Shown here: positions 1 to 48,438 of the stretch, piece by piece
Numbering within the stretch: the first letter of the stretch is position 1
Layout: the number at the start of each line of letters is the position of its first letter
DNA from: Bacteroidia bacterium
GTDB taxonomy: Bacteria; Bacteroidota; Bacteroidia; J057; JANWXU01
DNA length: 48,438 bases
NCBI GenBank assembly: GCA_025057395.1
Contig: JANWXU010000015.1
Coordinates: 1 to 48,438 of the forward strand
Reading direction: 5' to 3'
Position numbers and translations under genes: made by a program
The notes under the pieces: model-generated
Database searches by the model: none
What the model saw: the letters and a program-made list of their open reading frames with translations, nothing else
Told to the model about the DNA's origin: nothing

Positions 1-1468
1 CTAAGGCTGAATTGTAAGCAATAATTTCTGGATACTCTTGCAATAAAAATTCAAAATTCGTTTCTAATTGCGAGGGTAGGATAGGAAGCCTTTCACTACG
101 TAGTTCTTCTGGAAATTTGCGCGTGGCATCAATTCCTAGCTTACCGCCAAAAGCCATCTTAGAACAAGAATGATCCAAAACATCTGTAGGACCCTGACTA
201 ATAATAATATCTTGCTGCGGATCTACATTTTCTGAGACATAACGTGCCAATGCTGCATAATCTTGTATTTTTACGTGCTCATCCACCACTATCATCATTT
301 TAGTAAACATCATCTGCCCTGCTCCCCACAGCGAGTGCATCACCTTGAGGGCTTGGCCGGGGTAAGTTTTACGAATTTGTACTATTGCTAAATTATGAAA
401 CACTCCCTCTATGGGTAAATCCATATCCACAATTTCAGGCACCATTGTCATTTTGATTGGGGCTAAAAAAATTCGCTCTGTTGCTTTGCCTATCCAAGCA
501 TCCTCCTGGGGGGGAATTCCTACAATGGTACTAGGATAAATAGCATTCTTTTTATGCGTGATAGCTGTAATATGAAAGCGCGGATAATAGTCCGGTAGAG
601 AATAAAAACCTGTATGATCTCCAAACGGACCTTCATAAATAAATTCCTCATTGGGATCTACATACCCTTCTATAACAATATCTGCATCAGCAGGGACTTC
701 TATTTCTGGCTGTGTAATACATCGCACTAGCTCCACTCTTTTTTTACGGATAAAGCCTGCTAAAATGTACTCGTCTATACCATCAGGTAAAGGGGCTGTA
801 GCCGCATAAGTATATACTGGATCACCACCTAGTGCTACTGCTACAGGCATCTTTTTACCTAACTTACGATATACATCAAAATGTCGGCGCGAAACTTTAT
901 GCAAATGCCAATGGATGGCCGTAAGGCGAGGACCAAATACTTGCATACGGTACATTCCCACATTTCGAATACCCGTTTCAGGATCTTTTGTATGAATAAT
1001 AGGCAAAGTAATAAAGCGTCCACCATCTTCAGGCCAACATTTCATTACGGGCAATTTGGTAACATCAGGCTCGGACATAATTACCTCCTGACACTCTCCT
1101 TTACCCGATAACACCTTGGGCATCCAGGAAGCAATTTTACCTAACTTAGGTAGCATTTTTAATTTTTCAATAATGCTATCTTTAGGGGAGGTAAGTTCTT
1201 TAAACAAGCCTTCAATTTCTCGCGTTAAAGTATCCATATGCTCTACGCCCAGAGCCAAGCACATCCTACGGTAAGAACCCATAGCATTAATTAAAAGTGG
1301 AAAGGACGTACCTGTATTTTCAAAAAGCAAGGCTGGCCCGTTATTTTTTGTTACTCTATCTACTACTTCTGTAATTTCTAACACAGGGTCTACAAAAGTT
1401 TTAATACGCTTTAGCTCTCCTGCTGCTTCTAAAGTATCAATAAAATGCTGAAGATTCTTATACGCCAT
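1..1468 (-). CDS. UbiD-family decarboxylase, probably for menaquinone synthesis (C-terminus cut by window edge)
   Basis: UbiD-family enzymes are prenyl-FMN-dependent decarboxylases of aromatic or unsaturated acids. The minus-strand frame is open for 489 codons from the ATG at 1468 to the window edge. It begins MAYKNLQHFIDTLEAAGELK. Family marks are an INAMGSYRRMCLALGV block near residue 75, RNVGMYRMQV near 165, and EGPFGDHTGFYS near 278. The last corresponds to the EGP(Y/F)GDHTG active-site segment of E. coli UbiD with its catalytic Glu. The family is about 480-620 residues, so little to about 130 residues is missing. Bacteroidota make menaquinone rather than ubiquinone, so a role in the menaquinone pathway is inferred; another aromatic substrate is possible. 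The gene stands alone upstream, with a 289-base gap to the next gene. Confidence 0.9.
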   Translation of the reverse strand, partial: MAYKNLQHFIDTLEAAGELKRIKTFVDPVLEITEVVDRVTKNNGPALLFENTGTSFPLLINAMGSYRRMCLALGVEHMDTLTREIEGLFKELTSPKDSIIEKLKMLPKLGKIASWMPKVLSGKGECQEVIMSEPDVTKLPVMKCWPEDGGRFITLPIIHTKDPETGIRNVGMYRMQVFGPRLTAIHWHLHKVSRRHFDVYRKLGKKMPVAVALGGDPVYTYAATAPLPDGIDEYILAGFIRKKRVELVRCITQPEIEVPADADIVIEGYVDPNEEFIYEGPFGDHTGFYSLPDYYPRFHITAITHKKNAIYPSTIVGIPPQEDAWIGKATERIFLAPIKMTMVPEIVDMDLPIEGVFHNLAIVQIRKTYPGQALKVMHSLWGAGQMMFTKMMIVVDEHVKIQDYAALARYVSENVDPQQDIIISQGPTDVLDHSCSKMAFGGKLGIDATRKFPEELRSERLPILPSQLETNFEFLLQEYPEIIAYNSAL

Positions 1469-1757
1469 ATGGAAAATAATAGCTTAATTCTGCTTTTTAA
1501 GTAACAAAGATGAAAAGTAAATAATTTATAATTTCACTTTCTCTTTTCAGAAATATCCTTCAAAAGCCTTTTTGTGACACAATGTTTTAGTTTAAACAAA
1601 TGTGCCCCTTTTCATAGCTCGAAAAGCGGATATAAGCCCAAAGTGGAGTAACCCTAAATATTTTTTTGAGCTCCAAAGCTGACAAAAAAGTTCTCAGAAC
1701 AGAATTAATAGGGTATTAATCCCCCTCCTCAACCACTGGGGTCGTTAGCTGTGGGCT
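1469..1757. other. Intergenic region between the methyltransferase and the UbiD-type gene
   Basis: This 289-base gap has no convincing open reading frame. It must hold the promoter of the UbiD-type gene and the 3' end of the miaE-methyltransferase unit. The only structure I can see is at about 1725-1770. There CCTCC and CCAC are followed by GTGG and GGGAGG, which could form a nested, imperfect hairpin overlapping the end of the methyltransferase gene. I found no clear TAnnTTTG element facing the UbiD gene. Confidence 0.35.
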
Positions 1758-2669
1758 CTACTGGGAGGAACATATATAAATTAATGAGCTACACCGGTCG
1801 ATATTCATAAGCGCTATTAGATTAGACCAAAACCCACACCCAAAAGCACGTAAATAAGCTAGTGCATGGTCCTGATATCGCTCACTAAGAAGAGCCACAT
1901 AAAAGGCATCGAAAAGCATCCTTTTTTTTTCTAAGACTTGTATCCGATGTTTTTTTAAAAGATGCTGTAAAGTAGAGGGAGAAAAATGATATAAATGCCT
2001 AGGAAGGTCATAGGCAGCCCAATATGAGCCATAGTAACGGGCCTCAGCAGCTTGCGAATTAGGTAGGGCAAGAATTAAAAATCCATCAGGCTTTAATAAT
2101 TTTTTTAGTCTTTCTAGGTATTCATTAACCCTATGTAGATGCTCTAAAACATGCCACAAAGTAATAACTTCATAGCTTTTTTCAGGAAGATCGAATAAAT
2201 AGCTAGGCTCGAAGATATTAAGTCGATAATATTTTTGAGCATACCTTCTTGCTTTTTCAGAAGGCTCGATACCTGTAACTATCCACCCTTTTTTTTCCAT
2301 GAAGCTAAGAAATTCACCTGTACCACACCCTACATCAAGCAAATGGGTAGGAGAAGAAATCTTCTGGCGAATAAGATTGGCTTTTTGCCTAATTGTATAT
2401 TTGCGTACTACTTGATAAAGTTTAGCCAGTAAGCTTGCCTGAGTATTGGAGTGAGATATATATTCCTGGCTTTCATAATACAAACCAATCGTTTCTTCAG
2501 TAGGACGAGGGTTAGTAAATAAAAGGTTACAATTTTGGCATTTTACAATTTGAAATTCTTGCCGGGTTACCAAAAAGTCGGGAGCTTGTAAAAAAAAGGA
2601 AAAATCACGGGCATCACAAAGAGGACAGGTATTCAGAATTTCTAATGTTGCGGAATAAAAATCAGCCAT
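1758..2669 (-). CDS. Class I SAM-dependent methyltransferase with an N-terminal CxxC/CxxC zinc-ribbon-like segment
   Basis: The protein is about 303 residues from the preferred start. Counting from that Met, CPLC (15-18) and CQNC (44-47) form a likely zinc knuckle. The SAM-binding motif I is LLDVGCGTGEF (110-120), followed by the WHVLEH segment usual in Methyltransf_23 proteins. Such proteins often modify sugars, lipids or small molecules; the substrate cannot be read from the sequence. A longer start at 2690 exists. The ATG at 2669 is preferred because it creates the classic ATGGCTGA overlap with the miaE stop, which implies translational coupling. It is the last gene of the pair and is probably cotranscribed with miaE. 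A link to tRNA modification is possible but unsupported beyond position. Confidence 0.85.
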   Translation of the reverse strand: MADFYSATLEILNTCPLCDARDFSFFLQAPDFLVTRQEFQIVKCQNCNLLFTNPRPTEETIGLYYESQEYISHSNTQASLLAKLYQVVRKYTIRQKANLIRQKISSPTHLLDVGCGTGEFLSFMEKKGWIVTGIEPSEKARRYAQKYYRLNIFEPSYLFDLPEKSYEVITLWHVLEHLHRVNEYLERLKKLLKPDGFLILALPNSQAAEARYYGSYWAAYDLPRHLYHFSPSTLQHLLKKHRIQVLEKKRMLFDAFYVALLSERYQDHALAYLRAFGCGFWSNLIALMNIDRCSSLIYICSSQ

Positions 2670-3264
2670 GTACTCTTTCGGAATTTCCATATCGAGAAAT
2701 AAGCTGGGCTTCGTAATCTAAAAATTCCTGCCATCTTTTTTCGACTTTAGAAGGGTCTCCATATTTTTTAGCAAGCTTAATGAAAGTGGTATAATGATTA
2801 GCTTCCGAAACCATTAGTTCATGATAAAAAGCAGCTAACTCCTTATCTTCAAGAGTTTGAGAAAGGAGCCGAAAGCGCTCACAACTACGCGCTTCTATCA
2901 TAGCAGCAAAGAGTAAACGGTCCACTAACCAATCTATTCTACTACTCCCCTTCTTAATAAATTGAGCAAGTTCATTTACATAATCATCTTTTCGCTCTCT
3001 TCCCAGCTGCCACCCTTTAGCAAGAATTATCGCGTGAACCCTTTCAAAATGAGAAATCTCCTCTTTCACTAAAGCACACATAGTTTGGACTAATTCCGGG
3101 TATTCCGGAAAATTTACAATTAACGAAATAGCATTAGAAGCAGCTTTTTGCTCGCAAAAGGCGTGATCAGTCAGTAGCTCTGCTAAATTACTTTGAGCAA
3201 GTTTCGCCCAACGAGCATCAGTAGTAAGTTTAAGCCCTAACATATCTTTTGCATATATTTCCAA
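2662..3264 (-). CDS. miaE: tRNA-(ms2io6A37) hydroxylase family protein
   Basis: MiaE is a non-haem di-iron monooxygenase that hydroxylates the isopentenyl side chain of ms2i6A at position 37 of tRNAs reading UNN codons. The 200-residue product has the usual family length. It carries the paired metal-ligand helices: EEISHFERVHAI, MIEARSCERFRLL and VSEANHYTTFI, which match the E...ExxH...E...ExxH pattern of ferritin-like di-iron proteins. The protein is cytosolic, with no signal peptide or membrane helix. The start ATG at 3264 gives MEIYAKDMLGLKL, typical of the family. Its stop overlaps the start of the downstream methyltransferase. A TATCTTTG element lies upstream at 3309-3316 on the minus strand. 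Confidence 0.9.
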   Translation of the reverse strand: MEIYAKDMLGLKLTTDARWAKLAQSNLAELLTDHAFCEQKAASNAISLIVNFPEYPELVQTMCALVKEEISHFERVHAIILAKGWQLGRERKDDYVNELAQFIKKGSSRIDWLVDRLLFAAMIEARSCERFRLLSQTLEDKELAAFYHELMVSEANHYTTFIKLAKKYGDPSKVEKRWQEFLDYEAQLISRYGNSERVHG

Positions 3265-3308
3265 TAGTTCAAATATAAGTAAAAAGGTATTTCATTTTTA
3301 CTATAAAC

Positions 3309-3316
3309 CAAAGATA
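3309..3316 (-). promoter_or_regulatory. Putative -7 promoter element (TAnnTTTG) for miaE
   Basis: Read on the minus strand this is TATCTTTG, matching the Bacteroidota -7 consensus TAnnTTTG. It sits about 45 bases before the miaE start codon. A good -33 TTG at the expected spacing is not visible, so the call rests on one element and position. Confidence 0.35.
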
Positions 3317-3404
3317 TTGGTAGTCCGAATCTAAGGAATACGAAACGCTAGCGCTCGCCAATGAAATTTTTTGAGTATTCGATTTATTTTCATTATCTAT
3401 TTTT

Positions 3405-3412
3405 TATTTTTG
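3405..3412 (+). promoter_or_regulatory. Putative -7 promoter element for the TonB-C-like secreted protein
   Basis: TATTTTTG matches TAnnTTTG and lies 22 bases before the ATG at 3435, which suggests a short leader. The -33 region is AT-rich, and the nearest TTG (3371) is too far away for a standard spacing. Confidence 0.35.
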
Positions 3413-3434
3413 CGTTAGCTAATATTTGTAAACA

Positions 3435-4589
3435 ATGAAAACCCAATATAGTAAAGGCTGGGGATTATTTTTACTATTCTGCCTATTTGTTGTGTCTCGG
3501 GCAAGTGGTCAACTTGAAAACTTAGACCTAACAAAAGTTCATGCTAATAGAGATACCAAAGAATTTAGCGATGGCAAGAATAACGTAACTAGCTATATCA
3601 ATGCAGTGCTCAAGGCTAAAACCAAATGCTGTGGTTCGGATAACTTATACGTAGAGGTGAAAGTGGATGAATTTGGAAATGTAACAAATGCACGAGCTCT
3701 AATGGGCAAGAATGAGTGTATAAAAAAATCGGTGGCAGATATTATTAAATATATTCGCTGGAGCACTAACCCTGAAACAGATACTAAGCCGATTTTTTAT
3801 ATGCCCATAAAAGTAGATGCGGGGGAATGTAAAGGGAACCCGGACGATAATGCCTATGCAGCGGTGCCACCACCCCCGGGTTGGCAAAAAAGTACACAGC
3901 CTATAATAAGCAGCAGTACTCCTAGCAAGCCGACCCCAGCCCCAGCCGAAAAGCCTGTAACCAGCAGTGAGCCTACTCCAGCCCCCAGTGCCACTCCGTC
4001 TCCTACCTCTACTCCTCCCAGCCAAGGTAATACCACCAATGTAAAGCCTAGCCCTACGCCCTTGCCCAAAGTTAAAACGGCTAGTACCCAAGAGTATACC
4101 ACCTGTCAAGAATTGCCTAAAGTATTACCCCTACCTAAATACAAAAGCCAAGGAGAACTCTACCCCGATGCTTCGCATAGAAAATCTATCCTCAATACAC
4201 AAGGCCCTATTAACGAAGTTGTAGACTACGCTACTAGTAAATCAGCAACAGCCTTAATGATAAAAACGCAACTTCGAAAAAATGGAATTTGTGGTTTAGC
4301 CCAAGTACTCGCCGAATTGACCGTACAACCCGATGGATCCATAGGAGGATATCGTATCTTTAAGACAAATACAGATAAAGTAGCCAGTGCAATTGCTTCT
4401 GCTATGTGTAGTATCAAATTTAAGCCATTACCGCGCAGAACCTATTATATTTATGAGTTTAAGTCGGATATCGACTGCCCAGGGCAACCGCGAATTGATT
4501 TAGAGCAAGTAGGAACTTATTTTGTAGCTCCTGAAAAGGGAATTCGAACAAGAAAGCAAGAAGATGTACGTAGGCAGATAGACAACTAA
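3435..4589 (+). CDS. Secreted protein with two TonB-C-like modules joined by a Pro/Ser/Thr linker
   Basis: The product is 384 residues. It has an N-terminal signal peptide (basic start, LFLLFCLFVVSRASGQ). The first module (about 50-135) contains VEVKVDEFGNVTNARAL followed by ECIKKSVADIIKYIRW. The second (about 245-350) contains AELTVQPDGSIGGYRI followed by AIASAMCSIKFKPL. Both have the strand-DGxV-strand-helix-strand layout of TonB C-terminal domains. The modules are joined by about 75 residues rich in P, S, T and A. Unlike TonB, the hydrophobic segment looks cleavable and no energising membrane anchor remains, so the protein is predicted to be periplasmic or surface-exposed. No biochemical function can be assigned. 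It stands alone on this strand, and nrnA begins 53 bases downstream, after a hairpin. Confidence 0.7.
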   Translation: MKTQYSKGWGLFLLFCLFVVSRASGQLENLDLTKVHANRDTKEFSDGKNNVTSYINAVLKAKTKCCGSDNLYVEVKVDEFGNVTNARALMGKNECIKKSVADIIKYIRWSTNPETDTKPIFYMPIKVDAGECKGNPDDNAYAAVPPPPGWQKSTQPIISSSTPSKPTPAPAEKPVTSSEPTPAPSATPSPTSTPPSQGNTTNVKPSPTPLPKVKTASTQEYTTCQELPKVLPLPKYKSQGELYPDASHRKSILNTQGPINEVVDYATSKSATALMIKTQLRKNGICGLAQVLAELTVQPDGSIGGYRIFKTNTDKVASAIASAMCSIKFKPLPRRTYYIYEFKSDIDCPGQPRIDLEQVGTYFVAPEKGIRTRKQEDVRRQIDN

Positions 4590-4590
4590 A

Positions 4591-4618
4591 GCTTGAACTA
4601 TTTTTACTTCGTTCAAGC
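4591..4618. terminator. Hairpin between the TonB-C-like gene and nrnA
   Basis: GCTTGAAC at 4591-4598 is repeated inverted as GTTCAAGC at 4611-4618, an 8-bp stem with a 12-base T-rich loop. It starts just after the upstream stop codon. There is no immediate T-tract, so it may be a weak or partial terminator or an mRNA-processing or attenuation structure in the nrnA leader. Confidence 0.4.
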
Positions 4619-4642
4619 AGAAGATTCAATTTTTATACCAAA

Positions 4643-5683
4643 ATGGAAATTACCCCAGAATTTGATTCTTTTATTCGTAATTTTTTTAAGCAGAGGCGAA
4701 AAATAGTTATCATTCCTCATCTGAATCCTGATGGTGATGCCCTGGGTGCAACGCAGGCTCTTTTCAGTTACTATAAAAAGCAGGGACATAGGGTATGGGT
4801 GATTTCCCCTGACGCTCCACAGGAAACTTTTCACTGGATGCCTGGGTTTAACGAAATAATTATTGCCAACCAAGATTTAGAAAAAGCAAAGCAAACTTTC
4901 GAGGAAGCAGAGGTTCTGTTTTGTCTTGATTTTGGTAGTGCTGCTCGAGCGGGTATTTTAGAAAATTTAATTACCGAATCGTCCCAGCCAAGTATCAATA
5001 TTGACCACCATCTGGATAGTGCTCATTTTACTACTTACCGCCTACATGATGTAAAAGCTTGCTCCACGTGTGAATTGGTATACCGATTCATTTTATATCA
5101 AAATGGACGCATAACTCCAGAAGTGGCTACTTGCATTTATACAGGTATTCTAACCGATACGGGCTCCTTTCGCTTCCGGAATGTTACTCCAGAAGTACAC
5201 CGCATTGTGGCTGAATTAATTGAAAAGGGGGCACAAACAGACTTAGTCCACAATAAGATTTATTATAGTAACACAGTTGAAAAAACCCGCTTTATGGGCT
5301 ACTGCCTTTATGAGAGATTAAAAATATTACCCCAATTACATACTGCTTACATTACAGTTCCTCTGAGCCTACAACAAGATATGAACTATAGAGTGGGAGA
5401 TACTCAAGGGCTTGTGATGCTCACTCTTTCGCTAAAAAATATTAATCTAGGAATTGTTTTAGTCGAAAACGAGGAATTAATACGGATGAGCTTTCGGAGC
5501 GTTGGCTCCTTTGCTGCCAATAAGTTAGCTGCACGATTTAATGGAGGCGGCCACTATAATGCGGCTGGAGCCAAAAGCTACTCATCTCTTGAAGAAACAG
5601 AAAAACAACTGCTAGCAGTATTAGAAGAATATAAGCAGGAGCTAGATTATGAAATTTATGATCAAGTAGTTTTTTTTGTATAA
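4643..5683 (+). CDS. nrnA: DHH-family phosphoesterase, NrnA type (nano-RNase / pAp phosphatase)
   Basis: NrnA-type enzymes degrade 2-5 nt RNAs, and also 3'-phosphoadenosine 5'-phosphate or pApA, releasing mononucleotides. The 346-residue protein has the two-domain DHH/DHHA1 layout. NPDGDALG (28-35) and CLDFGSAARAG (94-104) supply manganese ligands, DHHLDSAHF starts at 121, and the DHHA1 glycine-rich substrate loop NGGGHYNAAGA lies near 300. It is cytosolic. A c-di-AMP phosphodiesterase of the PgpH type is encoded at 25373-27661. PgpH produces pApA and NrnA-like enzymes can finish its breakdown, so the two could act in sequence; this is inference. Transcription probably ends at the hairpin at 5699-5747. 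Confidence 0.92.
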   Translation: MEITPEFDSFIRNFFKQRRKIVIIPHLNPDGDALGATQALFSYYKKQGHRVWVISPDAPQETFHWMPGFNEIIIANQDLEKAKQTFEEAEVLFCLDFGSAARAGILENLITESSQPSINIDHHLDSAHFTTYRLHDVKACSTCELVYRFILYQNGRITPEVATCIYTGILTDTGSFRFRNVTPEVHRIVAELIEKGAQTDLVHNKIYYSNTVEKTRFMGYCLYERLKILPQLHTAYITVPLSLQQDMNYRVGDTQGLVMLTLSLKNINLGIVLVENEELIRMSFRSVGSFAANKLAARFNGGGHYNAAGAKSYSSLEETEKQLLAVLEEYKQELDYEIYDQVVFFV

Positions 5684-5698
5684 TCTCTCAAAAGAGAC

Positions 5699-5747
5699 GT
5701 ATAGAGCAAGCTTGCTAAAGTCAAAATTAGTAGAGCTTGCTCTATAC
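5699..5747. terminator. Bidirectional terminator between nrnA and sucC
   Basis: GTATAGAGCAAGCT (5699-5712) pairs with its exact reverse complement at 5734-5747, giving a 14-bp stem. Within the 21-base loop, CTAA and TTAG can pair further. It lies between two convergent genes. T-rich sequence on both sides fits termination from either strand. Confidence 0.7.
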
Positions 5748-5764
5748 AATTTATACTCTAGTTC

Positions 5765-6964
5765 TTAGTTTTGCCTAAGTGCTTCCTGGACTCGTAGGGC
5801 AGCCTCTCTCAATTCAATAGCGGGTATTACTTTTAGCCCTGAGGCTTTAATAATTTCTGCTGCTTTCTCAGCATTAGTGCCTTGTAAACGTACTATAATA
5901 GGCACAGGTATTTCTCCAATATTTTTATATGCTTCTACTACACCATTTGCTACTCTATCACACTGTACAATCCCTCCAAATATATTAATAAGAATAGCTT
6001 TCACACTAGGATCTTTAAGGATTATACGAAAGCCCGCCTCCACAGTTTGAGCCGTAGCTCCCCCCCCAACATCTAGAAAATTAGCCGGTTCACCACCCGA
6101 AAGTTTAATCATATCCATAGTGGCCATAGCAAGTCCTGCACCATTGACCATGCAGCCTACATTACCATTAAGTTTCACATAGTTTAAGCCATAGGCTTTG
6201 GCTTCCGTTTCAAGGGGCTCCTCTTCAGTAACGTCTCTATAATGATGATATTCAGCGTGACGATAGAGAGCATTTTCATCAAGAGCATATTTACAGTCCA
6301 GAGCAATAATTTTATTATCCGAGGTTTTAAGCATAGGATTTATTTCTATCATGGAGGCGTCAGTTTTAAGATACACCTCATAAAGTTGCAAAATAAAGTT
6401 TACTGCATTTTTGAACGCTTCACCGCCTAAACCTAAACCCAAAGCAATACGCCTGGCTTGAAAAGGTAATAGACCGTAACGCGGATTTACCCACTCCCTC
6501 AAAATTTTTTCAGGGTATTTTTCTGCTACCTCTTCAATTTCCACTCCTCCCTCAGCGCAAGCAATAATAACATCACATTCCTTACTTCTATCCAAAGTGA
6601 TGCTTAAATAAAACTCTTGGGGCTTACTTTCCCCCGGATAAAAAGCATCAGGAGTAATATAAACTTTATGAACAATTTTACCCTCTGCCCCTGTTTGTGG
6701 CGTAACAAGTTTCATTCCTAACATATTTTTGACAGCCTCCCTAGCAGCTTCAAGCCCCTTTACAATTTTAACCCCTCCCGCTTTTCCCCTTCCCCCCGCA
6801 TGCACCTGCGCCTTAATAACATAAACTTCTTCTCCTGTATGATTAGAATATAACCCTTGAGCGCCCGCAACTGCTTCTTCCACCGTCGAAGCAACAACCC
6901 CACTTGAAACAGGAATGCCAAAGGAAGCTAATATTTCCTTGCCTTGATATTCGTGTAGTTTCAT
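5765..6964 (-). CDS. sucC: Succinyl-CoA ligase (ADP-forming) beta subunit
   Basis: SucC, with SucD, makes ATP or GTP from succinyl-CoA in the TCA cycle. The 399 residues equal the usual length. The start MKLHEYQGKEILASFG is diagnostic. It is followed by the ATP-grasp segments VIKAQVHAGGRGKAGGVK, ITLDRS and IEINPM, and the CoA-ligase segment FLDVGGGAT with ILINIFGGIVQCD near residue 320. No sucD lies nearby, so the alpha subunit must be encoded elsewhere, which is common in Bacteroidota. The protein is cytosolic. The gene is monocistronic, with a 150-base gap to the upstream response regulator gene and a terminator hairpin after its stop. Confidence 0.97.
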   Translation of the reverse strand: MKLHEYQGKEILASFGIPVSSGVVASTVEEAVAGAQGLYSNHTGEEVYVIKAQVHAGGRGKAGGVKIVKGLEAAREAVKNMLGMKLVTPQTGAEGKIVHKVYITPDAFYPGESKPQEFYLSITLDRSKECDVIIACAEGGVEIEEVAEKYPEKILREWVNPRYGLLPFQARRIALGLGLGGEAFKNAVNFILQLYEVYLKTDASMIEINPMLKTSDNKIIALDCKYALDENALYRHAEYHHYRDVTEEEPLETEAKAYGLNYVKLNGNVGCMVNGAGLAMATMDMIKLSGGEPANFLDVGGGATAQTVEAGFRIILKDPSVKAILINIFGGIVQCDRVANGVVEAYKNIGEIPVPIIVRLQGTNAEKAAEIIKASGLKVIPAIELREAALRVQEALRQN

Positions 6965-7114
6965 TGATCTATTATAAACTTACTTATTACTTAAATAATC
7001 ACACTGCTCAAGCACAAAAAAGAGCAATATAGCTATATGCTTTTATTTTAGGTAAATTTATTTCTCACTATTGACTACAAAAAGATAAAAAAATTAAACT
7101 TTATTTTGTTTTTC

Positions 7115-7690
7115 TCATCCTCCTCGATACTTTTTTGTATTTGCTCTATTGCATTCTATTTGTACATTAAAAGGATCCCATTTAATAATTCGATTCTCAG
7201 GGCATACTTCGCGTAAATAGATATAAGAACTGATAATAAAAATACAAAAGATAAAAATGCCTAGCCAAAAATACTCCCTCTTTATTCGAATCTCAATATC
7301 TTTTTTGAGCTTTTCATTTTCCTCGATATTACGTAGAATTATTTTTAATCGGTTGTAAGGGTCGGAGCTGGATTTAACTACGTAATCGTAGGCACCATGA
7401 TCCAGCGTAGCAATAGCCACTTCTACATCATCTTGGGCAGAAAACATAATCACATAAACCTTGTCTCCAAGAATTTTTTTGGCTTGCTTTAGAGTGTCGA
7501 GCCCAGTCATTTCACCATCGAGATGATAATCTTGGATAATATACTTAGGCCTTTCTTGAGCCATTTTCTCTACCGCCTCTTCGCCCGTTACAAAAAGTTG
7601 AATATCATAAGTTTTAGAAAGCCTTTGCTGTAGCATAGCCCCCCACGCTGGGTCATCTTCTACAACAAACATTTTTTCTTTTTGTGCCAT
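7115..7690 (-). CDS. Response regulator receiver domain followed by a C-terminal transmembrane helix
   Basis: The product is 191 residues. Residues 1-125 form a complete CheY-like receiver: acidic pair D12/D13, phospho-acceptor D54 in IIQDYHLDG, S84 in IMFSAQDD and K106 in YVVKSS. Residues about 112-138 are a charged, probably coiled-coil helix. Residues 141-159 are a strong transmembrane segment (FWLGIFIFCIFIISSYIYL), and a hydrophilic tail with C163 and C180 follows. There is no DNA-binding or enzymatic output domain. A receiver anchored to the inner membrane through its C-terminus is unusual; it could act as a phosphate sink or recruit a partner at the membrane. No kinase gene is adjacent. 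The gene lies upstream of sucC, 150 bases away, and a promoter-like element lies at 7725-7753. Confidence 0.85.
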   Translation of the reverse strand: MAQKEKMFVVEDDPAWGAMLQQRLSKTYDIQLFVTGEEAVEKMAQERPKYIIQDYHLDGEMTGLDTLKQAKKILGDKVYVIMFSAQDDVEVAIATLDHGAYDYVVKSSSDPYNRLKIILRNIEENEKLKKDIEIRIKREYFWLGIFIFCIFIISSYIYLREVCPENRIIKWDPFNVQIECNRANTKKYRGG

Positions 7691-7724
7691 AACTTAAGTA
7701 CCGCTAAAATTAATATTATGTGTT

Positions 7725-7753
7725 CAAATTTATGGAAATATTTGAATTACAAA
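7725..7753 (-). promoter_or_regulatory. Putative promoter for the membrane response regulator
   Basis: On the minus strand TTTG (7750-7753) is followed after 17 bases by TAAATTTG (7725-7732). This fits the Bacteroidota -33 TTTG / -7 TAnnTTTG pattern. The start codon lies about 35 bases downstream at 7690. Confidence 0.45.
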
Positions 7754-7934
7754 ACTTTGTTTTTAGAACCAACTTCTCTTAATTCTTTTCACAGTTTAAA
7801 ATTTTTTGTTTATAATTTTGATGAATATTGTTATTTAAGTTATTTTTCAATTTTTAATTAATTATATTTTAAGCAAAATGAATACTTTCTTCTTAAGGCC
7901 GTTCGCTAGAAAAGTAAGAAATAATTAAAAGCTC

Positions 7935-7942
7935 TAATTTTG
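7935..7942 (+). promoter_or_regulatory. Putative -7 element ahead of the first propeller/OmpA gene
   Basis: TAATTTTG matches TAnnTTTG. It overlaps a possible TTG start at 7940. If it is a promoter, that TTG cannot be the start, and translation would begin at the ATG at 7958 or 7964, giving a short leader. No good -33 element is visible. Confidence 0.35.
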
Positions 7943-7963
7943 CAAATTCCCAAGCCTATGGGT

Positions 7964-9520
7964 ATGAATTTAAGATACAATTCCTTCTTTTGGCAAAAGA
8001 GCGTACTTGCATTAATTGCGTCCGTCTTACCTTGTTTCTTTTTACAAGGACAAAGAATTCCCGAAAACCTTGGACCTAATGTTAACACAAAATTTACAGA
8101 AATTTTACCCCGTATAAGCCCGGATGGTAAAACACTTTATTTTGTACGAAGTATTCCGCCAAGCAGCAATGGCGGTAAAGATATGGGCCAAGATATTTGG
8201 TATGCCGAACTGGATACAAATGGCAAATTTGGAGTTGCCAAAAATATAGGTCCCCCCCTCAATACTCCAGAACATAACGCAGTTTGTAGCGTAACTCCCG
8301 ACGGAAATACCCTACTCCTTTCTAATACGTATTACCCGGATGGCAGAATGGGAGTGGGAGCCTCTATTTCTCAGAGGACAGCCAATGGCTGGAGCTTCCC
8401 TAAAAATTTACGTATTCGCAATTTCCATAACCTTAGTGAGTATGTAAATTTCTACTTAGCAAGCGATGCCCGAACCATGATTATTGAAATGCAAGATGCT
8501 AAAAGTTTAGGCTACCAAGACTTATATGTTAGTTTTCTCGAAGATCCAGTTACCAACACATGGTCAGAGCCAATTAATTTGGGACCTGATATAAATACTG
8601 CTGGCTATGAATTTGCCCCCTTTTTAGCAGCCGATAATATGAGTTTGTATTTTAGTAGCACAGGATGGGGGGGGCACGGAAATGCAGATATATTAGTAGC
8701 AAGACGTCTAGATAGTACCTGGACGCGCTGGTCTCGCCCTCTTAACCTAGGTCCAGAAATTAATACTCCAGGCTTTGATGCATATCTTTCCCTGCCCGCC
8801 TCGGGAGACTACGCCTATTATAGCAGTGACAAAGGCGCAATTGGTGAAAAAGATATTTTTCGCATACAGCTGCGAGACGAACTTAAGCCCCTACCTGTAG
8901 TACTAGTTAATGGAGTAGTTTTGAATTCTAAAACTAAGCAGCCCATAGCTGCAGAAATTCATTACGAAAGACTTTCCGATGGCAAAAGAGTAGGAACTGC
9001 TCGCTCCGACCCCAATACTGGCGCCTATAAAATTGTACTTCTAGCTAATGAAAAATATGCATTTTCCGCTCATAGTGAAGGCTATATTGGCATTAATGAC
9101 CATATGGACTTGAACAATCTTAATCGATATGAAGAAGTAAATAAAAACTTGGAGCTTGTACCTATAGAAGAAGGACAAGTAATTCGACTCAATAATCTTT
9201 TTTTTGATTCTGGTTTAGCTACCCTAAAGCCAGAATCCTATCCCGAAATAAAAAGGATTGCAGACCTCCTCAACAAATACCCTAAAATGAAAATTGAAAT
9301 TGCTGGTCATACCGATAATACGGGACCTGAAAATTTAAATATCAAAATTTCTCAGCAGCGAGCTAATGCTGTTAAGCAAGTGCTTATCACGCGCTATGCC
9401 ATCGCCAAAGAAAGAGTATTAGCCCAAGGTTACGGCGAATCTAAGCCCATAGATACAAATAACACAGAAGAGGGCAAAAAAAGGAATAGGAGGGTAGAAT
9501 TCAAAATTTTAGAAAAATAA
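7964..9520 (+). CDS. Envelope protein: beta-propeller (PD40-like) + CRD + OmpA C-terminal domain (paralogue 1)
   Basis: The product is about 518 residues. After a signal peptide (VLALIASVLPCFFLQG) comes a propeller region (about 25-300) with repeated PRISPDGKTLYFVR, FAPFLAADNMSLYFSS and SGDYAYYSSDKG blades typical of WD40-like PD40 repeats. Next is a carboxypeptidase-regulatory-like beta-sandwich (NGVVLNSKTKQPIAAEI). The last domain is OmpA_C (NNLFFDSGLATLKPES... GHTDNTG... NRRVEFKILEK), which binds peptidoglycan. This is the architecture of the T9SS-associated PorE protein of Porphyromonas without its N-terminal TPR. It is expected in the periplasm or outer membrane. A paralogue starts 83 bases downstream. 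The ATG at 7958 is equally possible. Confidence 0.85.
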   Translation: MNLRYNSFFWQKSVLALIASVLPCFFLQGQRIPENLGPNVNTKFTEILPRISPDGKTLYFVRSIPPSSNGGKDMGQDIWYAELDTNGKFGVAKNIGPPLNTPEHNAVCSVTPDGNTLLLSNTYYPDGRMGVGASISQRTANGWSFPKNLRIRNFHNLSEYVNFYLASDARTMIIEMQDAKSLGYQDLYVSFLEDPVTNTWSEPINLGPDINTAGYEFAPFLAADNMSLYFSSTGWGGHGNADILVARRLDSTWTRWSRPLNLGPEINTPGFDAYLSLPASGDYAYYSSDKGAIGEKDIFRIQLRDELKPLPVVLVNGVVLNSKTKQPIAAEIHYERLSDGKRVGTARSDPNTGAYKIVLLANEKYAFSAHSEGYIGINDHMDLNNLNRYEEVNKNLELVPIEEGQVIRLNNLFFDSGLATLKPESYPEIKRIADLLNKYPKMKIEIAGHTDNTGPENLNIKISQQRANAVKQVLITRYAIAKERVLAQGYGESKPIDTNNTEEGKKRNRRVEFKILEK

Positions 9521-9603
9521 CTTTTACCAAGTGATATTATAAATTACTCAACAAGCTTTTTATGCATTGTAAAAGTTGGGTATTTTATAATTATCTAACG
9601 GTC

Positions 9604-11112
9604 ATGATCCGTTGTTTTTTATTCTTCCTATTATTTTGGCTACAAGGACATTCGGGTAATAGTTACAAGCCAGAAAACTTAGGCCGTAATATTAATACAC
9701 ATTTAGCTGAACTAATGCCGCAAATATCACCAGATGGAAAAACTTTATTTTTTGTGCGGGAATGTTTCCCTGGCGGAGAACAAGATATCTGGTATTCCCA
9801 ACTGCAATCCGATTCCTCGTGGAGCCGCGCTGTAAACATAGGCCGCCCCCTAAATACCCCGGAACATAATGCCGTATGTAGCATTATGCCTGATGGCAAA
9901 AGGCTATTACTTTCCAATACTTACTACCGCAACGGACGCATGGGAATCGGAGCTTCTATCACTCGAAAAATAGGTAGGGGGTGGAGCTTCCCTGAAAATC
10001 TTAGCTTTCGAAGATTAGAAAATAAAAGTGAATTCATTAATTTTTTTCTTGCTAACGATGCCCGCACTATGTTACTTGAACTCGAGGGGCCAGATAGCCG
10101 CGGAAAGCAAGACCTCTACGTAAGCTTTCTGGAAGATGAAAAATTAAATGCCTGGTCCGAGCCCTTAAATCTAGGAGATAATATTAATACGGTAGGTTAT
10201 GAAATCTCGCCCTTCTTAGCTGCCGATAATAAAACTTTGTATTTTGCAAGTTCAGGGCATCCTGGGTTTGGACACGTAGATATTTTTATCAGCCGCCGGC
10301 TGGATAGCACCTGGACTAGCTGGTCTACACCTGTTAATTTGGGGCCCAGCATCAATACGCCTTATTTTGACGCTTATTTTTCAATTCCTACCAGCGGTGA
10401 GTATGCTTATTTCGCTTCCGATAGAGAAGGATACGGAAGAAGTGATATATTTCGAGTGCGACTACCTCCTGAACTCCGTCCCGAATCGGTAGTTATTCTT
10501 TCAGGCAAAGTACTACATGCTAATACCCACAAACCCATTCCAGCAATCATCCGCTATGAACTTCTTCCTAAAGCACAACTAATGGGATACACTCAATGCG
10601 ACCCCCAAAATGGAGAATTCAAAATCACCCTTCCCCTGAAATACAATTACGCTATCTATGCTGAAGCCGAAGGATACTTAGGAACAAGCCAATACTTAAA
10701 CCTTTCTACTGCCCCTATCAAAGACCAGCATCTAAAAGAATTACTTTTATTATACCCTTTAGAAAAAAACCAGATTATACGCTTTAATAATATTTGTTTT
10801 CAAAGTGGCTCCACTAAGCTCGAACCTGATTTTTTGCCCGAGCTTAACCGCATTCTTAAAATTTTGCAACAACACCCTAAAATGATAATTGAAATAGGCG
10901 GGCATACAGATAACATTGGTAGCGAAGAACAAAATAAATTAATATCCTTACAACGAGCCGAAGCAGTAAGAAATTACTTCCTACAGAAGGGAATCTCGCC
11001 TAAAAGAATTGTTGCTAAAGGCTACGGCGCCCAGCAACCCCTTGCCGATAATAAAACAAGCGAAGGAAGAAAAAAGAACCGCAGAGTAGAATTTAAAATT
11101 TTAAAAAAATAA
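9604..11112 (+). CDS. Envelope protein: beta-propeller (PD40-like) + CRD + OmpA C-terminal domain (paralogue 2)
   Basis: This is a tandem paralogue of the preceding gene, with the same order and clearly alignable blades: PQISPDGKTLFFVRE, SPFLAADNKTLYFAS and SGEYAYFASDREG. The CRD is SGKVLHANTHKPIPA and the OmpA_C domain contains FNNICFQSGSTKLEP, GHTDNIGSEEQN and NRRVEFKILKK. The ATG at 9604 gives MIRCFLFFLLFWLQG, a compact signal peptide, and is preferred over the in-frame ATG at 9562, which would place 14 residues before it. The product is about 502 residues. It is likely cotranscribed with paralogue 1. Peptidoglycan anchoring through OmpA_C is known for the family; a role near the T9SS or in sensing a surface ligand is inferred. 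Confidence 0.85.
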   Translation: MIRCFLFFLLFWLQGHSGNSYKPENLGRNINTHLAELMPQISPDGKTLFFVRECFPGGEQDIWYSQLQSDSSWSRAVNIGRPLNTPEHNAVCSIMPDGKRLLLSNTYYRNGRMGIGASITRKIGRGWSFPENLSFRRLENKSEFINFFLANDARTMLLELEGPDSRGKQDLYVSFLEDEKLNAWSEPLNLGDNINTVGYEISPFLAADNKTLYFASSGHPGFGHVDIFISRRLDSTWTSWSTPVNLGPSINTPYFDAYFSIPTSGEYAYFASDREGYGRSDIFRVRLPPELRPESVVILSGKVLHANTHKPIPAIIRYELLPKAQLMGYTQCDPQNGEFKITLPLKYNYAIYAEAEGYLGTSQYLNLSTAPIKDQHLKELLLLYPLEKNQIIRFNNICFQSGSTKLEPDFLPELNRILKILQQHPKMIIEIGGHTDNIGSEEQNKLISLQRAEAVRNYFLQKGISPKRIVAKGYGAQQPLADNKTSEGRKKNRRVEFKILKK

Positions 11113-11186
11113 TCACGTTACTATTTTATTACCAAAAAACTTTTATTTTTAGTATTAGTAAATGAGCTGGGAATGGTTGTTTTTTC

Positions 11187-11414
11187 TTGTTATTTATTCA
11201 TTTCTTATTCTTCTTAACTCTACCTAGCCTGGGTCAATACTTACCGCCTATAAAAAACGATCTGGGAAAATATAGGCTTAGTATTTTACCCGGTAGTGGA
11301 TTCCTACCTCTCTTATCTCAAAATAACCCATCAATGAACCCGCAAAAACTACTTGAAAACTTGGATGTAAACATTATCTATATATCTATACCACAAGACC
11401 TAAATACATGGTAA
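11187..11414 (+). CDS. Possible small secreted protein (TTG start; doubtful)
   Basis: This is a 75-codon frame with a hydrophobic N-terminus (LFIHFLFFLTLPSLGQ) resembling a signal peptide, and a tail with proline and glycine turns but no domain I recognise. The only start in frame is TTG, because a TGA at 11163-11165 closes the frame upstream. An ATG at 11162 in another frame encodes a similar hydrophobic stretch (MSWEWLFFLVIYSFLILL) and stops after 21 codons. Either the TTG is used, or a one-base error or frameshift in the T-rich start region has split a real gene, or it is noise. Codon choice in the second half looks coding-like. It lies 74 bases after the OmpA paralogue. Confidence 0.3.
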   Translation: MLFIHFLFFLTLPSLGQYLPPIKNDLGKYRLSILPGSGFLPLLSQNNPSMNPQKLLENLDVNIIYISIPQDLNTW

Positions 11415-11464
11415 AACTATTTATTTTCATTATACACCTATAGAATAATTTCTAAGGCAACTTT

Positions 11465-12133
11465 CTAGCTAGGAACTCTAGCAATAATAGTTTTGCCACC
11501 TTGAGTACGGCTGCCCAAATTCACACAAATTTGATAATCTAAGGGCAGTAGAAGGTCAACACGAGAGCCAAACTTAATAAATCCTAGTTCTTGCCCTTGT
11601 CTAACCATATCACTAGGACGAATATAATATTTAATACGCCTTGCTAAAATTCCAGCAATCTGCTTGCATGCTATTTTACCTTTGCCATTTTCAAAAACAA
11701 AAAAAGTATGTTCGTTTTCCACAGAAGATTTAGGATGCCAGGCTATTAAATACTTGCCTGCATAATAACGACTATATACTACTTTTCCACTCACAGGACA
11801 CCAATTAACATGAACATTTAAGGGAGACATGAATATACTCACCTGCTGCATTTCCTTTTGGAAATAAATAGGCTCAAAGACCCTTTCAATTGCTACTATC
11901 TTTCCGTCACAAGGAGCTATTACCGCATCAGGATCGTAAGTAAAACTTCGCTTAGGATTTCGAAAAAAATTAAGCAAAAAACCATATAAAATAATACTAA
12001 CGCCCAAAAACACCCATGAGAATATAAGAGAATTCTCACCCCATGTAAGAACGAACAGAGTAGCATTAGCTGCTATTAGCAAAAGGGCAACAGTAATAAG
12101 AATAAAACGTCCTTCTCGATGTAATCTTAACAT
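11465..12133 (-). CDS. psd: Phosphatidylserine decarboxylase, short form
   Basis: Psd converts phosphatidylserine to phosphatidylethanolamine at the inner membrane. It uses a pyruvoyl group made by self-cleavage. The 222-residue protein has two N-terminal membrane helices (about 8-30 and 37-57). The conserved body includes IAPCDGKIV (72-80), SIFMSPLNVHVN (99-110) and the cleavage site FGS/RVDLLLP, with Gly189-Ser190 replacing the LGST of the longer bacterial enzymes. This is the short Bacteroidota/Archaea-like type. It is the last gene of a three-gene minus-strand run (hbd-rnhB-psd), 26 bases after rnhB. It converges on the plus-strand OmpA genes. Confidence 0.93.
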   Translation of the reverse strand: MLRLHREGRFILITVALLLIAANATLFVLTWGENSLIFSWVFLGVSIILYGFLLNFFRNPKRSFTYDPDAVIAPCDGKIVAIERVFEPIYFQKEMQQVSIFMSPLNVHVNWCPVSGKVVYSRYYAGKYLIAWHPKSSVENEHTFFVFENGKGKIACKQIAGILARRIKYYIRPSDMVRQGQELGFIKFGSRVDLLLPLDYQICVNLGSRTQGGKTIIARVPS

Positions 12134-12159
12134 TGAATTTAAAAATTAATGTTTGAATT

Positions 12160-12783
12160 TCAAGCCTCTTGGTCTTTGAGCTGCATAAAAGTCCGACGAT
12201 GCCAAGGAGTTAAACCATATTTAGCAATTGCTTCTCTGTGCTTTGGGGTAGGGTAGCCTTTATTGCTTTCCCAAGCATAGAGGGGATGAAGCTTGGCTAA
12301 ATGCTCCATTATCTCGTCTCGATAAGTTTTAGCAAGAATAGAGGCAGCAGCAATACAAAGATATTTTTTATCTCCTCCAACAATACACCGGTAAGGTATG
12401 GAAAGGTGCGTCTGGAAGCGATTGCCATCCACCAAAATAAACTCTGGCAAAATGGGCAATGCCATTAGGGCCTCATTCATAGCACAAATAGTAGCATTCA
12501 AAATATTAATCGCATCAATTGTGGAAACACTGCTTATGCCTAAGCCCCAACCGATAGCATTTTGAAGAATATACTCTCGAGCTTCCAAGCGCTCTTCAGG
12601 TTTTAGTAATTTAGAATCTTGTATCTTGGGACAAGAAAAGTTGGAAGACAAAATTACGGCGGCAGCAACTACAGGACCCGCTAAAGCACCTCGGCCTGCT
12701 TCATCTACCCCAGTCTCTAAAGTACATCCTGAATAACTAGTAGCTAAATTATTATATTTTTTATTAATTCGCTTGGGATTCAT
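12160..12783 (-). CDS. rnhB: Ribonuclease HII
   Basis: RNase HII nicks RNA-DNA hybrids and removes misincorporated ribonucleotides. The 207-residue product has the signature GVDEAGRGALAGPVVAAAV (D27 and E28 of the active site), ILVDGNRF with the third carboxylate, and ASILAKTYRDEIM with the fourth. These are followed by the family C-terminal segment GYPTPKHREAIAKYG. A longer start at 12804 would overlap hbd by 41 bases. I prefer the internal ATG at 12783, which reduces the overlap and removes an unusual hydrophobic MEKVFII extension; neither is proved. It is translated in a likely operon with hbd upstream and psd downstream. Confidence 0.93.
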   Translation of the reverse strand: MNPKRINKKYNNLATSYSGCTLETGVDEAGRGALAGPVVAAAVILSSNFSCPKIQDSKLLKPEERLEAREYILQNAIGWGLGISSVSTIDAINILNATICAMNEALMALPILPEFILVDGNRFQTHLSIPYRCIVGGDKKYLCIAAASILAKTYRDEIMEHLAKLHPLYAWESNKGYPTPKHREAIAKYGLTPWHRRTFMQLKDQEA

Positions 12784-13633
12784 AATTATAAAAACCTTTT
12801 CCACTTTTTCTTCCCAAATGCCCAGCTTCTACTTTTTTTTGTTGTAATACACTAGGGCGAAACCTAGGCGCGTAGAAGTAACCCGCATAAATTGATTGGG
12901 TCACTTGATGATTAGTATCTACGCCAATTAGGTCCATCAGCTTAAAAGGCCCCATGCGAAAGCCCGTAGCCTCCATTATAGTATCAATAGTTTCAATAGA
13001 AGCAACATTTTCTTCTGCAATACGAAGGCTTTCTAAATAATAATGGCGTGCTACGCGATTAACAATAAAACCAGGAATATCAGCAACTAAAGCAGGCGTT
13101 TTTCCTAATTTTATGGCTAGGTCTTGTAGCAAAGTTATCGTAACTTGTGAAGTTTGAGCACCAGCAACAATTTCTACTAACTTCATAAGGGGGGCTGGGT
13201 TAAAAAAGTGCATTCCCCCACACCGCTGAGGATTCTTTAGTCGTGAAGCAATCTGGGTCACAGAAAGCGAAGAAGTATTGGTTGCAAAAATAGTTTCTTC
13301 TTTATTCCATTGCTCAAGTTGCTCAAAAAGTTCCCATTTTACTTCTATCTTCTCTACCACAGCTTCAATAATGCAATCTACCTGTATTTGCCTAAGCTCT
13401 GTAGTATAAACAATTCGATTCAACATTTCCATTCGCTCTTCAGGCGTGATTTTTGCCTTCTCTACAGAAGATTGCGTAAATTTTTCTATGTACACCTGTG
13501 CCTTCTGTAAAGCACTAGGATAAATGTCGAAAAGTAGCGTGGAGTAACCTGCCTGAGCCGTAACTAAAGCAATGCCACTTCCCATGACACCACTTCCTAA
13601 TATTCCTATTGTTTGTATAGCATTAACATTCAT
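12764..13633 (-). CDS. 3-hydroxybutyryl-CoA / 3-hydroxyacyl-CoA dehydrogenase
   Basis: This NAD(P)-dependent enzyme interconverts 3-hydroxyacyl-CoA and acetoacetyl-type 3-ketoacyl-CoA in beta-oxidation or butyrate metabolism. The 289-residue, stand-alone form has the Rossmann loop GSGVMGSG (13-20) and the NTSSLSV segment (119-125). The catalytic His142 lies in MHFFNPAPLMKLVEIV, and the C-terminal dimerisation part contains PGFIVNRVARHYYLE and GPFKLMDLIGVDTN. Residues match the short hbd/paaH type rather than the fused fadB type. It is the first gene of the hbd-rnhB-psd run. An enoyl-CoA hydratase at 28693-29469 could supply its substrate, although the two loci are separate. Confidence 0.93.
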   Translation of the reverse strand: MNVNAIQTIGILGSGVMGSGIALVTAQAGYSTLLFDIYPSALQKAQVYIEKFTQSSVEKAKITPEERMEMLNRIVYTTELRQIQVDCIIEAVVEKIEVKWELFEQLEQWNKEETIFATNTSSLSVTQIASRLKNPQRCGGMHFFNPAPLMKLVEIVAGAQTSQVTITLLQDLAIKLGKTPALVADIPGFIVNRVARHYYLESLRIAEENVASIETIDTIMEATGFRMGPFKLMDLIGVDTNHQVTQSIYAGYFYAPRFRPSVLQQKKVEAGHLGRKSGKGFYNYESQAN

Positions 13634-13746
13634 TTATATTCGGGTTAATTTAATAAATAGTCGTATAAAACAAATGGAAACTTAAAAAACTTAAATTATT
13701 TTTACTAGCAAAATTTGACTTGCCTTTAATATATACAAAAAAGTTG

Positions 13747-13754
13747 TATCTTTG
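13747..13754 (+). promoter_or_regulatory. Putative -7 promoter element for lon
   Basis: TATCTTTG matches TAnnTTTG. A TTG at 13720-13722 lies 24 bases upstream, slightly longer than the usual 17-23. If used, the lon leader would be about 115 bases before the ATG at 13876. Confidence 0.4.
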
Positions 13755-13875
13755 ATAGTAGTATTCCTGTTTTGGCATAAGAAAGCCAATGTTTTCATTG
13801 CTTTAGGTATAATTCTTGTTAAAGTGCTATTATGAGAAGAAAATAAATTCACTCTGCCACAATGACACCGAACGT

Positions 13876-16407
13876 ATGAAAATATTGCCAAACTATCATT
13901 TTTTGCAAACTGGTTCATCTTCCTTTTTTTATTGCGCTTCTGAAAAAGAGGGAGCCCAAAGAGAGGGCAGTTCAGCCCCAGGAGGGGAAGCCGCCTATAC
14001 GCTAGTGCAAAACAATGCAGAGCATAAGTCTCTTGAATTATTAATATTACCTCTACGAAATACCGTATTATACCCCGATATTACTATACCTATCACAGTA
14101 GCTCGTGAAAAGTCTATTCAAGTAGTAAAACAAGCTTATTCTACCCCCGATAAAATAATTGGAGTAATTGCCCAAAAAAACCCTGAAATTGAAGATCCCC
14201 ACGGCTCCGACTTATATACTATTGGTACCCAAGCAGTAATTTTGCGAATGATTAGAATGCCCGATGGCAGTATTACCGTCGTTATTCAAGGGCAATCTCG
14301 CTTCCAGGTACAAGAATTCCTTCAAGAAGAACCCTACTTTAAAGCTAAAGTCCTCCCGCTAGAAGAGATTTATCCGGGTGAGGCTGAAACCAAAGCTATG
14401 ATTATTAGCCTCAAAAAAGAGGCTACCCGAATAATTGAACTTGCTCCTAATATTCCTTCGGAAGCAGCTATTACGCTACAGTCTATTAATAACCTTTCTT
14501 TCCTAGTTCATTTTATTGCCTCTAATTTAAATATAGAACTTAAGCAAAAGCAAGAAATCCTAGAGGCTACGGAGCTCATGAGCAGGTGTAATATAGTGCT
14601 AGAACTACTTGCTAAAGAGCTCCAACTACTTGAACTTTCAGAGGAAATTCAAAATAAAGTAAAATCAGACCTGGATAAGCAGCAGCGTGATTTTATTCTA
14701 CGCCAACAGATGAAAACTATCCAGGACGAACTTGGAGAACAGAGCATAGAGCATGAAATAGAAGAGTTTCGTAAAAGAGCAGAAGCTAAAAAATGGCCCG
14801 AAGCAGCCCAGGAAGCTTTTGAAAAAGAAATTAAAAAACTATACCGTATTAACCCTAGCTCTCCTGAATATGGTGTCTCCTTAAATTATATCGACTGGCT
14901 CTTAGATTTACCATGGCAAGAATATACCCAAGACCGCTTTAATCTAAAATTAGCAAGAAAAATTCTCGACAAAGAACATTACGGTCTAGAAAAAGTAAAA
15001 GAACGAATTATTGAGCATCTTGCCGTACTAAAATTAAAGGGGAATATGAAGGCACCTATCTTGTGCTTCTACGGCCCGCCGGGTGTAGGGAAAACATCTC
15101 TAGGACGCTCCATAGCCAAATCTTTAAATCGAAAATTCGCTAGAATTTCTCTTGGCGGCGTAAGAGACGAGGCCGAAATTCGAGGTCACCGCCGTACCTA
15201 CATTGGCTCCATGCCAGGGAGAATTTTACAAGGACTAAAAAAATGCAAGAGTGGCAATCCCGTTTTTATCCTTGATGAAATTGACAAAGTAGGTAACGAC
15301 TGGCGCGGAGACCCCAGCTCTGCACTCCTAGAAGTACTAGACCCTGAACAAAACAATACATTTAACGACCATTATTTAGAAATTGACTATGACCTCTCGC
15401 CTATCATGTTTATTGCTACTGCCAACTCACTAGAAACTATTCATCCAGCTCTCCTAGATAGAATGGAAGTTATTGAAATCAATGGCTACACACTAGAAGA
15501 AAAAATGCAGATTGCCATACAGCATCTAGTTCCTAAACAAAAGCAAGAACACGGTATTAAAAAAGGGCAGCTAAATATTCCCTCCGATATCATTCAAAAA
15601 ATTATTGAAGGCTATACTCGAGAATCAGGAGTACGTAAACTTACACAACAAATTGCAGCTATTTGTCGGGGTGCTGCTAAAGATATTGTGGAGCATGAAG
15701 CCAAAATTATTAACTTAGATGAAGAATTACTTATTAAGTATTTGGGCTTTCATAAATTTGAAAAAGAAACCTACGAAAAACAAGAAAGACCCGGTGTAGC
15801 AGTAGGCTTAGCATGGACGGCAGTAGGCGGCGAAATCTTATTCATTGAAACTGCCCTCATGCCAGGTAGTGGGAAACTTACTCTTACTGGCCAACTAGGA
15901 GAAGTAATGAAGGAATCAGCTAATTTAGCCTATATTTACTTCAAAGCAAATGCTCGAAAATACAATGTAGAAACTGAAATTTTTAATCAATGGGACCTTC
16001 ATATTCATATTCCAGCAGGCGCAACCCCTAAAGATGGACCCTCGGCAGGTACGGCTATTTTGACAGCTATAGCTTCCATCTTTACTGAAAGACTTGTAAA
16101 ACCACAACTTGCAATGACAGGTGAAATTACTCTCAGGGGTAAAGTTTTGCCTGTGGGGGGCATCAAAGAAAAAGTACTGGCAGCAGCAAGAGCAGGTATA
16201 CAACAAGTATTAATCCCTGTTCTGAATAAAAAAGATATTGAGGAAATCAAAACCGAACAACTCAAAGACTTGGAAATCATATTTGTAGAAACTATGGACC
16301 AAGTCTTAGAACTTTCTCTAACTCAAGAAATAGTGCCTAGCTATATTAGTCTAGCTAAGCAAAAAAAGGAGGTTCCTGCCCCTACGCTAACCTCTGTAAA
16401 CGGCTAA
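13876..16407 (+). CDS. lon: ATP-dependent protease La (Lon)
   Basis: Lon is the hexameric cytosolic AAA+ serine protease that degrades damaged and regulatory proteins. From the ATG at 13876 the protein has 843 residues. The N-terminal LON substrate domain begins around LELLILPLRNTVLYPD (about 55). It is followed by a long helical region, the Walker A motif GPPGVGKTS (about 400), Walker B VFILDEIDK, and the P domain. That domain has catalytic Ser723 in KDGPSAGTA and Lys764 in GGIKEKVLAA. A longer reading from 13816 adds 20 residues (MLKCYYEKK...) with no family support, so the internal ATG is preferred. The first 45 residues, rich in G, E and A, are lineage-specific. The gene appears monocistronic. 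Confidence 0.96.
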   Translation: MKILPNYHFLQTGSSSFFYCASEKEGAQREGSSAPGGEAAYTLVQNNAEHKSLELLILPLRNTVLYPDITIPITVAREKSIQVVKQAYSTPDKIIGVIAQKNPEIEDPHGSDLYTIGTQAVILRMIRMPDGSITVVIQGQSRFQVQEFLQEEPYFKAKVLPLEEIYPGEAETKAMIISLKKEATRIIELAPNIPSEAAITLQSINNLSFLVHFIASNLNIELKQKQEILEATELMSRCNIVLELLAKELQLLELSEEIQNKVKSDLDKQQRDFILRQQMKTIQDELGEQSIEHEIEEFRKRAEAKKWPEAAQEAFEKEIKKLYRINPSSPEYGVSLNYIDWLLDLPWQEYTQDRFNLKLARKILDKEHYGLEKVKERIIEHLAVLKLKGNMKAPILCFYGPPGVGKTSLGRSIAKSLNRKFARISLGGVRDEAEIRGHRRTYIGSMPGRILQGLKKCKSGNPVFILDEIDKVGNDWRGDPSSALLEVLDPEQNNTFNDHYLEIDYDLSPIMFIATANSLETIHPALLDRMEVIEINGYTLEEKMQIAIQHLVPKQKQEHGIKKGQLNIPSDIIQKIIEGYTRESGVRKLTQQIAAICRGAAKDIVEHEAKIINLDEELLIKYLGFHKFEKETYEKQERPGVAVGLAWTAVGGEILFIETALMPGSGKLTLTGQLGEVMKESANLAYIYFKANARKYNVETEIFNQWDLHIHIPAGATPKDGPSAGTAILTAIASIFTERLVKPQLAMTGEITLRGKVLPVGGIKEKVLAAARAGIQQVLIPVLNKKDIEEIKTEQLKDLEIIFVETMDQVLELSLTQEIVPSYISLAKQKKEVPAPTLTSVNG

Positions 16408-16497
16408 GTTGAATTTAGTTAATAAGTTATCTAGGCTTAATTAACGTTTGCTTTATGGCAAAATTGCAAAGCAAGCTTCCTTTATCTTAATTGGCAA

Positions 16498-17349
16498 ATG
16501 GAATTTTCTATAGAGGATCTTACCATTATCTGTAAGCAAATACGCCGCGATATTATTCGAATGGTTTACATAGCTCAATCGGGGCACCCGGGAGGTTCTT
16601 TAGGATGTGTAGAACTATTTGTAGCCCTTTATTATCGCATATTAGCAGCCACTCCTGAAAGTTTTACGCCTAGCGGTATAGGAGAAGATGTTTTTATTCT
16701 TTCAAATGGGCATATTACACCAGTTTTCTACAGCGTACTTGCAAGGCGCGGTTATTTCCCTATAGCAGAGCTTGCCACCTTTCGAAAAATCAACAGTCGA
16801 CTGCAAGGGCATCCCTCTCCAGCAAAAGGACTACCTGGCATACGAATTGCCACTGGCTCTTTAGGGCAAGGTCTCTCTGTAGCCATCGGGAATGCGCTAG
16901 CCAAAAGGCTACATGGCGACCCCCACCTAGTATATGTGTTGATAGGAGACGGTGAAGCTCAAGAAGGACAAGTCTGGGAAGCCGCTAATTTTGCGCAACA
17001 CCACCAAGTAGATAATCTTATTACGCTCCTTGACCTCAACTTTAAACAAATTGATGGAGATACTCGCACAGTAATGAATACACATAGCCTAGCTCAAAAA
17101 TGGCGTGCCTTTAATTGGGAAGTTCTAGAAATCTTTAATCCTTATGATTGGCAAGAGTTACTAACAGGATTAGAAAAAGCTAAAAGCTTGACCCAAAAAA
17201 GAAAGCCAATTATAGTTCTTCTGTACACCACATTGGGTAAGGGAGTAGATTTTATGGAAAATGACCACAATTGGCATGGAAAGGCACCGAACACTATTGA
17301 ATTTGAAAAAGCACTCTCGCAACTGCCTGCTACCATGGAAGATTTTTAA
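16498..17349 (+). CDS. Transketolase, N-terminal (TPP-binding) subunit
   Basis: Transketolase transfers two-carbon units in the pentose phosphate pathway. Here only the 283-residue N-terminal half is present, as in the split transketolases of Bacteroidota, many Firmicutes and Archaea. Visible marks are SGHPGGSLGCVE (about 27-38), FILSNGHITPVFYS, IATGSLGQGLSVAIGNA, and the TPP/Mg motif GDGEAQEGQVWEAANF ending in NFKQIDGDT. The ending KGVDFMENDHNWHGKAPN is where split subunits normally stop, so this is a full subunit rather than a truncation. The pyrimidine-binding C-terminal subunit usually lies immediately downstream. Here the next 350 bases are non-coding and then the strand changes, so the partner must be elsewhere. 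Confidence 0.93.
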   Translation: MEFSIEDLTIICKQIRRDIIRMVYIAQSGHPGGSLGCVELFVALYYRILAATPESFTPSGIGEDVFILSNGHITPVFYSVLARRGYFPIAELATFRKINSRLQGHPSPAKGLPGIRIATGSLGQGLSVAIGNALAKRLHGDPHLVYVLIGDGEAQEGQVWEAANFAQHHQVDNLITLLDLNFKQIDGDTRTVMNTHSLAQKWRAFNWEVLEIFNPYDWQELLTGLEKAKSLTQKRKPIIVLLYTTLGKGVDFMENDHNWHGKAPNTIEFEKALSQLPATMEDF

Positions 17350-17657
17350 ATTTTATAATTTCAATATTTATTTAGTAATAACACCTGCATATCTGCCAAT
17401 GATAGATAGAGCCTAACCCTAACAAAAAACCAGTTCTATCTCAAGACTACTTATAAAGCTCTTAGAATTATCAACCTTAAAATTTCCCCTAATCTCAACA
17501 CCATTATAGATATAAATATACGAAACTATAGAAGAGGTAATTTTTTAAGTCAATTATAGAAAAATTGATTTTGAACATTTTTCCCTTTATCTCTCTAAAC
17601 GATATAATATACTCTAGAAGAAAAAATAAATTACTGCTTAGAAAAAGGAAAAAAATA
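17350..17657. other. Non-coding AT-rich stretch after the transketolase subunit
   Basis: About 300 bases contain no frame that I would call a gene and no tRNA-like fold. I looked for remains of a transketolase C-terminal half and did not recognise any. The sequence is rich in short A/T runs, with no obvious promoter. A small RNA cannot be excluded. It ends at the strong terminator at 17658-17683. Confidence 0.4.
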
Positions 17658-17683
17658 AAAAAGTCCCCAAAAGGGGACTTTTT
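17658..17683. terminator. Strong bidirectional intrinsic terminator
   Basis: AAAAAGTCCCC, loop AAAA, GGGGACTTTTT: an 11-bp perfect stem flanked by A and T tracts. It can terminate in both directions between the transketolase subunit (plus) and the T9SS cargo gene (minus), whose stop lies 19 bases away. Confidence 0.9.
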
Positions 17684-17701
17684 ACTCCTACCATTAGCCT
17701 C

Positions 17702-20700
17702 CTAGCGCTGCAAAAGCAATTTGAAATACCGTGTTTTCGTATCTTTATCACTAATGCCCAAAATATACAAACCAGAGGGTAGCGAAGAAAAGTCTAAATT
17801 AATTATAGAAAGGGGAGAATCTATTTTTTGACTCCAGCATTTTTTACCATCGCTACTCCAAAGTTCTATAGAGTTTATATTATTTTCCTTAGCCCAAATT
17901 ACAGTTATCACACCTTGACTAGGATTGGGATAAATATTTACTTCCGTAGGCACTTCTGAAAATTCTATACTCGTAACTTGAACTCTAAAACTTTGACTCG
18001 TGGACCATTCTGAGGCGTAATCTCCACAAATGCTCCTCACACTTACTTCATATTCACCCTCTTCTAAATTACGAAATTGATAAAAGGTATCGTTTACAGT
18101 AATCTCTGGTTTCCATAGAAGCTCTTCTTTCTTTTTATAACGTAATTCATAAAATTCAGCGCCTACTACTCTTTGCCACACTACAAGTGGTTCGTTACTG
18201 ATATTCTGCACAATAATAGAAGGCGGCGTAGGTAAGGGGTTAACTATAAGTGCTACCACCGTAGAATCACTTATACATCCAAAACGCGAGTCATGGGTGC
18301 GTATGTATAAAGTTTGACTTTGATTAAGATTAGGAATACTAAATTCCCAAGGACTCTTATAACTGATAGCAATGGGGATAGAAATTTGAGGAGTAGTATA
18401 AATTTGTAATTGATAATTGGATGGCATTGTACTAGGGTACTTTACAGTGAGCGTTACAGGTCCTGGCCCACAACGAACCACATTTGTAGCTTGGGGAGCC
18501 AAGGGGATAGGATGTACTACAGCTAGAACAGGTAAGCGCTTAGAAGAACTACAACCACTAGCCAAGGAATAAGTCTCCAGGTAAAAACTTGTTGTTTGTG
18601 TAACTAGGGGCGTTACTAGTATCATTGGCAATTCGTTAGCCTCGGAAAGCAAATTTCCGCCTACGGGTCTATCATACAGTCGAACACCATCCAGCCTTGT
18701 TATTTCGGGGCGAATGGTAAAGGTACCAGGTCCACAACGACTTAAAAGGGTAGGACCAGTTGGCAAAGGTGGCTCCTCCTCCACTCTTACTACTACAGGA
18801 GTACATGCACTAAAACAAGGTGGACAGGTTCCTCCTATACAAATCATGCCCTCGGCAGGGTTCCAGGCATGTAAATAAAAAGTAGTAGTAGTAGATACTT
18901 CAGGTGTTTCTAGAACATAGGGAGGCTCATCTGCTGCGGCTATAGAATTATCCCCCACATACGGCGTACTGTATCGAACCCCACAAGTGGTATATAGTCG
19001 AATACCCTTACCTGGTACTCTTCCCATTGCAGCTATTATTTTAGCACTCCCTTTTCCACAAATAGTTACACTTCTTGGAGCAATAGGCGCATCTGGAACA
19101 GGCATAATTCTTAAGCCTACAGGTAGCCTTCTTAAACTTCTACAGCCTGTAGTAGTATCTTTTGTTTCTAGGAAATAAGTAACATGGGTGGTAAGCCCTG
19201 AGATAATTAGCTGAAAGTATTGGCGATAATTACTTTTGTTTACAGCGAGCACCAAAGAGTCGGCAGTACTAGAAGTATATAAAAACACATCATGTCCATT
19301 GCTGGGTCCTAGCTCCACCTCAATTTTTGCAGTATTAGTTCCACATCCTAAGGGAGAAGAAGTAATATTTTGCGGAAGTTCTGGTGTACGATGAATAATA
19401 ATAGGTACTGCAGTAAATTCCTGGTCTAGTGAGCAAGCTGCAGGCCATACACCCTTAACATAGTAAGTAGTACTACTTCTTAAATTAGGAGTAGTGTAAA
19501 TGTAGGGAGGATTATTTAAAGTGGCCACAGGGCGAGCAGTTGGAGAAGAATAAATTTCAAAAACTTGATTATGAGGGAAATCGCCCAAAATCGAAAGACT
19601 AACACTACCTGCTCCACAACGAGGTAGGGCTATAACATTGAAAGGTATAGGATTCACCATCAAAGACTGAGTAACCTTTCGGGAAGTACAAGCCCCGCTT
19701 ACAAATTGTAGACTCACTATTTTTGCTCCGCCTTCTTGAAAGATAAAAGATTTTACTTCAGTTGAACCTTCTATCAAAACAGGAGGGGTAGCTTCCCACA
19801 ATAAAGTCATATTAGAATTGGAATTTATACATCTTGCTATAATCGGTCGATTTTTACAATAGGCTACTAGGCGCTCAAAAACAAAATCGGGAGTAGGTAA
19901 GTAAATTGTTTCAAAAGTTGCACTGAAGGGAGCCACAACTTTGCCATCTTCTCCCCTAAGTGAGTCGCTAGGAGTAATAGGAGCATAAGAAATATGATAT
20001 TTCGGTAAAGGGCCTGGATTCAACCGAACAGCCAAGCGTAGTATTCCTTTTTGACCCTGCTTCATGCAAAAAATATTTGAGATAGGACAAATTTGATTTT
20101 GACTATTAGTAACCTGAAAGTTTGTAGGAATAACCCCAACGTTACAATTAAGAGGACTATCGAATTCTAGAGCAATTTGTACAATTGTATCTGCATACAA
20201 ACAGGTAGGGGCAATAATGTGCTGAAGTTCAACAAACGGACTAATACTACAACTACCTGTGATACGCAAATTAAAATTTTCTAAAGGTACTTGCCAACTG
20301 TTGAGCATAAGTACATACTCCTGCCCTGCAGTTACGCTTAAACCTGGCATCATAGGAATATCCCGTGAGGCATGGCTAATAGGGTAGTCTGCTATAATAC
20401 TTGTATCTAGCCCTGTAATACCAGGCGTAGAGGAAAAATTACAGCGCATTAAGGGAGCATTTGGTAATTCTGCACAAGAAAGCCCTGTAATATTATACAA
20501 TAAAAAGTCATAGTCCTTATCAGTTTCAATTATCAAGCCCAACGTGCCACTACGATATACCCGAAAACGAAACCACACTGAATGTGTTTCGCCACTGCTT
20601 AAGCACGTTTCTCTTAAGACCTCCCTCTGTCGACCATAACCTGTATACACATGAGAATTACTATAGAAGCGGGTTCGTAATAAAATAGCGCTCTCGCAAT

Positions 20701-20875
20701 CTTGCTCAGCATTGCTGAGGGCTACTATCTCATTATTTTTTTTCTGTACTTTTTCTCTTTGGCTAATTTGAGCAAAAGAAAGCTGGTTTAATACCAAAAA
20801 AACAAAAGTTATTATACTCAACCCAACTTTGTAGTAAGAATAACTCAATAAGCGTACCATATTTCTAAAGTCCAT
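17702..20875 (-). CDS. Large T9SS cargo protein with Ig-like repeats, FN3 domain and type A sorting domain
   Basis: The product is 1057 residues. The N-terminus has a signal peptide (LSIITFVFLVLNQLSFAQ). The N-terminal domain has the conserved SGETHSVWFRFRVYRSGTLGLII pattern common in Bacteroidota secreted proteins. From about residue 410 there are five roughly 95-110 residue repeats starting RCGAGSVSLSI, GCGTNTAKIEV, ICGKGSAKIIA, RCGPGTFTIRP and RCGPGPVTLTV, each ending in strands like TTTFYLHA and a VNPxP linker. An FN3-like domain (about 870-960, VVGAEFYELRYKKKEE) follows. The C-terminal T9SS type A sorting signal starts at VNIYPNPSQG and ends SGLYILGISDKDTKTRYFKLLLQR. The protein is expected on the cell surface or released; an adhesive role is inferred. 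The start could also be the Met at 20860. Confidence 0.85.
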   Translation of the reverse strand: MDFRNMVRLLSYSYYKVGLSIITFVFLVLNQLSFAQISQREKVQKKNNEIVALSNAEQDCESAILLRTRFYSNSHVYTGYGRQREVLRETCLSSGETHSVWFRFRVYRSGTLGLIIETDKDYDFLLYNITGLSCAELPNAPLMRCNFSSTPGITGLDTSIIADYPISHASRDIPMMPGLSVTAGQEYVLMLNSWQVPLENFNLRITGSCSISPFVELQHIIAPTCLYADTIVQIALEFDSPLNCNVGVIPTNFQVTNSQNQICPISNIFCMKQGQKGILRLAVRLNPGPLPKYHISYAPITPSDSLRGEDGKVVAPFSATFETIYLPTPDFVFERLVAYCKNRPIIARCINSNSNMTLLWEATPPVLIEGSTEVKSFIFQEGGAKIVSLQFVSGACTSRKVTQSLMVNPIPFNVIALPRCGAGSVSLSILGDFPHNQVFEIYSSPTARPVATLNNPPYIYTTPNLRSSTTYYVKGVWPAACSLDQEFTAVPIIIHRTPELPQNITSSPLGCGTNTAKIEVELGPSNGHDVFLYTSSTADSLVLAVNKSNYRQYFQLIISGLTTHVTYFLETKDTTTGCRSLRRLPVGLRIMPVPDAPIAPRSVTICGKGSAKIIAAMGRVPGKGIRLYTTCGVRYSTPYVGDNSIAAADEPPYVLETPEVSTTTTFYLHAWNPAEGMICIGGTCPPCFSACTPVVVRVEEEPPLPTGPTLLSRCGPGTFTIRPEITRLDGVRLYDRPVGGNLLSEANELPMILVTPLVTQTTSFYLETYSLASGCSSSKRLPVLAVVHPIPLAPQATNVVRCGPGPVTLTVKYPSTMPSNYQLQIYTTPQISIPIAISYKSPWEFSIPNLNQSQTLYIRTHDSRFGCISDSTVVALIVNPLPTPPSIIVQNISNEPLVVWQRVVGAEFYELRYKKKEELLWKPEITVNDTFYQFRNLEEGEYEVSVRSICGDYASEWSTSQSFRVQVTSIEFSEVPTEVNIYPNPSQGVITVIWAKENNINSIELWSSDGKKCWSQKIDSPLSIINLDFSSLPSGLYILGISDKDTKTRYFKLLLQR

Positions 20876-21005
20876 TGTGCATTTATTGGTTAGAAAGATA
20901 AAAAAATTTCTCTAGAAGTAATACCATCATTAGAAATTCTAGTGTGAGGTTTATATATTTTTATTTTCTAAATCAAGCTCAATGGCTATATTTCTACCTG
21001 TAAAA

Positions 21006-21035
21006 TTGTTTTAGCAATTTGTTTAAGTAATTTTG
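21006..21035 (+). promoter_or_regulatory. Promoter of the fatty acid hydroxylase gene (TTG-N19-TAATTTTG)
   Basis: TTG at 21006-21008 and TAATTTTG at 21028-21035 are separated by 19 bases. This is the expected arrangement of Bacteroidota primary-sigma promoters and the best match in the window. The predicted start of transcription near 21042 leaves a leader of about 20 bases before the ATG at 21064. Confidence 0.55.
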
Positions 21036-21063
21036 CGGTATGCTAAACCTAGTAGCTTAAGTC

Positions 21064-21690
21064 ATGATAAAACCCCAAGTGCCAAAACAATCAGCAAGAA
21101 TATTTAAAAATAAGCATTTAGAAGCACTCTCCAAAGTACATCCTAGTGTTCCACTGCTTATTTACACACCAGTAATTATCTTTTTTTTATATCGAGCATT
21201 TTTACAGCTTCCTGTACTCCTCGGAATATTATTTTTTGTTTTCGGTACAATCACTTGGTCCTTTACAGAATATGTCCTGCATCGCTTTTTGTTTCACCAC
21301 CCTTTTCATAGTAAGCTAGGCAAAAGATTTCACTTTATCATGCATGGTGTCCACCATCAATATCCCCAAGATCCTTTACGTCTTGTAATGCCGCCTTCTG
21401 TAAGTATTCCGCTAGCCTTTTTCTTTTATTATCTATTTAATTTTTTCCTAGGCGAAAGTTATATTCTTGCTTTTTATCCAGGTTTTGTTACGGGCTACTT
21501 AATTTATGATATGCTACATTTTGCCTTTCATCACTTTCATTTTACAAATCCTTACCTGCAAACTCTAAAGACACATCACATGAAACACCACTATTTAGAT
21601 AGCAAGAGTGGCTTCGGTGTAAGTTCTAAATTATGGGATTACATTTTTCTAACACATCAGTTCCGGAAGAAAATAAAAAATAACAATTAA
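21064..21690 (+). CDS. Fatty acid hydroxylase superfamily membrane protein (fatty acid 2-hydroxylase-like)
   Basis: The 208-residue membrane protein has four hydrophobic helices (about 28-47, 50-68, 112-130 and 133-150) and the histidine clusters of di-iron membrane hydroxylases: HRFLFHHPFH, HGVHHQYP, HFAFHHFH and HHMKHHYLD. The HRFLFH...HGxHHxxPxDxxRLVMPP spacing resembles the yeast Scs7 / FA2H fatty acid 2-hydroxylases, which act on sphingolipid acyl chains, more than carotenoid hydroxylases. Bacteroidota make sphingolipids and hydroxylated sulfonolipids or lipid A chains, so an acyl-chain hydroxylase is plausible; the substrate is not shown. It has its own promoter and precedes dnaX by 124 bases. 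Confidence 0.85.
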   Translation: MIKPQVPKQSARIFKNKHLEALSKVHPSVPLLIYTPVIIFFLYRAFLQLPVLLGILFFVFGTITWSFTEYVLHRFLFHHPFHSKLGKRFHFIMHGVHHQYPQDPLRLVMPPSVSIPLAFFFYYLFNFFLGESYILAFYPGFVTGYLIYDMLHFAFHHFHFTNPYLQTLKTHHMKHHYLDSKSGFGVSSKLWDYIFLTHQFRKKIKNNN

Positions 21691-21814
21691 GCCCCTCAAT
21701 AGATTTCCTAGAGCAAAAATTTAAGAATAATGGAAATGCAGCAATTAGTTGCTTGTTGCCTCTAATGGAATAGTATCTTAACTTTATTTTGTACTAATTT
21801 TAGAATCCATATTT

Positions 21815-22957
21815 ATGGTAGCACGAATGCAAAATTATATTGTCTCAGCCCGAAAATACCGTCCTACTACTTTTTCAGCGGTAGTAGGTCAAGAGCATGT
21901 GACTTCTACTCTTCAGAAGGCTGTTCTTAGTAACTCACTAGCCCATGCTTATTTATTTTGCGGTCCTAGGGGTGTAGGCAAAACTACTTGTGCCCGTATT
22001 TTAGCCAAAGCTGTGAATTGTACACAGCTTACCCCCCAGGGAGACCCTTGTAATTACTGTGATTCATGCCGCGCCTTTAACGAAGGACGAAGTCTTAATA
22101 TTTTTGAAATGGATGCTGCTTCTAATAATGGGGTAGACGATATTCGTGCACTTAACGAGCAAGTACGTTTTATTCCGCAATCTGGCAAAAAAAGTGTATA
22201 CATAATTGACGAAGTACATATGCTAACTACACAAGCTTTTAATGCCTTCCTTAAAACTTTAGAAGAGCCTCCGCCACATGCTTTATTTATCTTAGCTACT
22301 ACTGAAAAACATAAGATATTGCCCACTATTCTCTCACGCTGCCAAAAATTTGATTTCCGTAGAATTAGTGTCGAGGGAATTACTCAGCAGCTAAAACAAA
22401 TTGCGGAACAAGAAAATATCCAATATCAAATAGATGCCTTACAGCTAATTGCCCTGAAAGCGGAGGGCGGAATGCGCGACGCTCTTAGTATATTCGACCA
22501 GCTCACTAATTTTAGTAATCGAAACATTACCTACGAAGTAGTACTTTCTAATCTCAACATACTTGATGCAGAATGCTACTTTCGGCTACTCGATTATATG
22601 AAGCAAAAAGATCATGCGGCTGCTTTGCTTCTATTTAATGAAATTCTAGAGAAAGGTTTCGAACCTTTTAACTTCTTGATAGGACTTTTGGAACATTTTA
22701 GAAATCTTCTAGTTGGTAAGCAAACTTCTACATTCGAACTACTGGAAGTAACTGAAAACTATAAGGAAAGGTATAAGCAACAGGCTAAAAATTTTAGTGA
22801 AACTCTGTTATTAAACGCTTTTCAACTTTGCAGTGAAGCAGAACTGCGCTATAAAACTACTAGTAATACACGCCTGCTAATTGAATTGCTTCTCATTAAA
22901 CTAGTACATTTAGGCTCTGTAATTGATTTAGTTGAGCTTGAAAAAAAAAACAATTAG
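21815..22957 (+). CDS. dnaX: DNA polymerase III clamp-loader subunit DnaX, zero-frame product (gamma-like)
   Basis: DnaX is the ATPase motor of the clamp loader. Read without frameshift it yields 380 residues: Walker A GPRGVGKTT (50-58), zinc cysteines C69, C79, C82 and C85, Walker B YIIDEVHML (129-137), sensor-1 ATTE (161-164) and the SRC finger (174-176), followed by the lid and collar helices. The frame stops at TAG 22955-22957, two codons after an A10 run. The DnaX C-terminal part continues in the -1 frame without a stop to 23538. The zero-frame product therefore equals a gamma-like short form, with the collar but without the tau linker and C-terminal domain. Starts at 21815 and at Met5 (21827) are both possible. 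Confidence 0.93.
   Translation: MVARMQNYIVSARKYRPTTFSAVVGQEHVTSTLQKAVLSNSLAHAYLFCGPRGVGKTTCARILAKAVNCTQLTPQGDPCNYCDSCRAFNEGRSLNIFEMDAASNNGVDDIRALNEQVRFIPQSGKKSVYIIDEVHMLTTQAFNAFLKTLEEPPPHALFILATTEKHKILPTILSRCQKFDFRRISVEGITQQLKQIAEQENIQYQIDALQLIALKAEGGMRDALSIFDQLTNFSNRNITYEVVLSNLNILDAECYFRLLDYMKQKDHAAALLLFNEILEKGFEPFNFLIGLLEHFRNLLVGKQTSTFELLEVTENYKERYKQQAKNFSETLLLNAFQLCSEAELRYKTTSNTRLLIELLLIKLVHLGSVIDLVELEKKNN
22941..22951 (+). promoter_or_regulatory. Predicted -1 programmed frameshift / transcriptional slippage site in dnaX
   Basis: Ten A residues (22941-22950) followed by C give, in the zero frame, the slippery heptamer A AAA AAC (22945-22951). The -1 frame has a TGA at 22939-22941, immediately before the run. 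The zero frame has a TAG at 22955-22957, just after it. The switch must therefore happen inside about 13 bases, exactly on the A-run. E. coli dnaX uses A AAA AAG with ribosomal slippage, and Thermus uses an A9 run with polymerase slippage. I see no strong downstream stem-loop, which favours slippage on the long A-run. Confidence 0.8.
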
Positions 22958-23538
22958 CAAGCACTACCTCTTTACCAACTCCCTCTTCTTCATCATCAAA
23001 AAATTTTCAGCCACTTGCTTCAACTACTACTCCTGGGCCTAACCCTACTCCTAATAAGTTACTCAAAACCACCACTCTTTCAGAAAAACTAAAGTCAATA
23101 GATACAGTTGAAAGTAAACCAGCCGCACAATCCTCCGTAAGTGCTACCACTTGTCCCCAACCTATTGATATTGATAAAAATTTATTTGAAAGTGCCCTCC
23201 AGGAATGGAAAAAAGAATACCTCATAGGAAAACACAACTTACAAGCATTTTTGGAATGCAGCATCATTCAGATTGAGCAAAATGTTTGCACTTTTAAGGT
23301 CCCCCATACTGTAGCTCAGTACCATATACTTGAACATAAAGAAAACCTGCTGGAATATTTACGTCAAAAATGTGCTAATCCGACGCTTAATATACAAATA
23401 CAAATTGATGAAAGCTTAATACAAAATCCACCCAATACAACTGCCCTAACTCATGAAGAAAGAAGGAAACTCATGGAGCAAGCTAATCCTCATTTATTAC
23501 TTTTAGAGCAGAAATTTAATACTATTCTAGGGTATTAA
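22951..23538 (+). CDS. dnaX: DnaX tau-specific C-terminal part, read after a -1 frameshift
   Basis: In the -1 frame the region is open from the A-run to the TAA at 23536-23538. It adds about 195 residues to the gamma-like part, for a tau form of about 574 residues. It starts with a low-complexity linker (S/T/P-rich, with TPSSSSS and TTTPGPNPTPN) of about 75 residues. A folded domain follows, with LFESALQEWKKEYLIGKHNL, IIQIEQNVCTFKVPHTVAQY and ERRKLMEQANPHLLLLEQKF, as expected for a Bacteroidota DnaX C-terminus that binds polymerase. There is no good independent start: the TTG at 23251 would begin inside the domain. It is therefore not a separate gene. Confidence 0.85.
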   Translation, partial: QLASTTSLPTPSSSSSKNFQPLASTTTPGPNPTPNKLLKTTTLSEKLKSIDTVESKPAAQSSVSATTCPQPIDIDKNLFESALQEWKKEYLIGKHNLQAFLECSIIQIEQNVCTFKVPHTVAQYHILEHKENLLEYLRQKCANPTLNIQIQIDESLIQNPPNTTALTHEERRKLMEQANPHLLLLEQKFNTILGY

Positions 23539-23565
23539 CTTTAACTTTTCTAGGATATTAACTTT
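23525..23565 (+). repeat. Short tandem direct repeat at the dnaX stop codon
   Basis: TTCTAGGGTATTAACTTT at 23525-23542 is followed by TTCTAGGATATTAACTTT at 23548-23565 (17 of 18 identical, 23-base period). The first copy contains the dnaX stop codon. It looks like a local duplication at the junction of the convergent dnaX and nuoC genes. Confidence 0.7.
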
Positions 23566-23590
23566 GGAATAATTAAATCCACACATATGT

Positions 23591-24079
23591 CTAAAGATGT
23601 GGAATATCATGGTAACTATAGGGCTCTTGATAGTCTTTACGTAAAGGATGTCCTTGCCAATCTTCGGGCAAAAGAATTCTACGTAAGTCAGGGTGATTTT
23701 CAAAGTAAATACCGAATAAATCAAAAGCCTCTCGCTCATGCCATTCTGCAGCATGCCAAACAGAACAAAGCGAGGGAAAAGTAGGAGGTTTCTCGGTCAA
23801 TATTGGAGCCAATACCTTCAACGTTATACGATGATTATAAGGGATAGAATACAAATGATACACTACCCCCATTTGAGCGCTCTGCGGATAATGAACACCC
23901 GTGAGACAAACAAGAAAATCAAAGTAAAACCCCGGAGTATCACGTAAGAAAAAGCTAATTGGAAGTAAAAATTCAGGGTTCAACTGTAACCAGGGCTGTA
24001 ACACAGTGTGATTACTTTGTACAATAGCCATGGTTCCCCAATTATTAATAATTCGATCCTCAATAGCTTGAGATATCAT
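23591..24079 (-). CDS. nuoC: NADH-quinone oxidoreductase subunit C (30 kDa)
   Basis: NuoC is a peripheral-arm subunit of respiratory complex I. The 162-residue product has the family core: FDFLVCLTGVHYP, VVYHLYSIPYNHRITLKV, and the diagnostic block WHEREAFDLFGIYFENHPDL followed by RRILLPEDWQGHPLRKDY. Length and motifs fit an unfused NuoC, not a NuoCD fusion. No other nuo gene is in the window. Instead it lies 41 bases downstream of a histidine kinase gene and is the last gene of a pgpH-kinase-nuoC run. This suggests either dispersed complex I genes in this genome or an additional NuoC copy. The protein sits on the cytoplasmic face of the inner membrane. Confidence 0.93.
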   Translation of the reverse strand: MISQAIEDRIINNWGTMAIVQSNHTVLQPWLQLNPEFLLPISFFLRDTPGFYFDFLVCLTGVHYPQSAQMGVVYHLYSIPYNHRITLKVLAPILTEKPPTFPSLCSVWHAAEWHEREAFDLFGIYFENHPDLRRILLPEDWQGHPLRKDYQEPYSYHDIPHL

Positions 24080-24120
24080 GTGGATTACTTAAATTTAAGT
24101 AAGCTAAGAAATAAGAAAAA

Positions 24121-25371
24121 TCAAGGATCTAGCTTTTGAATTTTGAGCATCTCCCAAAAACGCAAAAAACGATTTTTTTGGGGATAAAGGGGTAAAATAA
24201 TTCGGAAAGTGGTGCCCACCTCTAATTCGGTTTTATATACATAAATTTTACCCTTATGATATTGAGTAATTACTCTTTTGCAAAGACTAAGTCCCAAGCC
24301 CCATCCTCTCTTCTTAGTAGTAAAACCTGGTTGAAAAACGCGCGCAATATCTTTAGGAGCAATTCCTTTACCTGTATCAGATACATCTAAGATAACAAAA
24401 TTTTTTTTCAAAAAAGCATGGAGTTCAATCTTGCCCGGACGGTCGGCAAGGGCATCCATAGCATTCTTAAGTAAATTTTCAATTACCCATTGTATTAATT
24501 CTGGTGATATAGGAACTTCTAAATCGGCAGGCAATTCATTACGTAAATTTATAACTACATTTCCACTCCGAGTAATGCGATTGCGCAAGTAAGCAATCGA
24601 TTGATTCAAGATCGGAATTAAATTGTTAGGAGATAATTCAGGGGTAGAGCCAATTTTTGAGAAGCGATGAGCAACCGTTTCCAGGTGTTGAATGTCCTTC
24701 TTGAGCTCATTTACAATCATAAAGTCTTCGGGAGTACTAGCCTTTTGATGTAAAAGTTCTATCCAGGCAATAAGAGCAGAGATGGGTGTTCCAAGCTGAT
24801 GAGCAGTTTCCCGTGCCAAGCCTACCCACACCTTATTTTGTAAATTTTTTTGAGCAATGTAAAAATTAGCAAAAAGAATAGAAGCCAAAAAAAGCATCAT
24901 AATGAGATTTAAAAATGGATAGTACCGAAGCTGGATTAATTCATCGGTTTCGCGGTAATACACTTTAAGGAATTTACCTTGTCCTAGTTCCACAGTAATA
25001 GGGGGGAAGGCGTTTTGCTGCATTTTACGGAGCTCGCGAGCAAGTATTTTTTCCTGACTTTTGCTATCCTTATTTTGAGCCATAGGAATATTTTGGGCAG
25101 CAATTTTACCATCTTGGTCGATAGCAATAGCCGGAACAGAAATAATAGGCGGCTTTTGTAAAATTAATTGACTTACTAAAAAAGTAGCTTCAGCATTAGA
25201 ATTATTAAAAATGTACTCATAAGCATCTGCCCAAAAGGCAACTAGCCGCTCCTCTTTTTGAGCTAAACGCTGTACCAACGCATTAGAATACCATAAAGAA
25301 GCAGTAATCATCAAAATAGCCACAACAAATAAAACCCCTAGATAGGGAAAACGCCCCAAAAAAATTTTCAT
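24121..25371 (-). CDS. Two-pass membrane sensor histidine kinase
   Basis: The 416-residue sensor kinase has TM1 at about 11-29, a periplasmic sensor segment of about 120 residues (30-150), and TM2 at about 151-172. No HAMP domain is apparent. The H-box is ARETAHQLGTPISAL with phospho-acceptor His191. The ATP-binding domain has an N-box ENLLKNAMDAL (N303), a G1 box SDTGKGI (331-337), an F-box VFQPGFTT and a G2 box GWGLGLSL (356-363). The AHQLGTPISAL form is typical of Bacteroidota kinases. No response regulator is adjacent. The start codon is 1 base after the stop of the pgpH-like gene upstream, so the two are probably translationally coupled. nuoC follows. Confidence 0.9.
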   Translation of the reverse strand: MKIFLGRFPYLGVLFVVAILMITASLWYSNALVQRLAQKEERLVAFWADAYEYIFNNSNAEATFLVSQLILQKPPIISVPAIAIDQDGKIAAQNIPMAQNKDSKSQEKILARELRKMQQNAFPPITVELGQGKFLKVYYRETDELIQLRYYPFLNLIMMLFLASILFANFYIAQKNLQNKVWVGLARETAHQLGTPISALIAWIELLHQKASTPEDFMIVNELKKDIQHLETVAHRFSKIGSTPELSPNNLIPILNQSIAYLRNRITRSGNVVINLRNELPADLEVPISPELIQWVIENLLKNAMDALADRPGKIELHAFLKKNFVILDVSDTGKGIAPKDIARVFQPGFTTKKRGWGLGLSLCKRVITQYHKGKIYVYKTELEVGTTFRIILPLYPQKNRFLRFWEMLKIQKLDP

Positions 25372-25372
25372 C

Positions 25373-27661
25373 TTATACTATCATTTCTGTCCTTGGCTCT
25401 GGATATTTAATGCGATTATGGTAAATACTGGAAAGAACATTTAAAATTTCTTTTTTCATAATATCTAGGTCTCGAAAAGAGATGGGAGCCGAGCTGAGTT
25501 GTTTATCATCAATTTTGGTAGCAATAATTGTTTCAATAAGTTTTGACAATTCACTCTGGGTAGGTGAAGCAAGGGAACGCGAGGCTGCTTCAATAGAATC
25601 CGCAATCATCAAAATAGCCTGCTCGCGGGTATAGGGTTTGGGACCAGGATAACGAAAATTATGCTCATCTTCTAAGGCTTTATGGGGCTCCTGATTCTGG
25701 TACATGCGATAAAAGAACTCTACTCGCGTTGTACCATGATGAGTTCTAATAAACTCGATTATTTCCAAAGGAAGACGGTATTCGCGGGCTAATTTTTCTC
25801 CAATTTGCACGTGTTCAATAATAAGTTGAGCACTTTCCATAGGGCTGAGGTCCTGATGATGATTATCATTATCCCGCTGGTTTTCAGTGAAATACTCTGG
25901 TTTTTCAATTTTGCCAATATCATGAAATAAAGCTCCTACATGTACTAAAAGAGCATGGGCACCAATTTTTTTAGCTACTTCCTCGGCAATAATAGCTACT
26001 TGAAGGCTATGTTGATAAGTGCCCGGCGCTTTCTCGTATAAGCGCTTAAGCAATGGATGTTCATTATCTAAAAGTTCTATCAGGGAAATATCTGAAGTAA
26101 GATTAAAAAACTTTTCTAAGATATAAATCAAAGGAAAAGCACTTAGCGTGAGCAGAGCATTAATAAAAAAGAGAACTAAATTAGCCCAGTTAACATACTG
26201 CCAGGAGTATTTAGTGTAAAAATTATAAGATAAATAAGCCACAATATATACAACAAACACCACTGCGGCAGTACTAAAAAAATGCTCCCTTCTACGTAGT
26301 AACTTCAGCTTAAATACCGTAACAGAACCGGCGCATACTTGCACAAAAAAGAATTCAAAATTGTAGTGATTAGCAAGTGCCACTAACAAAGCAATCATTA
26401 TATTGCCCAAAAAACCAATTCTATCATCAAAAAAGGTAGTAATAAAAATGGGCACCATGCAAAGAGGAATAAAATAAAAAATATTCACATTGTAGAGGCT
26501 AGCAAAGGTATTACTAAAAAAATCTGCCACTGCACTTAATAAAATCATCACTAGGAAAATAGAAAATAGTAGTACAATTTTTTTCCATCGCAAAAAAAGT
26601 TCGCGCCGATTCAAACTAAGATAAAGAAGAATAATAGCCGTAAGAAGGGATAGCAGCAAAATTTTTCCTATCAAGTGAATACCCCAAAATTCCTGCGAAT
26701 AGGGAACCTGTTGCTGCTCCTTATTTAAGGAAGAAATTTTGTTAGCTACATCTTTAGTAATCTTTGCTCCTTTTGCTACTATCAGTTCCCCCTTTCTAAC
26801 TAAAGAAACGTAAGGCGAAATAGCATTTAGCGCATACTGCTTTTCTAGTTGATAAATACTATCATTATAGAGATAATTGGGCTGCACATAGTACTGAAAA
26901 AAACGCAATAATAAATTTTGGCATAAAGGTGCCAATGCTTGAGAAGAAGTCTGAACTGCTGAATTGACTTTTTCCCTATCAAATACTCGACTTTTAGCAA
27001 GCAATCTTTCGTATTGGCCCTCTGTACGCAAGGAAATTACCTCTGAATGAATATCACTAATAGACTTATTAATGTAGCCTACATTATAAATTTGCTCAAT
27101 AAGTTGACGACCAATAGTATACGTGGTAGATAGGGCAATAGGATTTTGAGTATAGTACTGTAAGAGCCTGTTTTCTACTTCAGGACGCAGAGAATGAATC
27201 GCTTGCTTAAACTTTTGATAGTAAAGAGAAGTATCCTCACTTCTTATCCTATACACATTCATCTTTTTTTGAGCTTGCCAAGTTTGCCATAATTTAAGAA
27301 CATGCTGCAATTGATTAAAAAAAGAATCTGCTCCTGAAATAGCCTGATTCATTTGATTAGAATTTTCTAAAAATACTTCTGGCAGCTGTTTTATTAGCTG
27401 CTTTTTCTCTTTTTGGAGAGAATCGGGTGATTTATAAATTGGAAAGTCAAATGGAGCAATTAAATCCGGCTCATTCCAAATTTCATTTAATTCAACCCGA
27501 TACTCATTAGCATTACGAACCGGCAATACAAAAGCCCCTATTATAGTAAATAACGCAGCAATTATACCTATCTGAACATTGGAGCGGTATAAAATTGTTT
27601 GTACCTTAAGGCTAATTTTTTTTTTCCACACTTTATTTTCTTGTATCATTAGAAACTTCAA
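25373..27661 (-). CDS. PgpH-type cyclic-di-AMP phosphodiesterase (7TM-HD)
   Basis: This is a 762-residue membrane protein. It has a first membrane helix at about 30-47, a long extracytoplasmic 7TMR-HDED region (about 50-320), a seven-helix membrane block (about 328-520), and a cytosolic HD domain with His551 (TYQHSLQVA), the HDIG motif at 580-583 in ALFHDIGKIEKPEYF, and the HH pair 641-642 in IRTHHGT. In Listeria, PgpH hydrolyses c-di-AMP to pApA through this HD site. Nucleotide specificity here is inferred from architecture. It heads the pgpH-kinase-nuoC run, and the kinase might modulate c-di-AMP turnover. NrnA (4643-5683) is a candidate for the next step. Confidence 0.9.
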   Translation of the reverse strand: MKFLMIQENKVWKKKISLKVQTILYRSNVQIGIIAALFTIIGAFVLPVRNANEYRVELNEIWNEPDLIAPFDFPIYKSPDSLQKEKKQLIKQLPEVFLENSNQMNQAISGADSFFNQLQHVLKLWQTWQAQKKMNVYRIRSEDTSLYYQKFKQAIHSLRPEVENRLLQYYTQNPIALSTTYTIGRQLIEQIYNVGYINKSISDIHSEVISLRTEGQYERLLAKSRVFDREKVNSAVQTSSQALAPLCQNLLLRFFQYYVQPNYLYNDSIYQLEKQYALNAISPYVSLVRKGELIVAKGAKITKDVANKISSLNKEQQQVPYSQEFWGIHLIGKILLLSLLTAIILLYLSLNRRELFLRWKKIVLLFSIFLVMILLSAVADFFSNTFASLYNVNIFYFIPLCMVPIFITTFFDDRIGFLGNIMIALLVALANHYNFEFFFVQVCAGSVTVFKLKLLRRREHFFSTAAVVFVVYIVAYLSYNFYTKYSWQYVNWANLVLFFINALLTLSAFPLIYILEKFFNLTSDISLIELLDNEHPLLKRLYEKAPGTYQHSLQVAIIAEEVAKKIGAHALLVHVGALFHDIGKIEKPEYFTENQRDNDNHHQDLSPMESAQLIIEHVQIGEKLAREYRLPLEIIEFIRTHHGTTRVEFFYRMYQNQEPHKALEDEHNFRYPGPKPYTREQAILMIADSIEAASRSLASPTQSELSKLIETIIATKIDDKQLSSAPISFRDLDIMKKEILNVLSSIYHNRIKYPEPRTEMIV

Positions 27662-27833
27662 GTTTGTGTTTAATTAGGGGTAAAAAGGCAAGAGAAACGC
27701 AAAAAAAACTAAAATCCGTCTACCCTACAACAAAGTGAAAGAGCCTATATTTTTTAGTTTTTTATAGTTAAACTTTAGCTAACAAAATAAAACTTTTAAT
27801 CCCTAAAGCCAATAACATTTTATATTTTGGTAT

Positions 27834-27841
27834 TATTTTTG
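27834..27841 (+). promoter_or_regulatory. Putative -7 promoter element for the TPR protein
   Basis: TATTTTTG matches TAnnTTTG and lies 41 bases before the ATG at 27883. No TTG lies at the proper -33 spacing, so confidence is limited. The divergent pgpH gene must have its own promoter within the same 220-base gap, but I could not place it. Confidence 0.3.
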
Positions 27842-27882
27842 ACTTCAAAACCATTGAGGGAATACTGCAAACTAGCTTAGCT

Positions 27883-28623
27883 ATGAAATACATCCTGCTT
27901 TTCACGGGCATTATAATTGGCTATGCTTCTTATTGCAAAAGCCAAAATACACACATAAACTACTTAAATAGGGGCAGAGAATACTTTGAAAAAGGACAAT
28001 ATGATTTTGCTATTTACGACTTTGAAAAAGCTTTACAAGATAATGCTGAATTAGAAGGCTACTATTGGCGTGGACTTTGCCATTATCATTTAAAAAACTA
28101 TAAGCAAGCTCTTGCCGACTTCGATACTCTGCTTTCTAAAAACCCTCACTTTACTCAAGCCTACCTCCAAAGAGGAAAAATTCATATTCGTTTTCAAAAT
28201 TACAATCAAGCCCTTGCTGATCTAGATAAAGCTGCTAAGCTGGATTCTTTGAATCCTGATCTGCTTAATGAAAGAGTAATTGTCTATCATGCTCTAGGCC
28301 GATACAAAGAAGCATCTACAGACATAAAGACTTTAATTAAACTACGTCCTAATTACTTTGAAAATTATATTAATTTGGCAGGGCTACAACTACAAATGAA
28401 AAATTATAAAGAGGCAATTACTAATTATACCAAAGGACTAGAACTTATGCTTGCCGAAAAAAATAGTGAAGATGAAGATGCTTACTTTGGCAGAGCTACC
28501 GCATTTTTTGAACTTGGAGACACACTTCAGGCTTGTCAAGATTGGAATAGAGCACACGCCCTAGGTCACCCTGATGCTGCTTCTAAAATACAGCAGTTTT
28601 GCTTAAGCACAGCCAAAAAATGA
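27883..28623 (+). CDS. Secreted TPR protein
   Basis: The 246-residue protein starts with a signal peptide (YILLFTGIIIGYASYCKSQ). It continues with about six tetratricopeptide repeats, for example YFEKGQYDFAIYDFEKAL, HYHLKNYKQALADFDTLL, HIRFQNYNQALADLDKAA, YHALGRYKEASTDIKTLI, LQMKNYKEAITNYTKGL and FFELGDTLQACQDWNRA. TPR arrays bind other proteins; here the location is periplasmic or envelope. A partner cannot be named. Sel1-like or PorE-type TPR modules are alternatives, but no additional domain is present. The gene stands alone, with a terminator hairpin shared with the convergent enoyl-CoA hydratase gene. Confidence 0.85.
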   Translation: MKYILLFTGIIIGYASYCKSQNTHINYLNRGREYFEKGQYDFAIYDFEKALQDNAELEGYYWRGLCHYHLKNYKQALADFDTLLSKNPHFTQAYLQRGKIHIRFQNYNQALADLDKAAKLDSLNPDLLNERVIVYHALGRYKEASTDIKTLIKLRPNYFENYINLAGLQLQMKNYKEAITNYTKGLELMLAEKNSEDEDAYFGRATAFFELGDTLQACQDWNRAHALGHPDAASKIQQFCLSTAKK

Positions 28624-28650
28624 ACTCATAGAAACCAGCACGCAATTAAG

Positions 28651-28694
28651 GATGAAAAAGAAAGAGAGGAATTTCCTCCCTTTCTTCATTCATC
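28651..28694. terminator. Bidirectional terminator hairpin between the TPR gene and the enoyl-CoA hydratase gene
   Basis: The core GAAAGAGAGGA (28660-28670), loop ATT, TCCTCCCTTTC (28674-28684) pairs at 10 of 11 positions. Flanking GATGAA and TTCATC extend the stem across a bulge. It overlaps the stop codon of the minus-strand gene by about 2 bases. Confidence 0.7.
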
Positions 28695-29469
28695 ATTTTC
28701 CGGTAAAATGAGGCTTTCGTTTTTCAATAAAAGCAGCTACTCCCTCCTTATAATCTTCTGAATTTCCAGCAATCTCTTGGCAGTACATTTCGAGCTCTAA
28801 CATTTCTTGCAGAGAGGAATGAAAAGAACGATTCAACATGCGCTTAATGAGCCCAATTGAAAGGGGAGCCCTTTCCAAATAGCGCTGTGCTATTTCATTT
28901 ACCGTTTGGTCTAACATATCATACGGTACTACTTTATTTACCAAGCCAAGGCTTAGTGCCTCTGCCGCACTAACTCTATCCGTTAAAGTCGCTAATTCAA
29001 AGGCTTTTCTCTTACCTACTAGGCGCGGCAGATTATACGAGCTTCCGCTATCTAGCACTAGCCCAATATTAGCAAAGGCGAAAACTATGCTAGCACTTTC
29101 AGCTGCCACCGCAATATCTGCTGCTAAAACAATTCCCGCGCCTGCACCCGCCGCAACACCATTTACCTTTGCAATCACAGGTTTTTCAATATTCATAATT
29201 AAGTCTGTCATCGGGTTATAGCGCTTGGCTACAGACTCCCCTAAAGAACGCGTTACTCCCTTCACGTCTTTCAGGTCTTGCCCCGAACAAAAAGCTTTGC
29301 CAACTCCCGTAATTATAATTACTTTTATTTCTTTGTCATTGCGCGCTTTTTTTAGCGCATCAATAAATTCAAAACTCATTTCATTATTAAAGGCATTGTA
29401 TACCTCCGGGCGATTGAATTGAATAGTAGCAACCCCCCCATCCGCCTGATAAATTAAAGTGTTAAACAT
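28693..29469 (-). CDS. Enoyl-CoA hydratase/isomerase family protein (PaaG-like)
   Basis: The 258-residue crotonase-fold protein has the oxyanion-hole segments GKAFCSGQDLKDV and AGAGAGIVLAADIAVA. FANIGLVLDSGSSYNLPRLVG carries an Asp at the position used by PaaG-type 1,2-epoxyphenylacetyl-CoA isomerases instead of the two glutamates of true hydratases. The C-terminal helix ends EDYKEGVAAFIEKRKPHF. Known family members isomerise ring-epoxides or enoyl-CoAs in aromatic or fatty acid degradation. No other paa genes are here, so the pathway is uncertain, and a general enoyl-CoA isomerase role is possible. It lies 11 bases downstream of the PAP2 gene and is likely cotranscribed. Confidence 0.9.
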   Translation of the reverse strand: MFNTLIYQADGGVATIQFNRPEVYNAFNNEMSFEFIDALKKARNDKEIKVIIITGVGKAFCSGQDLKDVKGVTRSLGESVAKRYNPMTDLIMNIEKPVIAKVNGVAAGAGAGIVLAADIAVAAESASIVFAFANIGLVLDSGSSYNLPRLVGKRKAFELATLTDRVSAAEALSLGLVNKVVPYDMLDQTVNEIAQRYLERAPLSIGLIKRMLNRSFHSSLQEMLELEMYCQEIAGNSEDYKEGVAAFIEKRKPHFTGK

Positions 29470-29480
29470 ACAAACCTCAT

Positions 29481-30107
29481 TTAAAACGTTGCGTAATTTA
29501 GGAAGAAACTAGTTAATAAAAAACCGAGTAAGCTTCCTACAATTACTTGTAAAAGAGTATGAGCCCGAAGGTACAGCCGCGACCAACCAATAACTAATAC
29601 AAGAAGGAACCCTAATAAACCAAATAAGCCATTACTTGAAAAATCAGGATGAAACAAAAATAAGGCGCAAATACTGGCCACTCCTAGCATATGTAAAGAA
29701 ATACGCCAGTACAAAGTAATTACAAAGGCTAGAATATTAAGTAGTAACATAAATACTAGCCCTTTTCCTCCCCAAACTAAATTTTTAGAAAAATAAAAAT
29801 ACAATGCCAATATTCCAATGCAAAGGATATTTACTGTAAAGGGCCACTTGCGCCACTTTTTTTCCAGTTTTAACAAATTTTTGCGTTTGAGTATGCAGCG
29901 CACATAAAAAACATAAAATATAAACGGAAATAAATACAAAAACCAAAGACTTATTAGCCAATCGCTTATGAGAAAAGGCAAAGGAAAAAGGTAATAAAAA
30001 ATATAAAACTGAGCAAAATGAGGGTTCACTAAAATAGTGCTAGCTGCTGCTATAGCTTTTAGTGCACGCGCAGAAATAGTAAATGCTGGAGCTGCCATAA
30101 TTGCCAA
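29481..30107 (-). CDS. PAP2-superfamily membrane phosphatase
   Basis: The 208-residue protein has about five to six hydrophobic helices and the PAP2 motifs in degenerate form. SLHMLGVAS (SxHxxxxxS) is the central motif. SRLYLRAHTLLQVIVGSLLG is the third motif, with catalytic His but Gln in place of the usual Asp in HxxxD. That substitution is frequent in Bacteroidota relatives. Family members dephosphorylate phosphatidic acid, undecaprenyl pyrophosphate or lipid A in the membrane. The substrate here is unknown, and the lost Asp may lower or alter activity. The start at 30107 gives a hydrophobic N-terminus. It is upstream of the PaaG-like gene in the same unit. Confidence 0.85.
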   Translation of the reverse strand: MAIMAAPAFTISARALKAIAAASTILVNPHFAQFYIFYYLFPLPFLISDWLISLWFLYLFPFIFYVFYVRCILKRKNLLKLEKKWRKWPFTVNILCIGILALYFYFSKNLVWGGKGLVFMLLLNILAFVITLYWRISLHMLGVASICALFLFHPDFSSNGLFGLLGFLLVLVIGWSRLYLRAHTLLQVIVGSLLGFLLTSFFLNYATF

Positions 30108-30278
30108 TAGTGTAAGATAATTGGCAATATGATTGAAGAAGGTTAAATTATTGTTAGTTTTTTTTGAAAAAACAGAAACCTCAATGCTAAGAAATTATTA
30201 AAAATATTAAAATATTGTAGATACTTTTTTCAAAGTACTTACTATGCAGTTTTTAGCACTTTTTTCATTTTTTGAGCT

Positions 30279-30319
30279 GCAATAAGGGAGTGATCAAAAA
30301 TAGCTCACTCCCTTATTGC
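30279..30319. terminator. 15-bp perfect hairpin after the FKBP gene
   Basis: GCAATAAGGGAGTGA (30279-30293) pairs with its exact reverse complement (30305-30319) around an 11-base loop. It lies downstream of the FKBP gene, whose stop is at 30353, and upstream of the PAP2 gene on the same strand. There is no T-tract on the minus strand after it, so it may be a terminator of unusual type or a protective 3' hairpin. Confidence 0.55.
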
Positions 30320-30352
30320 TTAGCAAATAGTAATGTAATGCAATTGATTAAG

Positions 30353-31522
30353 TTATTCTTGCAAATGGACATGGAAAATAAGGGTGGCATTAGGTGGTAT
30401 GGCAGGGGGCATACCTTGTGCACCGTAACCTAACTCTGCGGGTATAATTAATACAGCCTTGCTCCCCTTCTTAAGAAGAGCTATGCCCTCCTCCCATCCT
30501 TTGATTACCTGCCCTGCGCCTAGTTTCAACTTAAAAGGCTCACCGCGGTTAAAAGAACTATCAAAAACTTTTCCGTCTTCAAGCATCCCGTGGTAGTGTA
30601 CAAATACCTCTTCACCTACCTTAGGCTGCGGCCCCCTTCCTTCTTCAATAATTACGTACTGCAGTCCTGAGGCTGTCTTCTGAGCCTTAGATTTATCATA
30701 AGCATATGGCTTAAAAGGTTCAAACTTTTCAGCCTTTAAAACGTGCAAGCGCATTACTAACTTTCCGGGAAAATTAGCGCCTTGCGGACCTAGGTTTTTG
30801 GGAATTACAAAAACGCCCTTACCCCCCTCTTTTAACATCATCAGCGCCTCTTCCCAACCCGCAAAAATTTGACCACTCCCTAGTAAAACAGTCTGGGGCT
30901 CACTATCAAAAGTACTACCCAGTTCTTGTTTTCCCGCCGAAGCATGATAGTGCAATTTTACCCGCATCCCTTTCTGAATAGGCGCTCCATTACCCTCTTC
31001 AATGATATGATACTCTAAACCTGAGGGTGTTTTCTTAAGCTTGGTAGAATCATAGGCATAAGGTACATACCCTTCCTTCACTTGAAGAAGTTCTACATGA
31101 AAATATAAAGTAGAGTTAGGGGGAATTTTACCTTGAGCCCTATCTCCATAACCCAAATTAGGCGGAACAATCAGTACTGCCTTAGTACCCTCTTTTAGCT
31201 GAGCAAAACCCTCCTCCCAGCCTCGAATCACCTGCCCAGCCCCTAACTTAAATTTAAACGGCTCGCCCCGATTAAATGAACTATCAAAGACTGTATCATT
31301 AGCAAGTAAGCCATGATAGTGCGCTATAATAACGTCCCCAGCTACTGGCTTGCGGCCCGTTCCTTCTTTTACTATTACATACTTCAAACCCGAAGGCAAA
31401 CTAATAGCCTGGGTAGAATCATACACATAAGGCGGTTTATCATTTGCTGCCTCCTCTGTCTTTTTTTCGGAACAACTTACAATTCCGCTAATAATTAGTA
31501 AGATAAGTAAATAAATAAGCAT
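30353..31522 (-). CDS. Triple-domain FKBP-type peptidyl-prolyl isomerase lipoprotein
   Basis: The 389-residue protein begins with a lipoprotein signal (LIISGIVSC, lipidated Cys17), so it is membrane-anchored in the periplasm or outer membrane. Three FKBP domains follow (about 38-150, 160-272 and 280-389), each preceded by a PY(A/V)YD... linker and SGL(K/E/Q)Y. Domains 1 and 3 keep the full active-site pattern: FDSSFNRGEPFKFKLGAGQV, IRGWEEGFAQLKEG, and PPN(S/A)TL(Y/I)FHVxL. Domain 2 has lost the NRGEP segment (GSTFDSEPQTVLLGSGQIFA) and the PPNSTLxF loop, and probably serves as a spacer or substrate-binding module. Domains 1 and 3 are much closer to each other than to domain 2. A chaperone-isomerase role in folding exported proteins is inferred. 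Confidence 0.95.
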   Translation of the reverse strand: MLIYLLILLIISGIVSCSEKKTEEAANDKPPYVYDSTQAISLPSGLKYVIVKEGTGRKPVAGDVIIAHYHGLLANDTVFDSSFNRGEPFKFKLGAGQVIRGWEEGFAQLKEGTKAVLIVPPNLGYGDRAQGKIPPNSTLYFHVELLQVKEGYVPYAYDSTKLKKTPSGLEYHIIEEGNGAPIQKGMRVKLHYHASAGKQELGSTFDSEPQTVLLGSGQIFAGWEEALMMLKEGGKGVFVIPKNLGPQGANFPGKLVMRLHVLKAEKFEPFKPYAYDKSKAQKTASGLQYVIIEEGRGPQPKVGEEVFVHYHGMLEDGKVFDSSFNRGEPFKLKLGAGQVIKGWEEGIALLKKGSKAVLIIPAELGYGAQGMPPAIPPNATLIFHVHLQE

Positions 31523-31538
31523 TTGTTGTAATTTTGTA

Positions 31539-31546
31539 CAAAGCTA
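31539..31546 (-). promoter_or_regulatory. Putative -7 promoter element for the FKBP lipoprotein
   Basis: On the minus strand this is TAGCTTTG (TAnnTTTG), 17 bases upstream of the start codon at 31522, implying a short leader. No standard -33 element is seen. Confidence 0.3.
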
Positions 31547-31590
31547 AAAAAACCGCTTTAATTCTAAACCTATTATTTTAACTTATGGTG

Positions 31591-31617
31591 CAACAATTTA
31601 CTCTGGCAAAATTGTTG
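31591..31617. repeat. Inverted repeat in the FKBP/thioredoxin divergent promoter region
   Basis: CAACAATTT (31591-31599) and AAATTGTTG (31609-31617) form a 9-bp dyad with a 9-base centre. It sits midway between two divergent genes, 34 bases before the thioredoxin ATG. It could be an operator for a dimeric regulator or a leader hairpin. Confidence 0.5.
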
Positions 31618-31650
31618 TAAATTATCTAAAAATCTTTTATATTTCATTTT

Positions 31651-32664
31651 ATGAAGCTAAGATATCATTTATTTTCCTTTTTGTTCATTGCTTCAATAGG
31701 TGCTATTGATATAACACTTAATGCTCAAAATGAACAGGGTATTAAATTCTTTAAGGGTTCTTGGGAAGAGCTTTTAGCTACTGCCAAAAAGAATAAAAAG
31801 CCATTTTGGGTAGACTTTTGGGCTCCATGGTGCGGCCCCTGTCGATTACTCAACCAAACAACTTTTACAGATAAAAATGTTGCAGAATATTCTGCCAAAA
31901 TATTTCTTGCTTATAAGATTAATATTGACGAAAACCCGGGCCAGGGCCTTGCAAGTAAATATCGTATTTCAAGTATCCCAGCAATTGTTTTTTTTGACCA
32001 TAATGGCAATGAAATAGGTCGCGTAGTAGGATATCAAAACCAAACTGCTTTCTTAGAGTCTTTAAAGAAATATACCCCCAAAAGTGCAGAACGTTCTTTG
32101 CATAAAGCTACTACAGTAGTAGAAAACTCCATTGAAGCCTACCTTGCGCTCAAAAACGAATTTTTCATGCAACTTATTGCTCCATTTAGAAAAGATACTC
32201 TTTTCTGGAACTACCTTCAACAAGCCAAAGAATATGGAAGAGCAAACAAAGATTGGGAATTTGAAGAAATTACCCAATTAGCACAAAAGGAACTACCCGC
32301 CGAAAAGCTTTGGTATCTACAAGCTTTTTATGAACTAGGCAACCAAAACTATAACGGTTTTATCCAAAGAGTTAACACACTTTTCGAACAAAATAAGCTA
32401 GCGCCTTTTGAACTGCACTGGCTAGCCTGGCTTTGTTACGATATGGAAGATATTCCCCATGAACCCTTTCGCTGGATAAACTCCCTGGCTCGTGAGGTGC
32501 CCTCTTATGAAATTTTGGATACAAAAGCAGCCATGTTGCTTAAAGATAAAAAGGTAGATCTGGCAAAAGAAACCATTGCAGCTGCACTGAAACTTGCTAA
32601 AACTGAAAACAAAGACGATACTTCTACCAAAATCTTACTGGAACTTACTAAAGCGGCTAATTAA
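31651..32664 (+). CDS. Exported thioredoxin-domain protein with a C-terminal helical extension
   Basis: The 337-residue protein has a signal peptide (FSFLFIASIGAIDITLNAQ). A thioredoxin fold covers about 30-145, with the canonical redox site WAPWCGPCR (Cys61 and Cys64), a cis-proline in ISSIPAIVFF, and GYQNQTAFLESL. The remaining about 190 residues (150-337) are largely helical, with tryptophan-rich segments (FWNYLQQAKEYGRANKDWEF, ELHWLAWLCYDMED), and resemble the TPR-like C-terminal regions of Bacteroidota exported thioredoxins. It probably acts on periplasmic disulfides or folding intermediates. It is first in a tight cluster: the next start follows after 3 bases. Confidence 0.9.
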   Translation: MKLRYHLFSFLFIASIGAIDITLNAQNEQGIKFFKGSWEELLATAKKNKKPFWVDFWAPWCGPCRLLNQTTFTDKNVAEYSAKIFLAYKINIDENPGQGLASKYRISSIPAIVFFDHNGNEIGRVVGYQNQTAFLESLKKYTPKSAERSLHKATTVVENSIEAYLALKNEFFMQLIAPFRKDTLFWNYLQQAKEYGRANKDWEFEEITQLAQKELPAEKLWYLQAFYELGNQNYNGFIQRVNTLFEQNKLAPFELHWLAWLCYDMEDIPHEPFRWINSLAREVPSYEILDTKAAMLLKDKKVDLAKETIAAALKLAKTENKDDTSTKILLELTKAAN

Positions 32665-32667
32665 CCT

Positions 32668-33696
32668 GTGGTGTATTATTATTTTTTTCCCCTTACGCTT
32701 ATATTTTTCCTTATGGCATTACGGGTAACAGCCCAAGCTCCTAAAGCTCCGCTGTTGGTTATTCATGGGGGGGCAGGAAATATCACGCCTCAAAATTTAA
32801 GTCCAGAAGAGGAGTTAAGTTGCCGCATGGAGCTCAAACGTGCATTAGAAACAGGCTGGAAAATCTTGCAAAATGGAGGCTCCTCCCTGGAAGCTGTGGT
32901 TACTGCTATTAGTATACTAGAAGATTCTCCTCACTTTAATGCCGGTAAAGGTTCGGTGCTTAACCGAGCTGGCAAAGTAGAGTTAGATGCTTCTATTATG
33001 GAAGGTAAAACAGGCATGGCGGGTGCTGTTGCAGCCGTAACCCGCATTAAAAATCCAATACAAGCAGCCGTCCTAGTAATGCAAAAAACACCCCATGTTC
33101 TCCTCATTGGCAAGGGGGCGCACAAGCTTGCAAAAAAAAATGGACTAGAATTGGTACCCAACTCCTATTTCATCACCCCCAAACAAAAAAAAGTATTTCA
33201 AAAACTTAAATCCAAAGCTCAAAAGCAAAAGAAAGATGGGCGTGTAAGCGAAAGGAAGTTCCCGTCGCAACCAGAAATCAAAGGAGGAACCGTAGGAGCT
33301 GTAGCTCTTGATAAGGAGGGAAATCTAGCTGCTGGTACCTCCACAGGAGGTATGGCATACAAAATGCAAGGCAGGGTAGGAGATACTCCTATTATTGGAG
33401 CCTCTACTTGGGCAGAAAATAACCTTTGTGCCGTGTCTACTACCGGTCATGGAGAATATTTTATTCGGGGTGTGGTGGCTTATGATATTGCTGCTTTAAT
33501 GCGTTACCAAAAGCTAAGTCTCAGCCAAGCCACCCAAAATGTAATCCAAAAGCTCACCGAAAAGGGTGGACAAGGAGGCATTATTGCCATAGATAGTGAG
33601 GGTAACATAGCTATGCCCTTTAACACTCCTGGAATGTTTCGGGGCTATATCCGTAACGGAGGTGAACTCAATATCGAAATATTTGCTGATGAATAA
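32668..33696 (+). CDS. Exported isoaspartyl peptidase / plant-type L-asparaginase
   Basis: This Ntn-hydrolase cleaves isoaspartyl dipeptides and asparagine after autocatalytic maturation. The protein is 342 residues, starting at GTG. The ATG at 32713 is possible, but the upstream YYYFFPLTLIFFLMALRVTAQA forms the signal peptide. The nucleophile is Thr208 in KGGTVGAVALD, preceded by a lysine-rich cleavage loop (172-197). Downstream are ASTSTGGMAYKMQGRVGDTP-like elements (AGTSTGG, GRVGDTPIIGASTWA) and TTGHGE, all family-typical. An A9 run at about 33132-33140 sits in the coding sequence. It overlaps nothing and lies 3 bases after the thioredoxin gene. uvrB follows after 42 bases. Confidence 0.92.
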   Translation: MVYYYFFPLTLIFFLMALRVTAQAPKAPLLVIHGGAGNITPQNLSPEEELSCRMELKRALETGWKILQNGGSSLEAVVTAISILEDSPHFNAGKGSVLNRAGKVELDASIMEGKTGMAGAVAAVTRIKNPIQAAVLVMQKTPHVLLIGKGAHKLAKKNGLELVPNSYFITPKQKKVFQKLKSKAQKQKKDGRVSERKFPSQPEIKGGTVGAVALDKEGNLAAGTSTGGMAYKMQGRVGDTPIIGASTWAENNLCAVSTTGHGEYFIRGVVAYDIAALMRYQKLSLSQATQNVIQKLTEKGGQGGIIAIDSEGNIAMPFNTPGMFRGYIRNGGELNIEIFADE

Positions 33697-33738
33697 AAAA
33701 ATATACTCCCCATTCTTGTTTATCCAAAATTCACTAAA

Positions 33739-35793
33739 GTGGTAATTTCTAATAATAACAACAACCATTCTTTTCAGCTCGTTTCAGTATATGAACCCAG
33801 TGGGGACCAGCCCCAAGCCATAAAAGAACTTACAGAGGGTATACTCAATGGGGAAAAATATCAGGTTCTCTTAGGCGTAACAGGTTCAGGTAAAACTTTT
33901 ACTATAGCTAACGTTATCCAAAATGTTAATCGCCCCGTATTAGTAATAAGTCATAACAAAACCCTGGCCGCTCAATTATTCACCGAATTCAAACAATTTT
34001 TCCCGCATAACCAAGTAGAATTTTTTATTTCTTATTATGATTACTACCAACCCGAAGCTTATATTCCTGAAACGGATACTTACATTGAAAAAGACCTAGC
34101 TATTAATAAGGAAATCGAGAAGCTAAGGCTTAGAGCTACTGCTGCTATTCTTTCAGGAAGAAGAGACGTAATTATTGTTGCCTCCGTCTCTTGTATCTAT
34201 GGCTACGGGAAACCAGACGAAGTGGCTAATTTTGTAGAACGCATAGGACTAAACCAAAAAATGAACCGCCAAAAATTTCTACACCGCTTGGTGGAAATGC
34301 TTTATGCTAGAAGTGATTTGGAACTTAAGCGTGGTACTTTTCGCCCTAAGGGAGATACCTTAGACATCTTTCCGGCTTATGAAGATTTTGCTATTCGGAT
34401 TAGCTTCTGGGGCGATGAAGTAGAAAGCCTTCACATTATTGAGCCCGAAACAGGTAAAAAAATAAAGGCTATAGAAAATTTTGTCCTCTTTCCTGCCTCC
34501 ATTTTCGCTACGCCTAAAAACCTTTTGAACAAAATTCTTGCAGAAATAGAAAAAGAAATGCAAGAAAGGGTACAGTATTTTCAATCCATGGGCTTAATGC
34601 GTGAAGCAAGAAGAATACAGGAAAGAACAGAATACGATATGGAAATGATTCGTGAAATTGGTTTTTGTAAGGGTATCGAAAATTATTCTCGTTTTTTTGA
34701 TCAGCGCCCCCGCGGTAGCCGTCCTTACTGCCTTATTGACTATTTTCCTAAAGATTATATTTTAGTTATCGATGAAAGCCATGTTACTATCCCGCAAATT
34801 AGGGCCATGTATGGGGGTGACCGCTCTCGTAAGTTAGAACTCGTAGAAAATGGGTTTCGTCTACCCTCTGCCCTCGATAATCGTCCTCTTAAGTTCGAAG
34901 AATTTGAAAATCTTATGGGGCAAACTATTTTTGTAAGCGCTACTCCTGGTGAATACGAGTTGCAGAAAAGCGGTGGTGTAATAGTAGAACAAATTGTGCG
35001 CCCCACTGGATTATTAGACCCTCCCGTAGAGGTGCGCCCTATCCACAACCAAGTGGATGATTTAATAGGAGAAATTCAAAAAACTGTAGCTCAAAAAGAG
35101 AGAGTATTGGTAACTACACTTACAAAAAAAATGAGTGAAGAACTTGCCGAATATCTAGTTAATTTGGGTATTAATGCCCGCTACCTTCACTCTGAAATAG
35201 ATGCCTTAGAAAGAGTAGAAATACTACAGAACTTGCAACTAGGTAAAATTGATGTACTTATCGGAGTAAATTTATTAAGGGAAGGTTTAGATTTACCTGA
35301 AGTAAGCCTAGTTGCTATTCTAGATGCAGATAAGGAGGGTTTTCTTCGCTCTGAAAAAGCTTTTATCCAAACAGCGGGTAGAGCCGCCCGAAATGTAAAT
35401 GGAAGAGTAATTCTCTATGCTGAAAGAATTACTGGCTCTATGCAAAAACTTATATGGGAAACAGAAAGAAGAAGAAAAAAGCAAATAGAGTATAATAAAC
35501 TACACAATATTACTCCTCAGCCCGCTAAGAAAAATTATGAAACCATAGAAACAGCGCCTACCGTCTTAAACTATCTTAAAATAGAAAAGCCTGTGACTCC
35601 TGAAACAGAGCATAACCCTGAATTAGAAAAAATGTCAATTTCTGAACTAGAGCAAGCTATTGAATTATATAAAATCCAAATGCTTGCAGCAAGTGCAGAA
35701 GAAAATTTTCTAAAAGCTGCCAAATATCGAGATGAAATGTTTCGCCTGGAAAAAATCCTAAAAACTAAAATCCAACAGCAAAGCCCAGCTTAG
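33739..35793 (+). CDS. uvrB: Excinuclease ABC subunit B
   Basis: UvrB is the DNA-damage-verifying helicase-like subunit of nucleotide excision repair, working with UvrA and UvrC. The 684-residue product has a normal length. It carries QLVSVYEPSGDQPQAIKEL, Walker A GVTGSGKTFT (about 45-54), the beta-hairpin segment YYDYYQPEAYIPETDTYIEKD, helicase motif II LVIDESHV, motif V GVNLLREGLDLPEV, motif VI QTAGRAARN, and a C-terminal UVR domain (SISELEQAIELYKIQML...AAKYRDEMFRLEK) that contacts UvrC. The start is GTG; no ATG precedes the conserved N-terminus in frame. It is the third gene of the thioredoxin-asparaginase-uvrB cluster. Confidence 0.97.
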   Translation: MVISNNNNNHSFQLVSVYEPSGDQPQAIKELTEGILNGEKYQVLLGVTGSGKTFTIANVIQNVNRPVLVISHNKTLAAQLFTEFKQFFPHNQVEFFISYYDYYQPEAYIPETDTYIEKDLAINKEIEKLRLRATAAILSGRRDVIIVASVSCIYGYGKPDEVANFVERIGLNQKMNRQKFLHRLVEMLYARSDLELKRGTFRPKGDTLDIFPAYEDFAIRISFWGDEVESLHIIEPETGKKIKAIENFVLFPASIFATPKNLLNKILAEIEKEMQERVQYFQSMGLMREARRIQERTEYDMEMIREIGFCKGIENYSRFFDQRPRGSRPYCLIDYFPKDYILVIDESHVTIPQIRAMYGGDRSRKLELVENGFRLPSALDNRPLKFEEFENLMGQTIFVSATPGEYELQKSGGVIVEQIVRPTGLLDPPVEVRPIHNQVDDLIGEIQKTVAQKERVLVTTLTKKMSEELAEYLVNLGINARYLHSEIDALERVEILQNLQLGKIDVLIGVNLLREGLDLPEVSLVAILDADKEGFLRSEKAFIQTAGRAARNVNGRVILYAERITGSMQKLIWETERRRKKQIEYNKLHNITPQPAKKNYETIETAPTVLNYLKIEKPVTPETEHNPELEKMSISELEQAIELYKIQMLAASAEENFLKAAKYRDEMFRLEKILKTKIQQQSPA

Positions 35794-36013
35794 ACTTTTA
35801 ATCTACCCTAGTTATAAAGCTAGCCAGATTAAATTTTCATTGCATACTTGAGCCATATTTGTACTAAGAGATTCTAATCCCTATACTAGAGAACTTATTT
35901 TTTGTAAATTTGCCGTAATAGTAGATTATGACATATAAACCCACAGTATCACCTTAATTGATTATCTAAAATTTTGCCCTCTACTCGTTTTTTAGCTCTG
36001 AGATAAAGTAAAA
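35794..36013. other. Intergenic region before the third propeller/OmpA gene
   Basis: The 220-base gap has no reading frame worth calling. A TAAATTTG element at 35905-35912 matches the -7 consensus about 100 bases before the start codon, but without a -33 partner at good spacing. No terminator hairpin is obvious behind uvrB. Confidence 0.35.
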
Positions 36014-37975
36014 ATGTGTTACTGCAAGAAGCCTTGTTTGAAATTCAACCACATAATTCTGTCTTTATTGCTGCAGCTAATTAGCTTTTCGGTCGAAGGC
36101 CAGGCAATATTATGGCAAAAATGTATTGGCGGAAGTGCTTTTGATAATGCTTCAGATTTTGAAATAGCCAAAGATGGTAGCTATGTAATTGTAGGAACTA
36201 CACGTTCCTACGATATTGCTAACCTTTCAAAAACCACAGGAGATCCTGATATGCTTGTTTTCAAGATGAATTCTAAAAGTAATCTCTTGTGGCAACAAAC
36301 CTTTGGTGCGGAACGTACCGAGGAAGCTAAAGCGGTGAGAGTAACTCGCGATGGTGGTTTTTTAATTGTTGGTTCTACAGATTCCCCAAACTTTACAAAA
36401 GGCGAAAAAGACTTCTTCATCGTTCGCCTAGATGCAATTGGCACTAAATTATGGCAAAAATCTTTCGGAGGTACAGGTAACGATATTGCTACTTCTGCAG
36501 TAGTACTTAGAGATAGCTCTTTTATTATTGCTGGAGAAACCGGTAGCCAAAATGGAGATGTTACTAAAAATAGGGGCGGTATTGACTACTGGGTTATCCG
36601 ACTAGATAAAAGAGGCAACTTTATGTGGGAAAAAACTTACGGCGGCCCTGGAAATGACAATCTATACTCCATAGAACCTACTGCCGATGGTAACTTTTTA
36701 CTTATAGGCTCTAGTGATATGAGCGGCGTAGACGTGCCGCCTACCAAAGGGAAAACCGACTTATTCCTAGTCAAAATCGATGCTAGGGGTAACATTCTAT
36801 GGCAAAAAACGTACGGCGGAGAAGGATTTGATATTCCTTTTGATGCTGCTACTGCCATTACCCAAGATGGGCCTATTCTAATAGCCGGAACTACTACCTC
36901 TACCACAGGAGATATTACAGCCCAATACGGAGCAAGTGACGTTTTTGTAGCAGCAGTTGACTTATCGGGTAATTTATTATGGAAAAAAAGCTATGGAGGC
37001 AGTGGAGAAGACGGTGCTAATAGCATTTCGGCTGTATATGATGGTAATTTTTTAATTGCGGGTACCACACGCTCCAAAGACCATGATATTTTAGAAAATA
37101 AGGGCGGATACGATGCATGGTTATTCAAAGTGGATACTAGAGGTAGCATGCTCTGGTCTAAAACCATCGGAGGAAAAGGAACGGATCAATTTCTACAAGC
37201 TAAAGAAATACCTGGCGGTGATTTTATTGTAATTGGCTTTACAGATTCCAAAGATGGCGACCTCAATAACCTCTACAGAACGACGGGTCAAGATTTCTGG
37301 GTAGTTAAAATTGAAGACCCTGCTATTGAACATAAAGTAATTTCTTTAACACCAACTACTCTTATTGGTTATATTCGAGACGCTAAAACTAAAAAATTTG
37401 TAGCTGCTGAGGTGCGCTTAGTAAGCGATAGAAAAAATAAAAGACTTCAAACTGTAAAGTCTGATACTGTTTTTGGTATCTATGAAGTATTTTTACCAGA
37501 TACCGATAAGGCAAGTATTGGCGTTTCTGCTAAAGGTTATCTTTTCTATAGTAAAGATGTTACTGTTTCTAATGAGCAACGCTACTCAGAAATTCGCTTA
37601 GATGTAAATTTGGAACCTATTAAAGTAGGTGAGGCAATTCGCTCTTATGGCATTTATTTTGAATCAGGTAAATTTGATATTCTTCCAGAATCTTATCCTG
37701 AATTAGATCGCCTATATGACTTTTTGATGCAAAATAAGACAGTAAAAATACAGATCAATGGTCACACAGATGGCTCAGGAGATCCAGCTACCAAAATGCA
37801 GTTATCTACCTTGCGAGCAAAGGCAGTTAGAGATTTCTTAGTTAAAAAAGGTATTCCCGTGGAACGACTTAAATTCAAAGGGTTTGCTGCTACTCAAAAA
37901 ATTAGAGACCCCGAACTTACAGAAGAAGACTTACGAATGAATCGAAGAGTAGAATTTGAAATCATCGAATATTAA
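36014..37975 (+). CDS. Envelope protein: seven-bladed propeller + CRD + OmpA C-terminal domain
   Basis: The 653-residue protein has a signal peptide (HIILSLLLQLISFSVEGQ). Seven repeats of about 55-60 residues each open with a motif like LWQKTYGG (LWQKCIGG, LWQQTFGA, LWQKSFGG, MWEKTYGG, LWQKTYGG, LWKKSYGG, LWSKTIGG) and end in a strand such as FLIVGSTDS; seven such units make one closed propeller. A carboxypeptidase-regulatory-like domain follows (LIGYIRDAKTKKFVAAEVRL). The OmpA_C domain contains IYFESGKFDILPES, NGHTDGSG and NRRVEFEIIEY. It shares the architecture of the tandem pair at 7964-11112 but has a different blade type, so it is not a close paralogue. It probably bridges peptidoglycan and the outer membrane. 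dprA follows 17 bases downstream. Confidence 0.88.
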   Translation: MCYCKKPCLKFNHIILSLLLQLISFSVEGQAILWQKCIGGSAFDNASDFEIAKDGSYVIVGTTRSYDIANLSKTTGDPDMLVFKMNSKSNLLWQQTFGAERTEEAKAVRVTRDGGFLIVGSTDSPNFTKGEKDFFIVRLDAIGTKLWQKSFGGTGNDIATSAVVLRDSSFIIAGETGSQNGDVTKNRGGIDYWVIRLDKRGNFMWEKTYGGPGNDNLYSIEPTADGNFLLIGSSDMSGVDVPPTKGKTDLFLVKIDARGNILWQKTYGGEGFDIPFDAATAITQDGPILIAGTTTSTTGDITAQYGASDVFVAAVDLSGNLLWKKSYGGSGEDGANSISAVYDGNFLIAGTTRSKDHDILENKGGYDAWLFKVDTRGSMLWSKTIGGKGTDQFLQAKEIPGGDFIVIGFTDSKDGDLNNLYRTTGQDFWVVKIEDPAIEHKVISLTPTTLIGYIRDAKTKKFVAAEVRLVSDRKNKRLQTVKSDTVFGIYEVFLPDTDKASIGVSAKGYLFYSKDVTVSNEQRYSEIRLDVNLEPIKVGEAIRSYGIYFESGKFDILPESYPELDRLYDFLMQNKTVKIQINGHTDGSGDPATKMQLSTLRAKAVRDFLVKKGIPVERLKFKGFAATQKIRDPELTEEDLRMNRRVEFEIIEY

Positions 37976-37992
37976 ATTAATCATGAAATCTA

Positions 37993-39144
37993 ATGTCAAT
38001 AATAAACGATGTAGAAATTATCCATTTATTGGCATTGCAAAACATCAATGGTATAGGCCCCTATACTGCTCGAAACTTAATAGCTTACTGTGGCTCAGTA
38101 GAAGCTATTTTTCAGAAAAAAGCTTCAGAACTAGAAAAAATACCTTCTATTGGTTTTAAGCTAGCTAGGCTTGTAACCCAAAAAAATAACTTAGAAAAAA
38201 GTGAAAAAGAATATCGCCTTTTACAAAGTTTGGGAATTACCGTCCATCCTTACTTTGCCGAAACTTATCCTAATTTTCTAAAAAACATACCCGATGCCCC
38301 TATTCTCCTTTACCAAAAAGGGCCACTCAATTTAAATACTCGTCCTTCAATTGCAATTGTAGGTACAAGAAAACCTACAGAGTATGGTAAAAAACAAGCC
38401 TCTTTCTTTGCTGAATACCTAGCCAGCCAAGGTATCAATATCGTAAGTGGCCTAGCCTATGGCATTGATAGCTTTGCTCATATGTCTACTCTCAAGGCTA
38501 ATGGCACTACTACTGCAGTTCTCGCCCACGGCTTTTCCACTATTTATCCTGCTAGTCATAAAAGCTTAGCGGAGCAAATATTAGGAAAGGGCGCTTTAAT
38601 TACAGAGTACAGCTATCACAAAAAGCCTAAGCCTATGCTTTTCCCAGAAAGAAACCGGATTATTGCAGGCTTATGTGTGGCAACTATTGTGGTGGAAGCA
38701 GCTGTTTCAGGGGGAGCTCTAATTACAGCAAAATTAGCTAATGATTACAACCGAGAAGTGTACGCTATTCCGGGAAATTTAGGTATAAAAACTTCCGAAG
38801 GATGCAATCAACTAATTCGTAAAAATTTAGCTAGAATCCTTACTCACCCGCAGGAAGTAATTGATGATTTAGAAATAAATGGTCTTTTACAAATTCCTGC
38901 CTCTACCATTAAAAGTCCTTCAGCTCAAGAAGCTGCTAATACTTCTAAAATTAATCTAAACGAACTCTCGTTAGAAGAACAAAAAATCTACCGTTTTCTA
39001 GCTTCTTGCGAAAACGCCCATATCGATACTTTACACGAAGCACTTAATCTACCTATAGCACACCTTGCTACCCTTCTGTTAAATCTAGAATTTCTAGAAA
39101 TTGTAGAGTCTTTACCAGGGAAAAAGTATAGAATAAAAAAATAA
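37993..39144 (+). CDS. dprA: DNA-processing protein DprA
   Basis: DprA binds incoming single-stranded DNA and loads RecA during natural transformation. The 383-residue protein has an N-terminal HhH-like region (INGIGPYTARNLIAYCG, IPSIGFKLARLV). The Rossmann-like core has IAIVGTRKPTEYGKK, IVSGLAYGIDSFAHMSTL, TTAVLAHGFSTIYPASH, ERNRIIAGL and SGGALITAKLANDYNREVYAIPG. A C-terminal winged-helix-like domain starts about residue 320. All core motifs are intact, so it should be active. Other competence genes are not in the window. Its stop lies one base before the stop of the convergent ChaN-like gene, so both transcripts must overlap. Confidence 0.95.
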   Translation: MSIINDVEIIHLLALQNINGIGPYTARNLIAYCGSVEAIFQKKASELEKIPSIGFKLARLVTQKNNLEKSEKEYRLLQSLGITVHPYFAETYPNFLKNIPDAPILLYQKGPLNLNTRPSIAIVGTRKPTEYGKKQASFFAEYLASQGINIVSGLAYGIDSFAHMSTLKANGTTTAVLAHGFSTIYPASHKSLAEQILGKGALITEYSYHKKPKPMLFPERNRIIAGLCVATIVVEAAVSGGALITAKLANDYNREVYAIPGNLGIKTSEGCNQLIRKNLARILTHPQEVIDDLEINGLLQIPASTIKSPSAQEAANTSKINLNELSLEEQKIYRFLASCENAHIDTLHEALNLPIAHLATLLLNLEFLEIVESLPGKKYRIKK

Positions 39145-39145
39145 A

Positions 39146-40021
39146 CTAATATGTTTTTGTCATTGTTATAGGAACTGCAATAACAAAATCAGCCAAATTA
39201 ATAGACTTCTTATCTAATTCTTTTAAGTCAACTTGTTCAACGGTAGAAATTGTAAGAATTTTTAACTTTGAACTATATTTTTTTAAGTACCAATATATTC
39301 CTTCATAATTATTCGAATGGTAGGCGCCATTTAGATGAACGAAAACACCTGAAGCAGGCAAATTTTGGTAAATAAAATAAGCCATAGTAGCATCTTTCAT
39401 TGCCTGAGCAGCAATAAAATTTTCCGTAGCTACAGTTCCTCCGCCGTGCACCATTGCTTTCATTGCTTGATAACCAGGAAGCGAAAAGTCTACCTGTATA
39501 GGCAAAGGTGCCATCCAACGTTTTTCACGCTCAGAAAGAGTATCTAAAGCTGCTAGCCCACTACGAGCTACCAATCTAGCATACTTACGCGGAATATTGG
39601 TAGCAACTAAATTAATTTTGTATTTCCTAGCAAATTCCAGTATTGGCTTATAATCAGTAGCATAATTGGGCCAAAGCTCGGTAGAGCTTTCAAATTTTTG
39701 AGTATCCCACTCATTTGCAAAATAAGCATTAATATTATTTTGTATATCTGCTTCAAACATTTCACCCCCTATTATTAGGGGAATATTATTTTCTACCAAA
39801 TCTTTTATTAATTCATATTGTAGCCAGTGAGCAATAGGGTTATTATGCAATTCGCCAAATAAAATAACCTGAGCTTTCTGTGCTTTTTTAAATAAAGCCC
39901 CATAATCCGTTTTCTTACCCCGAGCTGTAAAAATACAATATGCTTTTTTTTGCGCCATAATACTTAAGGGGACCCCTAAACTAATTAACATTCCCCAAAT
40001 AAATAATAATCTAATCACCAT
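39146..40021 (-). CDS. ChaN-like haem-binding/iron-regulated exported protein
   Basis: The protein belongs to the ChaN/Tiki-related superfamily (DUF399). Its marks are ILFGELHNNPIAHWLQYELI near the N-terminus, GGEMFEADIQNNINAYF, KINLVATNIPRKYARLVARSG, and FIAAQAMKDATMAYF followed by VHLNGAYHSNNYEGIYWYL. In Campylobacter, ChaN binds haem; more distant relatives are metalloprotease-like, so function is uncertain. The ATG at 40021 gives MVIRLLFIWGMLISLGVPLSIMA, a good signal peptide of a 291-residue protein. An in-frame ATG at 40087 would prepend 22 residues and start close to a terminator. It converges on dprA with one base between stop codons. Confidence 0.85.
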   Translation of the reverse strand: MVIRLLFIWGMLISLGVPLSIMAQKKAYCIFTARGKKTDYGALFKKAQKAQVILFGELHNNPIAHWLQYELIKDLVENNIPLIIGGEMFEADIQNNINAYFANEWDTQKFESSTELWPNYATDYKPILEFARKYKINLVATNIPRKYARLVARSGLAALDTLSEREKRWMAPLPIQVDFSLPGYQAMKAMVHGGGTVATENFIAAQAMKDATMAYFIYQNLPASGVFVHLNGAYHSNNYEGIYWYLKKYSSKLKILTISTVEQVDLKELDKKSINLADFVIAVPITMTKTY

Positions 40022-40096
40022 TAGATCTAAAAAGTTAAAATATTGCTTTAATTTCAATATAACAAAAAATTTAAATTTTACTTGCATTAAAATAAA

Positions 40097-40129
40097 AAAA
40101 AGGTTGCTACCAGGTGGAGCAACCTTTTT
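40097..40129. terminator. Intrinsic terminator of the giant surface-protein gene
   Basis: AAAAAGGTTGCT (40097-40108) pairs perfectly with AGCAACCTTTTT (40118-40129): a 12-bp stem with a 9-base loop. On the minus strand the hairpin ends in a run of T and lies 20 bases after the stop codon of the giant gene. Confidence 0.9.
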
Positions 40130-40148
40130 GAATTCACTAAGAGAATTA

Positions 40149-43100
40149 TTAGGGCTGAAGCAGTAACTTAGCTTGACTACGCTTTTGCCCTTGTATAAAT
40201 TCTACTACATAAATACCAGCAAGCACACCTTGTAAGTCTATAAATTGTGTACCTATTCCATTTTCTGGAAGCTCTATAGTAGCTTCATAGATAACTTGCC
40301 CTGCTACATTACGAATTACAATCTGTGCTGGTAGTAAATTTTCAGCTTCATAGCGAATTGCAAATATACCTTGGCTAGGATTAGGATATATTTCTACTAC
40401 GGGATTTTTCTCAGCCTCCTGACTGCCTAGCTTAGTATTTGGCATACTAAACTCTTGCACCAAAGAGAAGGGGGTAAATTGACCATTCCGGGTAGAGCAT
40501 AAGGTACAGTTAGTACGAATACGAATACCATACCTTACACCTGGTGTTAAGCCTACCAACAAAACCTCGCTCGTAGGATGAGTTACCAAAAACTGTTGCC
40601 ATGTAGCAGGGTCTTGATTAGCAGGACCATACGCAATTACATAACAAACAGCTCCCGTCTGATTAGGTATCCAGCGAAGTAGAGCCGTAGTACTGCTCTC
40701 AATAACAACAGGTAACAATTCGGGAGTACTGCAACCTTGCGGCACTTGCGAACGCAAAGTAGTGGCCACTACACTTTCTGATGGCTCAGAACTAGCTCCA
40801 TTCGCACACAGTACTATTAAACGAAATTCGTAAGTAGTACTAGAACTTAAACCAGTTACAGTAAACGAGGTGGTAGTGATACCTGTTATGGCGTTGAAGC
40901 CAGCATTTGAACTTAATACTCGATATTGAATAGTATAACTAGCTGCTCCGCTTACTGCTGCCCAGCTCAGTGCAACACTCGATGTATTAACACTTGTTAC
41001 CGTTGGTGCCGCACTTGGAACTAAACTTCTAACAGTATAGGTTTGTGTACTACTGCACCCTTCTGCATCTCGAACTACAACTGTGTAGTTACCTGGTACT
41101 AAATTCGTAAATTCACCTGTAGAGTTAGTAACATTACCTGGAGAAAGATTATAAGTATAACTTCCGCTACCTCCTCCTCCCCTTACTCTTAGAACGCCTC
41201 CACCATTACATCCTGCATTAAGACTTTCTATCAAAGTTTGAGTTACTGCCGGTCTTACCGTCACTCTACGAGTAAGTCCGTTACATCCAAAAGCGTAAGT
41301 GCGCTCACCCACACCATTAGGTCTTACCACTAAGCGGAAGGGAGAAACATTAACTTCCATACCTATTTGGCCTACTCCGTTTTCAGAATATGTCAGAAGC
41401 CAGGGGCCATTGCCTGCAAATGTTACTTCAAAACTCGTCTCTTCTCCTTGGCATAATACTGCATTCTGAGCTTGGCTTACACTTTGTACGTTAGCACCCC
41501 TTCGAATTGCTACATTCGTAGTGTAGGTAATACTAGAACATCCTTGTACTATTAGGGTTACTCTATAAACTCCACTATCTGCTAATGTAACGCCAATTCG
41601 ACTTACGCTAGCTCCTGTAGCTATAAAGTTTCTCGGACCACTCCATCGATATTCTGCGCCCGCTACCAAAGTAGCATTTAATTCCAGATTCTGTCCTTCA
41701 CAAAGGGGTCCATTATTAGTTACATTAACTTCACCTAATCCTTCTCGAATAACCACTAAGGTAGAAACCGTAATATTACCACACGCCGGAGAATTTACTT
41801 CTACTGTATAATAACCTGCTGCTTCAGGCACAATATTTTCTATAGTCGGATTTTGTAAAGTTGAACTAAAACCATTAGGACCGCTCCACCGATAAGTAGC
41901 ACCAGGAATAGAAGTTACTGTCAGCCTAAGAGTAGTTCCCGTACAAACAGGTCCATTATTACTCGCTACAATATCTATTAGCGACGGATTTACTATCACA
42001 GTGGTAGTACGCGTTACTAGGCCGCACCCTGGTAAAAGTACACTTACGTTATAAGCGCCAGAGTTTAGCGAAGTTACGCCCTGTACAATAGGACTAGCTT
42101 CTGTACTCGTAAAGCCTGCCGGTCCACTCCAAAAATAACTAGCCCCTGGAACAAAAGTTGCGTTCAAAACTAACACACCATTAGTACAAAGTGGACCATT
42201 ATTTAAAGCAACAATTTCTGCTGGTGAAGGATTCACCACCACTTGCGTAGTGGCTGTGCGGCTTCCACACTGGGGTGTACTTACGGTAACTGTGTAAATG
42301 CCACTATTAGCGGTTGTTGGATTATTAATTACTGGCGAAGCTAAGGTACTGGTAAAACCATTAGGTCCACGCCATAAGTAAGTTGCATCTACAGAAGCAG
42401 AAGCCGTCAGGGCTAAACTACTACCCGAGCACACAGGACCATTATTACTTGCCGTAATCGAAGCTATCGAAGCATTTACTATTACCTGAGCAGTAGCACT
42501 TAAAGTGCCGCAGCCGGGTACATTTGCTGTTACTGTATAAGTACCGCCGTTTGTAGTATTAGCCTGCGGAATATTAATAGCAGCGCCTGTCGCGCTAAAG
42601 CCCGCAGGACCTGACCACGTATACGTAGCACCCTGTATTTGTGGCACACTAAGAACCAAATTTTGGCCCGCACAAATAGGAGAATTCGTAGTAATTGCAA
42701 AATTACTTGCTCCTGGCACTACTGTAACCGTAGTAGTAAGCGTACGAGTACCACACCCGGCAGAGCTTATTGTTAAGCTATATACACCACTATTAATAGT
42801 AGAAGCCGAAGGAATAACAGGATTAACCTCTGTAGAACTAAAACCAGCAGGTCCACTCCAAACATAGCTAGCCCCCTCTACCCCTGTAGCACTAAATTGT
42901 AAACTACTACCCTCGCAAACTGGACTATTATGCCTAATATTTACTTGCGATAAACTCGGATTAATAGCTATTTCTACATTAAGTCTTACAATACCACATG
43001 CAGGAATACTTGCCGTAAGCTCATAAGTACCTGCGTTTTCTGATGTTACATTACTTATAGTAGCGATAATTCCAGTAGCAGTAAAATTGCGTGGACCGCT

Positions 43101-46100
43101 CCATTGGTATATAGCACCTGCTACTGGCGTAGCACTTAGGCGAAGAGTGCCCCCCTGGCAAACTGGAGAATTTGTATTAATCCTTAAACTATTAACTCCC
43201 GGATTGACAATAACATTTGTACTGCGGGTAATACTTCCACATCCTGGTGTTTGCAATACTACTTGGTATACACCACCATTAGCTGGGCTAACTCCAAATA
43301 TACTAGGAGCACTTTCTGTAGAAGAAAAGCCACTAGGCCCACTCCAGCTATAAGTAGTTTTAGGACTAACCCCATTAACATTGAGATTCAAAACTCCCCC
43401 TTCGCAAAGTGGACCATTATTAATAACAGCAGCATTCTCCAAGCTTTGATTAACTTCTACTGCAACTGTACCACTTACGCTTCCACAGCCAGGTACACTT
43501 ACTGTTACGCTGTAAACACCACTATTTGCTGTGGTTAAATTACCTTGACTAACGTTTGCTTGGGTAGCAGAAAAACCTTCAGGTCCACTCCAGCTATAGC
43601 TAGCACCATTTATGCTAGGGGCACTAAGCTGTAACACCCCCCCCTCACATAGCGGACTATTACTTGATGGAGTAATACTTGACGGCAGAGTATTGACAAC
43701 CAAAGCAGTAGTCCTAGTTACAGGCGCACATCCAGTAACTGTTACTGTGAGGGTATATATGCCCGCCTGATTAGCCCGGACTCCTGAAATAATTGGATTT
43801 TGCTCCGTAGAACTAAAGCCATTAGGTCCGCTCCACCGATAAGTAGCATTTTCTATAGGAGCAGCACTAAAACTTGCCACTCCACCCACACAAACAGGAG
43901 AATTACTACTCGCACTAGCATTAGTAGGAGCAGGAATCACCTGAACATTAATATTTGCCGAAGCCGAAGGACAACCTGCTCGGCTTACAATAAGAGAATA
44001 TTCTCCCTCAGCATCTAAAGTTACATTATTAATAGTAGGGTTACGCTCTGCAGAAGTAAATCCATTAGGTCCACTCCAGCTATAAGTTGCCCCAGAAATA
44101 CTACTTACACTAAAGCGCAAAGTAGTACCGCTACAAACTGGGCTATTACTATTTATCACGGGTGTAGGCGGTGGAGTATTTATAACTACCGTTGTGGTAC
44201 GGATAATGGGATCACACCCAGGAACTGTAACTATCAATGTATAAGTACCCGCATCTGTGGTTTGCACATTAGTACGCGTAGGATTCTGCTGCGTAAACCT
44301 TATCCTATTAGGACCTAGCCATTCGTAAGTAGCACCTGGTACTGCTGTAGCACTTAAATTCAACGTTCCTCCTACACAAATTGGAGAATTACTACCTATT
44401 TCAATCTGCGGAACCGAATTAATAGTTACATTAACAGAACCTGTTTTAGGTGCACATCCTTCAGTTACTACCGTAACGTTATACGTTCCACTTTGTGCTG
44501 CAAGCGCATTATTAATTACTGGGTTCTGTAAAGTAGAAGTAAAACTATTAGGACCTGTCCATACGTAACTTGCGCCTGGTGTTCCTACTGCCGTAAGTCG
44601 TAAAGTTCCTCCTTCGCAAATTGGAGAATTACTTTGGGGGTTCGGACTCTCGGGCGTTAAACGAATAGTAGGAGTGTGAGTAAGAGATACAGAAGGACAA
44701 CCCGGTATGTTTACCGTAAGGCTATAAGTACCAATGTTTGCTGTTGTAGTAGTACTAATACTTGGGTTTTGTGTAGTAGCACTAAAACCATTAGGCCCCT
44801 TCCAAATAAATGAAGCACCGGGAGCATTATTAACACTAAAATTTAATGTTTCGCCTGTACAAACTGGTGAGTTGCTACGAATTACGTAATCAACAGGCAA
44901 AGGTGAGTTTACTATTACTCGAACTGTACCAGTACGGCTACAAGAGCCTAAACTTACTGTAACAGTATACTCCCCACTACTAGCAGTCGTAACACTAAAG
45001 CCACTAATTGTCTGATTTTGTCCAAATGCAATATAATCATTAGGACCTGCCCACTGATAAAGGGCCCCATTGGTTGCTACAGCACTTAAAATAATATCAT
45101 TACCAGCACAAACAGGAGAATTACTACTTGGCGAAGGATTTGCTGGCGAATTATTTATTACCACATTAGTAGTTTGCGTTGCACTTGTACAATTAGGTAT
45201 AGTAGTAGTAAGCGTAAAAGTACCAGCAAAGAAAGGAGCAATGTTGGGTATAGTTACTTTTCTCCCGGTAAACACAAACCCGTTGGGGGCTGTCCATTGA
45301 TAAGTTGCGTCTGTAATTCCTCCATTAGCAACTGCCTGTAAATCTAAAGTAGAGCCCGCACAAACAGGAGAATTAGAGACAATAGTTACGGCACTTGGGT
45401 CTTGTACTACTACCGTAGTAGTAGCGGTAGCAGTAGCCGAGCAGCCTTCTACAGTCACTACCACTGAATAAATCCCCGCATTTGCTGAATTTACATTATT
45501 TAAAGAAAGAGTAGGAGCAGTAGTAGTGGAACTAAATCCATTGGGTCCACTCCACTGATAACTTTGAGCGCCGCTTACATTAGTAGCTGTTAATTGTAAA
45601 TTCTTCCCTATGCAAACTGGAGAATTACTTTGTAAAGTAATAGCTCCAGGCGGTGTATTTACGGTTACATTTACCGTAGCGCTTATTGTACTACACCCTG
45701 GAGTACTAGCCACTAAGGTATATACTCCTGAGCGTAAAGTATTTACATTTGCTATTGTAGGGTTCTGCTGTGTAGAAGAATACCCTGCAGGACCACTCCA
45801 CTGGTAACTCACGTTATTTAATAACGGAGTAGGACTCGCCGTAAGGTTCAAGTTACTACCTGTGCAAACCACTTGCGCCGGGCTTACCGCTATGCTAGTA
45901 ATTGGCGCATTTACAACTACATTAGTCGTAGTAGTAGCGGGGGAGCAACCCGATACTGAGGCTGTAACACTATATGTATAAGTACCTGGTGCAGTAGGTG
46001 CTTGAGTGGTAACGGTAGACGCACTTTGAGAAAGGCCAGGCCCGCTCCAATTATAAGCAACTCCCGAAGCAACATTCGAAACTGAAAGCGTTAACACACC

Positions 46101-48438
46101 CCCCGTACAAATAGGTAAGACATTATTTACTATCGGAGTAGGGGGTGGAATATTCACTACAATGGGCCCTACTGTGCCTGTTATTGCACTACAAGGGGGT
46201 ACGCTAATTGTTACCGAATAAATTCCTGCGGCAGCGGTTGTGATATTTGTAAGCGTAGGATTTTGAACTGTGCTTGTAAACCCATTAGGACCACTCCAAG
46301 TGTACGTTGCATTGTTACTAGGATTGGTAATTCCTAGAGACAAAGTTTGCCCAACGCAAGTTGGGGAATTCGTTACAAAACTGGGTGGGTTAGGCGGCGT
46401 ATTTACCACTACTGTAGTAGTACCCGTTACTGGAACACAACCCGGAACAGTTACCGTAATGGTATATACCCCCGCATTTGAGGTAGTTATATTAGCAACT
46501 GTCGGATTTATAATTGTACCGCCTCCACTAAAGCTAGGAGAACCAGGACCCGCCCAGCTATAACTAGCCCCTGGCGAGGGAGTTGCATTTAGCTGCAACT
46601 GCTGCCCTGCACATAACGGACCGTTATTGGTAGGATTAGGAGCAACAGGAGGTTTATTTACCGATATGGTAATAGTACTGGTTTTATTAGCACATCCTGG
46701 AAGACTTGCTGTTACGGAATATACCCCTGCTTTCAAGGTAGTAACATTATTCACTGTAGCTGATGTACCTACTTGTGCAAAACCATCGGGTCCTTGCCAA
46801 GTATAGGTGGCACCTGAAACCGGATTTAGAACTGCCAAGTTAATATTTTGCCCTTCACAGATCGTAGTGCTGTTTGCTTGAATAATGGGCTGTGCTAGGT
46901 CATTTACTACTACATTTATGCTATTAGATACAGGATTACAACCTGGTAAACTTACCGTAATACTATATGTACCTGCATTAAGAGAAGTAACATTATTTAT
47001 TGGTGGCGGCACAGCAGAATTACCTGTAAAACCTGCAGGACCACTCCATGTATATGTAGCTCCGAGTACTGTGTTTGTACTAAGTGTAAGCGTGCTCCCT
47101 ACACACACAGGATTTGAATTGACACTAATAATAGGTGTAGAAAGGGCAGGACTTACAACTACCGGAGTAGATAGAGCCAGCACACACCCGGGTGCACTAA
47201 AATTCAATACCCAAATTCCACTTGCAGCTGTAGTAACACTAGGAATACTAAATGAAGCACTACTTTGACTTTGCCCACTTGGTCCTTGCCAAGAATAGGT
47301 AGCACCTGTGTAGTTAGTGGCAGTAAAGCTAAGTACATTTCCGCTACATACCGGAGAGTTGGTTGTAATTACTGGGTCATAAACCGTAACTGCTACTTGG
47401 CCTGATGCCGGAGCACAGCCTGGTGTAGCAACCGTTACATTATAAACCCCTACCGTAGAAGAATTCATATTAAAACGAGAAGGATTCTGCAGCGTAGAAC
47501 TAAACCCTGCAGGACCACTCCATGTATAAGTAGCATTTGGTGTAGCTGCAACTGTAAGATTTAGTGTGCCATTTACGCATACAGGACTATTACTCGTAGG
47601 GGCTGGAGGTGAGGGCTGGTTACTTATAAGCACATTTATTGATTGTACGTAAGTGGTGCATCCTGGAACAATTGCAGTAAGTACAAAAACGCCACTATGC
47701 TGAGAAACTTGCGCATTGTTAATAATTAGATTTTGACTGTTATAAGTAGTGTTATCTGGGCCTACCCAAGTATAACTAGCAGAAGATATAGCAGTAGCTG
47801 TTAGTAAAAGAGTATTTCCTGCACATACAGGAGAATTACTACCTAGGTTAAAAGTAGTAGGGAGTGTGATAACATTCACTGAAGTTTGACCTACTAACGA
47901 AGTGCAACCACTAACAGGCTCCACATATTGGAGAGCATAAAGGCCAGTATATGTATTATTAGCGTTAAGACGTGTAATTGTAGCACTTGTACTCGTTGCA
48001 GACCATCCATTAGGTCCACTCCACAAATAACTTGTTTTACCCGCCGGACCAGTTAGTATTAAATTGGAGCCACTGCAAATTGGGACATTCGTTATAATTG
48101 TAGGTGCTACTGGTGTTGAATTAATAAGCAAGTTCGTTGTACTACTAGCGCTGCAGCCTGCCGTATTAGTTGCCGTTAATGTGACAACAGCATTCCCCGC
48201 ATTAGCCCAACTTACCACCAAACTCGTACCCGTACCACCCGCCGGTGAAGAAACATTCCCCCCAATTACCCAACTATATGTCTCCCCAACAACAGGATTC
48301 AATACCCCTAACGTATAATTTTGACCCGTACAATAAGGAGGCGATGCAACACTAATCGTAGGAATACCCGGAGAAGCTGAAACCACAGTAGTAACAATAT
48401 TAGAAGCAGCAGTACAATTGTTAGCATCGGTTACCACC
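40149..48438 (-). CDS. Giant T9SS-secreted surface protein with about 27 Ig-like repeats (N-terminus outside window)
   Basis: The frame is open for 2762 codons and runs off the window, so the N-terminus is missing. Nearly all of it is a tandem array of about 81-residue modules. Each begins with NSPVC-G--L-L-A, continues GA-Y-WSGP-GF-ST--NP-I, and ends G-Y-VTV--PGC----T--V-VN--P. Two cysteines per module suggest one disulfide each. I count 27 such modules plus a divergent first one. The C-terminal part has an unrelated beta domain, an SprB-type repeat (GGGGSGSYTYNLSPGNVT), two FN3 domains, and a T9SS type A sorting domain from VEIYPNPSQG to KRSQAKLLLQP. It is expected to be a very large cell-surface or released adhesin; adhesion or gliding is inferred. 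A terminator follows the stop. Confidence 0.9.
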   Translation of the reverse strand, partial: VVTDANNCTAASNIVTTVVSASPGIPTISVASPPYCTGQNYTLGVLNPVVGETYSWVIGGNVSSPAGGTGTSLVVSWANAGNAVVTLTATNTAGCSASSTTNLLINSTPVAPTIITNVPICSGSNLILTGPAGKTSYLWSGPNGWSATSTSATITRLNANNTYTGLYALQYVEPVSGCTSLVGQTSVNVITLPTTFNLGSNSPVCAGNTLLLTATAISSASYTWVGPDNTTYNSQNLIINNAQVSQHSGVFVLTAIVPGCTTYVQSINVLISNQPSPPAPTSNSPVCVNGTLNLTVAATPNATYTWSGPAGFSSTLQNPSRFNMNSSTVGVYNVTVATPGCAPASGQVAVTVYDPVITTNSPVCSGNVLSFTATNYTGATYSWQGPSGQSQSSASFSIPSVTTAASGIWVLNFSAPGCVLALSTPVVVSPALSTPIISVNSNPVCVGSTLTLSTNTVLGATYTWSGPAGFTGNSAVPPPINNVTSLNAGTYSITVSLPGCNPVSNSINVVVNDLAQPIIQANSTTICEGQNINLAVLNPVSGATYTWQGPDGFAQVGTSATVNNVTTLKAGVYSVTASLPGCANKTSTITISVNKPPVAPNPTNNGPLCAGQQLQLNATPSPGASYSWAGPGSPSFSGGGTIINPTVANITTSNAGVYTITVTVPGCVPVTGTTTVVVNTPPNPPSFVTNSPTCVGQTLSLGITNPSNNATYTWSGPNGFTSTVQNPTLTNITTAAAGIYSVTISVPPCSAITGTVGPIVVNIPPPTPIVNNVLPICTGGVLTLSVSNVASGVAYNWSGPGLSQSASTVTTQAPTAPGTYTYSVTASVSGCSPATTTTNVVVNAPITSIAVSPAQVVCTGSNLNLTASPTPLLNNVSYQWSGPAGYSSTQQNPTIANVNTLRSGVYTLVASTPGCSTISATVNVTVNTPPGAITLQSNSPVCIGKNLQLTATNVSGAQSYQWSGPNGFSSTTTAPTLSLNNVNSANAGIYSVVVTVEGCSATATATTTVVVQDPSAVTIVSNSPVCAGSTLDLQAVANGGITDATYQWTAPNGFVFTGRKVTIPNIAPFFAGTFTLTTTIPNCTSATQTTNVVINNSPANPSPSSNSPVCAGNDIILSAVATNGALYQWAGPNDYIAFGQNQTISGFSVTTASSGEYTVTVSLGSCSRTGTVRVIVNSPLPVDYVIRSNSPVCTGETLNFSVNNAPGASFIWKGPNGFSATTQNPSISTTTTANIGTYSLTVNIPGCPSVSLTHTPTIRLTPESPNPQSNSPICEGGTLRLTAVGTPGASYVWTGPNSFTSTLQNPVINNALAAQSGTYNVTVVTEGCAPKTGSVNVTINSVPQIEIGSNSPICVGGTLNLSATAVPGATYEWLGPNRIRFTQQNPTRTNVQTTDAGTYTLIVTVPGCDPIIRTTTVVINTPPPTPVINSNSPVCSGTTLRFSVSSISGATYSWSGPNGFTSAERNPTINNVTLDAEGEYSLIVSRAGCPSASANINVQVIPAPTNASASSNSPVCVGGVASFSAAPIENATYRWSGPNGFSSTEQNPIISGVRANQAGIYTLTVTVTGCAPVTRTTALVVNTLPSSITPSSNSPLCEGGVLQLSAPSINGASYSWSGPEGFSATQANVSQGNLTTANSGVYSVTVSVPGCGSVSGTVAVEVNQSLENAAVINNGPLCEGGVLNLNVNGVSPKTTYSWSGPSGFSSTESAPSIFGVSPANGGVYQVVLQTPGCGSITRSTNVIVNPGVNSLRINTNSPVCQGGTLRLSATPVAGAIYQWSGPRNFTATGIIATISNVTSENAGTYELTASIPACGIVRLNVEIAINPSLSQVNIRHNSPVCEGSSLQFSATGVEGASYVWSGPAGFSSTEVNPVIPSASTINSGVYSLTISSAGCGTRTLTTTVTVVPGASNFAITTNSPICAGQNLVLSVPQIQGATYTWSGPAGFSATGAAINIPQANTTNGGTYTVTANVPGCGTLSATAQVIVNASIASITASNNGPVCSGSSLALTASASVDATYLWRGPNGFTSTLASPVINNPTTANSGIYTVTVSTPQCGSRTATTQVVVNPSPAEIVALNNGPLCTNGVLVLNATFVPGASYFWSGPAGFTSTEASPIVQGVTSLNSGAYNVSVLLPGCGLVTRTTTVIVNPSLIDIVASNNGPVCTGTTLRLTVTSIPGATYRWSGPNGFSSTLQNPTIENIVPEAAGYYTVEVNSPACGNITVSTLVVIREGLGEVNVTNNGPLCEGQNLELNATLVAGAEYRWSGPRNFIATGASVSRIGVTLADSGVYRVTLIVQGCSSITYTTNVAIRRGANVQSVSQAQNAVLCQGEETSFEVTFAGNGPWLLTYSENGVGQIGMEVNVSPFRLVVRPNGVGERTYAFGCNGLTRRVTVRPAVTQTLIESLNAGCNGGGVLRVRGGGGSGSYTYNLSPGNVTNSTGEFTNLVPGNYTVVVRDAEGCSSTQTYTVRSLVPSAAPTVTSVNTSSVALSWAAVSGAASYTIQYRVLSSNAGFNAITGITTTSFTVTGLSSSTTYEFRLIVLCANGASSEPSESVVATTLRSQVPQGCSTPELLPVVIESSTTALLRWIPNQTGAVCYVIAYGPANQDPATWQQFLVTHPTSEVLLVGLTPGVRYGIRIRTNCTLCSTRNGQFTPFSLVQEFSMPNTKLGSQEAEKNPVVEIYPNPSQGIFAIRYEAENLLPAQIVIRNVAGQVIYEATIELPENGIGTQFIDLQGVLAGIYVVEFIQGQKRSQAKLLLQP
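41490..48100 (-). repeat. Tandem protein-coding repeat array, about 27 units of about 243 bp
   Basis: Each unit encodes one Ig-like module. In the stretch I measured, the plus-strand trace of NSPVC recurs at about 43157, 43403, 43646, 43893, 44134, 44378, 44618, 44858, 45108, 45361 and 45616, so the spacing is 240-255 bases. The units have diverged in sequence but keep Cys, WSGP and PGC positions. Open plus-strand frames within the array are by-products of its composition. Confidence 0.85.

Follow-up and report, generated by a model that had tools for sequence, protein, structure and literature searches.

The window, which is the whole stretch of 48,438 nucleotides analysed here, comprises the entire contig C66 of an assembly of 4.08 Mb (244 contigs, 96% complete) from an uncultured bacterium with a Bacteroidota-type genome. 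At one end of the contig, an open reading frame on the reverse strand (40149–48437) encodes a giant T9SS Ig-array protein of at least 2762 amino acids. The frame is still open at the contig end with no stop before it, as an earlier sequence-only reading had recognized in placing the start beyond the contig, and none of the other contigs overlaps this end, so that the N-terminus was not recovered from them. The neighbouring genes encode DprA, UvrB, a ChaN-like protein, an asparaginase and an OmpA-family protein, mostly housekeeping functions that give no functional hint. A scan with UvrB, leaving out the window's genome, gave UvrB proteins of ~60% identity or less from a mixture of phyla; what is clear is a place among Bacteroidota-type genomes that carry a T9SS. 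A second T9SS protein of 1057 amino acids, with Ig_7 domains and a Por_Secre_tail domain, is encoded at 17702–20875 on the reverse strand. Less than 10 kb from the giant gene, a protein with three matches to FKBP-type PPIases adjoins a thioredoxin-domain protein (30353–31522, reverse strand; 31651–32664, forward strand).

In the giant protein, 28 modules could be separated, with a period of 77–85 residues, a spacing of 54–59 residues between the first and second cysteine, and a mean pairwise amino-acid identity of 37% (range 16–53%). Module 1 (residues 24–108; 48114–48368, reverse strand) is PKD_6-like, with Cys36 and Cys95, and modules 2–28 (residues 109–2314; 41496–48113, reverse strand) are Ig_7-like, each with one cysteine in the AB turn and one in the FG loop. 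The sequence-only reading had described about 27 repeats of about 81 residues with fixed Cys, WSGP and PGC; the repeats and the motifs were borne out at a level far above chance, the number was one too low and the PKD_6-like nature of the first module is added here. Across 21 modules, C13, W32, G34, P35, G57 and C68 are invariant and the WSGP-type and PGC-type motifs nearly so, and an HMM derived from the array's own modules matches 27 of the 28. Matches to Ig_7, Ig_2, PKD_6, fn3 and Por_Secre_tail/TIGR04183 all score above their curated cut-offs. The modules, which pass the gathering score and are predicted to adopt an Ig sandwich fold, are thus members of Pfam Ig_7 (PF19081, Ig-like domain CHU_C associated) and PKD_6 (PF19408), but these families define the domain alone and not the linkage between domains.

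The Ig array is followed by two further two-cysteine beta domains, which had been overlooked when the C-terminus was correctly described as FN3 domains and a type A sorting domain. The first (41247–41495, reverse strand; Cys2329/Cys2385) carries a 'GxxPWxLxY' motif, and the second (41022–41246, reverse strand; Cys2410/Cys2461) resembles the SprB repeat by motif and has no family match. FN3 domain a (40755–41021, reverse strand) has a single cysteine, Cys2544, in its FG loop and is the proposed last link of the chain discussed below, whereas FN3 domain b (40473–40754, reverse strand) has four (2569, 2598, 2644 and 2647). The type A sorting domain, identified by Pfam and TIGR04183, lies at 40158–40391 on the reverse strand, with 32.0 bits for Por_Secre_tail (cut-off 27) and 31.5 for TIGR04183 (cut-off 23). 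The genome also encodes the SprA translocon component (SprA_N, E=4.6e-126), in agreement with the T9SS export proposed earlier. Paralogues with intact starts have apparent signal peptides, as judged by eye. GldJ-like matches in the genome were below cut-off only.

AlphaFold2 was used to model three consecutive modules (43686–44414, reverse strand), with an alignment of 79 sequences taken from the window and other collected loci. The model shows three Ig-like sandwiches (pLDDT 97.6, pTM 0.84), and when it was compared with the PDB by Foldseek, all eight GhpA entries (9FLP, 9FLS, 9FLU-9FLY and 9G8B) ranked first with E ~1e-20, followed by animal Ig proteins. The compact Ig fold per module that had been expected is thereby supported, and since this fold is found together with a type A signal and a SprA gene in the genome, the protein would form a long surface fibre. 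It is probably an adhesive or contact fibre; attachment, gliding and contact with prey, as proposed earlier, may be among its roles.

By sequence as well, GhpA from Aureispira sp. CCB-QB1 is nearest to the array among PDB proteins (E=0, 1453 bits), and the C..G / GC cysteine positions are the same in the aligned stretches listed. GhpA is described as a monomer of 5,898 residues that assembles into heptamers in the grappling hook of Aureispira (PMC13319060, citing Lien et al. 2024, Science, doi 10.1126/science.adp0614). The window protein is thus a further T9SS giant Ig-array protein with GhpA-like repeats, homologous to those of GhpA and of the same fold. No GhpA match was found for its last 446 amino acids, however, and because the match is confined to the array, orthology to GhpA cannot be claimed for the protein as a whole. 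That it is a true grappling-hook orthologue serving ixotrophic predation, a reading compatible with the disulfide pattern proposed below, is therefore improbable, even though GhpA is both the closest PDB relative and the best fold match of the array. Instead of one hook gene, the host genome contains numerous paralogues that share this C-terminal architecture, and T6SS VipB/TssC was not found in this 96%-complete genome. The T6SS is said, in work by Lien et al. of 2024, to be the killing arm of Aureispira ixotrophic predation.

GhpA thus takes the place of SprB, the T9SS gliding adhesin of Flavobacterium with which the protein had initially been compared. Both are giant T9SS-exported surface proteins with repeats, and there is the motif-based SprB-repeat-like domain near the C-terminus, but SprB belongs to the type B substrates and has SprF as its carrier (PMC12635249), whereas the window protein combines a type A sorting domain with an Ig-like array. 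Another giant Ig-array adhesin, from the Gram-positive Mobiluncus mulieris, has 51 Ig-like domains and covalent cross-links, with ester, isopeptide and disulfide bonds that are all intra-domain (PMC10619420); the putative bridges of the window protein, in contrast, appear to be inter-domain.

This distinction follows from where the cysteines lie. The 66 cysteines of the window protein are separated by spacings that alternate between ~54 and ~27 residues. The AlphaFold2 model places Cys13, 94 and 175 in the AB turn, immediately ahead of strand B, and Cys67, 148 and 229 in the stretch that connects strands F and G. The canonical Ig disulfide connects the middle of strand B with the middle of strand F, and these two strands run in the same direction. 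Compared with the canonical sites, the first cysteine lies ~9 residues closer to the beginning of B, and the second ~7 residues past the end of F. Given the shared direction of the two strands, these shifts point away from each other and would place the pair at opposite poles of the sandwich. By the same topology, the AB pole of module n is expected to face the FG pole of module n+1. Both cysteines are retained in 779 of 805 modules (97%), and in 223 of the 236 modules from other genomes.

The explanation that we consider likely, reasoning from sequence and predicted fold, is that the T9SS-exported, GhpA-like Ig fibre is a covalent daisy chain in which a disulfide joins the AB-turn cysteine of domain n to the FG-loop cysteine of domain n+1, with both ends capped. 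Each internal domain of the fibre, which would consist of ~30 tandem beta-sandwich domains, mostly Ig-like with repeats homologous to GhpA, would carry its AB cysteine at the C-terminal pole and its FG cysteine at the N-terminal pole. The 66 cysteines can be arranged as 30 AB-FG(n+1) pairs, the four in FN3 domain b, and the FG cysteines 8 and 95, whose AB partners would fall off the contig. The chain is predicted to close at the C-terminus by an FG-only domain, in the window protein FN3a with Cys2544, or elsewhere by a cap cysteine, and at the N-terminus by an N-cap cysteine or a first domain that lacks the FG cysteine. After export through the T9SS by means of the sorting domain, the chain would fold and oxidize into a cable with joints, its anchor close to the C-terminus and its tip at the N-terminus. 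The bridges would fix the angles between neighbours, limit bending and unfolding at each joint, and hold the chain together when one module unfolds. One disulfide per module had been proposed earlier, and while that number is right, the bond is probably formed between neighbours and not within the module; the stabilizing role then suggested for the disulfides would be strengthened by such bridging.

Clean losses of single cysteines were too few for a test, and the pairing was therefore examined at the ends of arrays and through double losses. With AB(n) paired to FG(n+1), the last domain should have an FG cysteine only or an added cysteine at its bottom, and the first should lack the FG cysteine or have an added cysteine at its top. 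For C-terminal ends, fixed gap limits were applied of 66-92 residues for FG-only domains (mostly 81-87) and 10-20 for cap cysteines (mostly 13-15). Among ~15 genomes, 61 of 72 C-terminal ends fitted, 39 as FG-only and 22 as cap, and 11 were of other types; the limits had been chosen after the first proteins were inspected, and the array ends of one genome are paralogues and not independent events. In loci collected later, whose 31 ends were previously unseen, 22 fitted the same limits and nine did not, four of which (L227, L231, L236 and L242) fit if an extra intra-domain cysteine or a slightly longer domain is allowed. Several misfit ends turn regular in this way with an extra intra-domain cysteine; others, such as L248, do not fit, and neither does the first module of L104.

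Within the genome of the window, 17 proteins, including that of the window, end in an FN3a domain with its sole cysteine in the FG loop. In eleven others, FN3b or the sorting domain comes directly after the last Ig-type domain, whose G strand is followed by an extra cysteine (for example, VVVRNCTDIC in L065, VVINSCK in L057 and VQNCK in L061). The last module of L104 has no AB cysteine, and the extra cap cysteine is absent as well. Cap cysteines were also found in L189-L192 and L208 of genome G004, and FG-only ends in L197, L201, L202, L204, L207 and others from other genomes, including ends that precede C-termini other than type A. The N-terminal starts are less regular: 17 of 57 have N-caps, as in L100 (AQPCDNPGSTNSPVC), L105, L058 and L057, and three of 57 are AB-only, L190 being one in which the first module has no FG cysteine; most of the others follow other cysteine-bearing domains.

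A joint loss of AB(n) and FG(n+1) inside an array, with FG(n) and AB(n+1) retained, is predicted by the daisy chain, unlike by a bridge within the module. Two such cases were found, L191 and L208, both from genome G004, with gaps of 86-27-88 and 80-28-90, respectively. Loss of both cysteines of the same module, which would leave a gap of ~108 inside an array, was not observed in ~2,300 spacing units; the only formal match, in L082, was discounted as lying outside an array. In the later-collected set, neither type of loss occurred inside an Ig array, and the formal matches were FN3 tandems. At residues ~1790-2300 of L240 (G000:C232), tandem FN3 domains have an N-terminal and an FG cysteine in each domain, with gaps of ~76 and ~24, apparently an intra-domain cross-link distinct from the proposed Ig daisy chain.

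These patterns also bear on the other ways in which the cysteines could be connected. Bonds between parallel chains, stapled side by side in a multi-chain filament, are brought to mind by the homology of the modules to GhpA, a heptamer (PMC13319060), but such bonds predict neither the end rules nor the AB(n)/FG(n+1) co-loss along one chain, and we regard them as improbable too. The bridge within each module that was put forward in the sequence-only reading agrees with the exactly two cysteines conserved in each module and with every domain having an even number of them. That reading had named cysteines lying apart as grounds for refutation, and by this measure its intra-module version fails. 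Such a bridge would have to span the sandwich from the AB turn at one pole to the FG loop at the other, as Ig topology places them, and it leaves the terminal FG-only cysteines, the cap cysteines and the co-losses unexplained, all of which favour pairing between neighbours and make the intra-module bond very improbable. Least probable is an ordinary flexible Ig fibre whose cysteines remain reduced or have some other binding partner, which would suit a 96%-complete genome in which neither VKOR nor DsbB homologues were found, but not the regular closure of array ends and the 97% conservation of both loop cysteines in an exported protein.

The modules of the array are old. Module DNA identity within the window array is at most 73%, with a mean of 61%, and recent slippage is therefore unlikely from the sequence; recent tandem duplication was likewise rejected, as Tandem Repeats Finder reported nothing for the array. 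A search of 30 relatives for a syntenic full-length orthologue gave paralogue-like matches only, weaker than those to paralogues of the same genome.

The window protein is one of dozens of giant Ig-array surface proteins in its genome. In a first-look count, the genome contained 1374 module candidates, compared with no more than 231 in any of 99 relatives, and the module was present in 66 of the 100 genomes. At least 150 ORFs carry a T9SS sorting domain and sum to at least 306,056 amino acids, or at least 22.5% of the assembly; at least 56 are of 2000 amino acids or more and at least 23 of 4000 or more, the longest among those listed reaching 7941, although these lengths are from stop to stop and some ORFs are truncated at the edge of a contig. 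That the genome is unusual in how many sorting domains it has was considered and rejected (248 first-look candidates, against up to 480 in relatives), and it is array length and module number that are unusual in this genome. Runs of X in the translations, representing masked or unassembled bases, break giant ORFs in L058 (5683-18210) and L095 (1-10401), on G000:C88 and C241.

We find it somewhat more probable than the opposite that AB(n)-FG(n+1) bonds with caps at both ends are general among giant Ig/PKD arrays of Bacteroidota, possibly including GhpA, with the organism of the window as an extreme case. No description of inter-domain disulfides in such arrays was found in the open-access literature searched, and the inter-module staple rule may be new, although the deposited GhpA maps may already show inter-module bonds. 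If the rule holds, the connectivity of a fibre could be read from its sequence, and hundreds of Bacteroidota proteins labelled "Ig-like/PKD, T9SS" would be covalently jointed cables, with caps and joints as a design principle for load-bearing fibres in gliding, adhesion and predation. Nearly a quarter of the genome of the window organism encodes T9SS-tagged proteins, many of which would then be such fibres, and the question would arise how they are oxidized in a genome in which neither a VKOR nor a DsbB homologue was found. This negative result, with apparently paired surface cysteines numbering in the thousands, counts against the daisy chain. As to composition, the part of the window protein encoded at 41022-48437 (reverse strand) is almost uncharged, with 0.4% K, 0.7% D, 1.9% E and 1.9% R, and T and S together make up ~26% of its residues.
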